Shown here one piece after another: positions 1 through 41,564 of a stretch of 41,564 nucleotides of DNA (positions are counted from its first letter, which is position 1; every line of letters starts with the position of its first letter). Source of the stretch: Acidimicrobiaceae bacterium. Lineage in GTDB: Bacteria > Actinomycetota > Acidimicrobiia > Acidimicrobiales > RAAP-2. Both the position numbers and the translations under genes were made by a program. A model generated the notes under the pieces. It was not told where the DNA came from. It worked only from the letters and a program-made list of their open reading frames with translations, and searched no databases. The stretch lies in the NCBI GenBank assembly GCA_013044405.1, contig JABEUR010000001.1, forward strand, positions 1 through 41,564, read 5' to 3'.

Positions 1-1
1 C

Positions 2-3000
2 AACACGGACACCGTCAGTACCGAGATCGCGGCACAGACCTCGGTCGTGAGCGAGACTCCCGTCGCCTACACGGGCGGCTCGGCCGTCCCGACGGGCACT
101 GCCGGCGTGGGCTCGGTGTTGACGGCCCCGGCCGACACGTGGAGTGGTTCCGCGGTCGTCGTCTCCTACCAGTGGTACGACTGCACCGGCCAAGTGGCCA
201 GCTCGTCGGCTGCGCTGCCGGTGAGTCCGACCTGTTCGACCAACGGTGGTAACGCCAGCACCTACACGCTTCTCGGCACTGACGCGGGCAAATACGTCGC
301 GGTCATGGAGACGGGTACCAACGCCGTCAGTAGCGCCACCCAGTTCTCACCCTCGACTCTCACCGCGGTCGTCGCCTCGCCACCGGTCGCTGGCGGAAGT
401 CCGGTACTCGGTACCGAGACCGTTGCGGGCACCGTCGTCAACATCGCCACTCCGGCAACTTGGACAGCCGGTAACCCCGGTCTGGGACAGACCACATATT
501 CCTACCAGTGGTACCGCTGCAGTTCCTTGCAGAATTCTGCTCCCTCGTCAGTGCCGGCGGGTTGCTCAGCGATCTCTGGTGCAATAGCAGATACCTACAC
601 CTTGACGCCCACGGACATGAACAACTACGTGCTGGTCGCGGTGACTGCCTCGAACGGCGTGTTGCCCAACCCGGTCCAGTACTCGGCCTCCAGCGCCGTG
701 ATCACCGGTACGGCCCCGACCAACGTCTCGGCTCCGACCGTCTCGGTCAGCTCGCCTCAGTTGGGCGTCGCCGAGACCTCGACGAATGGAACCTGGACCG
801 GGTCGCCAACAACGACCAGTGACGTCTATCAGTGGTACGCGTGCACGACCGCCGTCGTCGGTGGGCCCCTCACGGGTTCCACCCTCTCTAACGGTGGCTG
901 TGTCGCGATCGCCGGTGCCGTCGCGTCTTCCTACTCCCCGACCACCTCGGTCAGCGGCAAGTACCTGCTGATCGAAGTCACCCAGATCAACGGCATCACC
1001 CCGAACGGCGTCGCCGTCTCGTCGACCACCGGTTCGACCGTACCCGCAGGCACCGCGACCGGAGGAACTGGCACCTACCCGACGATCACGGCCGCCGGTG
1101 GCACGCTGACCGCTGCACCTGGAACATTCACCGGCGCACCAGCAGCCAGCAGTGACGCCTACCAGTGGTACCGTTGCTCGGCTTCGGTAACGATGACCGG
1201 AACCGGCACCTCGGGTGCACTCCCCCCAGTTGCCTCGAGTTGCGTGGCAATCGCTGGGGCGACGGCCACCACCTACAACCTGGTAACTGCCGACGTCAAC
1301 CAGTACATCCTGGTCGGCGACACGGAGAACAACGGTGTGGGCGGACCGTGGACCGAGTTCTCGAACTCGACGCCTCAGATCGTCGCGGTTGGACCGAGTG
1401 AAGTTGGCCCACCATCGTTGAGCGGTTCTGCTCAGGCCGGAACGGTCCTCACGACGTCCAACGGTACGTGGGGCGGCGTTCCGGCTCCGACCTACACCTA
1501 CCAGTACTACTCGTGCAACGGCACCTTCGGCGGTGGTTCGACCATCACCGGTCCGGTGTGCAACACGATCGGCACGGTGACCTCGAGTAACACCTTCACT
1601 CCGAGCGTGAGCCAGAACGGGCTGTACATCCTGGTCGGCGTCACCGCGTCCAACGGCGGCGGTTCAGCCACCTACTACTCGGCCACCTCGAACCAGGTCA
1701 CCGATGCGGCACCTCTGAACACCTCGCCACCAACGGTTCCGGCTACTTCGAGCACTTCAGTCGTCATGGGCTCGACCCCGGGCACCTGGACCGGTAACCC
1801 GGCTCCGACCTTCACCTACCAGTGGTTCTACTGCTCGTCACGAGTCGTCAACTCCTCGGTCTCGTTGACGGCCGGTTGTGCCGCCATCCCGGCCGCCACC
1901 GGACCGACCTACCAGCCATCAGGCACGTACGCCAATGACTACTTCTTGGTCTCGGTGACCGGCAGTAACGGTGTGATGTCGGGTCCGAACATCATCTACG
2001 TGACGGTCTATTCGGCCTCCACGCAGACGGCGCTCGTTTCGACACTCTCGATCACGGGTCTGACCATCAGTGGTACGGCATCGGTCGGTAACACCCTCAG
2101 CTCGACCGCGACCATCGTGAGCGCGGGAACCTACACGCCCACCTACCAGTGGTACGCGTGCACGGCTCCCGTGATCGCCTCGACGTCGGTGCCGGCCTAC
2201 TGCGCCGCCATCGTGGGCGCGAGCGGCCCGAGCTTTGCTCCCACCGCGACCCAGGCTGGCTACTACCTGACTTTGGCCGAGACGGTCACCAACATCTCGG
2301 GTAGCGCCGTCGCCGTCGCGCAGTCGACCGCGCTGGTCACCACCAGCATCCCCGGTGCCCCGACCGCGGTATTCGCTGTCGCCGGTGTCGGATCGGCAAC
2401 GGTCTACTGGGCGGCCCCCGCCACTGGTCTCGCCGCGACGTCGTACACCGTTACCTCGTCACCGGCCGGTGGATCGTGCACCTCAACGACGACGACCTGT
2501 GTCGTCACCGGTCTGCTGCACACGACCGCCTACACCTTCACGGTGACTGCGACCAATAGCTACGGCACCGGTCCGGCCTCACTGGCCTCACTGGCGATCA
2601 CGCCCACGGCCTCTATCCCAGCGGCACCCACCGCGGTTACGGCCGTTGGTTCGAACACGTCGGCGACGGTCACCTGGACCGCCGCGAACGCGAATGGTTC
2701 ACCGATCACCGCCTACACGGTCACCTCCTTTCCGGCCGGTGGTTCGTGCAGCGTCGTCGCGACGACGTGCGTGGTCAATGGACTGACCAACGGGACCGCT
2801 TACACCTTCTCGGTGACCGCGACGAACGCGTTGGGGGTTGGTCCGGCCTCACTGGCTTCTAACTCCGTGACGCCTAAGGCTCTCATCCCAGCAGCGCCGA
2901 CCGGTGTGTCGACGCTCTCGATGAACGGCAAGGTCACGGTTCACTGGACCGCTTCGGTCACCAATGGATCGACGATCACCGGATACCTCGTCACCGTGTC

Positions 3001-3427
3001 ACTCGGCACCGTCTCGAAGTCCTGTGTCACTACGGGTCTCACCTGTAGCGTGATCAGTCTGCCCAACGGCAAGACCTACAACGTGAGCGTCGTCGCCCAG
3101 AGTGCCGCCGGTAACTCACCGGCCGCCACGGCCACGGCCCAACTGCGCGGTACGCCAAGCGTCGTGTCGCTCGGAGGATTCTCCCGACTCCTCGGTGGAT
3201 TCGTCCTCAACATCCGTCCCCCCGCCAACAACGGTGGGCTGGTCGTCAAGTACTACCAGTACTCGATCAACGGCGGTCACACCTGGAAGGCCTCACGCTC
3301 ACGCAACTCACTCAAGTTGATCGCCGTGGGACTCCTGCACCACCACCGTTACATGGTGATGGTGCGTGCGGTGAACGCCGCCGGCGGTGGGACCCACTCG
3401 CCCTTGAAGGCCGTTTACACGAATTAA
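2..3427 (+). CDS. Large secreted Ig-like/FN3 repeat protein, 5' end outside window
   Basis: The reading frame is open from base 2 to a TAA at 3425-3427, so the true start lies upstream and only about 1,141 residues are visible. Seven repeats of about 106-113 residues carry a YQW(Y/F)xC-type motif (YQYY in the fifth), with motif codons at 167, 503, 827, 1160, 1499, 1817 and 2144. Each has a second Cys about 15-25 residues later and an ending like Y(I/L)LV-VT-NG, which suggests a disulfide-bearing beta-sandwich. From about 2347 three FN3 domains follow (about 2347, 2614 and 2881), two of them with a PAGGSC...TTCVV cysteine pair, and a last FN3-like unit from about 3150. The protein is rich in Ser, Thr, Ala and Gly. 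No sortase motif or membrane segment closes the C-terminus. A surface or matrix adhesin is plausible but inferred; no catalytic domain is visible. Confidence 0.85.
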   Translation, partial: NTDTVSTEIAAQTSVVSETPVAYTGGSAVPTGTAGVGSVLTAPADTWSGSAVVVSYQWYDCTGQVASSSAALPVSPTCSTNGGNASTYTLLGTDAGKYVAVMETGTNAVSSATQFSPSTLTAVVASPPVAGGSPVLGTETVAGTVVNIATPATWTAGNPGLGQTTYSYQWYRCSSLQNSAPSSVPAGCSAISGAIADTYTLTPTDMNNYVLVAVTASNGVLPNPVQYSASSAVITGTAPTNVSAPTVSVSSPQLGVAETSTNGTWTGSPTTTSDVYQWYACTTAVVGGPLTGSTLSNGGCVAIAGAVASSYSPTTSVSGKYLLIEVTQINGITPNGVAVSSTTGSTVPAGTATGGTGTYPTITAAGGTLTAAPGTFTGAPAASSDAYQWYRCSASVTMTGTGTSGALPPVASSCVAIAGATATTYNLVTADVNQYILVGDTENNGVGGPWTEFSNSTPQIVAVGPSEVGPPSLSGSAQAGTVLTTSNGTWGGVPAPTYTYQYYSCNGTFGGGSTITGPVCNTIGTVTSSNTFTPSVSQNGLYILVGVTASNGGGSATYYSATSNQVTDAAPLNTSPPTVPATSSTSVVMGSTPGTWTGNPAPTFTYQWFYCSSRVVNSSVSLTAGCAAIPAATGPTYQPSGTYANDYFLVSVTGSNGVMSGPNIIYVTVYSASTQTALVSTLSITGLTISGTASVGNTLSSTATIVSAGTYTPTYQWYACTAPVIASTSVPAYCAAIVGASGPSFAPTATQAGYYLTLAETVTNISGSAVAVAQSTALVTTSIPGAPTAVFAVAGVGSATVYWAAPATGLAATSYTVTSSPAGGSCTSTTTTCVVTGLLHTTAYTFTVTATNSYGTGPASLASLAITPTASIPAAPTAVTAVGSNTSATVTWTAANANGSPITAYTVTSFPAGGSCSVVATTCVVNGLTNGTAYTFSVTATNALGVGPASLASNSVTPKALIPAAPTGVSTLSMNGKVTVHWTASVTNGSTITGYLVTVSLGTVSKSCVTTGLTCSVISLPNGKTYNVSVVAQSAAGNSPAATATAQLRGTPSVVSLGGFSRLLGGFVLNIRPPANNGGLVVKYYQYSINGGHTWKASRSRNSLKLIAVGLLHHHRYMVMVRAVNAAGGGTHSPLKAVYTN

Positions 3428-3436
3428 ACGCAGTGA

Positions 3437-3478
3437 GCACGAAGCCCCCGATCCCACATGGGACCGGGGGCTTCGTGC
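3437..3478 (+). terminator. Strong hairpin terminator after the repeat protein
   Basis: The arms 3437-3456 and 3459-3478 pair over 20 positions with a single A-C mismatch and almost no loop, and three T residues follow. The hairpin starts 9 nt after the stop codon. The T-tract is short, so termination efficiency is uncertain. The symmetric stem could also block transcription from the other side. Confidence 0.75.
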
Positions 3479-3540
3479 TTTGGCCTCGCTGAGCGCAGTT
3501 ACATTGGAGGCGTACAAAGAACCAGTCATCGAGGTCCCCC

Positions 3541-4608
3541 ATGTCACGCCTGTTCAGTCCCCTTCGCATTCGCGGCCTCGAACTCGCCAATCGTGCGTGG
3601 GTGAGTCCCATGTGTCAGTACTCGGCCAGCGAAGGCGTGGTCGGGTCGTGGCATCAGGTCCACCTCGGTTCCTTTGCGCTGGGCGGCGCCGGTCTGGTCG
3701 TGGCCGAAGCGACCGCAGTCATGGCCGAAGGTCGGATCTCCGTGGCGTGTCCGGGAATCTGGAACGATGAGCAAGCTGAGGCGTGGTCGCGCGTGACGTC
3801 TTTCGCCCATTCCCAGGGCTCGAAGATCGCCGTCCAATTGGCCCACGCCGGACGCAAGTCCTCGACGTTGCGCCCCTGGGACGACCACCTCATCGCCGGC
3901 GCCTCGGAGGGAGGATGGCGGGCTCAAGCTCCCAGTGCGCTGGCGTTCGAGGGCTACCCGGTACCCCACGAGCTCAGCCCGGTAGAGATCGACGCCGTGG
4001 TCGCCAACTTCGCTTCGGCCGCACGCCGAGCGATCGACGCGGGCTTTGACGCCCTCGAGGTCCACGCCGCCCACGGGTATCTCCTGCACCAGTTCATGTC
4101 GCCCATCTCGAACCAACGTAGCGATCACTTCGGGGGGAGCTTCGAGAACCGCATTCGCCTGACGCTGAAGGTGCTCGACGCGATGCGCGCGGTCATGCCC
4201 GAGACCATGCCGCTGTTCGTGCGGATCTCCGCCACGGACTACGTCACCGGTGGATGGGACGTCGAGCAGTCAATTGAGCTCAGCCGTCAAATGAAGGTCC
4301 ACGGGGTCGACCTCGTGGACGTCTCATCGGGGGGCAACGTACACGGCGTACGCATCGAGCTACGTCCGGGCTATCAAGTGGACTTCGCCTCGAGCATCCG
4401 CGAAGGGGCCGGGGTCTTGACGAGCGCGGTAGGCCTGATCACCGACGCCCACCAGGCAGAATCAATTCTCGAAGCGGGCCGGGCCGATGCCGTCATGCTC
4501 GCGCGCGCCTTCTTGCGAAATCCCCACTGGGCCAGCCAGGCGGCCGAGGAACTGGGGGTCGTCATCGACTGGCCCGCGCAGTACGCTCGCGCACGGACGG
4601 TCCATTGA
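3541..4608 (+). CDS. Old Yellow Enzyme family NADH:flavin oxidoreductase (YqjM/NamA type)
   Basis: This 355-residue protein is an FMN-dependent TIM-barrel ene-reductase of the YqjM class, which reduces activated C=C bonds with NAD(P)H. Visible markers are SPMCQYS with Cys25 (the redox-tuning Cys of YqjM) and Tyr27, the QLAHAGRK segment, the substrate-binding pair His175/His178 in EVHAAHGYLLHQF, and the NQRSDHFGGSFENR stretch typical of the family. Length matches the YqjM class (about 340 residues). The ATG start fits the family N-terminus (RLFSPLRIRG). No convincing Shine-Dalgarno sequence precedes it. It stands alone between two hairpins, so it is probably monocistronic. The physiological substrate cannot be read from sequence. 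Confidence 0.93.
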   Translation: MSRLFSPLRIRGLELANRAWVSPMCQYSASEGVVGSWHQVHLGSFALGGAGLVVAEATAVMAEGRISVACPGIWNDEQAEAWSRVTSFAHSQGSKIAVQLAHAGRKSSTLRPWDDHLIAGASEGGWRAQAPSALAFEGYPVPHELSPVEIDAVVANFASAARRAIDAGFDALEVHAAHGYLLHQFMSPISNQRSDHFGGSFENRIRLTLKVLDAMRAVMPETMPLFVRISATDYVTGGWDVEQSIELSRQMKVHGVDLVDVSSGGNVHGVRIELRPGYQVDFASSIREGAGVLTSAVGLITDAHQAESILEAGRADAVMLARAFLRNPHWASQAAEELGVVIDWPAQYARARTVH

Positions 4609-4636
4609 AACTATGGGGATTGCACGCGGGTACGGC

Positions 4637-4673
4637 TTGACCGAGGCTCGGCCGCCGAGCGTCCGTCAATTTG
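4637..4673 (+). terminator. Hairpin terminator after the OYE gene
   Basis: The stem combines TTGAC/GTCAA (4637-4641 with 4665-4669) and GCTCGG/CCGAGC (4646-4651 with 4655-4660), separated by a 4x4 internal loop. A short T run follows at 4670-4672. It lies about 30 nt after the stop codon at 4608. Confidence 0.6.
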
Positions 4674-4743
4674 GCAGACGCGCCGCCCACTGATTCTCAA
4701 AGCCCGACCGTGATCAGGTTCACGGGGTAGAATTTCACAAACA

Positions 4744-4834
4744 GGTTGGTCTGGCGGCCAACCAGCATGGGACCCAATGGGGGTGCCCAGGCCAAATGAA
4801 GCACCGAGAGAGGGTGATTCCAACCGTTGGTTGG
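4744..4834 (+). promoter_or_regulatory. Structured leader with two alternative hairpins, candidate riboswitch or attenuator
   Basis: The leader of the downstream oxidoreductase contains GGTTGG (4744-4749), CCAACC (4758-4763), CCAACC (4820-4825) and GGTTGG (4829-4834). Hairpin A (4744-4763) extends to 8 bp including one G-U pair. Hairpin B (4820-4834) has a 3-nt loop and ends 7 nt before the ATG at 4842. Each arm can also pair with the distal copy, so mutually exclusive folds are possible. Between them are further TGGG/CCCA segments (4768-4789) and a CACC/GGTG pair. I do not recognise a known riboswitch class. Confidence 0.45.
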
Positions 4835-4841
4835 ACACGAT

Positions 4842-6254
4842 ATGGAGAAGAAGGATCCCTTCGTCTTGCGTCACCTCGCCGAAGTCCAGCCAGAACTCTG
4901 GTGGCTGGACTCGGACCCGCTGGAGCCCGCGCCCCACTCAGCGCTCATCGGTGACATGGGAGCAGACTTGTGCATCGTCGGCGCCGGCTACACGGGACTG
5001 TGGACCGCGCTGCTGGCCAAGGAACGTGAGCCCACCCGTGAGGTGGTCATCCTCGAACAGTTCGAGACTGGCGCCGGGGCGTCAGGGCGTAATGGCGGCT
5101 TCTGCTCGGCGTCGCTCACCCACGGATTCGCCAACGGCATTCGTCGTTTTCCCCACGAGATGGCCCTCATAGACCGGCTCGGACGTGAGAACCTGGACGC
5201 CATCGAAGAGACCGTGCGGCGATACGCGATCGAGTGTGATTTTGAGCGAACCGGAGAACTCCAGGTGGCGGTCGAAGAATGGCAGTTCGAGAACCTGAAG
5301 GAGCAGGCCCGACTTCGAAACGAGATGGGCGACCACGTCGTCACATTGACCCGCGAGGAGGTTCAAGCACGAGTCCACTCCCCCTCGTATGTCGGAGCGA
5401 CCTACGACCACGACGGAACGGCCCTGGTCGATCCGGCACGTCTCGTTTGGGGACTCGAACAGGCCTGTATCTCGCTCGGTGTCAAGATCTTCGAGAACTC
5501 CAAGGTGGAGTGGCTCGAGGACGTCGACGACGCCGTTCGGGTCCACACCCCCTACGGCGCGGTCACTGCCGCGCGAGTGGCGCTGGCCACCAACGTCTTT
5601 CCCTCCCTCGTACGCTCGGCGAGAAAGTACATCGTGCCGGTCTACGACTACGCACTGGTCACCGAACCGCTGAGCGAGGCACAGTTGGCCGACATTGGTT
5701 GGCAGGGGCGCGAAGGCATCTCCGATGCCGGAAACCAGTTTCACTACTACCGACTCACCAACGACAACTCGATCCTCTGGGGCGGCTACGACACGATCTA
5801 CAAGTTTCGCGGCAAAGTGCGACGTGAGTACGAGTTCAACGCCGACACCTACGCCACGCTCGCCAAGCACTTCCTCGAGACCTTCCCCCAGCTAGCCGGC
5901 ATCAAGTTCACCCACGCGTGGGGTGGCGCCATCGACACCTGCACCCGGTTCTCCCCCTTTTGGGGCACCTCGCACCGTGGCAAGGTGGCCTACGTCTTGG
6001 GTTACACCGGTCTGGGCGTCGCGTCGACCAGGTTCGGGGCGGCCACGATGCTCGACCTGCTCGACGGCGAACAGACCGATCGCACGAGGCTCGCCATGGT
6101 ACGCAAGCGTCCCCTGCCCTTCCCACCCGAGCCGTTTCGTTGGGTCTTCATCCAGATCACCAAGGCGGCCATCACGCGTGCCGACGCCCATCAGGGACGG
6201 CGCAACCTCTGGCTGAAGTTCCTCGACGCACTGGGTGTTGGATTCGACTCGTAG
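4842..6254 (+). CDS. FAD-dependent oxidoreductase, DAO family
   Basis: This 470-residue flavoenzyme has the dinucleotide-binding motif GAGYTG at residues 47-52 in CIVGAGYTGLWTALLAK, the GASGRNGGFC segment that follows the FAD fold in DAO-type amine/amino-acid oxidases, and a C-terminal GYTGLGVASTRFGA motif that closes the FAD site. Relatives are often annotated as gamma-glutamylputrescine oxidoreductase or glycine/D-amino acid oxidase. The substrate is not evident here. I chose the ATG at 4842; a TTG at 4827 is in frame but lies inside the leader hairpin. The gene ends 7 bp before the convergent SIMPL gene. The leader suggests post-transcriptional control. Confidence 0.85.
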   Translation: MEKKDPFVLRHLAEVQPELWWLDSDPLEPAPHSALIGDMGADLCIVGAGYTGLWTALLAKEREPTREVVILEQFETGAGASGRNGGFCSASLTHGFANGIRRFPHEMALIDRLGRENLDAIEETVRRYAIECDFERTGELQVAVEEWQFENLKEQARLRNEMGDHVVTLTREEVQARVHSPSYVGATYDHDGTALVDPARLVWGLEQACISLGVKIFENSKVEWLEDVDDAVRVHTPYGAVTAARVALATNVFPSLVRSARKYIVPVYDYALVTEPLSEAQLADIGWQGREGISDAGNQFHYYRLTNDNSILWGGYDTIYKFRGKVRREYEFNADTYATLAKHFLETFPQLAGIKFTHAWGGAIDTCTRFSPFWGTSHRGKVAYVLGYTGLGVASTRFGAATMLDLLDGEQTDRTRLAMVRKRPLPFPPEPFRWVFIQITKAAITRADAHQGRRNLWLKFLDALGVGFDS

Positions 6255-6261
6255 TTCACCC

Positions 6262-7044
6262 TCAGCTCGCCAGGAGGTAGACGACCGAGACCTGGACGTT
6301 GATCGACTGGGTACCGGCCTGGACCGGGACTGATGGCTGGGCGACGTTGGCGGCCTTGAACGAGTTGAAGAAGACCGGCGACGGCAGGTTCTCCTGATCA
6401 ACGAGACTCACCACGCTGGTCACGTGCGTCCCCGCCGATCTCGCCAGCTGGTTGGCCGTCGTTCGAGCGTTGGCGACCGCCCGGGCGCGGGCCTTGGCGA
6501 GCAGGGCATTCTGATTCGTGATCGAGAGGGTGACCCCGCTCAGCGTTGCGCCATTGCCCACGGAGCGAATGGCCCGGTCAATGACGGTTCCGGTTCCCGC
6601 GATGTTGTGCATCGTGACGCTCAGCGAGTTGTCGACCGCGTAGCCGTTCGCGGTGCCATTGCTGTTGTAGTTCTGGTACAGGCTCAGATTCGCGGTCTGG
6701 ATGTTGCGCTTCTTGACCCCACCGTTCTCGAGGGCGCTGATGAGTGCGGCGACCTTACGATTGTTCGAACTGAGCGCTTGGGCGGCACTGGCACTTTGAG
6801 TATGCACGCCGATCTCGAAGTTGATGGTATCGGGGGTACCTTGGACACTGGCCGAACCGGTGACCGAGATCGTCGAACGCGCCGAGCTGCGTTGATGCCC
6901 GAGTGACCACGCGCCCACCAGCGCAGCGACGATGAGCACGACGGCGAGCGCCTGGCCCAACTGGAGCGGTCGCCGTAGCGACGCGGTGCTGTGCGAACGC
7001 GAGTTCTCGTCGTTCGAATTCTGGCCTTCGTATTCACTGCTCAT
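6262..7044 (-). CDS. SIMPL-domain (DUF541) membrane-anchored protein
   Basis: This 260-residue protein has a charged cytoplasmic N-terminus, one hydrophobic segment (about residues 28-50) and then a SIMPL domain beginning ISVTGSASVQGTPDTINFEIGV. This matches the DUF541 pattern ("V.G.g.v...PD.a.i..gv"), including the central KKRNIQTANLSLYQNY stretch and the repeated AxAxAxANA segment near residue 190. SIMPL proteins are periplasmic or extracytoplasmic and of poorly defined function. The ATG at 7044 is preceded by a clear AGGAGGT ribosome-binding site. Its 5' region carries a perfect 10-bp dyad at 7075-7095. Confidence 0.88.
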   Translation of the reverse strand: MSSEYEGQNSNDENSRSHSTASLRRPLQLGQALAVVLIVAALVGAWSLGHQRSSARSTISVTGSASVQGTPDTINFEIGVHTQSASAAQALSSNNRKVAALISALENGGVKKRNIQTANLSLYQNYNSNGTANGYAVDNSLSVTMHNIAGTGTVIDRAIRSVGNGATLSGVTLSITNQNALLAKARARAVANARTTANQLARSAGTHVTSVVSLVDQENLPSPVFFNSFKAANVAQPSVPVQAGTQSINVQVSVVYLLAS

Positions 7045-7074
7045 CAGGACCTCCTAGTGGTCTGCGGTTCTGGC

Positions 7075-7095
7075 GGAGTCGAGGTCCTCGACTCC
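7075..7095. repeat. Perfect 10-bp dyad upstream of the SIMPL gene
   Basis: GGAGTCGAGG and CCTCGACTCC are separated by a single T. The dyad lies 31 bp upstream of the SIMPL start codon. With a 1-nt centre it is a better fit to an operator than to an RNA hairpin, but no regulator is known from the sequence. Confidence 0.5.
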
Positions 7096-7172
7096 ATCGC
7101 ACCTCTAAGAAGTAACTGTCGCCTGCCCTTCGAGAATTTCAGCCCATTGCTCCGTTGGTGAGCGGCGAGGCG

Positions 7173-7215
7173 CACGCCCCGATGAATAATCGCTAAACGT
7201 GGTCATCGGGGCGTG
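7173..7215 (-). terminator. Inverted repeat downstream of acsA
   Basis: CACGCCCCGATGA (7173-7185) and its exact complement (7203-7215) form a 13-bp stem with a 17-nt loop. It starts 10 nt beyond the acsA stop codon. There is no T-tract on the minus strand, so it may act as a factor-dependent terminator or as an mRNA 3'-end stabiliser. Confidence 0.55.
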
Positions 7216-7224
7216 TACGTTTGC

Positions 7225-9195
7225 TCAGTCCTCGCCGCTCGCGTTGGTCTCCATGAGACCGGCGATCATGTTCACGACCGTCGGGTCGGTCAAGGTCGTG
7301 ACGTCCCCCAACTGTCGATTCTCGGCCACGTCACGCAAGAGCCGGCGCATGATCTTGCCCGAGCGGGTCTTGGGCAGGTCCGGGGTCAAGATGATCTGGC
7401 GGGGCTTGGCGATGGGACTGATGACCTTGGCGACGTGCAGACGCAGCTCTTCGATCACCGGACCGTAGTCCTTGCCCGCGTCGTCCGCACTCATCTTCAA
7501 CGTGACGAACGCCACGATCGCCTGGCCCGTGGTCTCATCGCTCGCCCCCACAACGGCGGCCTCGGCGACAGCCGGGTGACCCACGAGCGCGTGCTCGACC
7601 TCGGTCGTGGAGAGCCGGTGACCCGAGATGTTCATGACGTCATCGATGCGCCCGAGCAGCCAGAGATCTCCGTCCTCGTCGCGTTTTGCTCCGTCACCAG
7701 CAAAGTACTTGCCGGGGAATCTCGACCAGTAGGTCTCCTTGAACCGTTCGGGGTCGCCGTAGATACCCCGGGTCATCGAGGGCCACGGGTGCGTGATCAC
7801 GAGGTAGCCACCTTCACCATTGCCCACCGAATCGCCATTATTGTCCACCACGTCCACGCCGATCCCCGGTAGTGGGCGCATCGCGGCGCCAGGCTTGGTG
7901 GCCGTGATGCCCGGCAGCGGAGACACCATGATCGCTCCGGTCTCGGTCTGCCACCACGTGTCCACAATTGGACAGCGATTCGATCCGATGTGCTCGCGGT
8001 ACCACATCCACGCTTCGGGATTGATCGGCTCTCCAACGGTGCCGAGCAGTCGAAGGCTCGTCAGGTCGTGATCCTTGGGGAATTGGTCGCCCCACTTCAT
8101 CAGGGTGCGGATCGTCGTCGGAGCGGTGTAGAGGATCGAGACCTTGTTCTGCTCGATGATCTTCCACCAGCGGTCCTTGCCGCCAGAATCGGGTAGACCT
8201 TCGTACATGACCTGAGTCACGCCGTTGATCAAGGGACCATAGACGATGTAGCTGTGTCCGGTGATCCAGCCAATGTCCGCCGCCGTCCAGCAGACGTCGC
8301 TCTCGGGCTTGATGTCAAAGACGTAGTTGTACGTCGTCGCGCACTGGGTCAGGTAGCCCCCGGTCGTGTGGAAGATCCCCTTGGGCTTGGCAGTGGTGCC
8401 TGAGGTGTACATGATGAACATCGTGTGCTCGGCCGGGAACGATTCACAGGTGTGAACGTCGTTCTGGCGTTCGACCGTCTCGTGCCACCAGTGATCTCGA
8501 CCCTCGACCCAGTTGACGTCACCGTTGGTGCGCTTGACCACCAAGACGGCCTTCACGTTCGGACAAGATTCGAGCGCCTCGTCAACGGCGGGCTTGAGGG
8601 GACTGGCCGAGCCGCGGCGATAGGCGCCGTCGGCCGTGACCACGAATTGACAGTCCGAGTCGAGGATTCGACTCGACAGAGCATCTGCGGAGAAGCCCGC
8701 GAAGACCACCGAGTGCACGGCACCCAATCGAACGATGGCGAGCATCGTCACCACTGCTTCGGGGATCATCGGCATGTAGACCGCCACGCGGTCGCCCGTC
8801 TTCACTCCCAGCTCGCTCAACGCGTTAGCGGCCTGGGCAACCAACTTCTGGAGTTGGGCGTAGGTGATGGTGCGCGTCTCTCCCTCGGCGTCGCCAACCC
8901 AGTGGTAGGCGACCTTGTCTCCGCGACCGGCCTCGACGTGGCGATCAACGCAGTTGTACGACGCGTTGAGCGTGCCGTCACTGAACCATTTGGCAAATGG
9001 GAGGTCCCACTCGAGTGTCTGGGTCGGACTGGTGGTCCAGGTGAGACGATCGGCCTGTAGGCGCCACCACGCAACGGGGTCCGCGCTCGCTTCGGCATAG
9101 ATCGAAGGTTGGGCGTTCGCCTGACGGGCGAATTCGGGGCTCGGCGCGAAACTACGCGTCTCGTCCAACCATGCTTCGAGTTTTGCTTCGCTCAT
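7225..9195 (-). CDS. acsA: Acetyl-CoA synthetase
   Basis: This 656-residue AMP-forming acetyl-CoA synthetase converts acetate, ATP and CoA to acetyl-CoA. It has the family N-terminus with WDLPFAKWF, the P-loop-like TSGTTAKPKG (about residue 262), WWQTETG, and the C-terminal PKTRSGKIMRR with Lys614, the conserved lysine whose acetylation switches these enzymes off. Length is standard (about 650). The ATG is preceded by AGGAG with 6-nt spacing. satP lies upstream on the same strand with a hairpin between them, so uptake and activation of acetate are probably linked in one transcription unit. Confidence 0.97.
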   Translation of the reverse strand: MSEAKLEAWLDETRSFAPSPEFARQANAQPSIYAEASADPVAWWRLQADRLTWTTSPTQTLEWDLPFAKWFSDGTLNASYNCVDRHVEAGRGDKVAYHWVGDAEGETRTITYAQLQKLVAQAANALSELGVKTGDRVAVYMPMIPEAVVTMLAIVRLGAVHSVVFAGFSADALSSRILDSDCQFVVTADGAYRRGSASPLKPAVDEALESCPNVKAVLVVKRTNGDVNWVEGRDHWWHETVERQNDVHTCESFPAEHTMFIMYTSGTTAKPKGIFHTTGGYLTQCATTYNYVFDIKPESDVCWTAADIGWITGHSYIVYGPLINGVTQVMYEGLPDSGGKDRWWKIIEQNKVSILYTAPTTIRTLMKWGDQFPKDHDLTSLRLLGTVGEPINPEAWMWYREHIGSNRCPIVDTWWQTETGAIMVSPLPGITATKPGAAMRPLPGIGVDVVDNNGDSVGNGEGGYLVITHPWPSMTRGIYGDPERFKETYWSRFPGKYFAGDGAKRDEDGDLWLLGRIDDVMNISGHRLSTTEVEHALVGHPAVAEAAVVGASDETTGQAIVAFVTLKMSADDAGKDYGPVIEELRLHVAKVISPIAKPRQIILTPDLPKTRSGKIMRRLLRDVAENRQLGDVTTLTDPTVVNMIAGLMETNASGED

Positions 9196-9297
9196 ATCTT
9201 TCTCCTGCTGTTCGGTCCTCGGACGGATGTGGGAGGAAACGTGAAATTACTTGTTCGTGCGTCTTGAGCCGAGAGTAGCCCTCAATCGGCCCAGTAT

Positions 9298-9338
9298 GCC
9301 AACAGCGCCCGAGCCTTGTCGGCTGGGGCGCTGTTGGC
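9298..9338 (-). terminator. Long hairpin between satP and acsA
   Basis: A 13-bp perfect stem (9298-9310 with 9326-9338) is extended inward by AGCC/GGCT around a small loop. On the minus strand it lies about 38 nt after the satP stop and about 100 nt before acsA. No T-tract follows, so it may attenuate read-through or protect the satP message rather than stop all transcription. A smaller GGTGGC/GCCACC dyad is at 9349-9362. Confidence 0.5.
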
Positions 9339-9375
9339 GGTTGGGTCCGGTGGCAAGCCACCAGTGGTACAAAGA

Positions 9376-9939
9376 TTAGCCTCTCGGACCAAGGGGCAGG
9401 ACGGTTTTTCCATAAGTCTCGTTGATGACCCCAGCCGCTGAGCAGTACCACGCCAGAGCTGCAGTCAGGAGGCCCAGCCAGCCACCGATCTTGACCATGT
9501 TCGCGTGCCCTGCGCCCCAGTTGCCGATCGTCAAGAAGACGAAGGTCACCTCTAGCACCAAGAAGACCGCGATAAGGCCCAAATTGGTCCGTAGCGAGGC
9601 GATCAGCATGTAGGCGGTGAATATGGTCCAGGCGAGTAGGTAGACACCGAGTCCCCCAACCACCTTGAGGCCGCCGTTGAAGTTGATGAAGGCGTAGAGC
9701 CCGAGCCAGAACGCGCCATATGAAGTGAAGGCCAGTGCACCGAACGTGTTCTTTCGAGCGAACTCCCACATCCCCGCCGCAAACTGCGCAATTCCACCGT
9801 AGAAGAGGGCTAACGAGACTGCCGCGGTGAGACCCGCCCCCTTCCACAAGCCCGCGTTGGCACTACTTAGGCAAAAAGTGGTCATGGCGAACCCTGCGAG
9901 GCCTAGTGGCCCCGGATCCGCAACTTTCTGTTCAGACAT
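9376..9939 (-). CDS. satP: Acetate/succinate transporter, GPR1/FUN34/YaaH family
   Basis: This 187-residue membrane protein has six hydrophobic segments and the family hallmark near the N-terminus, here DPGPLGLAGFA (usually NPAPLGL). It also has FYGGIAQFAAG, the counterpart of the FxGGxxQ motif. SatP/YaaH proteins import acetate or succinate as weak acids with protons. An upstream GTG at 9966 is in frame, but the ATG at 9939 follows a GGGGGG ribosome-binding site by 6 nt, so I use 9939. The upstream region carries a perfect CRP-type site and a plausible promoter. acsA follows on the same strand. Confidence 0.93.
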   Translation of the reverse strand: MSEQKVADPGPLGLAGFAMTTFCLSSANAGLWKGAGLTAAVSLALFYGGIAQFAAGMWEFARKNTFGALAFTSYGAFWLGLYAFINFNGGLKVVGGLGVYLLAWTIFTAYMLIASLRTNLGLIAVFLVLEVTFVFLTIGNWGAGHANMVKIGGWLGLLTAALAWYCSAAGVINETYGKTVLPLGPRG

Positions 9940-9996
9940 GTATTTCCCCCCAAAAGTAGGTGTCACATCCGGCCGCCCGTTTGACGGCTCACCACA

Positions 9997-10025
9997 GATT
10001 TAACACCTTCGTAACGTGCTCAAGT
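9997..10025 (-). promoter_or_regulatory. Candidate satP promoter
   Basis: On the minus strand a TAAATC -10 box (9997-10002) lies 17 bp from ACTTGA (10020-10025), or 15 bp from TTGAGC (10018-10023). The implied transcription start is near 9990, giving a leader of about 50 nt. Match to consensus is moderate. The placement of the CRP-type site supports this choice. Confidence 0.45.
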
Positions 10026-10043
10026 GGGATAACCGGTCGAGAT

Positions 10044-10059
10044 TGTGACTTTGGTCACA
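10044..10059. promoter_or_regulatory. CRP/FNR-family operator, perfect TGTGA-N6-TCACA
   Basis: TGTGACTTTGGTCACA is an exact match to the CRP half-site consensus on both arms. Its centre (10051.5) is about 61.5 bp upstream of the start inferred from the -10 box at 9997-10002, the classical class I activator position. cAMP-CRP control of acetate genes is known in enterobacteria, and GlxR/CRP homologues bind the same motif in actinobacteria. The regulator gene is not in this window. Confidence 0.75.
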
Positions 10060-10112
10060 TGCTGGCGCCGATTCGACACTTCCCCGCTAGCTGGCCGAGG
10101 TGTCAAGTGCTC

Positions 10113-10880
10113 TCAATCGATGGCTCGTCGAAAGTCCCCGATGAACCTCTCGACGTCACTCGCGCTGCCCCCGTCGAGCAGGACCTGGACCAGTGCCGAA
10201 CCCACGATGACACCGTCGCTCACCCCACTCGCCGCTCGAGCCTGCTCGGGCGTGGTGATGCCGATTCCGATGTAGGTCGGCACGGTCGAAACCTCTCGAA
10301 TCGCCTTGACGATTCGCGCCCCTTCACCGTCGCCCGAGGAACTTCCCGTCACCGCCATGCGCGCCGACGCGTACGCGAAACCCTGGGTCGACTGAGCAAT
10401 CAGTTTCAGGCGTTCTGGCGTGCTCGACGGCGCGACGAGGAAGATTGTCGCCACGTCATTGGCGTCACACGACGCAACCCACTCTGGCGACTCTTCGAGG
10501 GAGAGGTCCGGAACGATGACACCACTCAGCCCACTGGAGTGCAATCGACCGGCCGAGCGTTCGATACCGTAGTGATGAAAGATGTTGAAGTAGGTCATGG
10601 CGATGAGCGGGACCTCAGTCGCGAGACGAGCCAGATCATCACAGGCCGAGTCGAAGGTGACCCCCGAACCCAGTGCGCGCAGCGCGGCCTCTTGGATCAC
10701 GACCCCATCCATCATCGGATCGGAGAAGGGAATGCCGATCTCCACGGCGTCGGCGCCGGCGTGAATCGCTCCCGCGACGTGATCGGTCCAGTCCTCGCTG
10801 AGCCCAGCCATGAAGTACGGCACCAACGCCTTGCGACCAGAATCGCGAATCTCGCGCAGACGCACTTCGAGACTCTTCAT
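10113..10880 (-). CDS. trpA: Tryptophan synthase alpha subunit
   Basis: This 255-residue TIM barrel cleaves indole-3-glycerol phosphate to indole and glyceraldehyde 3-phosphate within the TrpAB complex. The catalytic pair is visible as Glu47 and Asp58 in [14 protein letters not shown], with the usual 11-residue spacing. The phosphate-binding end is [11 protein letters not shown]...VGSA. The mobile loop after VTG is Ser/Gly-rich (SSSGDGEG). The ATG overlaps the trpB stop as ATGA (10877-10880), so translation is probably coupled. It is the last gene of the trpCFBA run. Confidence 0.97.
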
Positions 10881-12061
10881 TGCTCACCTCGCAAGATCGC
10901 GCGCACCTGGGCGACGTCCTTGTCGCCTCGTCCCGAAAGGTTGAGCAGCACCGTGGAACCACTTCGCAGGGACTGACCGGCCTCTTTGGTCATCCACGCC
11001 ACAGCGTGCGCGGTCTCGAGTGCTGGAATGATCCCCTCGAGCTCGCTCAAAAGTCGCAGCGCCTCGATGACGTCGTGGTCGGCAATGGCGTGGTACTCCG
11101 CTCGACCCGCGTCGGCTAAATAAGCGTGCTCGGGGCCGATGCCCGGGTAATCGAGGCCCGCCGAGATCGAGTGGGCCTCCTCGATCTGCCCGAACTCGTC
11201 TTGAATCAAGAGCGAACGCATCCCGTGCAGAACACCCGGTGAACCAGTCCCCACTGCCGATCCACCCGCGGCTTCCACGCCAATGAGCCGAGCCGCGGTG
11301 TTCGCGAAGCCGGCGAAGACGCCAGCCGCGTTCGAGCCTCCCCCGACGCAGGCAATCACCGCGTCGGGCGGGTCCACACCAAGGTCTCGCAACTGTTGAG
11401 CGGCTTCGATACCAATGATGCTCTGGAATTCACGGACCATCCAAGGAAAGGGGTGCGGACCCATCACCGAGCCGAGACAGTAGTGCGTATCACTGACGCA
11501 CGAAACCCACTCACGCATTGCCTCGTTCACCGCGTCCTTAAGGGTCCTGCTTCCCGAAACGACCGGAACAACCGTGGCTCCCAACAACTCCATTCGAAAC
11601 ACGTTCAACGATTGGCGAAGCGTGTCGACCTCACCCATGTAGACCGTGCACGCAAGTCCCAGGCGCGCGGCGGCCGTAGCCGTAGCCACCCCGTGCTGAC
11701 CGGCACCCGTTTCGGCGATGACGCGGTGCTTACCCATTCGCTTGGTCAACAAGGTCTGACCGATGACATTGTTGATCTTGTGCGACCCCGTGTGAGCCAG
11801 GTCCTCGCGCTTGGCGAACACCGAAAGGCCGAGGTGCTCGGAGAGCCGGTGCAGTGGGGTTACCGGCGTGGGCCTACCGGCGAACTCGTGCAGCACCTGG
11901 CGGTACTCGCCCACGAACTCGGTATCGGCCCAGGCTTCGACGAAGGCGACCTCGAGCTCCTGACAGGCGGGGATCAACGCTTCGGGAACGAACTGGCCCC
12001 CGAACTCGCCAAAGCGACCTCGTTCGTCGGGTTTCGCCATGTAGCGTGCGCTATCGCTCAC
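10877..12061 (-). CDS. trpB: Tryptophan synthase beta subunit
   Basis: This 394-residue PLP enzyme condenses indole with serine. It has the PLP lysine Lys95 in HTGSHKINN, the phosphate-binding loop [10 protein letters not shown], and the N-terminal [13 protein letters not shown] typical of TrpB1. The frame stays open further upstream to 12277, but that part is a translation of trpF in another frame. I use the GTG at 12061, which overlaps the trpF stop as GTGA (12058-12061) and has AGAGG upstream. The ATG at 12040 lacks a ribosome-binding site. Confidence 0.96.
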
Positions 12062-12687
12062 TCTCGTGCCTCTCGTTGGTCGAACCCGGTGCGGGCGTTC
12101 TTTACGAATCGTGACACCAGCGTAGGGTCCTTGAGGCCCGCAGACTCCTCGACGCCACTGGCGCAGTCGACGCCCCACGCTCGCGTCAGCTCGATGGTCT
12201 CGGCCACGTTCTCGGCGTTCAGCCCGCCGGCGACGATCACGGGCTTGGTGAAGGTTCTTGAACCGAGCGCGCCCCACGGGTGAGCAACTCCGCTGCCCGG
12301 GTTTGGTCCGTCGATCAAGACCGCGTCGACCAAATCATCCTCAAAACCGTGGAACTCCTCGCTGTCAATCACGAGGGCCTTGACGATCAAGAGATCCTGG
12401 GCGCGCAGCCCTTCGTACAGTCGGTCGCTGATGGCTCCGTGCACCTGGGCGACCTCGGCCCCGATGTAAGCGCTTGACTCGAGGATGTACTCATCAGAGC
12501 TCTCGCGAAAGACCAGTGCCCGTTTGATCTGCCCGTTGACGGCGCCACTGATCGCGCGCGCCGTGTCTCGCGAAACGCGACGCGAGGACTTCGCGAGGAT
12601 CAGTCCCAGAGCATCGGCTCGCGATGCCACGACACTTCGCGCGTCATGAACATTGGTTACGCCACAGATCTTGACGAAGTTGGTCAT
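12058..12687 (-). CDS. trpF: Phosphoribosylanthranilate isomerase
   Basis: This 209-residue TIM barrel performs the Amadori rearrangement of phosphoribosylanthranilate. VKICGVT near the N-terminus holds the catalytic Cys8, and VLIDG carries the partner Asp. [10 protein letters not shown] and DCASGVE form the phosphate-binding end. The ATG at 12687 puts KICG where the family usually has it; a GTG at 12702 overlapping trpC by 8 nt is the alternative. The stop overlaps the trpB GTG. It sits between trpC and trpB. Confidence 0.93.
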
Positions 12688-12694
12688 CGACAAC

Positions 12695-13492
12695 TCACGC
12701 ACGCATCACCCGGTCCACGTGGCAAAAGGAGTGAACGGTGGCGGCCACGTCCGAAGCCGTGACGAAGGTCTCTCCGACCAGCACCGCGTCGAATCCCGCG
12801 AGGGCGGCGCGTTCTACGTCGTGGGTGCTGTGAAGTCCCGACTCGCACACCGCGATGATATCGGTAGGTAGTGACTCGATCACGGTGGCCGCGTGGTCTG
12901 GATCGACCTCGAAAGTTCGCAGGTTACGCTGATTGACTCCGATGATGCGCGCTCCAAACTGCACGGCTCGGCGAGCCTCGTCGCGATCGTGAACCTCCAC
13001 CAGCGCGTCAAGGCCACAGAGTTGGGCGACGTCGATCAAACTCACCAGTTCCGAATCACTCAGTGCAGCGACGATCAAGAGAACCGTGCTCGCTCCCATC
13101 TGCGCGCAATCAATGACGTCATTGGGGCCGATGGTGAAGTCCTTTCGTAGTACCGGCAGCGTGACGGTCGACACGACCGATTGCAGGTCCTGGTTCGACC
13201 CGGAGAAGAACTCCTCATCAGTCAGCACCGAGATTGCGCTGGCCCCATTGAGCTGATAGGTCGTGGCGAGCGCCGCGGCGTCCAATTCGCGGTGCAACCA
13301 TCCCTTGCTCGGTGATCGACGTTTCACTTCGGCGATAACGCGAATCTGTGACTCGACGGGATTGCTGAGCGCGAAGTACATTGAGGGACCCTCGTAGTGC
13401 ACGTCATCGAGACGATGGTGCCAATCGCGTTGGTCCGCGCTGGCGCGCGCTCGATGGAAGGCAAGAATCTCGTCGAGGTAGGTCCGCGCCAC
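12695..13492 (-). CDS. trpC: Indole-3-glycerol phosphate synthase
   Basis: This 265-residue TIM barrel decarboxylates and cyclises CdRP to indole-3-glycerol phosphate. Visible motifs are VIAEVKRRSPSKG (catalytic Lys), LRKDF, VNQRNL (usually INNRNL), and CESGLHS before the phosphate site VGE. The start is set at the GTG at 13492 because a TACGAT -10 box lies exactly 6 nt upstream, which predicts a leaderless mRNA. A TTG at 13495 is adjacent. It is the first gene of trpCFBA. Confidence 0.95.
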   Translation of the reverse strand: MARTYLDEILAFHRARASADQRDWHHRLDDVHYEGPSMYFALSNPVESQIRVIAEVKRRSPSKGWLHRELDAAALATTYQLNGASAISVLTDEEFFSGSNQDLQSVVSTVTLPVLRKDFTIGPNDVIDCAQMGASTVLLIVAALSDSELVSLIDVAQLCGLDALVEVHDRDEARRAVQFGARIIGVNQRNLRTFEVDPDHAATVIESLPTDIIAVCESGLHSTHDVERAALAGFDAVLVGETFVTASDVAATVHSFCHVDRVMRA

Positions 13493-13498
13493 CAATGA

Positions 13499-13504
13499 AT
13501 CGTA
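13499..13504 (-). promoter_or_regulatory. -10 box of a leaderless trpC promoter
   Basis: TACGAT on the minus strand is followed by six bases and then the trpC GTG at 13492. This TAnnnT-N6-start spacing places the transcription start on the first base of the codon. There is no Shine-Dalgarno sequence. The -35 is weak (TTCGGC, 13521-13526). Confidence 0.6.
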
Positions 13505-13573
13505 TCGGCGCGGCCACGTCGCCGAACGCGGCTAACTTGTCCCAATGGAAACGCCGCATCCACGAGCAGTGCG

Positions 13574-14593
13574 ATGATCAACTCATTCGCACTCGACGTG
13601 CTCAATCCACTGGTACGAGGGACCAATCTCGAGCGCCTTCAGGCCCGCGAGGCACTTCTGGAGATCCTCGAGGGGCGCGTCGACGGGTTGCTTATCGCGA
13701 GCTTTCTCACGGGCCTGACCGCCAAGGGAGAGACCGCTGAGGAGATGACTGGGTTCATCGACGCCATGATTGCGACTGCCACCACCTTCGACATCGGTCC
13801 CGAAGCGATCGATATCGTCGGCACCGGTGGCGATCAACTCCATACGGTGAACATCTCGACGATGGCGGCGCTGACGGTGGCGGGTTGTGGCGTGGTGGTC
13901 GCCAAACACGGCAATCGTGCCGCCTCGTCTTCGGTGGGCTCCGCTGACGTGCTCGAAGCCCTCGGGGTACGCCTCGACGCGCCAGAATCGGTCGTTCGCG
14001 CCTGCGTGGAGGGCGCGGGTATCGGATTCATGTTCGCTCCAACGTTTCACCACGCGCTGGGCTATCTGACTCCGATCCGTAGGGCCCTGGCCTTTCGTAC
14101 GATCTTCAACGTCCTGGGCCCGCTCGCCAATCCCGCGCTCGTGCGCCGTTCCTTGATTGGAGTCGCCCAGAGTCATCTGCTCGACCCGATGGCCCAGGTA
14201 CTGAGCGCGCGCGCCATCGAGTACGGAGTCCTGGTGAACGGCGACGACGGCCTGGATGAACTTTCCCTGGGCGCGCCATCGAGCCTGCGGATCGTCTCGG
14301 CGGCCGGGATCGAGGTTCGTCGACTCGATGGCGCTCACGAGCTCGGGGTGGTCCACGATGCGGCCAGTATCCGCGGCGCAGGCATCGAGCACAACGTCAG
14401 CGTCGTTCGAGGCTTCCTCGCCGGCGAGGGCGGACCCGTCTTCGATGTGGTGTGCGCGAACGCTGCTCTAGCGCTGATGGTGGCCGGACGGGTGGACAAC
14501 CTGCGCGACGGCTTCGAGCTGGCTGCCTCGAGCGTGCGCGAGGGACGTGCGCATTCGACCCTCGAGCGTCTGGTCGCAATCTCGAACTCCTAG
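13574..14593 (+). CDS. trpD: Anthranilate phosphoribosyltransferase
   Basis: This 339-residue enzyme transfers phosphoribose from PRPP to anthranilate. It shows the PRPP-binding DIVGTGGD, the NISTMAAL segment, KHGNRAASSSVGSADVLEALG, and the anthranilate-site residues in FAPTFHHAL. Length is standard. It is transcribed away from trpCFBA across an 81-bp gap, so the pathway genes are split into two units here. Its tail overlaps the gamma-CA-like gene by 4 bp (CTAG, 14590-14593). The ribosome-binding site is weak. Confidence 0.97.
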   Translation: MINSFALDVLNPLVRGTNLERLQAREALLEILEGRVDGLLIASFLTGLTAKGETAEEMTGFIDAMIATATTFDIGPEAIDIVGTGGDQLHTVNISTMAALTVAGCGVVVAKHGNRAASSSVGSADVLEALGVRLDAPESVVRACVEGAGIGFMFAPTFHHALGYLTPIRRALAFRTIFNVLGPLANPALVRRSLIGVAQSHLLDPMAQVLSARAIEYGVLVNGDDGLDELSLGAPSSLRIVSAAGIEVRRLDGAHELGVVHDAASIRGAGIEHNVSVVRGFLAGEGGPVFDVVCANAALALMVAGRVDNLRDGFELAASSVREGRAHSTLERLVAISNS

Positions 14594-15105
14594 AGTTGGC
14601 GAAGTTGCTCGCGATATCGTCGAGCGTTCAGTACGTAGGACTGGGCGTTGTCCAGGATCGCTTCCTCACCGGACACGTCCAACTTGATGCTCGCCGGCAC
14701 ACCCACTGCCAGGGCGTTGGCGGGGACGACCATTCGATTTCGCACCACCGCCCCGGCTCCAACGGTGGCGCCCGTGTGGACAATCGCCTCGTGCAGTACG
14801 ACGGAACCGCTGCCGACCAGGGCACGGTCGTGGATGACGCAGCCTTCGAGGTGGGCCAAGTGGCCAATCACACAGTCGCTGCCGATCACCGTCGGGTATT
14901 CGCCAACCGCGTGAACGATGGCCCCGTCTTGGATCGACGTGCGTTCACCCACGATCACGGTTCCGTAGTCTCCTCGCAGCACTGCCGATGGCCAGACCGA
15001 GGACTCCGCTCCGATGCGCACGTCGCCGATCACCACCGCGTCTGGATGGACGAAGGCCGTCGGGTCGATATCTGGGGTGCGATCACCCAAGGCGTAGATG
15101 GGCAT
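14590..15105 (-). CDS. Gamma-carbonic-anhydrase-like hexapeptide-repeat protein
   Basis: This 171-residue protein folds as a left-handed beta-helix, judged by repeated [IV]G-x4 hexapeptides from residue 20 to about 145 and a C-terminal helix. It resembles the YrdA/PaaY group. Possible zinc ligands are His65, His82 and His85 (GHLAHLEGC). In classical gamma-CAs the third His is five residues after the second, and that position (87) is Glu here, so carbonic anhydrase activity is uncertain. The ATG has AGGAGG 6 nt upstream, directly after the stop of the zinc-ribbon gene, so it is probably the last gene of the der operon. Confidence 0.85.
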   Translation of the reverse strand: MPIYALGDRTPDIDPTAFVHPDAVVIGDVRIGAESSVWPSAVLRGDYGTVIVGERTSIQDGAIVHAVGEYPTVIGSDCVIGHLAHLEGCVIHDRALVGSGSVVLHEAIVHTGATVGAGAVVRNRMVVPANALAVGVPASIKLDVSGEEAILDNAQSYVLNARRYREQLRQL

Positions 15106-15115
15106 GTGATTCCTC

Positions 15116-15298
15116 CTAGTGACTCAGCCACATGATCAACTGGTAGATTCGCCAGATCAGATAGATGATCGTACTGAGAATGAAAAAACGCCACAGCCAC
15201 GGCATGGGTTCGGGTTCGGGAGCCTTGACGGACTCTCCGCAGATCTCACAGACGTCTCCCTCGACGGGCCGGTCGCAGTGATCGCACCACTGGGACAT
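15116..15298 (-). CDS. Small zinc-ribbon membrane protein
   Basis: This 60-residue protein has two CxxC knuckles (Cys5/Cys8 and Cys17/Cys20), a Pro/Glu-rich linker and one transmembrane segment (about residues 33-55). The arrangement predicts a cytoplasmic zinc ribbon tethered to the membrane. The ATG overlaps the der stop as TGATG, and the gene ends 10 bp before the hexapeptide-repeat gene, so it belongs to the operon. I do not know a characterised homologue. Its place behind der could point to ribosome or envelope quality control, but that is guesswork. Confidence 0.75.
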   Translation of the reverse strand: MSQWCDHCDRPVEGDVCEICGESVKAPEPEPMPWLWRFFILSTIIYLIWRIYQLIMWLSH

Positions 15299-16593
15299 CA
15301 CTCGACCCGTACTCGGACCCGAATCGGCGACGACCCGAGTTCGAAGCGTTCGCGCAGTGAACGCTCCACGTAGCGCATGTACGTCGAAGGGAGACGGCCG
15401 GCGACGAAGAGCGTGAAGGTTGGCGGCTCCGTCGCCCCCTGGACGGCGTAGCGAATCTTGCCCGTGGGCGCTGGTTGCTTGATCTGCAGGTCACGTATGG
15501 CGCGATTGAGCGCTCCAGTCGGTACGCGCTTGCCGTAGTCAGCCGCCGCGATCGAGAGGGCGGGCAGGATCCGGTGCACACCCTTGCCCGATGTCGCGGT
15601 CGTCTTCATCACCGGCGCGTCTCCCAGGAAAGCAAGTTTCTCCCCGACCGTGGCGAGCACGGCGTCTCTCTCGTCGAGCGAGACCAGCTCCCACTTGTTC
15701 AACACGACGAGCGACGGACAGCCCGCAGCGGAGATGCGTTCGGCGAGGCGTTGATCCTGTCCGGTGGCCCCTACCGTGGCATCGATGACGAGGATCGCGA
15801 TGTCGGCGCGATCGAGGGCGTCGAGGCTGCGCAACACCGCGTAGGTTTCGAGTCCGGCCTCGGTCTTGGCGCGCCGACGCATGCCCGCGGTGTCGATGAA
15901 ACGGATCAGTCCGACCTCGGTCTCGACGACGGTGTCGATGGCGTCACGAGTGGTGCCGGGCATGTCGTGCACGACCGAACGCTCTTCGCCGATCAACTTA
16001 TTGAAGAGCGTGGACTTTCCAACGTTGGGACGCCCGACGATCGCCACGCGCAGGGCGCCGTCGTCATCGGCTTCGGCTGCCGCCTCCACCATCTGAACCT
16101 CTCCCAGGTGCTCAACGATCCGATCAAGCAGGTCACCCGCCCCGCGACCGTGCTGGGCACTCACCGTATTGGGGTCACCTGCTCCAAGACCGAGGAACTC
16201 CCAACTGGCGGCCTCGTGGATCGCGTCGTCCACTTTGTTCACCACCAACATCACGGGTCGGCCACTACGCAACGCCCAGCGCGCGGCGTGGGTGTCCTCA
16301 TCGACCATTCCGGTCGTCACATCGACGACCAACAAAACCAGGTCCGCGCCGGCGAGAGCGGCCTCGGCCTGTTTGGAGACTTTCTCCTCCAAGGAGTCCC
16401 CGGCCTCGAGCCATCCTCCGGTATCAACCACGTCGAAACTCACGCCTCGCCACTCGACCTCAACGGCCTTGCGGTCGCGGGTGACCCCGCGGTGCTCTTC
16501 GACCACGGCGACGCGCTTGCCCGCCAGGCGGTTGACGAGCGAACTCTTGCCAACGTTGGGACGTCCAACGATCACTACCTGGGGCTTACTCAC
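15298..16593 (-). CDS. der: Ribosome biogenesis GTPase Der (EngA)
   Basis: This 431-residue protein has tandem G domains and a C-terminal KH-like domain, the fixed Der architecture. Domain 1 shows GRPNVGKSSL, DTGGW and NKVD; domain 2 shows GRPNVGKSTL, DTAG and NKWE. Der acts in 50S subunit assembly. The GTG start overlaps the stop of the radical-SAM gene as GTGA (16590-16593). In Mycobacterium der follows cmk; here it is separated and paired with the DUF512 gene instead. Confidence 0.97.
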   Translation of the reverse strand: MSKPQVVIVGRPNVGKSSLVNRLAGKRVAVVEEHRGVTRDRKAVEVEWRGVSFDVVDTGGWLEAGDSLEEKVSKQAEAALAGADLVLLVVDVTTGMVDEDTHAARWALRSGRPVMLVVNKVDDAIHEAASWEFLGLGAGDPNTVSAQHGRGAGDLLDRIVEHLGEVQMVEAAAEADDDGALRVAIVGRPNVGKSTLFNKLIGEERSVVHDMPGTTRDAIDTVVETEVGLIRFIDTAGMRRRAKTEAGLETYAVLRSLDALDRADIAILVIDATVGATGQDQRLAERISAAGCPSLVVLNKWELVSLDERDAVLATVGEKLAFLGDAPVMKTTATSGKGVHRILPALSIAAADYGKRVPTGALNRAIRDLQIKQPAPTGKIRYAVQGATEPPTFTLFVAGRLPSTYMRYVERSLRERFELGSSPIRVRVRVE

Positions 16594-17966
16594 GTTCGGA
16601 CCAATCTTTCAGAGCGCACCCGTTCGAGGGTGTTTCGTAGGTCTTGACCCGTGGTGCGAACGGTCGTAACGCGACGCGGCAGGTCCGAGAGCGTTAGACC
16701 ATCGAGGAAGCGACCCTCCGAGAGACACACGTCGGGAAGCAACAGGAGCGTCGAAGGTGGCACGTCCGAGATTGCGTTGGCCAGGTCTTGGCCCGTGATC
16801 AGGCCAGCGACCTTGATGTTGCCACCGAAGTAAGCGTTATGTACGCTGAGGATCGAAACGTCCTCGAAGCCATTGGAATCGAAGAGGTCCCGCAGCAGCG
16901 GTGCGGCGTATTCGCCAGTCACGACCATGGTCCGTTCCGCGGCGTTGATCTCGTCGTTGCCACCACGGTCGGCGCGATACCCCAATGCTGGCGCTCCGTC
17001 GACCGACTGGAAGAACCCCGTGCCGAGCTTGTCCATCGAGGTCTCACCAGTGAAGCTCTGGGCGAAGGCGGCCACGAGACCGATGCCGTTCTCGGCCTGG
17101 TCCAGGCTCGAGAAACTTGCCGCGCTCGGGGGATTCAGGCCCGCCACGAGATAGAACTCGTCACTAGCGAAGACTGACGTGCGCCCCAAGATCCGTTGGG
17201 TCAACGCTTGGAAGCGTTCGGCCAACGCCACGACCCCGCGGGCCTCTGGAGCGCTGTGGGGACGCATTGAGTCTTCGAGCGAGAAGTCGCTCACCCCAAC
17301 GGGAACGAGGGCGATCGAGGTCAGTTCGGGGTAGAGCGAGACCACGTCGTGCAGCGTCTCTTCGAGGTGGTGCGCATCGTTGACCCCAGGACACACCACC
17401 ACTTGGGCGTGGACTTCAATACCCGCTCGCAGCAGTTCTTTCAACCAGCGCAGGCTCGTCGCGCCACGGGGATTCCTCAACATCTGTGCGCGCAGCTCGG
17501 GATCGGTCGTGTGAATTGAGACGTACAAGGGCGACAGCCCTTCGTCGAGCACCCGTTCGAGGTCGAACTCCGTGAATCGAGTCAGTGTGGTGTAGTTGCC
17601 GTAGAGGAAGGACAGGCGAAAGTCGTCGTCCTTCACGTAGAGCGAGCGGCGCATCCCCTTGGGCAACTGGTAGATGAAGCAGAACGAACAGTGATTGTCA
17701 CAGGTACGGATGCGATCAAAGACCGCCGAGTCGATTCCCAGTCCGAGTGGCTCTCCTTCGTCCTTGGCGATCGCGAACTTGCGTTTGAGGCTCTCGCCTT
17801 CACGCTGCACGACGAGCGTCACGTTTGGCCCGTCGATCAACTGCTGGTACTCGATGATGTCGGTCGGTTCTCGTCCGTTGACGCTCACCAAGACGTCGCC
17901 GACCAGTAGATCGACGCGAGAGGCCGGTGATGACGGAGATATTGAGGAAATTCGGGCGCCCGTCAC
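16590..17966 (-). CDS. PDZ - radical SAM - DUF512 protein
   Basis: This 458-residue protein starts with a PDZ-like segment (ISSISPSSPASRVDLLVGDVL), followed by a radical-SAM-type cluster motif CDNHCSFC (Cys89, Cys93, Cys96) and a C-terminal DUF512 region. Members of this family carry a PDZ domain, an Fe-S motif and DUF512, and in clostridia they also sit next to der. No reaction has been assigned. The GTG start lies exactly 6 nt after a TAGGCT -10 box, so the mRNA is probably leaderless. It heads the operon with der, the zinc-ribbon gene and the hexapeptide-repeat gene. Confidence 0.9.
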   Translation of the reverse strand: MTGARISSISPSSPASRVDLLVGDVLVSVNGREPTDIIEYQQLIDGPNVTLVVQREGESLKRKFAIAKDEGEPLGLGIDSAVFDRIRTCDNHCSFCFIYQLPKGMRRSLYVKDDDFRLSFLYGNYTTLTRFTEFDLERVLDEGLSPLYVSIHTTDPELRAQMLRNPRGATSLRWLKELLRAGIEVHAQVVVCPGVNDAHHLEETLHDVVSLYPELTSIALVPVGVSDFSLEDSMRPHSAPEARGVVALAERFQALTQRILGRTSVFASDEFYLVAGLNPPSAASFSSLDQAENGIGLVAAFAQSFTGETSMDKLGTGFFQSVDGAPALGYRADRGGNDEINAAERTMVVTGEYAAPLLRDLFDSNGFEDVSILSVHNAYFGGNIKVAGLITGQDLANAISDVPPSTLLLLPDVCLSEGRFLDGLTLSDLPRRVTTVRTTGQDLRNTLERVRSERLVRT

Positions 17967-17970
17967 TCCA

Positions 17971-18010
17971 CCAGCCTAGGAGTTCTTGGCGATATCGGTT
18001 ACTAGGCTGG
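17971..18010. promoter_or_regulatory. Mirror-image divergent promoters of the DUF512-der operon and ispH
   Basis: CCAGCCTAG (17971-17979) and CTAGGCTGG (18002-18010) are a perfect 9-bp inverted repeat with a 22-bp spacer. Each arm contains a TAGGCT -10 box on its own strand. These boxes precede the GTG codons at 17966 (6-nt gap) and 18016 (7-nt gap). Both mRNAs would be leaderless. The symmetry might also serve as a shared operator. Confidence 0.6.
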
Positions 18011-18015
18011 AGATT

Positions 18016-19053
18016 GTGACAGTTGAGAAGGTTGTGCTAGCGGCTCCGCGCGGGTTCTGCGCCGGCGTCGAAAAAGCCATCAAGGCACTGGACTGGATGA
18101 CGCGGGTCTTCGAACCGCCGGTCTACTGTTATCACGAGATCGTGCACAATCAGTTCGTCGTCGACTACTTCAAGTCGCTGGGGGTCATTTTCATCGACGA
18201 CGTGACCGTGGTACCGAGTGGTGCTCCCTTGATGCTCAGCGCCCATGGATCGCCGCCAGAGGTGATCGAAGCGGCCAGGCGATCGGGAGGACCGGTGATC
18301 GACGCCGTGTGTCCATTGGTGACCAAAGTTCACCACGAATTGAAGGTTCGCGTGCGCAAGGGCTACACCATCTTGTACGTGGGTCACGAGGGTCACGAGG
18401 AGGCGGTCGGCACGATGGCGGTCGCCCCCGACTCCGTTCACCTCATCGAATCGACTGCGGACATCGACCGATTGAGCGATCTCGAAGGTCCCATCGCCTT
18501 GTTGAGCCAGACCACGCTGAGTCTTGATGAGTGGCAGCACCTTCGTGAGTACGCCCAAATCAAATTCCCCGACATCTGGATGCCCAATCGCAGCGACCTG
18601 TGTTTCGCCACGACCAATCGTCAAGCGGCCCTGCGAGCGGTGGCGGCCGAGTCGCACGCCGTGGTGGTCATTGGATCGGCGAACTCGTCCAATACGGTCG
18701 CACTGACCAAGGTGGCCGAGGCCGTCGGGGCCCCGAGGGTGCTTCGAATCAACGGCGCCTTCGAACTCCCCGACGACCTGACCGGGGTGGTGGCCGTCAC
18801 TGCGGGGGCTTCGGCCCCCGAATCGTTGGTCAATGAGGTCCTCGACGCCCTCGACCCGATCAACGGGGTCAGCGTGCAGACCGTGACCGTGGAGGACGAG
18901 TACTTCCCGCCTCCCCCGGAGCTTCGTGAACTCCTCAAGACCCTGTCGGCGGTGTTGGACCTCGCGCTGAACACCCCTCGGGCGTCGAACTTCGATGGTC
19001 AGGCCGATCGTGAGTTCACGGCGGCCGAAGTGCTGGCATCAGCAGCGCGCTGA
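18016..19053 (+). CDS. ispH: 4-hydroxy-3-methylbut-2-enyl diphosphate reductase
   Basis: This 345-residue iron-sulfur enzyme makes IPP and DMAPP in the last step of the MEP pathway. The three cluster cysteines are Cys15 (APRGFCAG), Cys99 (DAVCPLVTKVH) and Cys196 (SDLCFATTNRQ). The catalytic TTNRQ and HEIVHN segments are also present. The frame is open from 17986, but the GTG at 18016 fits the family N-terminus and has TAGGCT 7 nt upstream, so I use it. The HD gene follows after 32 bp with its own -10 box. Confidence 0.96.
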   Translation: MTVEKVVLAAPRGFCAGVEKAIKALDWMTRVFEPPVYCYHEIVHNQFVVDYFKSLGVIFIDDVTVVPSGAPLMLSAHGSPPEVIEAARRSGGPVIDAVCPLVTKVHHELKVRVRKGYTILYVGHEGHEEAVGTMAVAPDSVHLIESTADIDRLSDLEGPIALLSQTTLSLDEWQHLREYAQIKFPDIWMPNRSDLCFATTNRQAALRAVAAESHAVVVIGSANSSNTVALTKVAEAVGAPRVLRINGAFELPDDLTGVVAVTAGASAPESLVNEVLDALDPINGVSVQTVTVEDEYFPPPPELRELLKTLSAVLDLALNTPRASNFDGQADREFTAAEVLASAAR

Positions 19054-19073
19054 GTTGATGCGGGGACGAATGT

Positions 19074-19079
19074 TAGTAT
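19074..19079 (+). promoter_or_regulatory. -10 box of a leaderless HD-gene promoter
   Basis: TAGTAT is followed by six bases and the GTG at 19086. No Shine-Dalgarno sequence is present. The -35 is not clear. Confidence 0.55.
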
Positions 19080-19085
19080 TTCTCA

Positions 19086-19640
19086 GTGAGTTCCTTCCCC
19101 AGCATGGATGTCTCGACGCGCGATCAGTGGATGGACATCGCCAGTCGTACGGTGGCCGCTCAACCGAGAGTAGCGTTGCAGTTGCTCTCAATGATTCGCG
19201 GTCTCAGTAGCATTACCGACGGCTTTTCGCTCGACCAGATGGAACACTCACTGCAGACAGCAACGCGCGCCGAACGCGACGGGGCTGATGAGCAGGTCAT
19301 CGTCGCCGCGCTGCTCCACGATGTCGGCAAGCTCATCTCGGTCCCCAACCATCCAAGGATTGCCGCTGAGATAGTACGGCCCTACGTGCGAGACGAGGTT
19401 TACGCCATGGTCGCGTACCACCAGGACTTCCAGGGACGTTGGTATTACGAGTACTTGGGAATGGACCCGAATCTGCGCGTGCGCCACGTCGGCCAACCGT
19501 GGTATGAACTCGCCGAACGGTTTGCCGACGTCTGGGACCAGAAGGCGTTCGATCCCGAGTACCGATCCGAAACCCTCGATCACTTCGAACCAATGGTGGT
19601 TCGGGTTTTCGCCAAGCCAACCAAAATCGCAGGTTACTAA
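19086..19640 (+). CDS. HD-domain protein of the PhnZ/MIOX-like type
   Basis: This 184-residue protein is all-helical in outline and shows the metal-ligand order His54 (MEHSLQ), His78-Asp79 (LLHDVGK), His89 (NHPRIAAEI), His112 (AYHQDFQG) and Asp148 (RFADVWD). Six ligands of the H-HD-H-H-D kind are known from the mixed-valent diiron oxygenases PhnZ and MIOX, but also from some dinuclear HD phosphohydrolases. The segment QxEHSLQxAxxAxxxGAD resembles PhnZ. No phosphonate genes are nearby, so an oxygenase role is unproven. The stop overlaps the GT2 start as TAATG, so the two are co-translated. Confidence 0.8.
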   Translation: MSSFPSMDVSTRDQWMDIASRTVAAQPRVALQLLSMIRGLSSITDGFSLDQMEHSLQTATRAERDGADEQVIVAALLHDVGKLISVPNHPRIAAEIVRPYVRDEVYAMVAYHQDFQGRWYYEYLGMDPNLRVRHVGQPWYELAERFADVWDQKAFDPEYRSETLDHFEPMVVRVFAKPTKIAGY

Positions 19641-20440
19641 TGTCTTCGACCGACATAGAAAAGCAGCGAATCACGAATCTTCGTGCCTACGCCATCGATC
19701 AGGCGCTGGGTCGCCTTAATGCGGAGCGCCCGGGCTTCGAGCCCGAAGCGATCATCGCTTCGATCTGCGCTTACGAAGAGGAAGGCAACATCGCCAGCGT
19801 GCTCGAGAAGATGCCCGACACCCTGGACGGACTCGCCTACACCACCCTGGTCGTCGTCGACGGCGGCGAAGACCGCACCGCAGAGATCGCGCGTTCGTTC
19901 CCCGGTGTGGTGGTGATCCAATTCCCGGTCAATCTCGGTCACGGCGTTGCGCTGCAGGTCACCTATCGCTACTGCATTGATCACCACGTCAAGTACGTGG
20001 TGACCCTCGATGCCGACGGCCAGAACGACCCGGCCGAGATTCCCCAGATCCTCGCTCCCTTGATTGGCGACCAGTCCGATTTCGTGGTCGGCTCGAGGGT
20101 GCTCGGCGTGGACAAGACCTCTGACGTGATCCGAAAGACCGGCGTTCGATTCTTCTCGTTCGTCATGAATCGCATGACGGGTGCCAATCTGACCGACACG
20201 TCCACGGGCTACCGGGCCCTTCGCGTCACGATGCTCGCCGACGTGATCGACCGTCTCGAGCAAGAGCAGTACCAAACCGCCGAGCTGCTCATCACCTGCC
20301 TCAAGCGTGGCTGGCGAGCTGGTGAGGTACCCACCGTCTGGTATCCGCGCTTTTCGGGCACCACGAAAAAGGGCAAGAATCTCCTCTTCGGCTTCCGCTA
20401 CACCAAGGTGGTGTTCGGTACCTGGTGGCGAGAGCGTTAG
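19640..20440 (+). CDS. Family 2 glycosyltransferase, DPM1-like
   Basis: This 266-residue GT-A fold enzyme has the nucleotide-binding start IIASICAYEEEGNIASVL, the DGGEDRT loop, and the metal-binding LDADGQND. STGYRALR, in the acceptor region, matches dolichyl- or polyprenyl-phosphate mannosyl/glucosyltransferase-like enzymes. No transmembrane helices are evident, so it probably acts on the cytoplasmic face of the membrane. ATG overlaps the stop of the HD gene. Its stop abuts the convergent plsC stop with no gap. Confidence 0.88.
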   Translation: MSSTDIEKQRITNLRAYAIDQALGRLNAERPGFEPEAIIASICAYEEEGNIASVLEKMPDTLDGLAYTTLVVVDGGEDRTAEIARSFPGVVVIQFPVNLGHGVALQVTYRYCIDHHVKYVVTLDADGQNDPAEIPQILAPLIGDQSDFVVGSRVLGVDKTSDVIRKTGVRFFSFVMNRMTGANLTDTSTGYRALRVTMLADVIDRLEQEQYQTAELLITCLKRGWRAGEVPTVWYPRFSGTTKKGKNLLFGFRYTKVVFGTWWRER

Positions 20441-21100
20441 TTAGTCCTCGAGACTCGAGCGATATACACGTTCGAGTGCTTCGCGTAACTCCTCACTCTT
20501 GGCCGTGATGGCCGAGCGAGGAATCCGCCCGTCGGACGTCGGCGGCGAGATGGGTTCGCCGACGACGATTTTGATCTTCGCGGGACGTGGTAGTTTCGCG
20601 CCCTTGGGCATTGCCCGATCACTACCGCCGATTCCGACCGGAACGACGAGCGCCCCGGTTCGCGCCGCGACGAACATCGCGCCATCGTGCAGCGGTGCGA
20701 CGCTGAGACCCTCCTTGCGAGTACCTTCAGGAAAGAGGACCAGGGCGTGTCCCAGGCGTAGGACTTCTTCAGCCAGGGACATGGATTCACGGTCGGCCGA
20801 CCCGCGCTTGACTGGAAACGCCCCCAGATGCAACAGGAGCGGCCCGAGCAGTGGGACGCGAAAGACCGATACCTTGGCCATGAAGAAGACCTTGCGCGGC
20901 GAGATGAACAGCGTGAACGCGAAGTCAACGTTCGATCGATGGATGGGGGCGATGAGCACCGGACCCGTCAAGGGGATGTTCTGCGCGCCCGTCACCTCAG
21001 GGCGAAACAGTATTGAGGACAGCCCCGATATCAGACCCGCAACCACGCGGTATCCCAGGTCCTTACGGGTGTTCAGATTGAGTTTAGGTTCTTCAGACAC
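20441..21100 (-). CDS. plsC: 1-acyl-sn-glycerol-3-phosphate acyltransferase
   Basis: This 219-residue acyltransferase converts lysophosphatidate to phosphatidate. It has the catalytic His54-x4-Asp59 box (PIHRSNVDF) and the FPEGTRKEG glycerol-phosphate site. The GTG at 21100 lies inside cmk and gives a 28-nt overlap, but AGGAGA stands 7 nt upstream, so this start is well supported. It is the last gene of the long minus-strand run. Confidence 0.92.
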   Translation of the reverse strand: MSEEPKLNLNTRKDLGYRVVAGLISGLSSILFRPEVTGAQNIPLTGPVLIAPIHRSNVDFAFTLFISPRKVFFMAKVSVFRVPLLGPLLLHLGAFPVKRGSADRESMSLAEEVLRLGHALVLFPEGTRKEGLSVAPLHDGAMFVAARTGALVVPVGIGGSDRAMPKGAKLPRPAKIKIVVGEPISPPTSDGRIPRSAITAKSEELREALERVYRSSLED

Positions 21101-21702
21101 TCGATTATCTCCTGGACCACTTCGTCCACTGGTCGGCTCGTCGTGTCTATCACGTGGGCGTCGGGCGCTCGGCGAAGTGGCGACGCCTCGCGGGTGGTGT
21201 CGGCCACGTCACGTCGGCTCAGCGAGTGCGCACCCTCCTCACCGCGGCGCATCGCGCGTTGCTCAAGGCTGGCGGTCAGATAGACCTTCAGAGTCGCGTG
21301 GGGAAAGACCACGGTCGTGATATCCCTGCCCTCCACGACCGTCCCAACGGCTTGATTCTGGGCGAACTCGCGCTGACGTTCCACCATGACGCGGCGTACG
21401 GCGGGGTTCGCTGCGACTGTCGATACCGCCAGGTTGACCCGTTCGGTACGAAGGTCGTCCTGCACGTCTCGGCCGTCGACGCAAACCCGTGGGGAGTTGG
21501 TGATCACGAGAGAGTCGGCCAAGCGAGCGACCGCCTCCTCGTCGCTCAACTCGATTCCGCGCGCCAACGCCTCGACGGTGACGGCGCGATACATCGCACC
21601 GGTGTCGAGGAACGTCCAACCGAGGGCGTTGGCGACGGCGCGCGCGACGGTCGACTTACCCGATCCGGCAGGACCGTCGATGGCGATGACCGCCCCGCTC
21701 AC
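21073..21702 (-). CDS. cmk: Cytidylate kinase
   Basis: This 209-residue kinase phosphorylates CMP and dCMP. It has the P-loop GPAGSGKS (residues 10-17), LDTGAMYRA, GRDITTVVFP (the family has GRDIGTVVFP) and RRDxxDxxR in the lid. The GTG start overlaps the aroA stop as GTGA (21699-21702). The cmk-plsC pairing is common in Gram-positive bacteria. Confidence 0.96.
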   Translation of the reverse strand: MSGAVIAIDGPAGSGKSTVARAVANALGWTFLDTGAMYRAVTVEALARGIELSDEEAVARLADSLVITNSPRVCVDGRDVQDDLRTERVNLAVSTVAANPAVRRVMVERQREFAQNQAVGTVVEGRDITTVVFPHATLKVYLTASLEQRAMRRGEEGAHSLSRRDVADTTREASPLRRAPDAHVIDTTSRPVDEVVQEIIECLKNLNSI

Positions 21703-22982
21703 TCGAGTCGCGCCAGATCGTCAAAGAAGTTCGGATAGCTCGAAGCGACGGTCGTATCGCCGCCGATCCAGCACCCCCGCCCCGCGGTTGCGGCCACGGC
21801 ACTCGCCATCACCATGCGGTGGTCCAAGTGCGCATCGAGTTCGAACTCCCTGAAGGCGTCGGACGATCCGACTCCCTCGACGAAGAAGTCGTCGCCCTCA
21901 GACCAGACCCGACACCCCAGCGACGCCGCGAGTTGCATCGACCCCTCGAAGCGGTTCGACTCCTTCACCCGCAGTTCTCCCATATCGCGAAAGACGCTGG
22001 TACCCGTGGCCGCCGCCGCCGCGACCACCAGGACCGGGACCTCGTCAACCGAGGGGATCTCACTGGCGCGCACCTCGGTGGCGCTCAGATCCGAGCTCTC
22101 ACAGACCAGATTCCCGGTCTCGGCGACGTCGGTGAGCTCGATGCGCCCGCCCATTCGCGCGAGTACTGACACGAAACCAATGCGCTCGGCGCTCGCGTCG
22201 AGTTCGCGGATCTCGATCTGGGCGTCGTGATGGATCAGCCCCAGTACCGCGAAGAAGGCAGCCTGGGAAGGGTCGCCAGGCACCTTCCAGCGTTGGGCGA
22301 GGGGACGGCCCGGTTGGATCTCGATAGTGCGACCTTGATCGACCTCGACGCTACGCACGCTCACACCGGCCCTGACCAGCATGTCCTCGGTGGTGGTGCG
22401 CGTACGGACGTCTTCTTGTACGTGGGTCGGTCCATCGGCGTTGAGTCCCGCGAGCAGGATCGCCGATTTGACCTGGGCACTGGGGTTGGGCACCCGGTAG
22501 TTGATTGCTCGAAGACGCTCGCGGCCTTCAACGAGCAGCGGCGCGAACGAACGCTCTCCGCGACCGCTGACTCGAGCGCCCATCAGGGCTAGCGGTACCG
22601 CGACACGGTCCATGGGACGTCTCGAGAGCGATTCGTCACCGACCAGCTGGTGCGAACCTTCGATGGAGCTGACGATGCCGGTCATGAGTCGCATGGTCGT
22701 GCCCGAGTTGGCGCAATCGAGTGGCCGTTGACTGGCTTCAAGGCCCGATCGAGGGCCGACGATGACGACCTGATCAGGTTCGTCGATGCGTTCGGCGCCC
22801 AACTGCACGAGGATCTGAGAGGTCGCCGCCACGTCCTGGCCGTTCGAGAGTCCACTGATCGTGCTCTGGCCCGACGCCAGAGCGCTGAGCATCAGGGCCC
22901 GGTGCGAACCACTCTTGTCTCCCGGGACGAGGAGGGCTCCGCGTAGGCGACTGGCGCGCTCTACTCGACGTGGCGCGTTCAT
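21699..22982 (-). CDS. aroA: 5-enolpyruvylshikimate-3-phosphate synthase
   Basis: This 427-residue enzyme joins shikimate 3-phosphate and PEP. It shows PGDKSGSHRA with Lys23 and Arg28, LDCANSGTTMRL, DESLSRRPM, AQVKSAILLAGL, the catalytic SVDEVP Asp, RVKESNR and a final YPNFF. Two usually invariant places differ: Gly replaces Ile/Val in PGDKS[IV]SHRA, and Ala replaces Gly before the Asn of GN(A/S)GT. The Gly equivalent to E. coli Gly96 is kept. The start overlaps the tyrA stop as ATGA. Confidence 0.96.
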   Translation of the reverse strand: MNAPRRVERASRLRGALLVPGDKSGSHRALMLSALASGQSTISGLSNGQDVAATSQILVQLGAERIDEPDQVVIVGPRSGLEASQRPLDCANSGTTMRLMTGIVSSIEGSHQLVGDESLSRRPMDRVAVPLALMGARVSGRGERSFAPLLVEGRERLRAINYRVPNPSAQVKSAILLAGLNADGPTHVQEDVRTRTTTEDMLVRAGVSVRSVEVDQGRTIEIQPGRPLAQRWKVPGDPSQAAFFAVLGLIHHDAQIEIRELDASAERIGFVSVLARMGGRIELTDVAETGNLVCESSDLSATEVRASEIPSVDEVPVLVVAAAAATGTSVFRDMGELRVKESNRFEGSMQLAASLGCRVWSEGDDFFVEGVGSSDAFREFELDAHLDHRMVMASAVAATAGRGCWIGGDTTVASSYPNFFDDLARLE

Positions 22983-24049
22983 CGTTCGCGAACCACCTGG
23001 AACCCGCGAGTGTCCAGTGCATCGGCGAACAGGTCCACCTGTTCGGCGTCGATGGCCAGCAAAAGCGTGCCGGCCACGCCCTCGATACCGTGGGCGATCT
23101 CGATGTCGTAGATGTTGACGAGCAACTCTGAGGCGGCCATGGTGACCGACGCGAGTTCGCCAGGACGGTCGCTGACCATCACACGCAAGTAGCCCATGTT
23201 CTCCGAACTCAGAGCTCGCCCGGGAAGTTGGCGACGGGCCCGAGCCGCACTCTGGAGCCCGTCGGTGATCGACTGACGGTCCTCGCTGCCCAGCGCTTGG
23301 CGCAATGACGCCAATCTCGACTCGAGCGCCTCGAGCGTTTGCGAGATCGCCAGACGATTCTCGAACAAGATGTCGGGCCAGATCATCGGGTCTCCGGCAG
23401 CGACACGGGTCATGTCTCGAAATCCCCCGGCCGCCAACTGGAGCAGGACGGCATCCTGTTCGGCGACGCGGCTGGCTTCGTTCATCAGCGAACCCGCCAG
23501 AAGATGCGGAACGTGACTCGCCACCGCCACCAGGCGATCGTGGTCCTCGGCGTTCACCGCTACGACGTTCGCCCCGATCTCGCGCAAGACCCCGTGGAGC
23601 GCACTGTAGGTCTCGGGCGAGGTCAACGTAGTGGGCGTGAGCACCCAGGTGCAGCCCTCGAACAGTTCGGCTCTCGCACCGGCCAGTCCACGAAGCTCAG
23701 AGCCCGCCATCGGATGGCCGGCGAGGAAGCGAGAATCATTCACTCCTTGGACAATGGATCCCTTGACGCCTGCAACATCGGTGACGATAGCTCCCGCTCC
23801 AAGAACCCCCAGGATCTCGTTCACCACGCCAACGACGGCGCCAGCCGGAGTCGCCACGACGACGAGGTCCGCTTCGCTCAACCCGACTCCACTGATGACG
23901 CCCGACTCGAGCGCCCCACGCCGGGCCGACTCAGATAGGTCGTCGCCCGTCACCGTCCAGCCCGTGCGTCCAAGGGCCAGGGCGACCGATGAACCGATCA
24001 GACCCAGTCCAACGACGTGAGCCAAGCGCCTACTCTGGAAGGTCGTCAC
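22979..24049 (-). CDS. tyrA: Prephenate dehydrogenase with ACT domain
   Basis: This 356-residue enzyme oxidatively decarboxylates prephenate to 4-hydroxyphenylpyruvate. It has an N-terminal Rossmann motif (VVGLGLIGSS), TDVAGVKG, the GHPMAGSE active-site segment, SHVPHLLAGSL and GFRDMTRVA. A C-terminal ACT domain (from about residue 285, LRVMVSDRPGELASV) suggests allosteric control, probably by tyrosine. The GTG at 24049 overlaps aroH by 20 nt; a TTG at 24025 just after the aroH stop is the alternative. Confidence 0.95.
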   Translation of the reverse strand: MTTFQSRRLAHVVGLGLIGSSVALALGRTGWTVTGDDLSESARRGALESGVISGVGLSEADLVVVATPAGAVVGVVNEILGVLGAGAIVTDVAGVKGSIVQGVNDSRFLAGHPMAGSELRGLAGARAELFEGCTWVLTPTTLTSPETYSALHGVLREIGANVVAVNAEDHDRLVAVASHVPHLLAGSLMNEASRVAEQDAVLLQLAAGGFRDMTRVAAGDPMIWPDILFENRLAISQTLEALESRLASLRQALGSEDRQSITDGLQSAARARRQLPGRALSSENMGYLRVMVSDRPGELASVTMAASELLVNIYDIEIAHGIEGVAGTLLLAIDAEQVDLFADALDTRGFQVVRER

Positions 24050-24401
24050 GCAGGGCCTGCGCCTTTCGCAGATAGACGTGGCGCAGTTCTTCTCGGCCCT
24101 TAGACGTATAGACGTACATCATGACGCGAATGCAGCGCGCCATCGCTCCGGGGACGGCAATCTCGCTAGCGCACATGAGCGGGACATCGCCGAACCCGAT
24201 ACCGCGTGCACCGGTTGCTGGAAAGGCCGAGGCCAGGTCCGGCGAGGTCGTGAACAGGACACTGACCACGTCGTCGTGATCCAAATCATTACGCTCCATC
24301 ATACGAAGCAGCAGCTCTTGGGTTGCGTCGAAGATCTCGTCGGGAGTGTCGCTCTCGCAGGTCGTCGCACCGCGCAGGGCCCGTAGGAGTACAGAAGTCA
24401 T
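24030..24401 (-). CDS. aroH: Chorismate mutase, AroH type
   Basis: This 123-residue monofunctional enzyme rearranges chorismate to prephenate. It matches the trimeric Bacillus AroH fold: LRGATT at the start, SVLFTTSPDL, VPLMCASEI, CIRVMM and the C-terminal RHVYLRKA. The frame is open to 24569, but the ATG at 24401 is the family start and overlaps the rluB stop as ATGA (24398-24401). It feeds prephenate to the next gene, tyrA. Confidence 0.94.
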   Translation of the reverse strand: MTSVLLRALRGATTCESDTPDEIFDATQELLLRMMERNDLDHDDVVSVLFTTSPDLASAFPATGARGIGFGDVPLMCASEIAVPGAMARCIRVMMYVYTSKGREELRHVYLRKAQALRDDLPE

Positions 24402-25138
24402 GAAGGCATCGTAGAGGTCAATTCGTCCGACATCCCCACTGCTTGCATGAGGCGACGTACCTCGCCCAAGGACAACTGGCGCGAAGAGCCTGGAGTGAGG
24501 GTGGCGTCTTGGATCGGACCGATGCGCGTGCGCACCAGCCTCGTGACGTCGTGACCCACAGCAGAACACATCCGGCGAACCTGACGATTACGGCCCTCGT
24601 GGATAACGATGCGTAAGAGCCCCTCACTGACGCGGCTCACCTGAGCCGGACTGGTCATCCCATCTTCGAGCTCGACGCCCTCGCGCAGTCGCCGAATGGC
24701 CGAAGGGGAGGGGTCACCTTCGACTCGTGCGAGATACTCCTTGGCGATGCCCGAGCTGGGGTGGGTCAACAAGTGGGCCAAACGACCGTCGTTGGTCAAA
24801 ATGAGCAGTCCCTCGGTGTTCATGTCCAGACGCCCCACGGGAAAGATGCGCACCGCGGCCTCGACCAGATCGAGGACCGTCGTGCGTCCCTGGGGGTCCG
24901 AGGCGGTCGTGACCACCCCGTCAGGCTTGTTCAGCAAGAAGTAGACGGCGTTCTGCGCCGTGGGTGCCATGGCGCCATCAACGCAGATCACCTGTTCATC
25001 CGGTCTCACCCGATTGCCCAGCTCCGCGACCCGTCCATCGATGGTGACCCGACCCTCGCTGATCAACACTTCGCAAGCGCGTCGGGAGCCAAAGCCCGCT
25101 CGGGCCAACGTCTTTTGGAGCCGCTCACCCTCTTCCAA
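24398..25138 (-). CDS. rluB: 23S rRNA pseudouridine synthase, RluB/RsuA family
   Basis: This 246-residue protein has an N-terminal S4 RNA-binding domain (RLQKTLARAGFGSRRACEVLI) and the RsuA/RluB catalytic motif GRLDMNTEGLLILTNDG with its Asp. The HEGRNRQVRRM motif follows. By family and by its place after scpB it should modify 23S rRNA. The TTG start comes directly after the scpB stop and is preceded by GAGGAG with 6-nt spacing. Confidence 0.93.
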   Translation of the reverse strand: MEEGERLQKTLARAGFGSRRACEVLISEGRVTIDGRVAELGNRVRPDEQVICVDGAMAPTAQNAVYFLLNKPDGVVTTASDPQGRTTVLDLVEAAVRIFPVGRLDMNTEGLLILTNDGRLAHLLTHPSSGIAKEYLARVEGDPSPSAIRRLREGVELEDGMTSPAQVSRVSEGLLRIVIHEGRNRQVRRMCSAVGHDVTRLVRTRIGPIQDATLTPGSSRQLSLGEVRRLMQAVGMSDELTSTMPS

Positions 25139-25729
25139 CTACGACTCCTCAGCGAGCGCGGTGTTGGCCATGGTCATCTCGTCGGCGAGCTCATTGGCGG
25201 TGGCCAACGGCGGCATGAACTCCTCGATTGGCGGCAAGTCGCCCAACGTGGCGAGCCCCATCCGGTCGAGGAACAGTTCGGTAGTCCCGTACAGGATCGG
25301 TTGCCCTGGTCCCCCGGCCCGGCCCTTCTCCTCGATGTAACCGCGCTGCTCGAGCAGCCGCGAGACGCCATCGACATTCACCCCACGTAGTGCGGTGATC
25401 TGAGCGCGTGAGATCGGCTGGCGATAGGCGATGATCGCGAGTGTCTCGAGAGCGGCCGAACTGAGTCGGTGCGAGACGTCGCGATTCGCGAACTTGGTGA
25501 CCCACTCTGCGACCTCCCCAGACGACTGCATGACCCAGCCACTGGCCAGTTCGACCAGAACGAACCCTCGACGATCCCTGACGTACTCCTGACGCAGTTC
25601 GTTCAGCGTCGAAGCGATCCGTTCGACGTCCGCGTCGACCAGGTCGGCGAGCTCTTCGGGAGAGATCGGCTCAATCGCGACGCAGAGCATGGCCTCGAGT
25701 TTCTGGTGCAGTGAGAGTTCATCCCTCAT
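25139..25729 (-). CDS. scpB: Segregation and condensation protein B
   Basis: This 196-residue protein has two winged-helix domains. It shows the typical LEAMLCVAIEPISPEELADLVD start, the SSAALETLAIIAYRQPISRAQI core, and LRGVNVDGVSRLLEQRGYI. ScpB dimers regulate SMC condensin with ScpA. I chose the ATG at 25729, which follows GGAAGG and overlaps the scpA end by 11 nt; an ATG at 25762 lacks a ribosome-binding site. Confidence 0.94.
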   Translation of the reverse strand: MRDELSLHQKLEAMLCVAIEPISPEELADLVDADVERIASTLNELRQEYVRDRRGFVLVELASGWVMQSSGEVAEWVTKFANRDVSHRLSSAALETLAIIAYRQPISRAQITALRGVNVDGVSRLLEQRGYIEEKGRAGGPGQPILYGTTELFLDRMGLATLGDLPPIEEFMPPLATANELADEMTMANTALAEES

Positions 25730-26495
25730 AGGTATCGATCCTTCCGAGTTCAAGACCCGCATTGGAGTTCAGCCACTCGATCTGCACCTCACCAAAGGTT
25801 GCGCCCTGACCAAGTTCCACGTGACCGAGTTTGCACAGCTCGAGCAAAGCGAGGAAGTGCACGATGACCTCGATTCGACTACCCAATCCCTCGGTGAGGG
25901 TGCGAAACGACAGTCGACCCATCGTCGGTAGTCGCTGAGACAACGAGACGACGGTCTCGGCGACGCTCACCGCGTCAACGGTCAGGTGGTTCAGGCGCAC
26001 GACCGGTACGGGCTTCTCCTCGATCCCGCGAAGGTACGCTCCCGCCAGCTGAGCCGTGCTCACGCCGGCGAGTAAATCCGGGGGCTGAACGGCGAATCCG
26101 TCATCGATCCCGCGAAGACGTGGAAAGGAGCGACTGGCGCGCTCGAACAACGAGACGAAGGCGTCGGCCAGTGCGGAGTAGGTCCGCAGTTCGAGCAGGC
26201 GCGCCAAGAGAACATCGCGTTCCTCCCAGCCCACGAACTCCTCATCGGGCTCGAGACTGTCCTTGCCCGGCAACAGGCGTTGGCTCTTCATCTCGAGCAG
26301 GATCGCAGCGATCAGCAAGAACTCCGATAGGTCATCGATCGGCGTGATGGTGGACGCGTCGCGAACCACACTCACAAAGGAGTCGACGATCGTCGCGAGC
26401 GGAACGTCGAGGATATCGACTTCGTGGCTGCCAATCAGCTGCAACAGGAGTTCCATTGGGCCGCTGAAGGACGGCGTCGTCACGACGAAGGTCAC
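25719..26495 (-). CDS. scpA: Segregation and condensation protein A (kleisin)
   Basis: This 258-residue kleisin bridges SMC heads. It has the N-terminal FSGPMELLLQLIGSHEVDILDVPLATI, the LSEFLLIAAILLEMKSQRLLP helix, and a C-terminal winged helix with FLALLELCKLGHVELGQ. I use the GTG at 26495, exactly 6 nt after a TAGTGT -10 box; a TTG two codons earlier is in frame. In Mycobacterium a parA homologue precedes scpA; here trpS diverges instead. Confidence 0.93.
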   Translation of the reverse strand: MTFVVTTPSFSGPMELLLQLIGSHEVDILDVPLATIVDSFVSVVRDASTITPIDDLSEFLLIAAILLEMKSQRLLPGKDSLEPDEEFVGWEERDVLLARLLELRTYSALADAFVSLFERASRSFPRLRGIDDGFAVQPPDLLAGVSTAQLAGAYLRGIEEKPVPVVRLNHLTVDAVSVAETVVSLSQRLPTMGRLSFRTLTEGLGSRIEVIVHFLALLELCKLGHVELGQGATFGEVQIEWLNSNAGLELGRIDTYEG

Positions 26496-26501
26496 GCGCA
26501 A

Positions 26502-26507
26502 ACACTA
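26502..26507 (-). promoter_or_regulatory. -10 box of a leaderless scpA promoter
   Basis: TAGTGT on the minus strand, a six-base gap, then the scpA GTG at 26495. It would drive the whole scpA-to-plsC run. Confidence 0.55.
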
Positions 26508-26511
26508 GTCC

Positions 26512-26541
26512 TTGAGCGGCGCCACGGATTCAACCTACCAT
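26512..26541 (+). promoter_or_regulatory. Leaderless trpS promoter
   Basis: TTGAGC (26512-26517), an 18-bp spacer and TACCAT (26536-26541) precede the GTG at 26548 by exactly six bases. This is the best -35/-10 pair among the leaderless promoters in the window. Confidence 0.65.
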
Positions 26542-26547
26542 TGGGAG

Positions 26548-27516
26548 GTGAGAGTACTTTCCGGCATCCAACCTTCGGGTGCCATGCACCTGGGCAACTA
26601 TCTCGGCGCGGTTCGTCAGTGGGTAGGTGCGCAGGGCGATGAGGCCTACTACTGCGTGGTCGACCTTCACGCCCTGACCTTGCAGATCGACCCCGCCCAA
26701 CTTCGCGCGCAGACCCTCGACGCCGTCGCCACCCTGCTCGCCTCAGGGCTCGACCCGCAGGTCTGCACGGTCTTCATCCAGAGCCACGTCCCCTATCACG
26801 CTCAACTGAACTGGCTGCTCGAGTGCGTCACCACCTACGGCGAGTTGAGTCGCATGACCCAGTTCAAGGAGAAGGCGTCTCGCCAAGACGGGTACCGGGT
26901 CGGTCTCCTCACCTATCCCGTACTGATGGCGGGCGACATCCTGCTCTACGGAGCCGAGGAGGTTCCCGTCGGCGACGACCAGCGCCAGCACCTGGAGTTG
27001 ACCAGGGTGATCGCCGAGCGATTCAACCATCGCTACGGTGTGACCTTTACGGTGCCCGTGGCCACCCAACCCAAGGTCGCGGCTCGAGTGATGGATCTCC
27101 AAGAACCCTCGCGAAAGATGTCCAAGTCGATCTCGAGTCCGCTGGGGACGATCTTCATGTTCGACTCCCCCAAGGACATCGAGAAGAAGATCATGAAAGC
27201 CGTGACCGACACCGACGGCGAGGTCCGCTTTGACTGGGAGTCCAAGCCAGGCATCTCGAACCTGCTCGAGATCTACGCGAGCTTCACCAACGAGACACCC
27301 GAGCAGATTGCGCACCGATACCACCGTTACGGTGACCTCAAAAGGGACTTAGCGCAACTACTGGTCGAATCGCTCGCTCCCCACAAGGTGCGTTACGAGG
27401 CGTTGGTGAAAGATCCTCCGTACCTCCAGAGCGTCGTCGCTGACGGATCGCTCAAAGCGGCCTCGGTGGCGGGTCCGGTCTACTCCAGGGCGGCTTCGGC
27501 TATGGGACTGATCTAG
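26548..27516 (+). CDS. trpS: Tryptophanyl-tRNA synthetase
   Basis: This 322-residue class I enzyme charges tRNA-Trp. It has the HIGH-type motif in SGAMHLGNYLGA (His14), the DLHALT segment, GDDQRQHLELTR, and KMSKS at residues 190-194. The frame extends to 26512, but the GTG at 26548 fits the family N-terminus (VLSGIQPSG) and the -10 spacing. Its stop overlaps the stop of the M50 protease gene on the other strand in a CTAG (27513-27516). Confidence 0.97.
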   Translation: MRVLSGIQPSGAMHLGNYLGAVRQWVGAQGDEAYYCVVDLHALTLQIDPAQLRAQTLDAVATLLASGLDPQVCTVFIQSHVPYHAQLNWLLECVTTYGELSRMTQFKEKASRQDGYRVGLLTYPVLMAGDILLYGAEEVPVGDDQRQHLELTRVIAERFNHRYGVTFTVPVATQPKVAARVMDLQEPSRKMSKSISSPLGTIFMFDSPKDIEKKIMKAVTDTDGEVRFDWESKPGISNLLEIYASFTNETPEQIAHRYHRYGDLKRDLAQLLVESLAPHKVRYEALVKDPPYLQSVVADGSLKAASVAGPVYSRAASAMGLI

Positions 27517-28130
27517 AACAGTCGATTGATCCACCACTGTTCCAGGCTCGCCAGCGCGTTGCCGCCGAAGTGGAAGAAGAGCGAGTCGAGAATCACCAGT
27601 CCCATCACGATGGGCAGTGCGCGGGCGCGCAGTTGGTAGTAGCGAGGAATGTGCCGGTTCGGTATGAAGCGCTCGATGACCGCCGAGCCGTCGAGCGGTG
27701 GGATGGGCAACATGTTGAACACCGCCAGAATCAAGTTCACCAATCCGAGCGAGACGCCGATGTTCAACACGACGACGTTATGGGCAACGTGAAGGGCGTA
27801 CTCCGAGATCGCGAAACCAACGGCCGAGAGGACCACGTTGACCAGCGGTCCAGCGAGCGCGACGTAGAGCGCCTGCGAGCGCGGATTACGCAGTCGACTC
27901 ACGTTCACGGGAACGGGTTTGGCATAGCCGAAGGCCGGCAGACCGCTGATCAACATCAGCGCCGGTAGCAGCACCGTGCCAAAGGGGTCAACGTGACGAA
28001 GTGGATTGAGAGTGAGTCGATGGGCTTCTTTGGCCGTCGGATCGCCGAAGTGATAGGCCACGTAGCCGTGGCTGACCTCGTGGAGCACGATTGATGGAAC
28101 GATGGCGATGAATAAGTAAACGTATGACAT
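27513..28130 (-). CDS. Site-2 protease family membrane metalloprotease (M50)
   Basis: This 205-residue protein has the zinc site HEVSH (His17, Glu18, His21) within a transmembrane segment and the later PIPPLDGS motif that supplies the third ligand. It has about five to six hydrophobic segments and no PDZ domain, which fits the small YwhC-like group rather than RseP. The substrate is unknown. It follows xerD after 12 bp on the same strand; homologues commonly sit near scpA in Gram-positive genomes. Confidence 0.92.
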   Translation of the reverse strand: MSYVYLFIAIVPSIVLHEVSHGYVAYHFGDPTAKEAHRLTLNPLRHVDPFGTVLLPALMLISGLPAFGYAKPVPVNVSRLRNPRSQALYVALAGPLVNVVLSAVGFAISEYALHVAHNVVVLNIGVSLGLVNLILAVFNMLPIPPLDGSAVIERFIPNRHIPRYYQLRARALPIVMGLVILDSLFFHFGGNALASLEQWWINRLF

Positions 28131-28142
28131 GACAGAATCAAC

Positions 28143-29034
28143 CTAATCGTGGGCCCGGGGATGAGCGTTCTCGTACTCGCGTTTGAGTGAGGTTATAGCC
28201 ACGGCGGTGTAGATCTGCGTCGTGGCAATGGAGGCGTGGCCGAGCAGCTCCTGGACGATTCGGATGTCGGCCCCATGGGCGAGCATGTGCGTGGCGCAAC
28301 TGTGACGAAACACGTGCGCGCTGATCCTCGATCGATCGATCCGAGCATCGAGGGCGCGTTTGTCGATGATGAGGTCGATTCCCTGACGTGAAATGGAGCC
28401 ACCCCGGGCGTTGAGAAAGACCCGATTGTTGCGCCGAGCGCCCAAGAGTTGGCTGCGTCCGCGCGTGGAAAGATACGACTTGAGCGCACGCGCGAGCGAC
28501 GATCCCATGGGAACCAGTCGCTGCTTGGAGCCTTTGCCCATCAGGCGCACCAGTTCCTCGTCGAAATCGAGGTCCTCGAGGTTGAGTGTCACCACCTCAG
28601 AGACCCTTGCGCCAGTCCCGTAGAGGAGTTCCAGCAGCGCGAGGTCGCGTAGCCCCAAGGGTGATTCGACCGAGATCGAGTCGAGGAGTCGTGCCACCTC
28701 GTCCTCACCCAAGGGCTTGGGCAGGGATCTGCTTCGCGTACTGGCGTGCAGCCGTTCACCCGGGTCGGCCTCGATCACCCCTTCGCCCGCCAAGAACCGC
28801 AACCATCCGCGCATCGACGCGACACTTCGAGCGACCGAACTCTCCGAGAGACCTCTCGAACGCAGTTCGTTCGTGAATGCCTCGAGGTCTGACTCGACCA
28901 AGGAGTTCAAATCAATGCCGCGAGGGCCCAGCCAGTCGAGGAGTCGCGTGACGTCTCGCTGGTAGGCCTCGATGGTCGCGCGGCTCCTCCCCTTCTCGAT
29001 GGTCAACCACTGCAGGTAGCTCGCTAAGCGCGGA

Positions 29035-29060
<26 letters not shown>
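28143..29060 (-). CDS. xerD: Site-specific tyrosine recombinase XerD
   Basis: This 305-residue recombinase resolves chromosome dimers at dif. The N-terminal SAM-like domain is visible, and the catalytic set appears in order: Arg (TGARVSE), Lys (GKGSKQR), His and Arg (HVFRHSCATHML), His (LGHASIATTQ) and the Tyr nucleophile (IYT). The TTG at 29060 overlaps the Nudix gene by 26 nt; a TTG at 29048 is also possible. Its position in the pyrG-Nudix-xerD run matches actinobacterial XerD and argues against a phage integrase. Confidence 0.93.
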
Positions 29061-32875
<3,815 letters not shown>

Positions 32876-32883
<8 letters not shown>

Positions 32884-33685
32884 GTCCTTCTCGAAGGCTC
32901 TCACGGAGCCGAAAGGCGAGGTCGAAGCTTCGAGTCGCCACGACGCACACGGGCGACGGACTCTTGCGAACCTCAACGCTCTGACCGGGCTCGAGCTCAC
33001 CAATGGCCTGTCCATCGGCAACAATGATCGCGGGCTTGTTATCGGCGAGCAGCCTGACCACTTTGTGATCAGGTACCACGATGGACCGATTGATCGTAAA
33101 GTGTGGCGCGATGGGAGTCAGCACCATGACCGGTAGACTGGCGTCGACCACTGGTCCACCGGCCGAGAAGTTATATCCGGTGCTACCGGTGGGCGTGGCC
33201 ACCATGACTCCGTCGGCTGAGTACGTCAGGAACTCCTCATGATCCACGAAGGTCTTGAGACGGACCATATGGCCGGCATGAGCACGTTCGATGACCACCT
33301 CGTTCAAGGCGAATTCGACGAGCGACGTCCCCGACACCGAGATCTCGAGCGCCAGGCGTTCCTCGACGGCGTGTCCGGCGAGCGCCTGCTTGATGTCATG
33401 GACAATCTCGTTGGGTGGCACGTTCAACAAGAACCCCAGACGCCCGAGGTTGACCGCCAAGACGCGCGCTCCCACGGGGTGGGCCAGACGCGCCGACTTG
33501 AGGAACGTGCCGTCTCCGCCCAAGCTGACCACCAGCGTTCGAGACTCGACGCGTGCCTGACCAGGGAGATCGAGTAAGTGGACCGCCGACGTGATCCCAT
33601 CGCTCTCGAGACGTTCACTCACTTCGCCAGCCATCTTGACCGCATCGGTCCTGTTGCTGAACGCAGTAAAAATCAATTGGGACAC
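32876..33685 (-). CDS. nadK: NAD kinase
   Basis: This 269-residue kinase makes NADP from NAD. It has the GGDGT motif near residue 55, the NEVVIERA segment and the glycine-rich TPTGSTGYNFSAGGP. The GTG at 33685 is preceded by GAGGTGA. A TACCAT box lies at 33705-33710 about 20 nt upstream and could be the -10. In Mycobacterium tlyA precedes this gene; it is absent here. Confidence 0.96.
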
Positions 33686-33912
33686 GCTTCACCTCACTAG
33701 GCCAATGGTAGTTACCAGAACCCCGCACCCCGACGATTGCTCCGTACTCGCCACCGATCGAGCGCTCGCACCGTATTCGACTGGTGTCGCTTACTCATAG
33801 CGGTCGACCAGAGACCGTCGAACACCGTGCGGTCGCGATGCGCAAGAATGTGGCAGACTTCTTGACCACACGACGGTGTGCAGGGACCTCGACGAAAATA
33901 GGGGGGGTGATA

Positions 33913-35217
33913 GTGCAGGCAGTGAACGACGAACTACTCTCCTGGCGAAGCATCTTCGAAGCTCTCCCAGACGGCAGTGTCGTTCTCGACGGACATGGAG
34001 ACATGCGCCACGTCAATGACCTGCTGTGCGCACTGACCGGTTACACGCGAGATGAGCTAGTGGGTCACAACGTCGAGATGCTCGTTCCCGAACGCCATCG
34101 CAATCTTGAGTTCCTCGTTCGCAGCGAAGTCGCTCGCGACCCGAGTGCTCGCCTCGTCTGGAGTGATCGAGACCTCTCCGTATTGCGTCGTGACGGCAGC
34201 GAGTTGCCCGTCGACTTCGCACTGACGCCGCTCAATTTCGACGGCCATCACTGGGCTATCGGCTCAATTCGCGACAACAGTTCGAAACGCCTAAGCGAAC
34301 AGGCACGCCGTGAGGCCGAAATGCAGTTCCGGTTAGCGTTCGAAGACAACATGGCACCGATGGTCATCACGGACCTCGACGACTGCATCGTACGAACGAA
34401 TGACGCCTTCTGCCACATGGTCGGCCGTTCGCGCCAAGAGTTGATCGGCTTCGACTCCAAACTTTTCACCTATCCAGACGACGTCGGCATCACCGAAGCA
34501 AGTCACGACCGGATGCTTCGCAACAACGTCAGCCACATCCGCTACGTCAAGCGCTACCTTCATCGCGATGGTCGGGTCATCTTTGCCGAGGTATCAAAGT
34601 CGCCGGTCGTCGACGAAGACGGAGGCGTTCGCTACTTCATCATCTCCGAGCGCGATATCACCGAGGAAAAGGCCCTCACTGCCAAACTCTCCTTTCAAGC
34701 TCTCCACGACCCGTTGACCGGTCTGGCCAACCGCGCGCTGTTCGAGGACCGTTTGACCCAGACCCTCTCTCGCATGAAGCGCAGCGGCGGCTCCTTCGCT
34801 CTGCTACTGATTGACCTCGACGACTTCAAGAAGGTCAACGATGACCTTGGCCACCTCGTCGGTGATGCACTCTTAGTCGAGGTGGCCAGTCGATTCAGCG
34901 CAGTCACGCGCGAGGCGGACACCCTGTGCCGCTTCGGGGGTGACGAATTCCTCTACCTCGCCGAAGGACTCTGCGATGATGACGATCCCGTTCGCATCGC
35001 ACAGCGTTTGCTCAACACGCTCCAAGAACCCTTCAAGATCACCGACTTCGAGATCGTCCAGCACGCGACGATGGGGGTCGCCGTAGGGAACGTCCATGAC
35101 GTCAACCGCATTGACGTGATCCGAAATGCCGACATCGCACTGCTGAATGCCAAGCGAAGTGGCAAAGGCGGATACGCGCTCTACGTTGCGGACTTCGCCT
35201 CAGACGGAGATTCGTAG
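33913..35217 (+). CDS. PAS-PAS-GGDEF diguanylate cyclase
   Basis: This 434-residue protein has PAS domains at about residues 10-125 and 135-255 and a GGDEF domain at about 265-425. The active-site motif is RFGGDEF (about 341-345), so c-di-GMP synthesis is expected. No EAL domain, membrane segment or signal peptide is present, so it is a cytoplasmic sensor. The start is uncertain. I choose the GTG at 33913 because a run of seven G (33901-33907) sits as a ribosome-binding site 5 nt upstream. In-frame starts at 33784, 33838 and 33907 are alternatives. Confidence 0.88.
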   Translation: MQAVNDELLSWRSIFEALPDGSVVLDGHGDMRHVNDLLCALTGYTRDELVGHNVEMLVPERHRNLEFLVRSEVARDPSARLVWSDRDLSVLRRDGSELPVDFALTPLNFDGHHWAIGSIRDNSSKRLSEQARREAEMQFRLAFEDNMAPMVITDLDDCIVRTNDAFCHMVGRSRQELIGFDSKLFTYPDDVGITEASHDRMLRNNVSHIRYVKRYLHRDGRVIFAEVSKSPVVDEDGGVRYFIISERDITEEKALTAKLSFQALHDPLTGLANRALFEDRLTQTLSRMKRSGGSFALLLIDLDDFKKVNDDLGHLVGDALLVEVASRFSAVTREADTLCRFGGDEFLYLAEGLCDDDDPVRIAQRLLNTLQEPFKITDFEIVQHATMGVAVGNVHDVNRIDVIRNADIALLNAKRSGKGGYALYVADFASDGDS

Positions 35218-35429
35218 AGCTCTCGATCACTTGACGTGGCCAGTAACTCAGCTCGGCGATGCAACGAGAGCGAATAAATCCTGACTAAGGAAGTCGCAAG
35301 TTTGCTCCAAACGTCGGAGGGGCAGGCTTATCTTGTCTCCATGTCGAAGTCCAGTCAAAATCCAATCCTACGATGGTCAACGCAACCATCCAGGGTGAGG
35401 GTTGCGGAAACAATGTTGCGAGCGCTTCG

Positions 35430-36380
35430 ATGATGCTTCACCTTCGAGGCAGGACCCTGCGAACCGCGGTGACGACCCTCACGTTGTCCATGGTTCTGGG
35501 CCAACTACCAGGGCCTTCAGGTGCCACTACCAGCCCGTCGAGGTCGTTACCCAGTAATCTCGTTCCGTTTTCCAGTCCGAGGTTCACTGGAGAGGGGATA
35601 TGGCACGCGGCGGGTCGCCTGGTCCGTGGACACGTGGCGGTCTACACCACCACGCTGGCGCTGCCGGACAGTCCCGGTGTGTTGGCAGGAGTTGCGTGGA
35701 TGAACACGTCACTCTTGCACGCGCGTCTCTATTCGGGCAGTCTTAGCCCCGGTGGACTGAACTGGAAGCTGACCGCGCCGATCTCGGCGTCGGCGTCGAG
35801 AACTCTCGTAGCGGCCTTCAACGGAGGTTTCTTGCTGAATGTCTCTGGCGGCGGCTACCTCAGTGAAGGGCACCTCGTTGCCCCCTTGCGGGTGGGTGCG
35901 GCTTCGCTAGTCATCTACAAGAATGGATTCGCCACCGTTGGCCAATGGGGCCGTGACGTATCCATGACTTCGTCGGTGGTCGCGGTTCGCCAGAACTTGA
36001 GACTGCTGGTCGACCACGGACGCGCGGTCGCTGGTCTGAACCCCAACGACGTCTCGGTCTGGGGAGCCAGCCTCTACTCCAAGGTGAACACCTGGCGATC
36101 GGGACTCGGCATCACCGCCACCGGGGCTCTGGTCTATGCCGCGGGCCCGATGAGCGTCGTCGACCTGGCTTCGTTACTCGTTCGAGCGCGCGCCGTTCGA
36201 GCAATGGCGCTCGATATGAATCCCCTCTGGCCGATCTTCGCCACCTACAAGCCGGCTCTCCCCCATGGGCCCGCCCGTCCAACCAATGGCACCGACTTGA
36301 TCTCGTCGATGATCCAGACGCCAGATCGCTTCTTCCAACCTACGTACGCGCGCGACTTCATCACCATGTCCACCTCGTAG
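35430..36380 (+). CDS. Secreted phosphodiester-glycosidase-like (NAGPA) protein
   Basis: This 316-residue protein starts with a signal peptide (hydrophobic core TAVTTLTLSMVLG, likely cut after PSGA). The mature part shows FNGGF, a GGGY segment, SGLGITATGALVYAAG and AMALDMN, the pattern of the NAGPA/phosphodiester glycosidase family. Those enzymes remove GlcNAc from phosphodiester-linked sugars or teichoic-type polymers. The frame is open to an ATG at 35373, but that would place 19 polar residues before the signal peptide, so I use the ATG at 35430. A weak promoter (TTGTCT, 17 bp, CAAAAT; 35333-35361) lies upstream. Confidence 0.75.
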   Translation: MMLHLRGRTLRTAVTTLTLSMVLGQLPGPSGATTSPSRSLPSNLVPFSSPRFTGEGIWHAAGRLVRGHVAVYTTTLALPDSPGVLAGVAWMNTSLLHARLYSGSLSPGGLNWKLTAPISASASRTLVAAFNGGFLLNVSGGGYLSEGHLVAPLRVGAASLVIYKNGFATVGQWGRDVSMTSSVVAVRQNLRLLVDHGRAVAGLNPNDVSVWGASLYSKVNTWRSGLGITATGALVYAAGPMSVVDLASLLVRARAVRAMALDMNPLWPIFATYKPALPHGPARPTNGTDLISSMIQTPDRFFQPTYARDFITMSTS

Positions 36381-36414
36381 CCAACTCAGATCTACGTCGA
36401 AGGGTTGTACTCGA

Positions 36415-36981
36415 TCACGGCGAAAGCGCCGGGCATCCGAGCGAGCCAGCTTCGATGGTGGCGATGCGCGCCAAAGGCGAACGTGACGTCGCTTCGACGC
36501 TCAAGAACCCTCGGATCACTCCCGAGGACGTGACCACTGACCAGGTACCGTTCTGCAGAGTCGAGGTTTTGAATCGACCCGGGTAGATCTTGCTCGCCTG
36601 GGCAGTCGTATCACCTACCTCAAGTCCCTCGATGGTCCTAGCTACGGTGAGGCGACGTCGCGTCGGTGCTCGCACTCCATAGTCGGCCTTCGTTGCGTAG
36701 GCGTACCCAACGAACTTACCCCCTCGAAAGTAAACATTCAACGTCGAGAACTGCAGGTACGAATCCACGTTGCAGTCCTGGTGCAACGTCACCGGTCGCG
36801 CGCGAAGTGGCGCTCCGAATACCCTGGTGAGCCGTTGGGTGACGAACGTGACGGACCGGCCGAAGCGAACGTCCGTGACGCCGTTGGCGTACAGCGGCTG
36901 GAACCTCGAAGTCGCGCCCATGGCGGGTTGTGCCACGCACGCGAGCATGCCGATGCCGATGAGTAGAACGAGTCGTCGCAC
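36415..36981 (-). CDS. Secreted protein of unknown function
   Basis: This 188-residue protein has a signal peptide (RRLVLLIGIGMLACVAQPAMG). The mature part has two similar halves: a VRFGRSVTFVTQRLTRVFGAP segment (residues ~37-57) and a later GLEVGDTTAQASKIYPG segment. I recall this "RFG-x-hydrophobic-x3-L-x3-FG-P ... VG-x-T" layout from secreted actinobacterial proteins of unknown role, but no named family comes to mind. Two cysteines remain (DCNVD and GCPALSP). A GTG at 36999 is the alternative start. It converges on the NAGPA-like gene with a 34-bp gap. Confidence 0.65.
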   Translation of the reverse strand: MRRLVLLIGIGMLACVAQPAMGATSRFQPLYANGVTDVRFGRSVTFVTQRLTRVFGAPLRARPVTLHQDCNVDSYLQFSTLNVYFRGGKFVGYAYATKADYGVRAPTRRRLTVARTIEGLEVGDTTAQASKIYPGRFKTSTLQNGTWSVVTSSGVIRGFLSVEATSRSPLARIATIEAGSLGCPALSP

Positions 36982-37228
36982 GTGCCTATGATTCCACACC
37001 GCACTTCCAAGTAAAGGTCAACGTGAGTAAGACCCGTCAAGGGAGCCCTCAATGGCGTCTTCGAAGGGCCCGCACGGTTCTCGTCCCAAGTGAAGGACCC
37101 GGCCCCTCGCCCATGATCCAGTGAGCAACCGACCCGCGTGAATAGCGCCACCTCGATTGGCGGGTCTGAATACTCCTCGACGCCACCTTGCATTTGAGCG
37201 CATCGAACACGCCGAGACCGGTAGAAAC

Positions 37229-37234
37229 TACAGT
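37229..37234 (+). promoter_or_regulatory. -10 box of a leaderless PAP2-gene promoter
   Basis: TACAGT, then six bases, then the GTG at 37241. No ribosome-binding site is present. Confidence 0.55.
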
Positions 37235-37240
37235 GATTCA

Positions 37241-37732
37241 GTGAATTCATTGATCATCTTCGTCGCGAAGTACTTCCTCTTCATCAGTGTTGCCATCGTT
37301 GGTATCTACTGGCTTTTGACCTCGAAACGCGACAAGATTGCCCTCGGTGTACGCCTGGTCATTGGCGGAGTCATTGCTTTAGGACTGGCGCGGGTCGGAG
37401 CCCATTTCTTCTACGACACGCGCCCGTTCGTTCGCGATCACATTAAGCCTTTGATCCCTCACGCCAACGATAATGGCTTCCCCTCGGATCACGCACTGCT
37501 GGCGTCGTTCCTCGGTTTCACCCTGTTGGCCTATTCACGTTCCGTCGGATTCTTCCTCCTCGCCATGGCAGTACTGATCGGCGGGGCTCGAGTAGCAGCA
37601 CACGTTCACAGTCCGATCGACATCGTTGGTTCCTTCGTTTTCTCCGCTATTGCCGTTCTGGTGACCCACCTCGCGTTCAAGCACTTCGGCTCAGATCACC
37701 AACAACGAACGTGGCGTCAACGCAAGTTGTGA
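37241..37732 (+). CDS. PAP2 family membrane phosphatase, undecaprenyl-diphosphatase-like
   Basis: This 163-residue protein has about five transmembrane segments and the PAP2 motifs in order: Arg61-Pro62 (DTRPF), PSDH at 81-84, and Arg117...His123...Asp127 (RVAAHVHSPID). This layout fits BcrC-type phosphatases that recycle undecaprenyl pyrophosphate for cell-wall synthesis. An open frame begins at 37157, but the GTG at 37241 is 6 nt from a -10 box and starts just before the first membrane helix. A 47-codon frame overlaps its stop as GTGA. Confidence 0.88.
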   Translation: MNSLIIFVAKYFLFISVAIVGIYWLLTSKRDKIALGVRLVIGGVIALGLARVGAHFFYDTRPFVRDHIKPLIPHANDNGFPSDHALLASFLGFTLLAYSRSVGFFLLAMAVLIGGARVAAHVHSPIDIVGSFVFSAIAVLVTHLAFKHFGSDHQQRTWRQRKL

Positions 37733-37872
37733 CACGTGTTCTTGACAGTCAGACCGTGCGCGAGACAACTCGTGCAGTTCGTTCGCAGGTGCAGCTAGAC
37801 ATCCTGATCCACGAATCAGGATTGGATGGTTCATTCAATGGAGCGAAAGAGCAGTACCGAACCTCAGAGTAA
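37729..37872 (+). CDS. Possible 47-residue small protein overlapping the PAP2 gene end
   Basis: The GTG at 37729 overlaps the PAP2 stop as GTGA, the same junction used by several sure genes in this window. The product is charged and hydrophilic, with a central QVQLDILIHESGLDGSF, and has no membrane segment. Third-position GC is only about half, lower than expected for this genome, and an 8-bp inverted repeat (37801-37822) lies inside. No homologue is known to me. It could equally be a 3' untranslated region with a chance open frame. Confidence 0.35.
   Translation: MTRVLDSQTVRETTRAVRSQVQLDILIHESGLDGSFNGAKEQYRTSE
37801..37822. repeat. Inverted repeat downstream of the PAP2 gene
   Basis: ATCCTGAT and ATCAGGAT are separated by 6 nt. 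No T-tract follows on either strand, so terminator function is doubtful. Confidence 0.4.
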
Positions 37873-37914
37873 GTCCAAGGTTTAAAGCGCGGCGAGCCGT
37901 TGCCACGCTGGCGA

Positions 37915-37942
37915 CTGACCCTCCACGAAGCAGGCCTATATT
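37915..37942 (+). promoter_or_regulatory. Candidate promoter of the small secreted protein gene
   Basis: CTGACC (37915-37920), a 16-bp spacer and TATATT (37937-37942) give a start near 37949 and a leader of about 47 nt before the ATG at 37996. Confidence 0.45.
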
Positions 37943-37995
37943 GATGGTGTGAAACCATCTCGCACGATGTCCTGTTCGCCCATGGAATTCAAACC

Positions 37996-38280
37996 ATGAA
38001 GAGGGCGGGCTCGGCGAAGCGGTTCTTCTTGGTTCTCGTGTCGCTCGCAGCGGTGACGGGCGCCGTCCTGCTCCTCGCCAGCGGAGCCAGCGGACGCACG
38101 GGCAATCTCTCGCCAACCACCCCCGTGACGACGAAAATAGCTCCGGGCGGTCAGCTCGTCCCTTCTCAGTCCGGCGCGCCTACCTCCACACTTCCTCCAT
38201 CTAGGGACAATGACGCAGGGCATTCACGGATTATCGACCAATACCCTGATGCCGACCTCGACTGGTATCAATGGCATTGA
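37996..38280 (+). CDS. Small secreted or membrane-anchored protein, unknown
   Basis: This 94-residue protein has a basic start (MKRAGSAKRF), a hydrophobic stretch (about residues 10-30) and a Ser/Thr/Pro-rich tail ending in an acidic, aromatic DADLDWYQWH. The N-terminus could be a signal peptide or an anchor. I recognise no family. A plausible promoter lies upstream, and a GGA element 10 nt before the ATG is a weak ribosome-binding site. Confidence 0.5.
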   Translation: MKRAGSAKRFFLVLVSLAAVTGAVLLLASGASGRTGNLSPTTPVTTKIAPGGQLVPSQSGAPTSTLPPSRDNDAGHSRIIDQYPDADLDWYQWH

Positions 38281-38419
38281 GGCACCCCCCACTTGGTTGA
38301 CGGTCGACTGGCGGACCGTGCCACTTAGTTGTAAAGAGAAAATCGCCACCATGCCTTTTTGCATCGTCCACTCAGCGCAGAGTCTCACGTTCCCCCAACC
38401 AACTGTCCAGTGCCTCTCC
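38281..38419. other. Convergent intergenic region without a clear gene
   Basis: The stretch separates the small secreted protein gene from the ppsA stop. A weak ATGC/GCAT hairpin sits near 38350-38363; no convincing terminator for ppsA is visible. An open plus-strand frame crossing the region is the shadow of ppsA. Confidence 0.4.
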
Positions 38420-40726
38420 TCAGTCAATCGTGATCGGCTGGCGATGCAGTGGATCAGCGCTCTCGAGCAGGATTCGCCACTCCGCGCGCTCAATGGCCTG
38501 GCGAGCGGCGTCGACCGCATCAGGATTGACCGACACCGAGGTGATGCCGAGTCGAACGAGATGCTCGGCGAATTCGGGGTGGTTGGAAGGCGCCTGTCCG
38601 CACAACGACGAAGTGATACCTGAACGATGACTTTGGGTGACGATGCGATCGATCGCATCCAACACCGCGTCGTCGGACTCGTCAAACAAATCGGAGCAGA
38701 TCTGCGAGTCACGGTCGACGCCGAGCATGAGCTGGGTCAAATCGTTGCTCCCGATAGAAACGCCCGAAATACCCATCTGGGCGTACTGGGGAATCCGGTA
38801 GGCGACGGAGGGGACTTCTGCCATCACCCAGATCGGCAGCGCTCCGCCGACCGGGCTCTTGTCCACCAGATCCATACAGGCTTCGAGCTCCCACTTCGTT
38901 CGCACGAACGGGATCATGAGCACGAGATTCGAACTCTGCTCGCGGACCTTCGCCAATACGTCGAGCTCCAGGCGAAAGACCTCGGGATCGTGCACGTAGC
39001 GATAGCAACCCCGGTAACCGATCATCGGATTCACCTCAACGGGTTCGAATCTCGAACCTCCCTCGAGATTGGAGAACTCGTTGGTGCGAAAGTCGATGCT
39101 GCGATAGACGACCGGACGTGAGCCGAAGGCGCGGGTGATCTGAAGAAGTGAGGCAGCCATCTTGTCGATGAAGACCTTCTGGTCCCCCCTTTCAATGAGC
39201 AACTTTGGATGAACCCCGTCCAGCGCGTCGGTGACCATGAACTCAGCACGCAGCAACCCCACCCCGTCGACATCCATCGCCGCGACCTGTTCGGCGTGCT
39301 CGGCGAAGGCCAAGTTCACGTAGAGCTTGGTGGCCAGAGGCATCCGTGACGCTCCGGAGCCCACTGGTGCACTCGGGGTCGTCTGGCGCGTGGTCACGAG
39401 ATCGCCGACGGCCTCCTTCGTGAGCAGTCCCTCATACACCGCTCCCTGCGATCCATCAACGGTCACCAACTCACCGGTTCGCAGGACCGAAGTGGCGTTC
39501 CGAGCGCCGACCACGCACGGAACGCCCAACTCCCTCGAGACAATGGCGGCATGACAGGTAGTGCCTCCGCCGTCAGTGACCAGGGCGCCAGCCCGACGCA
39601 TGGTTGGCACCCAATCCGGGCTGGTCATCTTCGCAACCAGGATCTCTCCGTCAAGCAATTGGTCGCCTTGGTCGGGCGATTCAAGGATGCGAACGATACC
39701 GGTTGCTCGGCCCGACGATGCGGCGAGTCCTTGGAGGAGCGGCTTGGAGTCAAACAGCGTCTGGCTAACCGCTTCGCGAAGCCCCAGCGTCGTGATCGGC
39801 CTTGACTGGACGAGATACTGCTCTCCGTCCGCGATTGCCCACTCGGTGTCTTGGGGCGAACCGTAGTGGGCTTCGACCGCCAGACCCAGTCGGGCGAGAC
39901 TCACTGCCTCGTCATCACTCAGCACTCGCTGTGTAGCTTCGTGGTCACTCAGATCTACGTGAAGGTCCTTGCCATTGGGCCCTCGCACCAACTTGAAGGC
40001 CTTGGTGCCGACCCTGGCTTGGACGAGAGTTGGCCCCTTCTTAGACAGCAGATACGTGTCGCACTCCACTTCACCGCTCACCACCACCTCACCTTGTCCG
40101 AAGGCGGCGTCGATCACAATCCGCTCGGTGTCACCCGTGGCAGGATCGGCAGTGAACATCACGCCAGACCTCTGTGAGGCGACCATCGATTGGACGATCA
40201 CACCCATCGCGGGAACATCGGTGATCGCGCGAGTGAAGCGATAGGAAATGACTCGAGAACCGTAGAGTGACGCCCAGCAGTCCACCACGCTCTTCAGTAC
40301 ATCGGCGTCGCCCGACACATTGGTGAACGTCGCGTTCATTCCGGCAAAGGAGGTGTCGCCAGCGTCCTCACCGGTACCCGATGAACGTACCGCGACAATC
40401 GCATCGCCACCGAGTTGATGATACGCATCGAGCACGGCACGAGCGAGGTCCGATGGAATCTCTATCGAGGTGATGAGGGCCTGCGCCTTCTTCGACAACT
40501 CACCCAGGTCGGCGGTGCTCGTCGCCGGGGGATCGCGAAACATTTCCTCGAGGGGCTTGGAAACCTGCGCCGTATCGAGCGCATAACGGTACGCCAGCGA
40601 CGTCACCACGAACCCGGGAGGTACGGGAAGTTCGGCGCTCGCCAACTCCCCGAGATTCGCACCCTTCCCGCCGACCAATCCGGCATCGGCAAGTCGAATG
40701 TCTTTGAACCATCGCACGAAGTCCAT
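38420..40726 (-). CDS. ppsA: Phosphoenolpyruvate synthase
   Basis: This 768-residue enzyme converts pyruvate and ATP to PEP, AMP and phosphate. It has an N-terminal ATP-grasp domain ([27 protein letters not shown]), the swivelling phosphohistidine domain with His392 in [15 protein letters not shown], and a C-terminal PEP/pyruvate TIM barrel with [19 protein letters not shown] and the catalytic Cys (about 709) in LCGQ. Length matches PpsA rather than pyruvate phosphate dikinase (about 880). The ATG at 40726 follows GGAG by 6 nt. Together with acsA it would support gluconeogenic growth. Confidence 0.95.
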
Positions 40727-40977
40727 GGTCAACTCCAATCAAGGCAATTGAGTCTGTAGTTGAATTCTGCCCCGTCGGCTCCGCAACCCATTAGGGGACA
40801 ATGTCATTCAACGTTGGCGAAGCAAACATCCCACACACCACGTATCAGACCAAGGCGAAGCGACGCAATCGCACCGCGACCGTAGGCACTCCCCCAGTCA
40901 GCTCATGACCGAGTAATCCCCGTCGCAATCAGCCATGAACTCGAGTGAAACTACTGGTCCCCGATCCAAACTATTCG
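40727..40977. other. Divergent intergenic region between ppsA and the DinB-family gene
   Basis: It contains the ppsA leader (minus strand) with its GGAG site. I see no convincing -35/-10 pair for ppsA, no CRP-type palindrome and no RNA gene. Confidence 0.4.
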
Positions 40978-40983
40978 TATACT
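40978..40983 (+). promoter_or_regulatory. -10 box of the DinB-family gene
   Basis: TATACT is the best -10 match in the window. It is 5 nt from a GTG (40989) and 8 nt from the ATG (40992), so the mRNA is leaderless or nearly so. The upstream in-frame ATG at 40935 would lie before the promoter. Confidence 0.6.
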
Positions 40984-40991
40984 CACCCGTG

Positions 40992-41531
40992 ATGACCGAC
41001 TTCGACGAACACGGGCGACCCGAACCCCCAGAGGCCGGTGACGAGCTCGAGACACTGACCGGATTCTTGGACTACCAACGTTCGACTTTTGCGTGGAAGT
41101 GTTCGAATCTCTCAGCCGACGACCTCACAACCAAAATCGGATCATCCTCGATGACCTTGGGCGGCATGATCAAGCACCTGGCCCTGGTCGAAGACTGGTG
41201 GTTCAGTCAGTGCCTGCGAGACCGACAGCCTCAGGCACCGTGGAAGGACGTCGACTGGGAGCTCGATCCGGACTGGGACTGGATTTCAGCGGCCTCCGAC
41301 GCACCCGAGCAGATCCTCGAACTCTGGGCGAGTTCGACCGCTCAATCGCGTCTCATGGTCGAAGAGGCAATGCTCGAAGGAGGACTTGACCAACGAGCTC
41401 GGCGAGCACCCTCCAAGGGCCAGTCCCCCAGCCTGCGCTGGATCTTGTGCCACATGATTGAAGAGTACGCCAGACACAACGGTCACGCTGATCTGCTGCG
41501 AGAGTCGATAGATGGGTCAACGGGAGAATAG
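40992..41531 (+). CDS. DinB/DUF664 family protein
   Basis: This 179-residue protein is a predicted four-helix bundle of the DinB-like, metal-binding superfamily. Possible ligands are His62 (MIKHLALVEDWWF) and the C-terminal HNGH pair (His162, His165) in EYARHNGHADLLRE. In actinobacteria many relatives are thiol-dependent enzymes (mycothiol or bacillithiol transferases), but the exact role here is unknown. I use the ATG at 40992 because a TATACT -10 box lies just upstream; 40935 is the longer alternative. Confidence 0.85.
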   Translation: MTDFDEHGRPEPPEAGDELETLTGFLDYQRSTFAWKCSNLSADDLTTKIGSSSMTLGGMIKHLALVEDWWFSQCLRDRQPQAPWKDVDWELDPDWDWISAASDAPEQILELWASSTAQSRLMVEEAMLEGGLDQRARRAPSKGQSPSLRWILCHMIEEYARHNGHADLLRESIDGSTGE

Positions 41532-41564
41532 TCTCGAACGCGAGACAGGCGCGCTCGCTCTTAC

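Follow-up and report, generated by a model that had tools for sequence, protein, structure and literature searches.

The window analyzed here is a 41,564-nucleotide stretch of an Acidimicrobiaceae genome. At 4842..6254 on its plus strand, it encodes a DAO-family, FAD-dependent oxidoreductase (PF01266, E-value 3e-58) with a length of 470 aa when read from the ATG. In NCBIfam, only sub-threshold relatives are detected (the best one, TIGR03329, scores 240.7 bits against a cut-off of 632.8), so that family assignment leaves the substrate unfixed. An old-yellow-enzyme homologue is encoded upstream and a SIMPL protein downstream, on the other strand; the gene beyond the latter we take, from its sequence, to be an acetyl-CoA synthetase. 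No pot genes are present within about 1.5 kb of the oxidoreductase gene. The window also contains, at 47-3427, an ORF of 1126 aa that consists of repeated segments and probably encodes a surface protein.

In the freshwater acI-type relatives (among the best 80 of 389), potB and potC are located directly upstream of the orthologous gene in 18 cases and a ureohydrolase gene follows it in 17. These families were named from the L101 locus, where potA (TIGR01187) and agmatinase (TIGR01230) pass the curated cut-offs and potB scores below its cut-off. The combination of potABC upstream with an agmatinase-like gene downstream makes a role in polyamine catabolism likely, and the oxidoreductase, which occurs in actinobacteria of soil and freshwater, is probably a polyamine-catabolic enzyme, as judged from gene context. 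The potB and potC genes also adjoin the orthologue (55-58% identity) in 11 genomes of family f52, and the L182 locus includes both together with a ureohydrolase gene; in the other outgroup loci that were fetched, neither potB/potC nor a ureohydrolase gene is found within about 1.5 kb. Family f52 appears to be Streptomyces-like, and its gene would be comparable to SCO5671. According to the available text of PMC5403932 and PMC8998196, SCO5671 is a predicted gamma-glutamylpolyamine oxidoreductase, SCO5667-70 are a predicted polyamine ABC transporter, and SCO5671 shows no expression with putrescine or cadaverine and weak expression with spermidine.

The folded leader and its Shine-Dalgarno sequence

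A sequence-only reading of the locus had described a structured leader RNA in front of the oxidoreductase gene, a description that is supported by the predicted fold, by covariation among relatives and by the PF01266 match. It started from four hexamers, which are indeed present in the order GGTTGG (4744-4749), CCAACC (4758-4763), CCAACC (4820-4825) and GGTTGG (4829-4834) and span 91 nt. The two local hairpins proposed on this basis are the dominant folds, with probabilities of at least 0.97 for all hexamer pairs and 0.99 for the six in the first hairpin, H1 (4744..4763, plus strand; 8 pairs, loop 4752-4755, -11.6 kcal/mol). The second hairpin, placed at 4820-4834 and ending 7 nt before the ATG, was recovered with one additional pair: H3 (4819..4835, plus strand) joins 4819-4825 with 4829-4835 in 7 pairs around the loop 4826-4828 and folds with -9.0 kcal/mol, and ATG 4842 lies 7 nt past 4834. 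An imperfect hairpin, H2 (4765..4792, plus strand), is part of both the MFE and the centroid fold; from its similar placement it would correspond to the UUCGnn/nnCGAA hairpin of the relatives, although the window lacks the TTCG anchor. Compared with dinucleotide shuffles, the fold of the 99-nt segment 4744-4842 has a z-score of -2.9 (2 of 200 shuffles as good), and that of the 121-nt segment 4740-4860 is less clearly beyond expectation (z -1.5; 19 of 200).

H3 is preceded by an extended Shine-Dalgarno (SD) sequence, AGAGGGTGAT (4809..4818, plus strand), with the core GGTGA at 4813-4817. The SD is complementary to the 16S rRNA 3' end of a same-genus genome, GGCTGGATCACCTCCTTTCT; a search for the 16S tail pattern in the window's own assembly produced no match. 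The distance from GGTGA to the ATG in the window is 24 nt, 17 of which are occupied by H3, so that the effective distance is 7 nt. Across 69 distinct leaders, the linear distance of 20-27 nt is reduced to 4-10 nt (median 7, and exactly 7 in 31 of the 69) by removal of the hairpin, which is 14-21 nt long and has a median stability of -8.3 kcal/mol on its own. In the window and in these 69 leaders, the SD is thus located more than about 15 nt from the AUG, as in phage T4 genes 25 and 38, and a hairpin with a covarying stem between the two restores a normal distance. Hairpin length explains the linear spacing only in part (r 0.54), which counts against reading the hairpin as a looped-out spacer. 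The strongest anti-SD pairing is found 17-25 nt before the ATG in 74 of the 75 distinct upstream sequences, and a weaker site near the ATG (below -5 kcal/mol) is also present in 14 of the 75.

A possible 3-pair extension of H3 (4814..4838, plus strand), in which GTG 4814-4816 of the SD would pair with CAC 4836-4838 and AU would be bulged between, appears in the predicted fold of a 38-nt segment from the window. The three bases after H3 permit this pairing in 26 of the 69 rows and not in the other 43. In a longer window fold, CACC 4802-4805 is predicted to pair with GGTG 4813-4816, another weak cover of the SD. Pairing of SD bases with the preceding CACC or with the CAC after H3, if it occurs, would hinder docking and counts against the looped-out reading. 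The stretch from 4807 to 4825, that is, the SD and the 5' arm of H3, is nearly complementary to the final 19-20 nt of 16S rRNA, which may reflect chance, origin or extended docking; the resemblance of the arm likewise counts against the looped-out reading.

A promoter scan of the window yielded no sigma-70 site, and the single terminator-like site in the scan, on the minus strand, is H1 read in reverse. A probable -10 region, GGTAGAAT (4726..4733, plus strand), conforms to an RGTAnnnT-like motif that was picked after inspection of the leaders. This motif is present 70-125 nt upstream of the ATG in 52 of 80 leaders, and a control stretch contains it in 1 of 77. Transcription would be expected to start near 4740.

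Conservation and origin of the hairpin arrangement

Protein relatives are present in 49 of the 61 genomes searched, and 30 loci, the window's included, were read; a named scan of the best 80 of 389 relative stretches gave, with the window, 81 leaders. A hairpin of at least 4 pairs between GGTGA and the ATG was detected in 77 of these 81 leaders and, in a second scan, in 76. L054 also has the hairpin, which the script missed because of a second GGTGA downstream; L109 has none and carries AAGGA 7 nt before the ATG, as seen by eye. At best a weak hairpin is found in L085, L091 and L166 (the latter encoding the same protein as L091), which counts against the looped-out reading. These three loci form one small branch with GGTGGGTGAGG and a weak hairpin before the ATG, apparently a decayed module or a variant. 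When the same fixed criteria for an SD-hairpin-start arrangement, with thresholds chosen after the leaders were seen, are applied throughout, they select 76 of the 81 starts of the DAO gene (window and best 80 of 389 relatives), 8 of 278 first starts of neighbor genes (17 if any early ATG or GTG is allowed) and 262 of 7204 other ATGs.

Covariation of H3 was assessed in alignment A3, the 69 rows that are left of the 81 when L109, L085 and L091 (no or weak hairpin) and then duplicates are removed. In A3, GGTGA is invariant, 86.9% of the H3 cells are paired, double changes occur at 7 of 7 pairs, the covariation score is reached by none of 500 shuffles, and slid stems pair in 24-52%. Some short-spaced rows were misplaced by MAFFT, which biases the result against the stem; mismatches other than A-C occupy 57 of 474 H3 cells, in part through misalignment, and count against the looped-out reading. 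The excess of G-U over A-C cells (37 vs 5 in H3, 12 vs 7 in H1, 6 vs 0 in H2) is as expected of sense-strand RNA. H1 and H2 covary in A4, which consists of 33 distinct sequences from 34 hand-picked Acidimicrobiales-type leaders bearing a TTCG-type H2 (the rest of the 81, the window among them, being left out): double changes are seen at 8 of 12 pairs, 86.4% of the cells are paired, and the score is matched by 0 of 500 shuffles. H1 in this set lies at a similar place and differs in sequence from that of the window, the arms in relatives often being GGCCGG/CCGGC. Unguided RNAalifold on A2 (20 of the 30 rows) recovered H3 and four pairs of H2, and not H1.

Among 23 outgroup orthologues (L169-L191, 51-58% identity), 20 have a strong SD at most 10 nt from a candidate start; at ATGs close to the aligned position, the hairpin arrangement is absent from all 23. 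In L183 and L186, hairpin-type sites are found only at GTGs further upstream, and the ATG of L186 has a normal SD; L170 and L189 have neither a normal SD nor a hairpin by the test, and AGGGAG is seen by eye 9 nt before the ATG of L170. In family f7, which belongs to the window's own order, inspection by eye places GGTGA 4-8 nt before a candidate start in 7 of 8 rows; core SD and distance would then be those of the looped-out hairpin leaders. This comparison shows that the effective spacing calculated for the hairpin leaders resembles that of outgroup genes without the hairpin.

A protein tree of 107 rows (the 81 loci and L166-L191) was built by a quick method and includes some long branches. 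All 80 hairpin rows fall into one 84-row clade (SH-aLRT 99), and three changes suffice to explain their distribution; this pattern fits a single origin, e.g., one gain and two losses. The arrangement is present in L163-L165, L167 and L168 and absent in L166 (L166-L168 were labelled by eye first, and rescoring agreed). Nested within the clade are 19 freshwater rows, 18 of which retain SD-H3 with a different upstream sequence, which identifies SD-H3-ATG as the core unit. MAG records named Bifidobacterium breve, Saccharibacteria, Acidobacteria and Streptomycetaceae (L105, L064, L037, L094 and others) nest in the Acidimicrobiales/acI part of the tree; wrong labels are a likelier explanation than gene transfer.

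Further copies were sought with the model R1, which at E <= 0.001 has 29 matches, spread over 28 of 61 genomes; 28 of the matches precede a DAO gene, and one lies elsewhere (G032:C16:62899-62943, E 1.3e-4, viewed by eye). R1 missed the DAO-gene leader in G011 and G013 and also in G225, where a different test did detect the arrangement. A match of about 19.2 bits recurs, and the single copy viewed runs antisense to a tRNA; four more weak matches are present. Among 396 genomes of the phylum, 7 have a match at E <= 0.001. Four of these belong to the same genus (the window's own genome included), with all their matches before the DAO gene, and three matches lie elsewhere, in L156 inside an open frame and in L157 and L158 before ATGs that stay open for only 2 and 59 aa. 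Within the reach of R1, there is thus no sign of a regulon-wide signal. At gathering scores, Rfam identifies three tRNAs only in ten loci; at E <= 10, an RT-13 match in L095 (20.4 bits, cut-off 69.1) and an Xist_exon1 match in L048 (8.3 bits) were rejected.

The freshwater acI-type leaders contain an additional feature, a near-invariant 31-nt block, GGGGTNGGACTCCGGAGGACCCGGGNCAACT, that follows a covarying hairpin (e.g., L101:2880-2952) in 13 of 19 cases (L101, L083, L086-L088, L092-L096, L100, L103 and L105; not in L102, L107-L109, L111 and L112). Double changes affect 11 of its 28 predicted pairs, 10 of them in the hairpin. In each of 8 genomes, the core of the block is present as a single copy, and for L095 Rfam yields no credible match. 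The block and hairpin are a candidate second RNA element before the DAO gene. A pairing of the block with the SD and H3 suggested by RNAalifold was rejected, given that the partner varies while the block is constant except for one compensated column (two rows).

A probable looped-out spacer and the alternatives

We estimate at about 0.75 the probability that the leader serves translation initiation through a looped-out spacer (SD-H3-ATG) of the T4 gene 25/38 kind. The sequence-only reading saw in it the layout of a translational on/off switch, but H3 does not hide the start: it sits between a strong SD and the ATG and closes the gap. The 30S ribosome would dock through pairing of its anti-SD with the long SD (4809-4818), whose core, at 24 nt from the ATG, would be too far away for ordinary initiation; the folded H3 would take up 17 nt and bring the core to an effective 7 nt; and the ribosome would accept H3 in the folded state, as reported for T4 genes 25 and 38 in the available text of PMC3014915. 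We infer that folded H3 is required for, or tunes, initiation. The simplest reading is a constitutive accommodated site that perhaps tunes the level of expression. H1 and H2, conserved RNA structures in a subset of the relatives, may function as a standby site, in stability or as a regulatory domain, and their covariation in the hand-picked subset makes further regulation, perhaps polyamine-responsive, possible.

Such regulation could take the form of a metabolite-responsive switch of distance, in which polyamines or another ligand stabilize H3 with its bulged extension, or are sensed by H1 and H2, and thereby turn translation on. The potABC and agmatinase-like context in freshwater actinobacteria, the potB-potC pairs in the 11 f52 genomes and L182, the covariation of H1 and H2 in A4 and the extension possible in a minority of rows are all compatible with this proposal, as is the occurrence of distant SDs and bulged stems in E. 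coli polyamine-modulon mRNAs (PMC7177335, PMC4191411, available text). However, a ligand is not needed to form H3, which is stable on its own, the extension is absent from most rows, and the window's gene has no pot neighbors; moreover, neither an Rfam riboswitch match, nor a recognizable ligand domain, nor a convincing copy before other genes was found. We consider this switch unlikely. Its specific version, in which the substrate of the oxidoreductase itself stabilizes the bulged H3 (or acts via H1 and H2) and so sets the SD-AUG distance, is a rather unlikely proposition; if it is true, translation would be regulated by a ligand through geometry rather than through hiding of the SD, a single-gene version of the E. 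coli polyamine-modulon effect.

Translation might instead begin at the TTG noticed within the hairpin by the sequence-only reading, with H3 merely overlapping the start. This codon is in frame at 4827, 9 nt after the SD core and hence well spaced in the window, and 36 of 74 distinct upstream sequences have some in-frame ATG, GTG or TTG between the SD and the ATG. However, these 36 include GTGs within the SD itself, the other 38 have no such codon, so that the alternative start is not conserved, the SD-ATG distance is not always a multiple of three, and the ATG is present in 81 of 81 loci (three starts, those of L064, L086 and L095, were placed by hand); we consider this start very unlikely. 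The same low standing applies to a hyper-extended SD, in which the 5' arm of H3 would join the SD in pairing with 16S rRNA as far as helix 45. The arm matches GGCUGGA in at least 6 of 7 positions in 61 of 69 rows (a raw count, at offsets 0-2 and with G-U allowed), but the full match is found in 15 of 69 only, both arms covary, and none of the 69 rows lacks the hairpin (those without it having been dropped beforehand). The rRNA strand concerned is itself paired in helix 45.

The exchange of partners between the arms of H1 and H3, which the sequence-only reading proposed from the complementary words in the window, is highly improbable. The exclusive distal pairings are 6.8-9.6 kcal/mol worse (-39.1 and -36.3 vs -45.9) and have probabilities of about 1e-4 or less; the H1 arms of relatives differ; and across 76 leaders, sequences complementary to the H3 arms occur upstream about as often as chance predicts (10 vs 8.9 expected for the 5' arm, 29 vs 27.5 for the 3' arm). 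The energies and the chance-level complementarity in relatives lead us to reject this switch. The covariation anticipated in orthologous leaders materialized for H3 and, in a hand-picked subset, for the two upstream hairpins, but not for the long-range pairs; the conserved, mutually exclusive structures typical of a riboswitch are not seen for distal pairing of the H3 arms, the one alternative proposed. The likeness to S-box RNAs also failed to hold, as a search of 4600-4900 against Rfam gave no match, even with the threshold relaxed to E <= 10. Least probable of all is that H3 acts at the DNA level, as the operator of a repressor that binds at the start codon. The inverted repeat at the gene start might suggest this, but the stem sequence and the loop (3-6 nt) vary without loss of pairing, and DNA symmetry would not favor the excess of G-U over A-C (37 to 5).

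Under the looped-out reading, a ready-made evolutionary experiment is at hand: double changes affect 7 of 7 stem pairs, and the looped-out distance remains within 4-10 nt. Together with the near-start SD, without the hairpin, of most relatives outside the clade, these double changes make the spacer rule, and possible regulation, directly testable. Gene finders that use SD spacing could misplace such starts.

Comparison with known systems

The spermidine riboswitch, a SAM-I variant, is a cis-regulatory RNA of polyamine genes according to the available part of PMC10853860. RNAs of that class act by premature termination before biosynthetic genes and in this differ from the window leader, which has no Rfam match. 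The thrS hairpin of E. coli lies upstream of the SD-AUG stretch, not within it as H3 does. Like the window leader, thrS has a hairpin inside the ribosome binding region, and at its split site the ribosome is said, in the available text of PMC3936740, to accommodate this long hairpin without unfolding it.

In the E. coli polyamine modulon (oppA, rmf, cpxR, rpoE), a distant SD is combined with a bulged stem-loop, and spermidine is thought to reposition such SDs, as far as the available text of PMC7177335 and PMC4191411 goes. The window leader shares with these mRNAs the distant SD, a stem-loop in the initiation region and a link to polyamines. The modulon stems are bulged and their polyamine dependence was measured, whereas H3 is a perfect, stable stem for which an AU-bulged extension is possible in 26 of 69 rows.

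The closest parallel is found in phage T4, where structure reduces the SD-AUG distance from 27 to 11 nt in gene 25 and from 22 to 5 nt in gene 38 (PMC3014915, available text); in the window, structure between SD and AUG similarly gives a working distance, from 24 to 7 nt. Function was tested in T4, whereas the window-type leader is known from sequence comparison and folding. In addition, window-type leaders change on both sides at 7 of 7 pairs and are often preceded by more conserved structures, and the window leader is chromosomal, precedes a metabolic gene and is preserved across a clade that comprises Acidimicrobiales-type and freshwater acI-type genomes. RNA structure that brings an SD to the start had been demonstrated in phage T4 and suggested for some genes of the E. 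coli polyamine modulon; a literature search of open-licence PMC, dependent on the search words, retrieved no conserved chromosomal family of looped-out SDs. Thus, the kind of device is already known from these systems, and its occurrence as a conserved chromosomal family seems, within that search, to be new.
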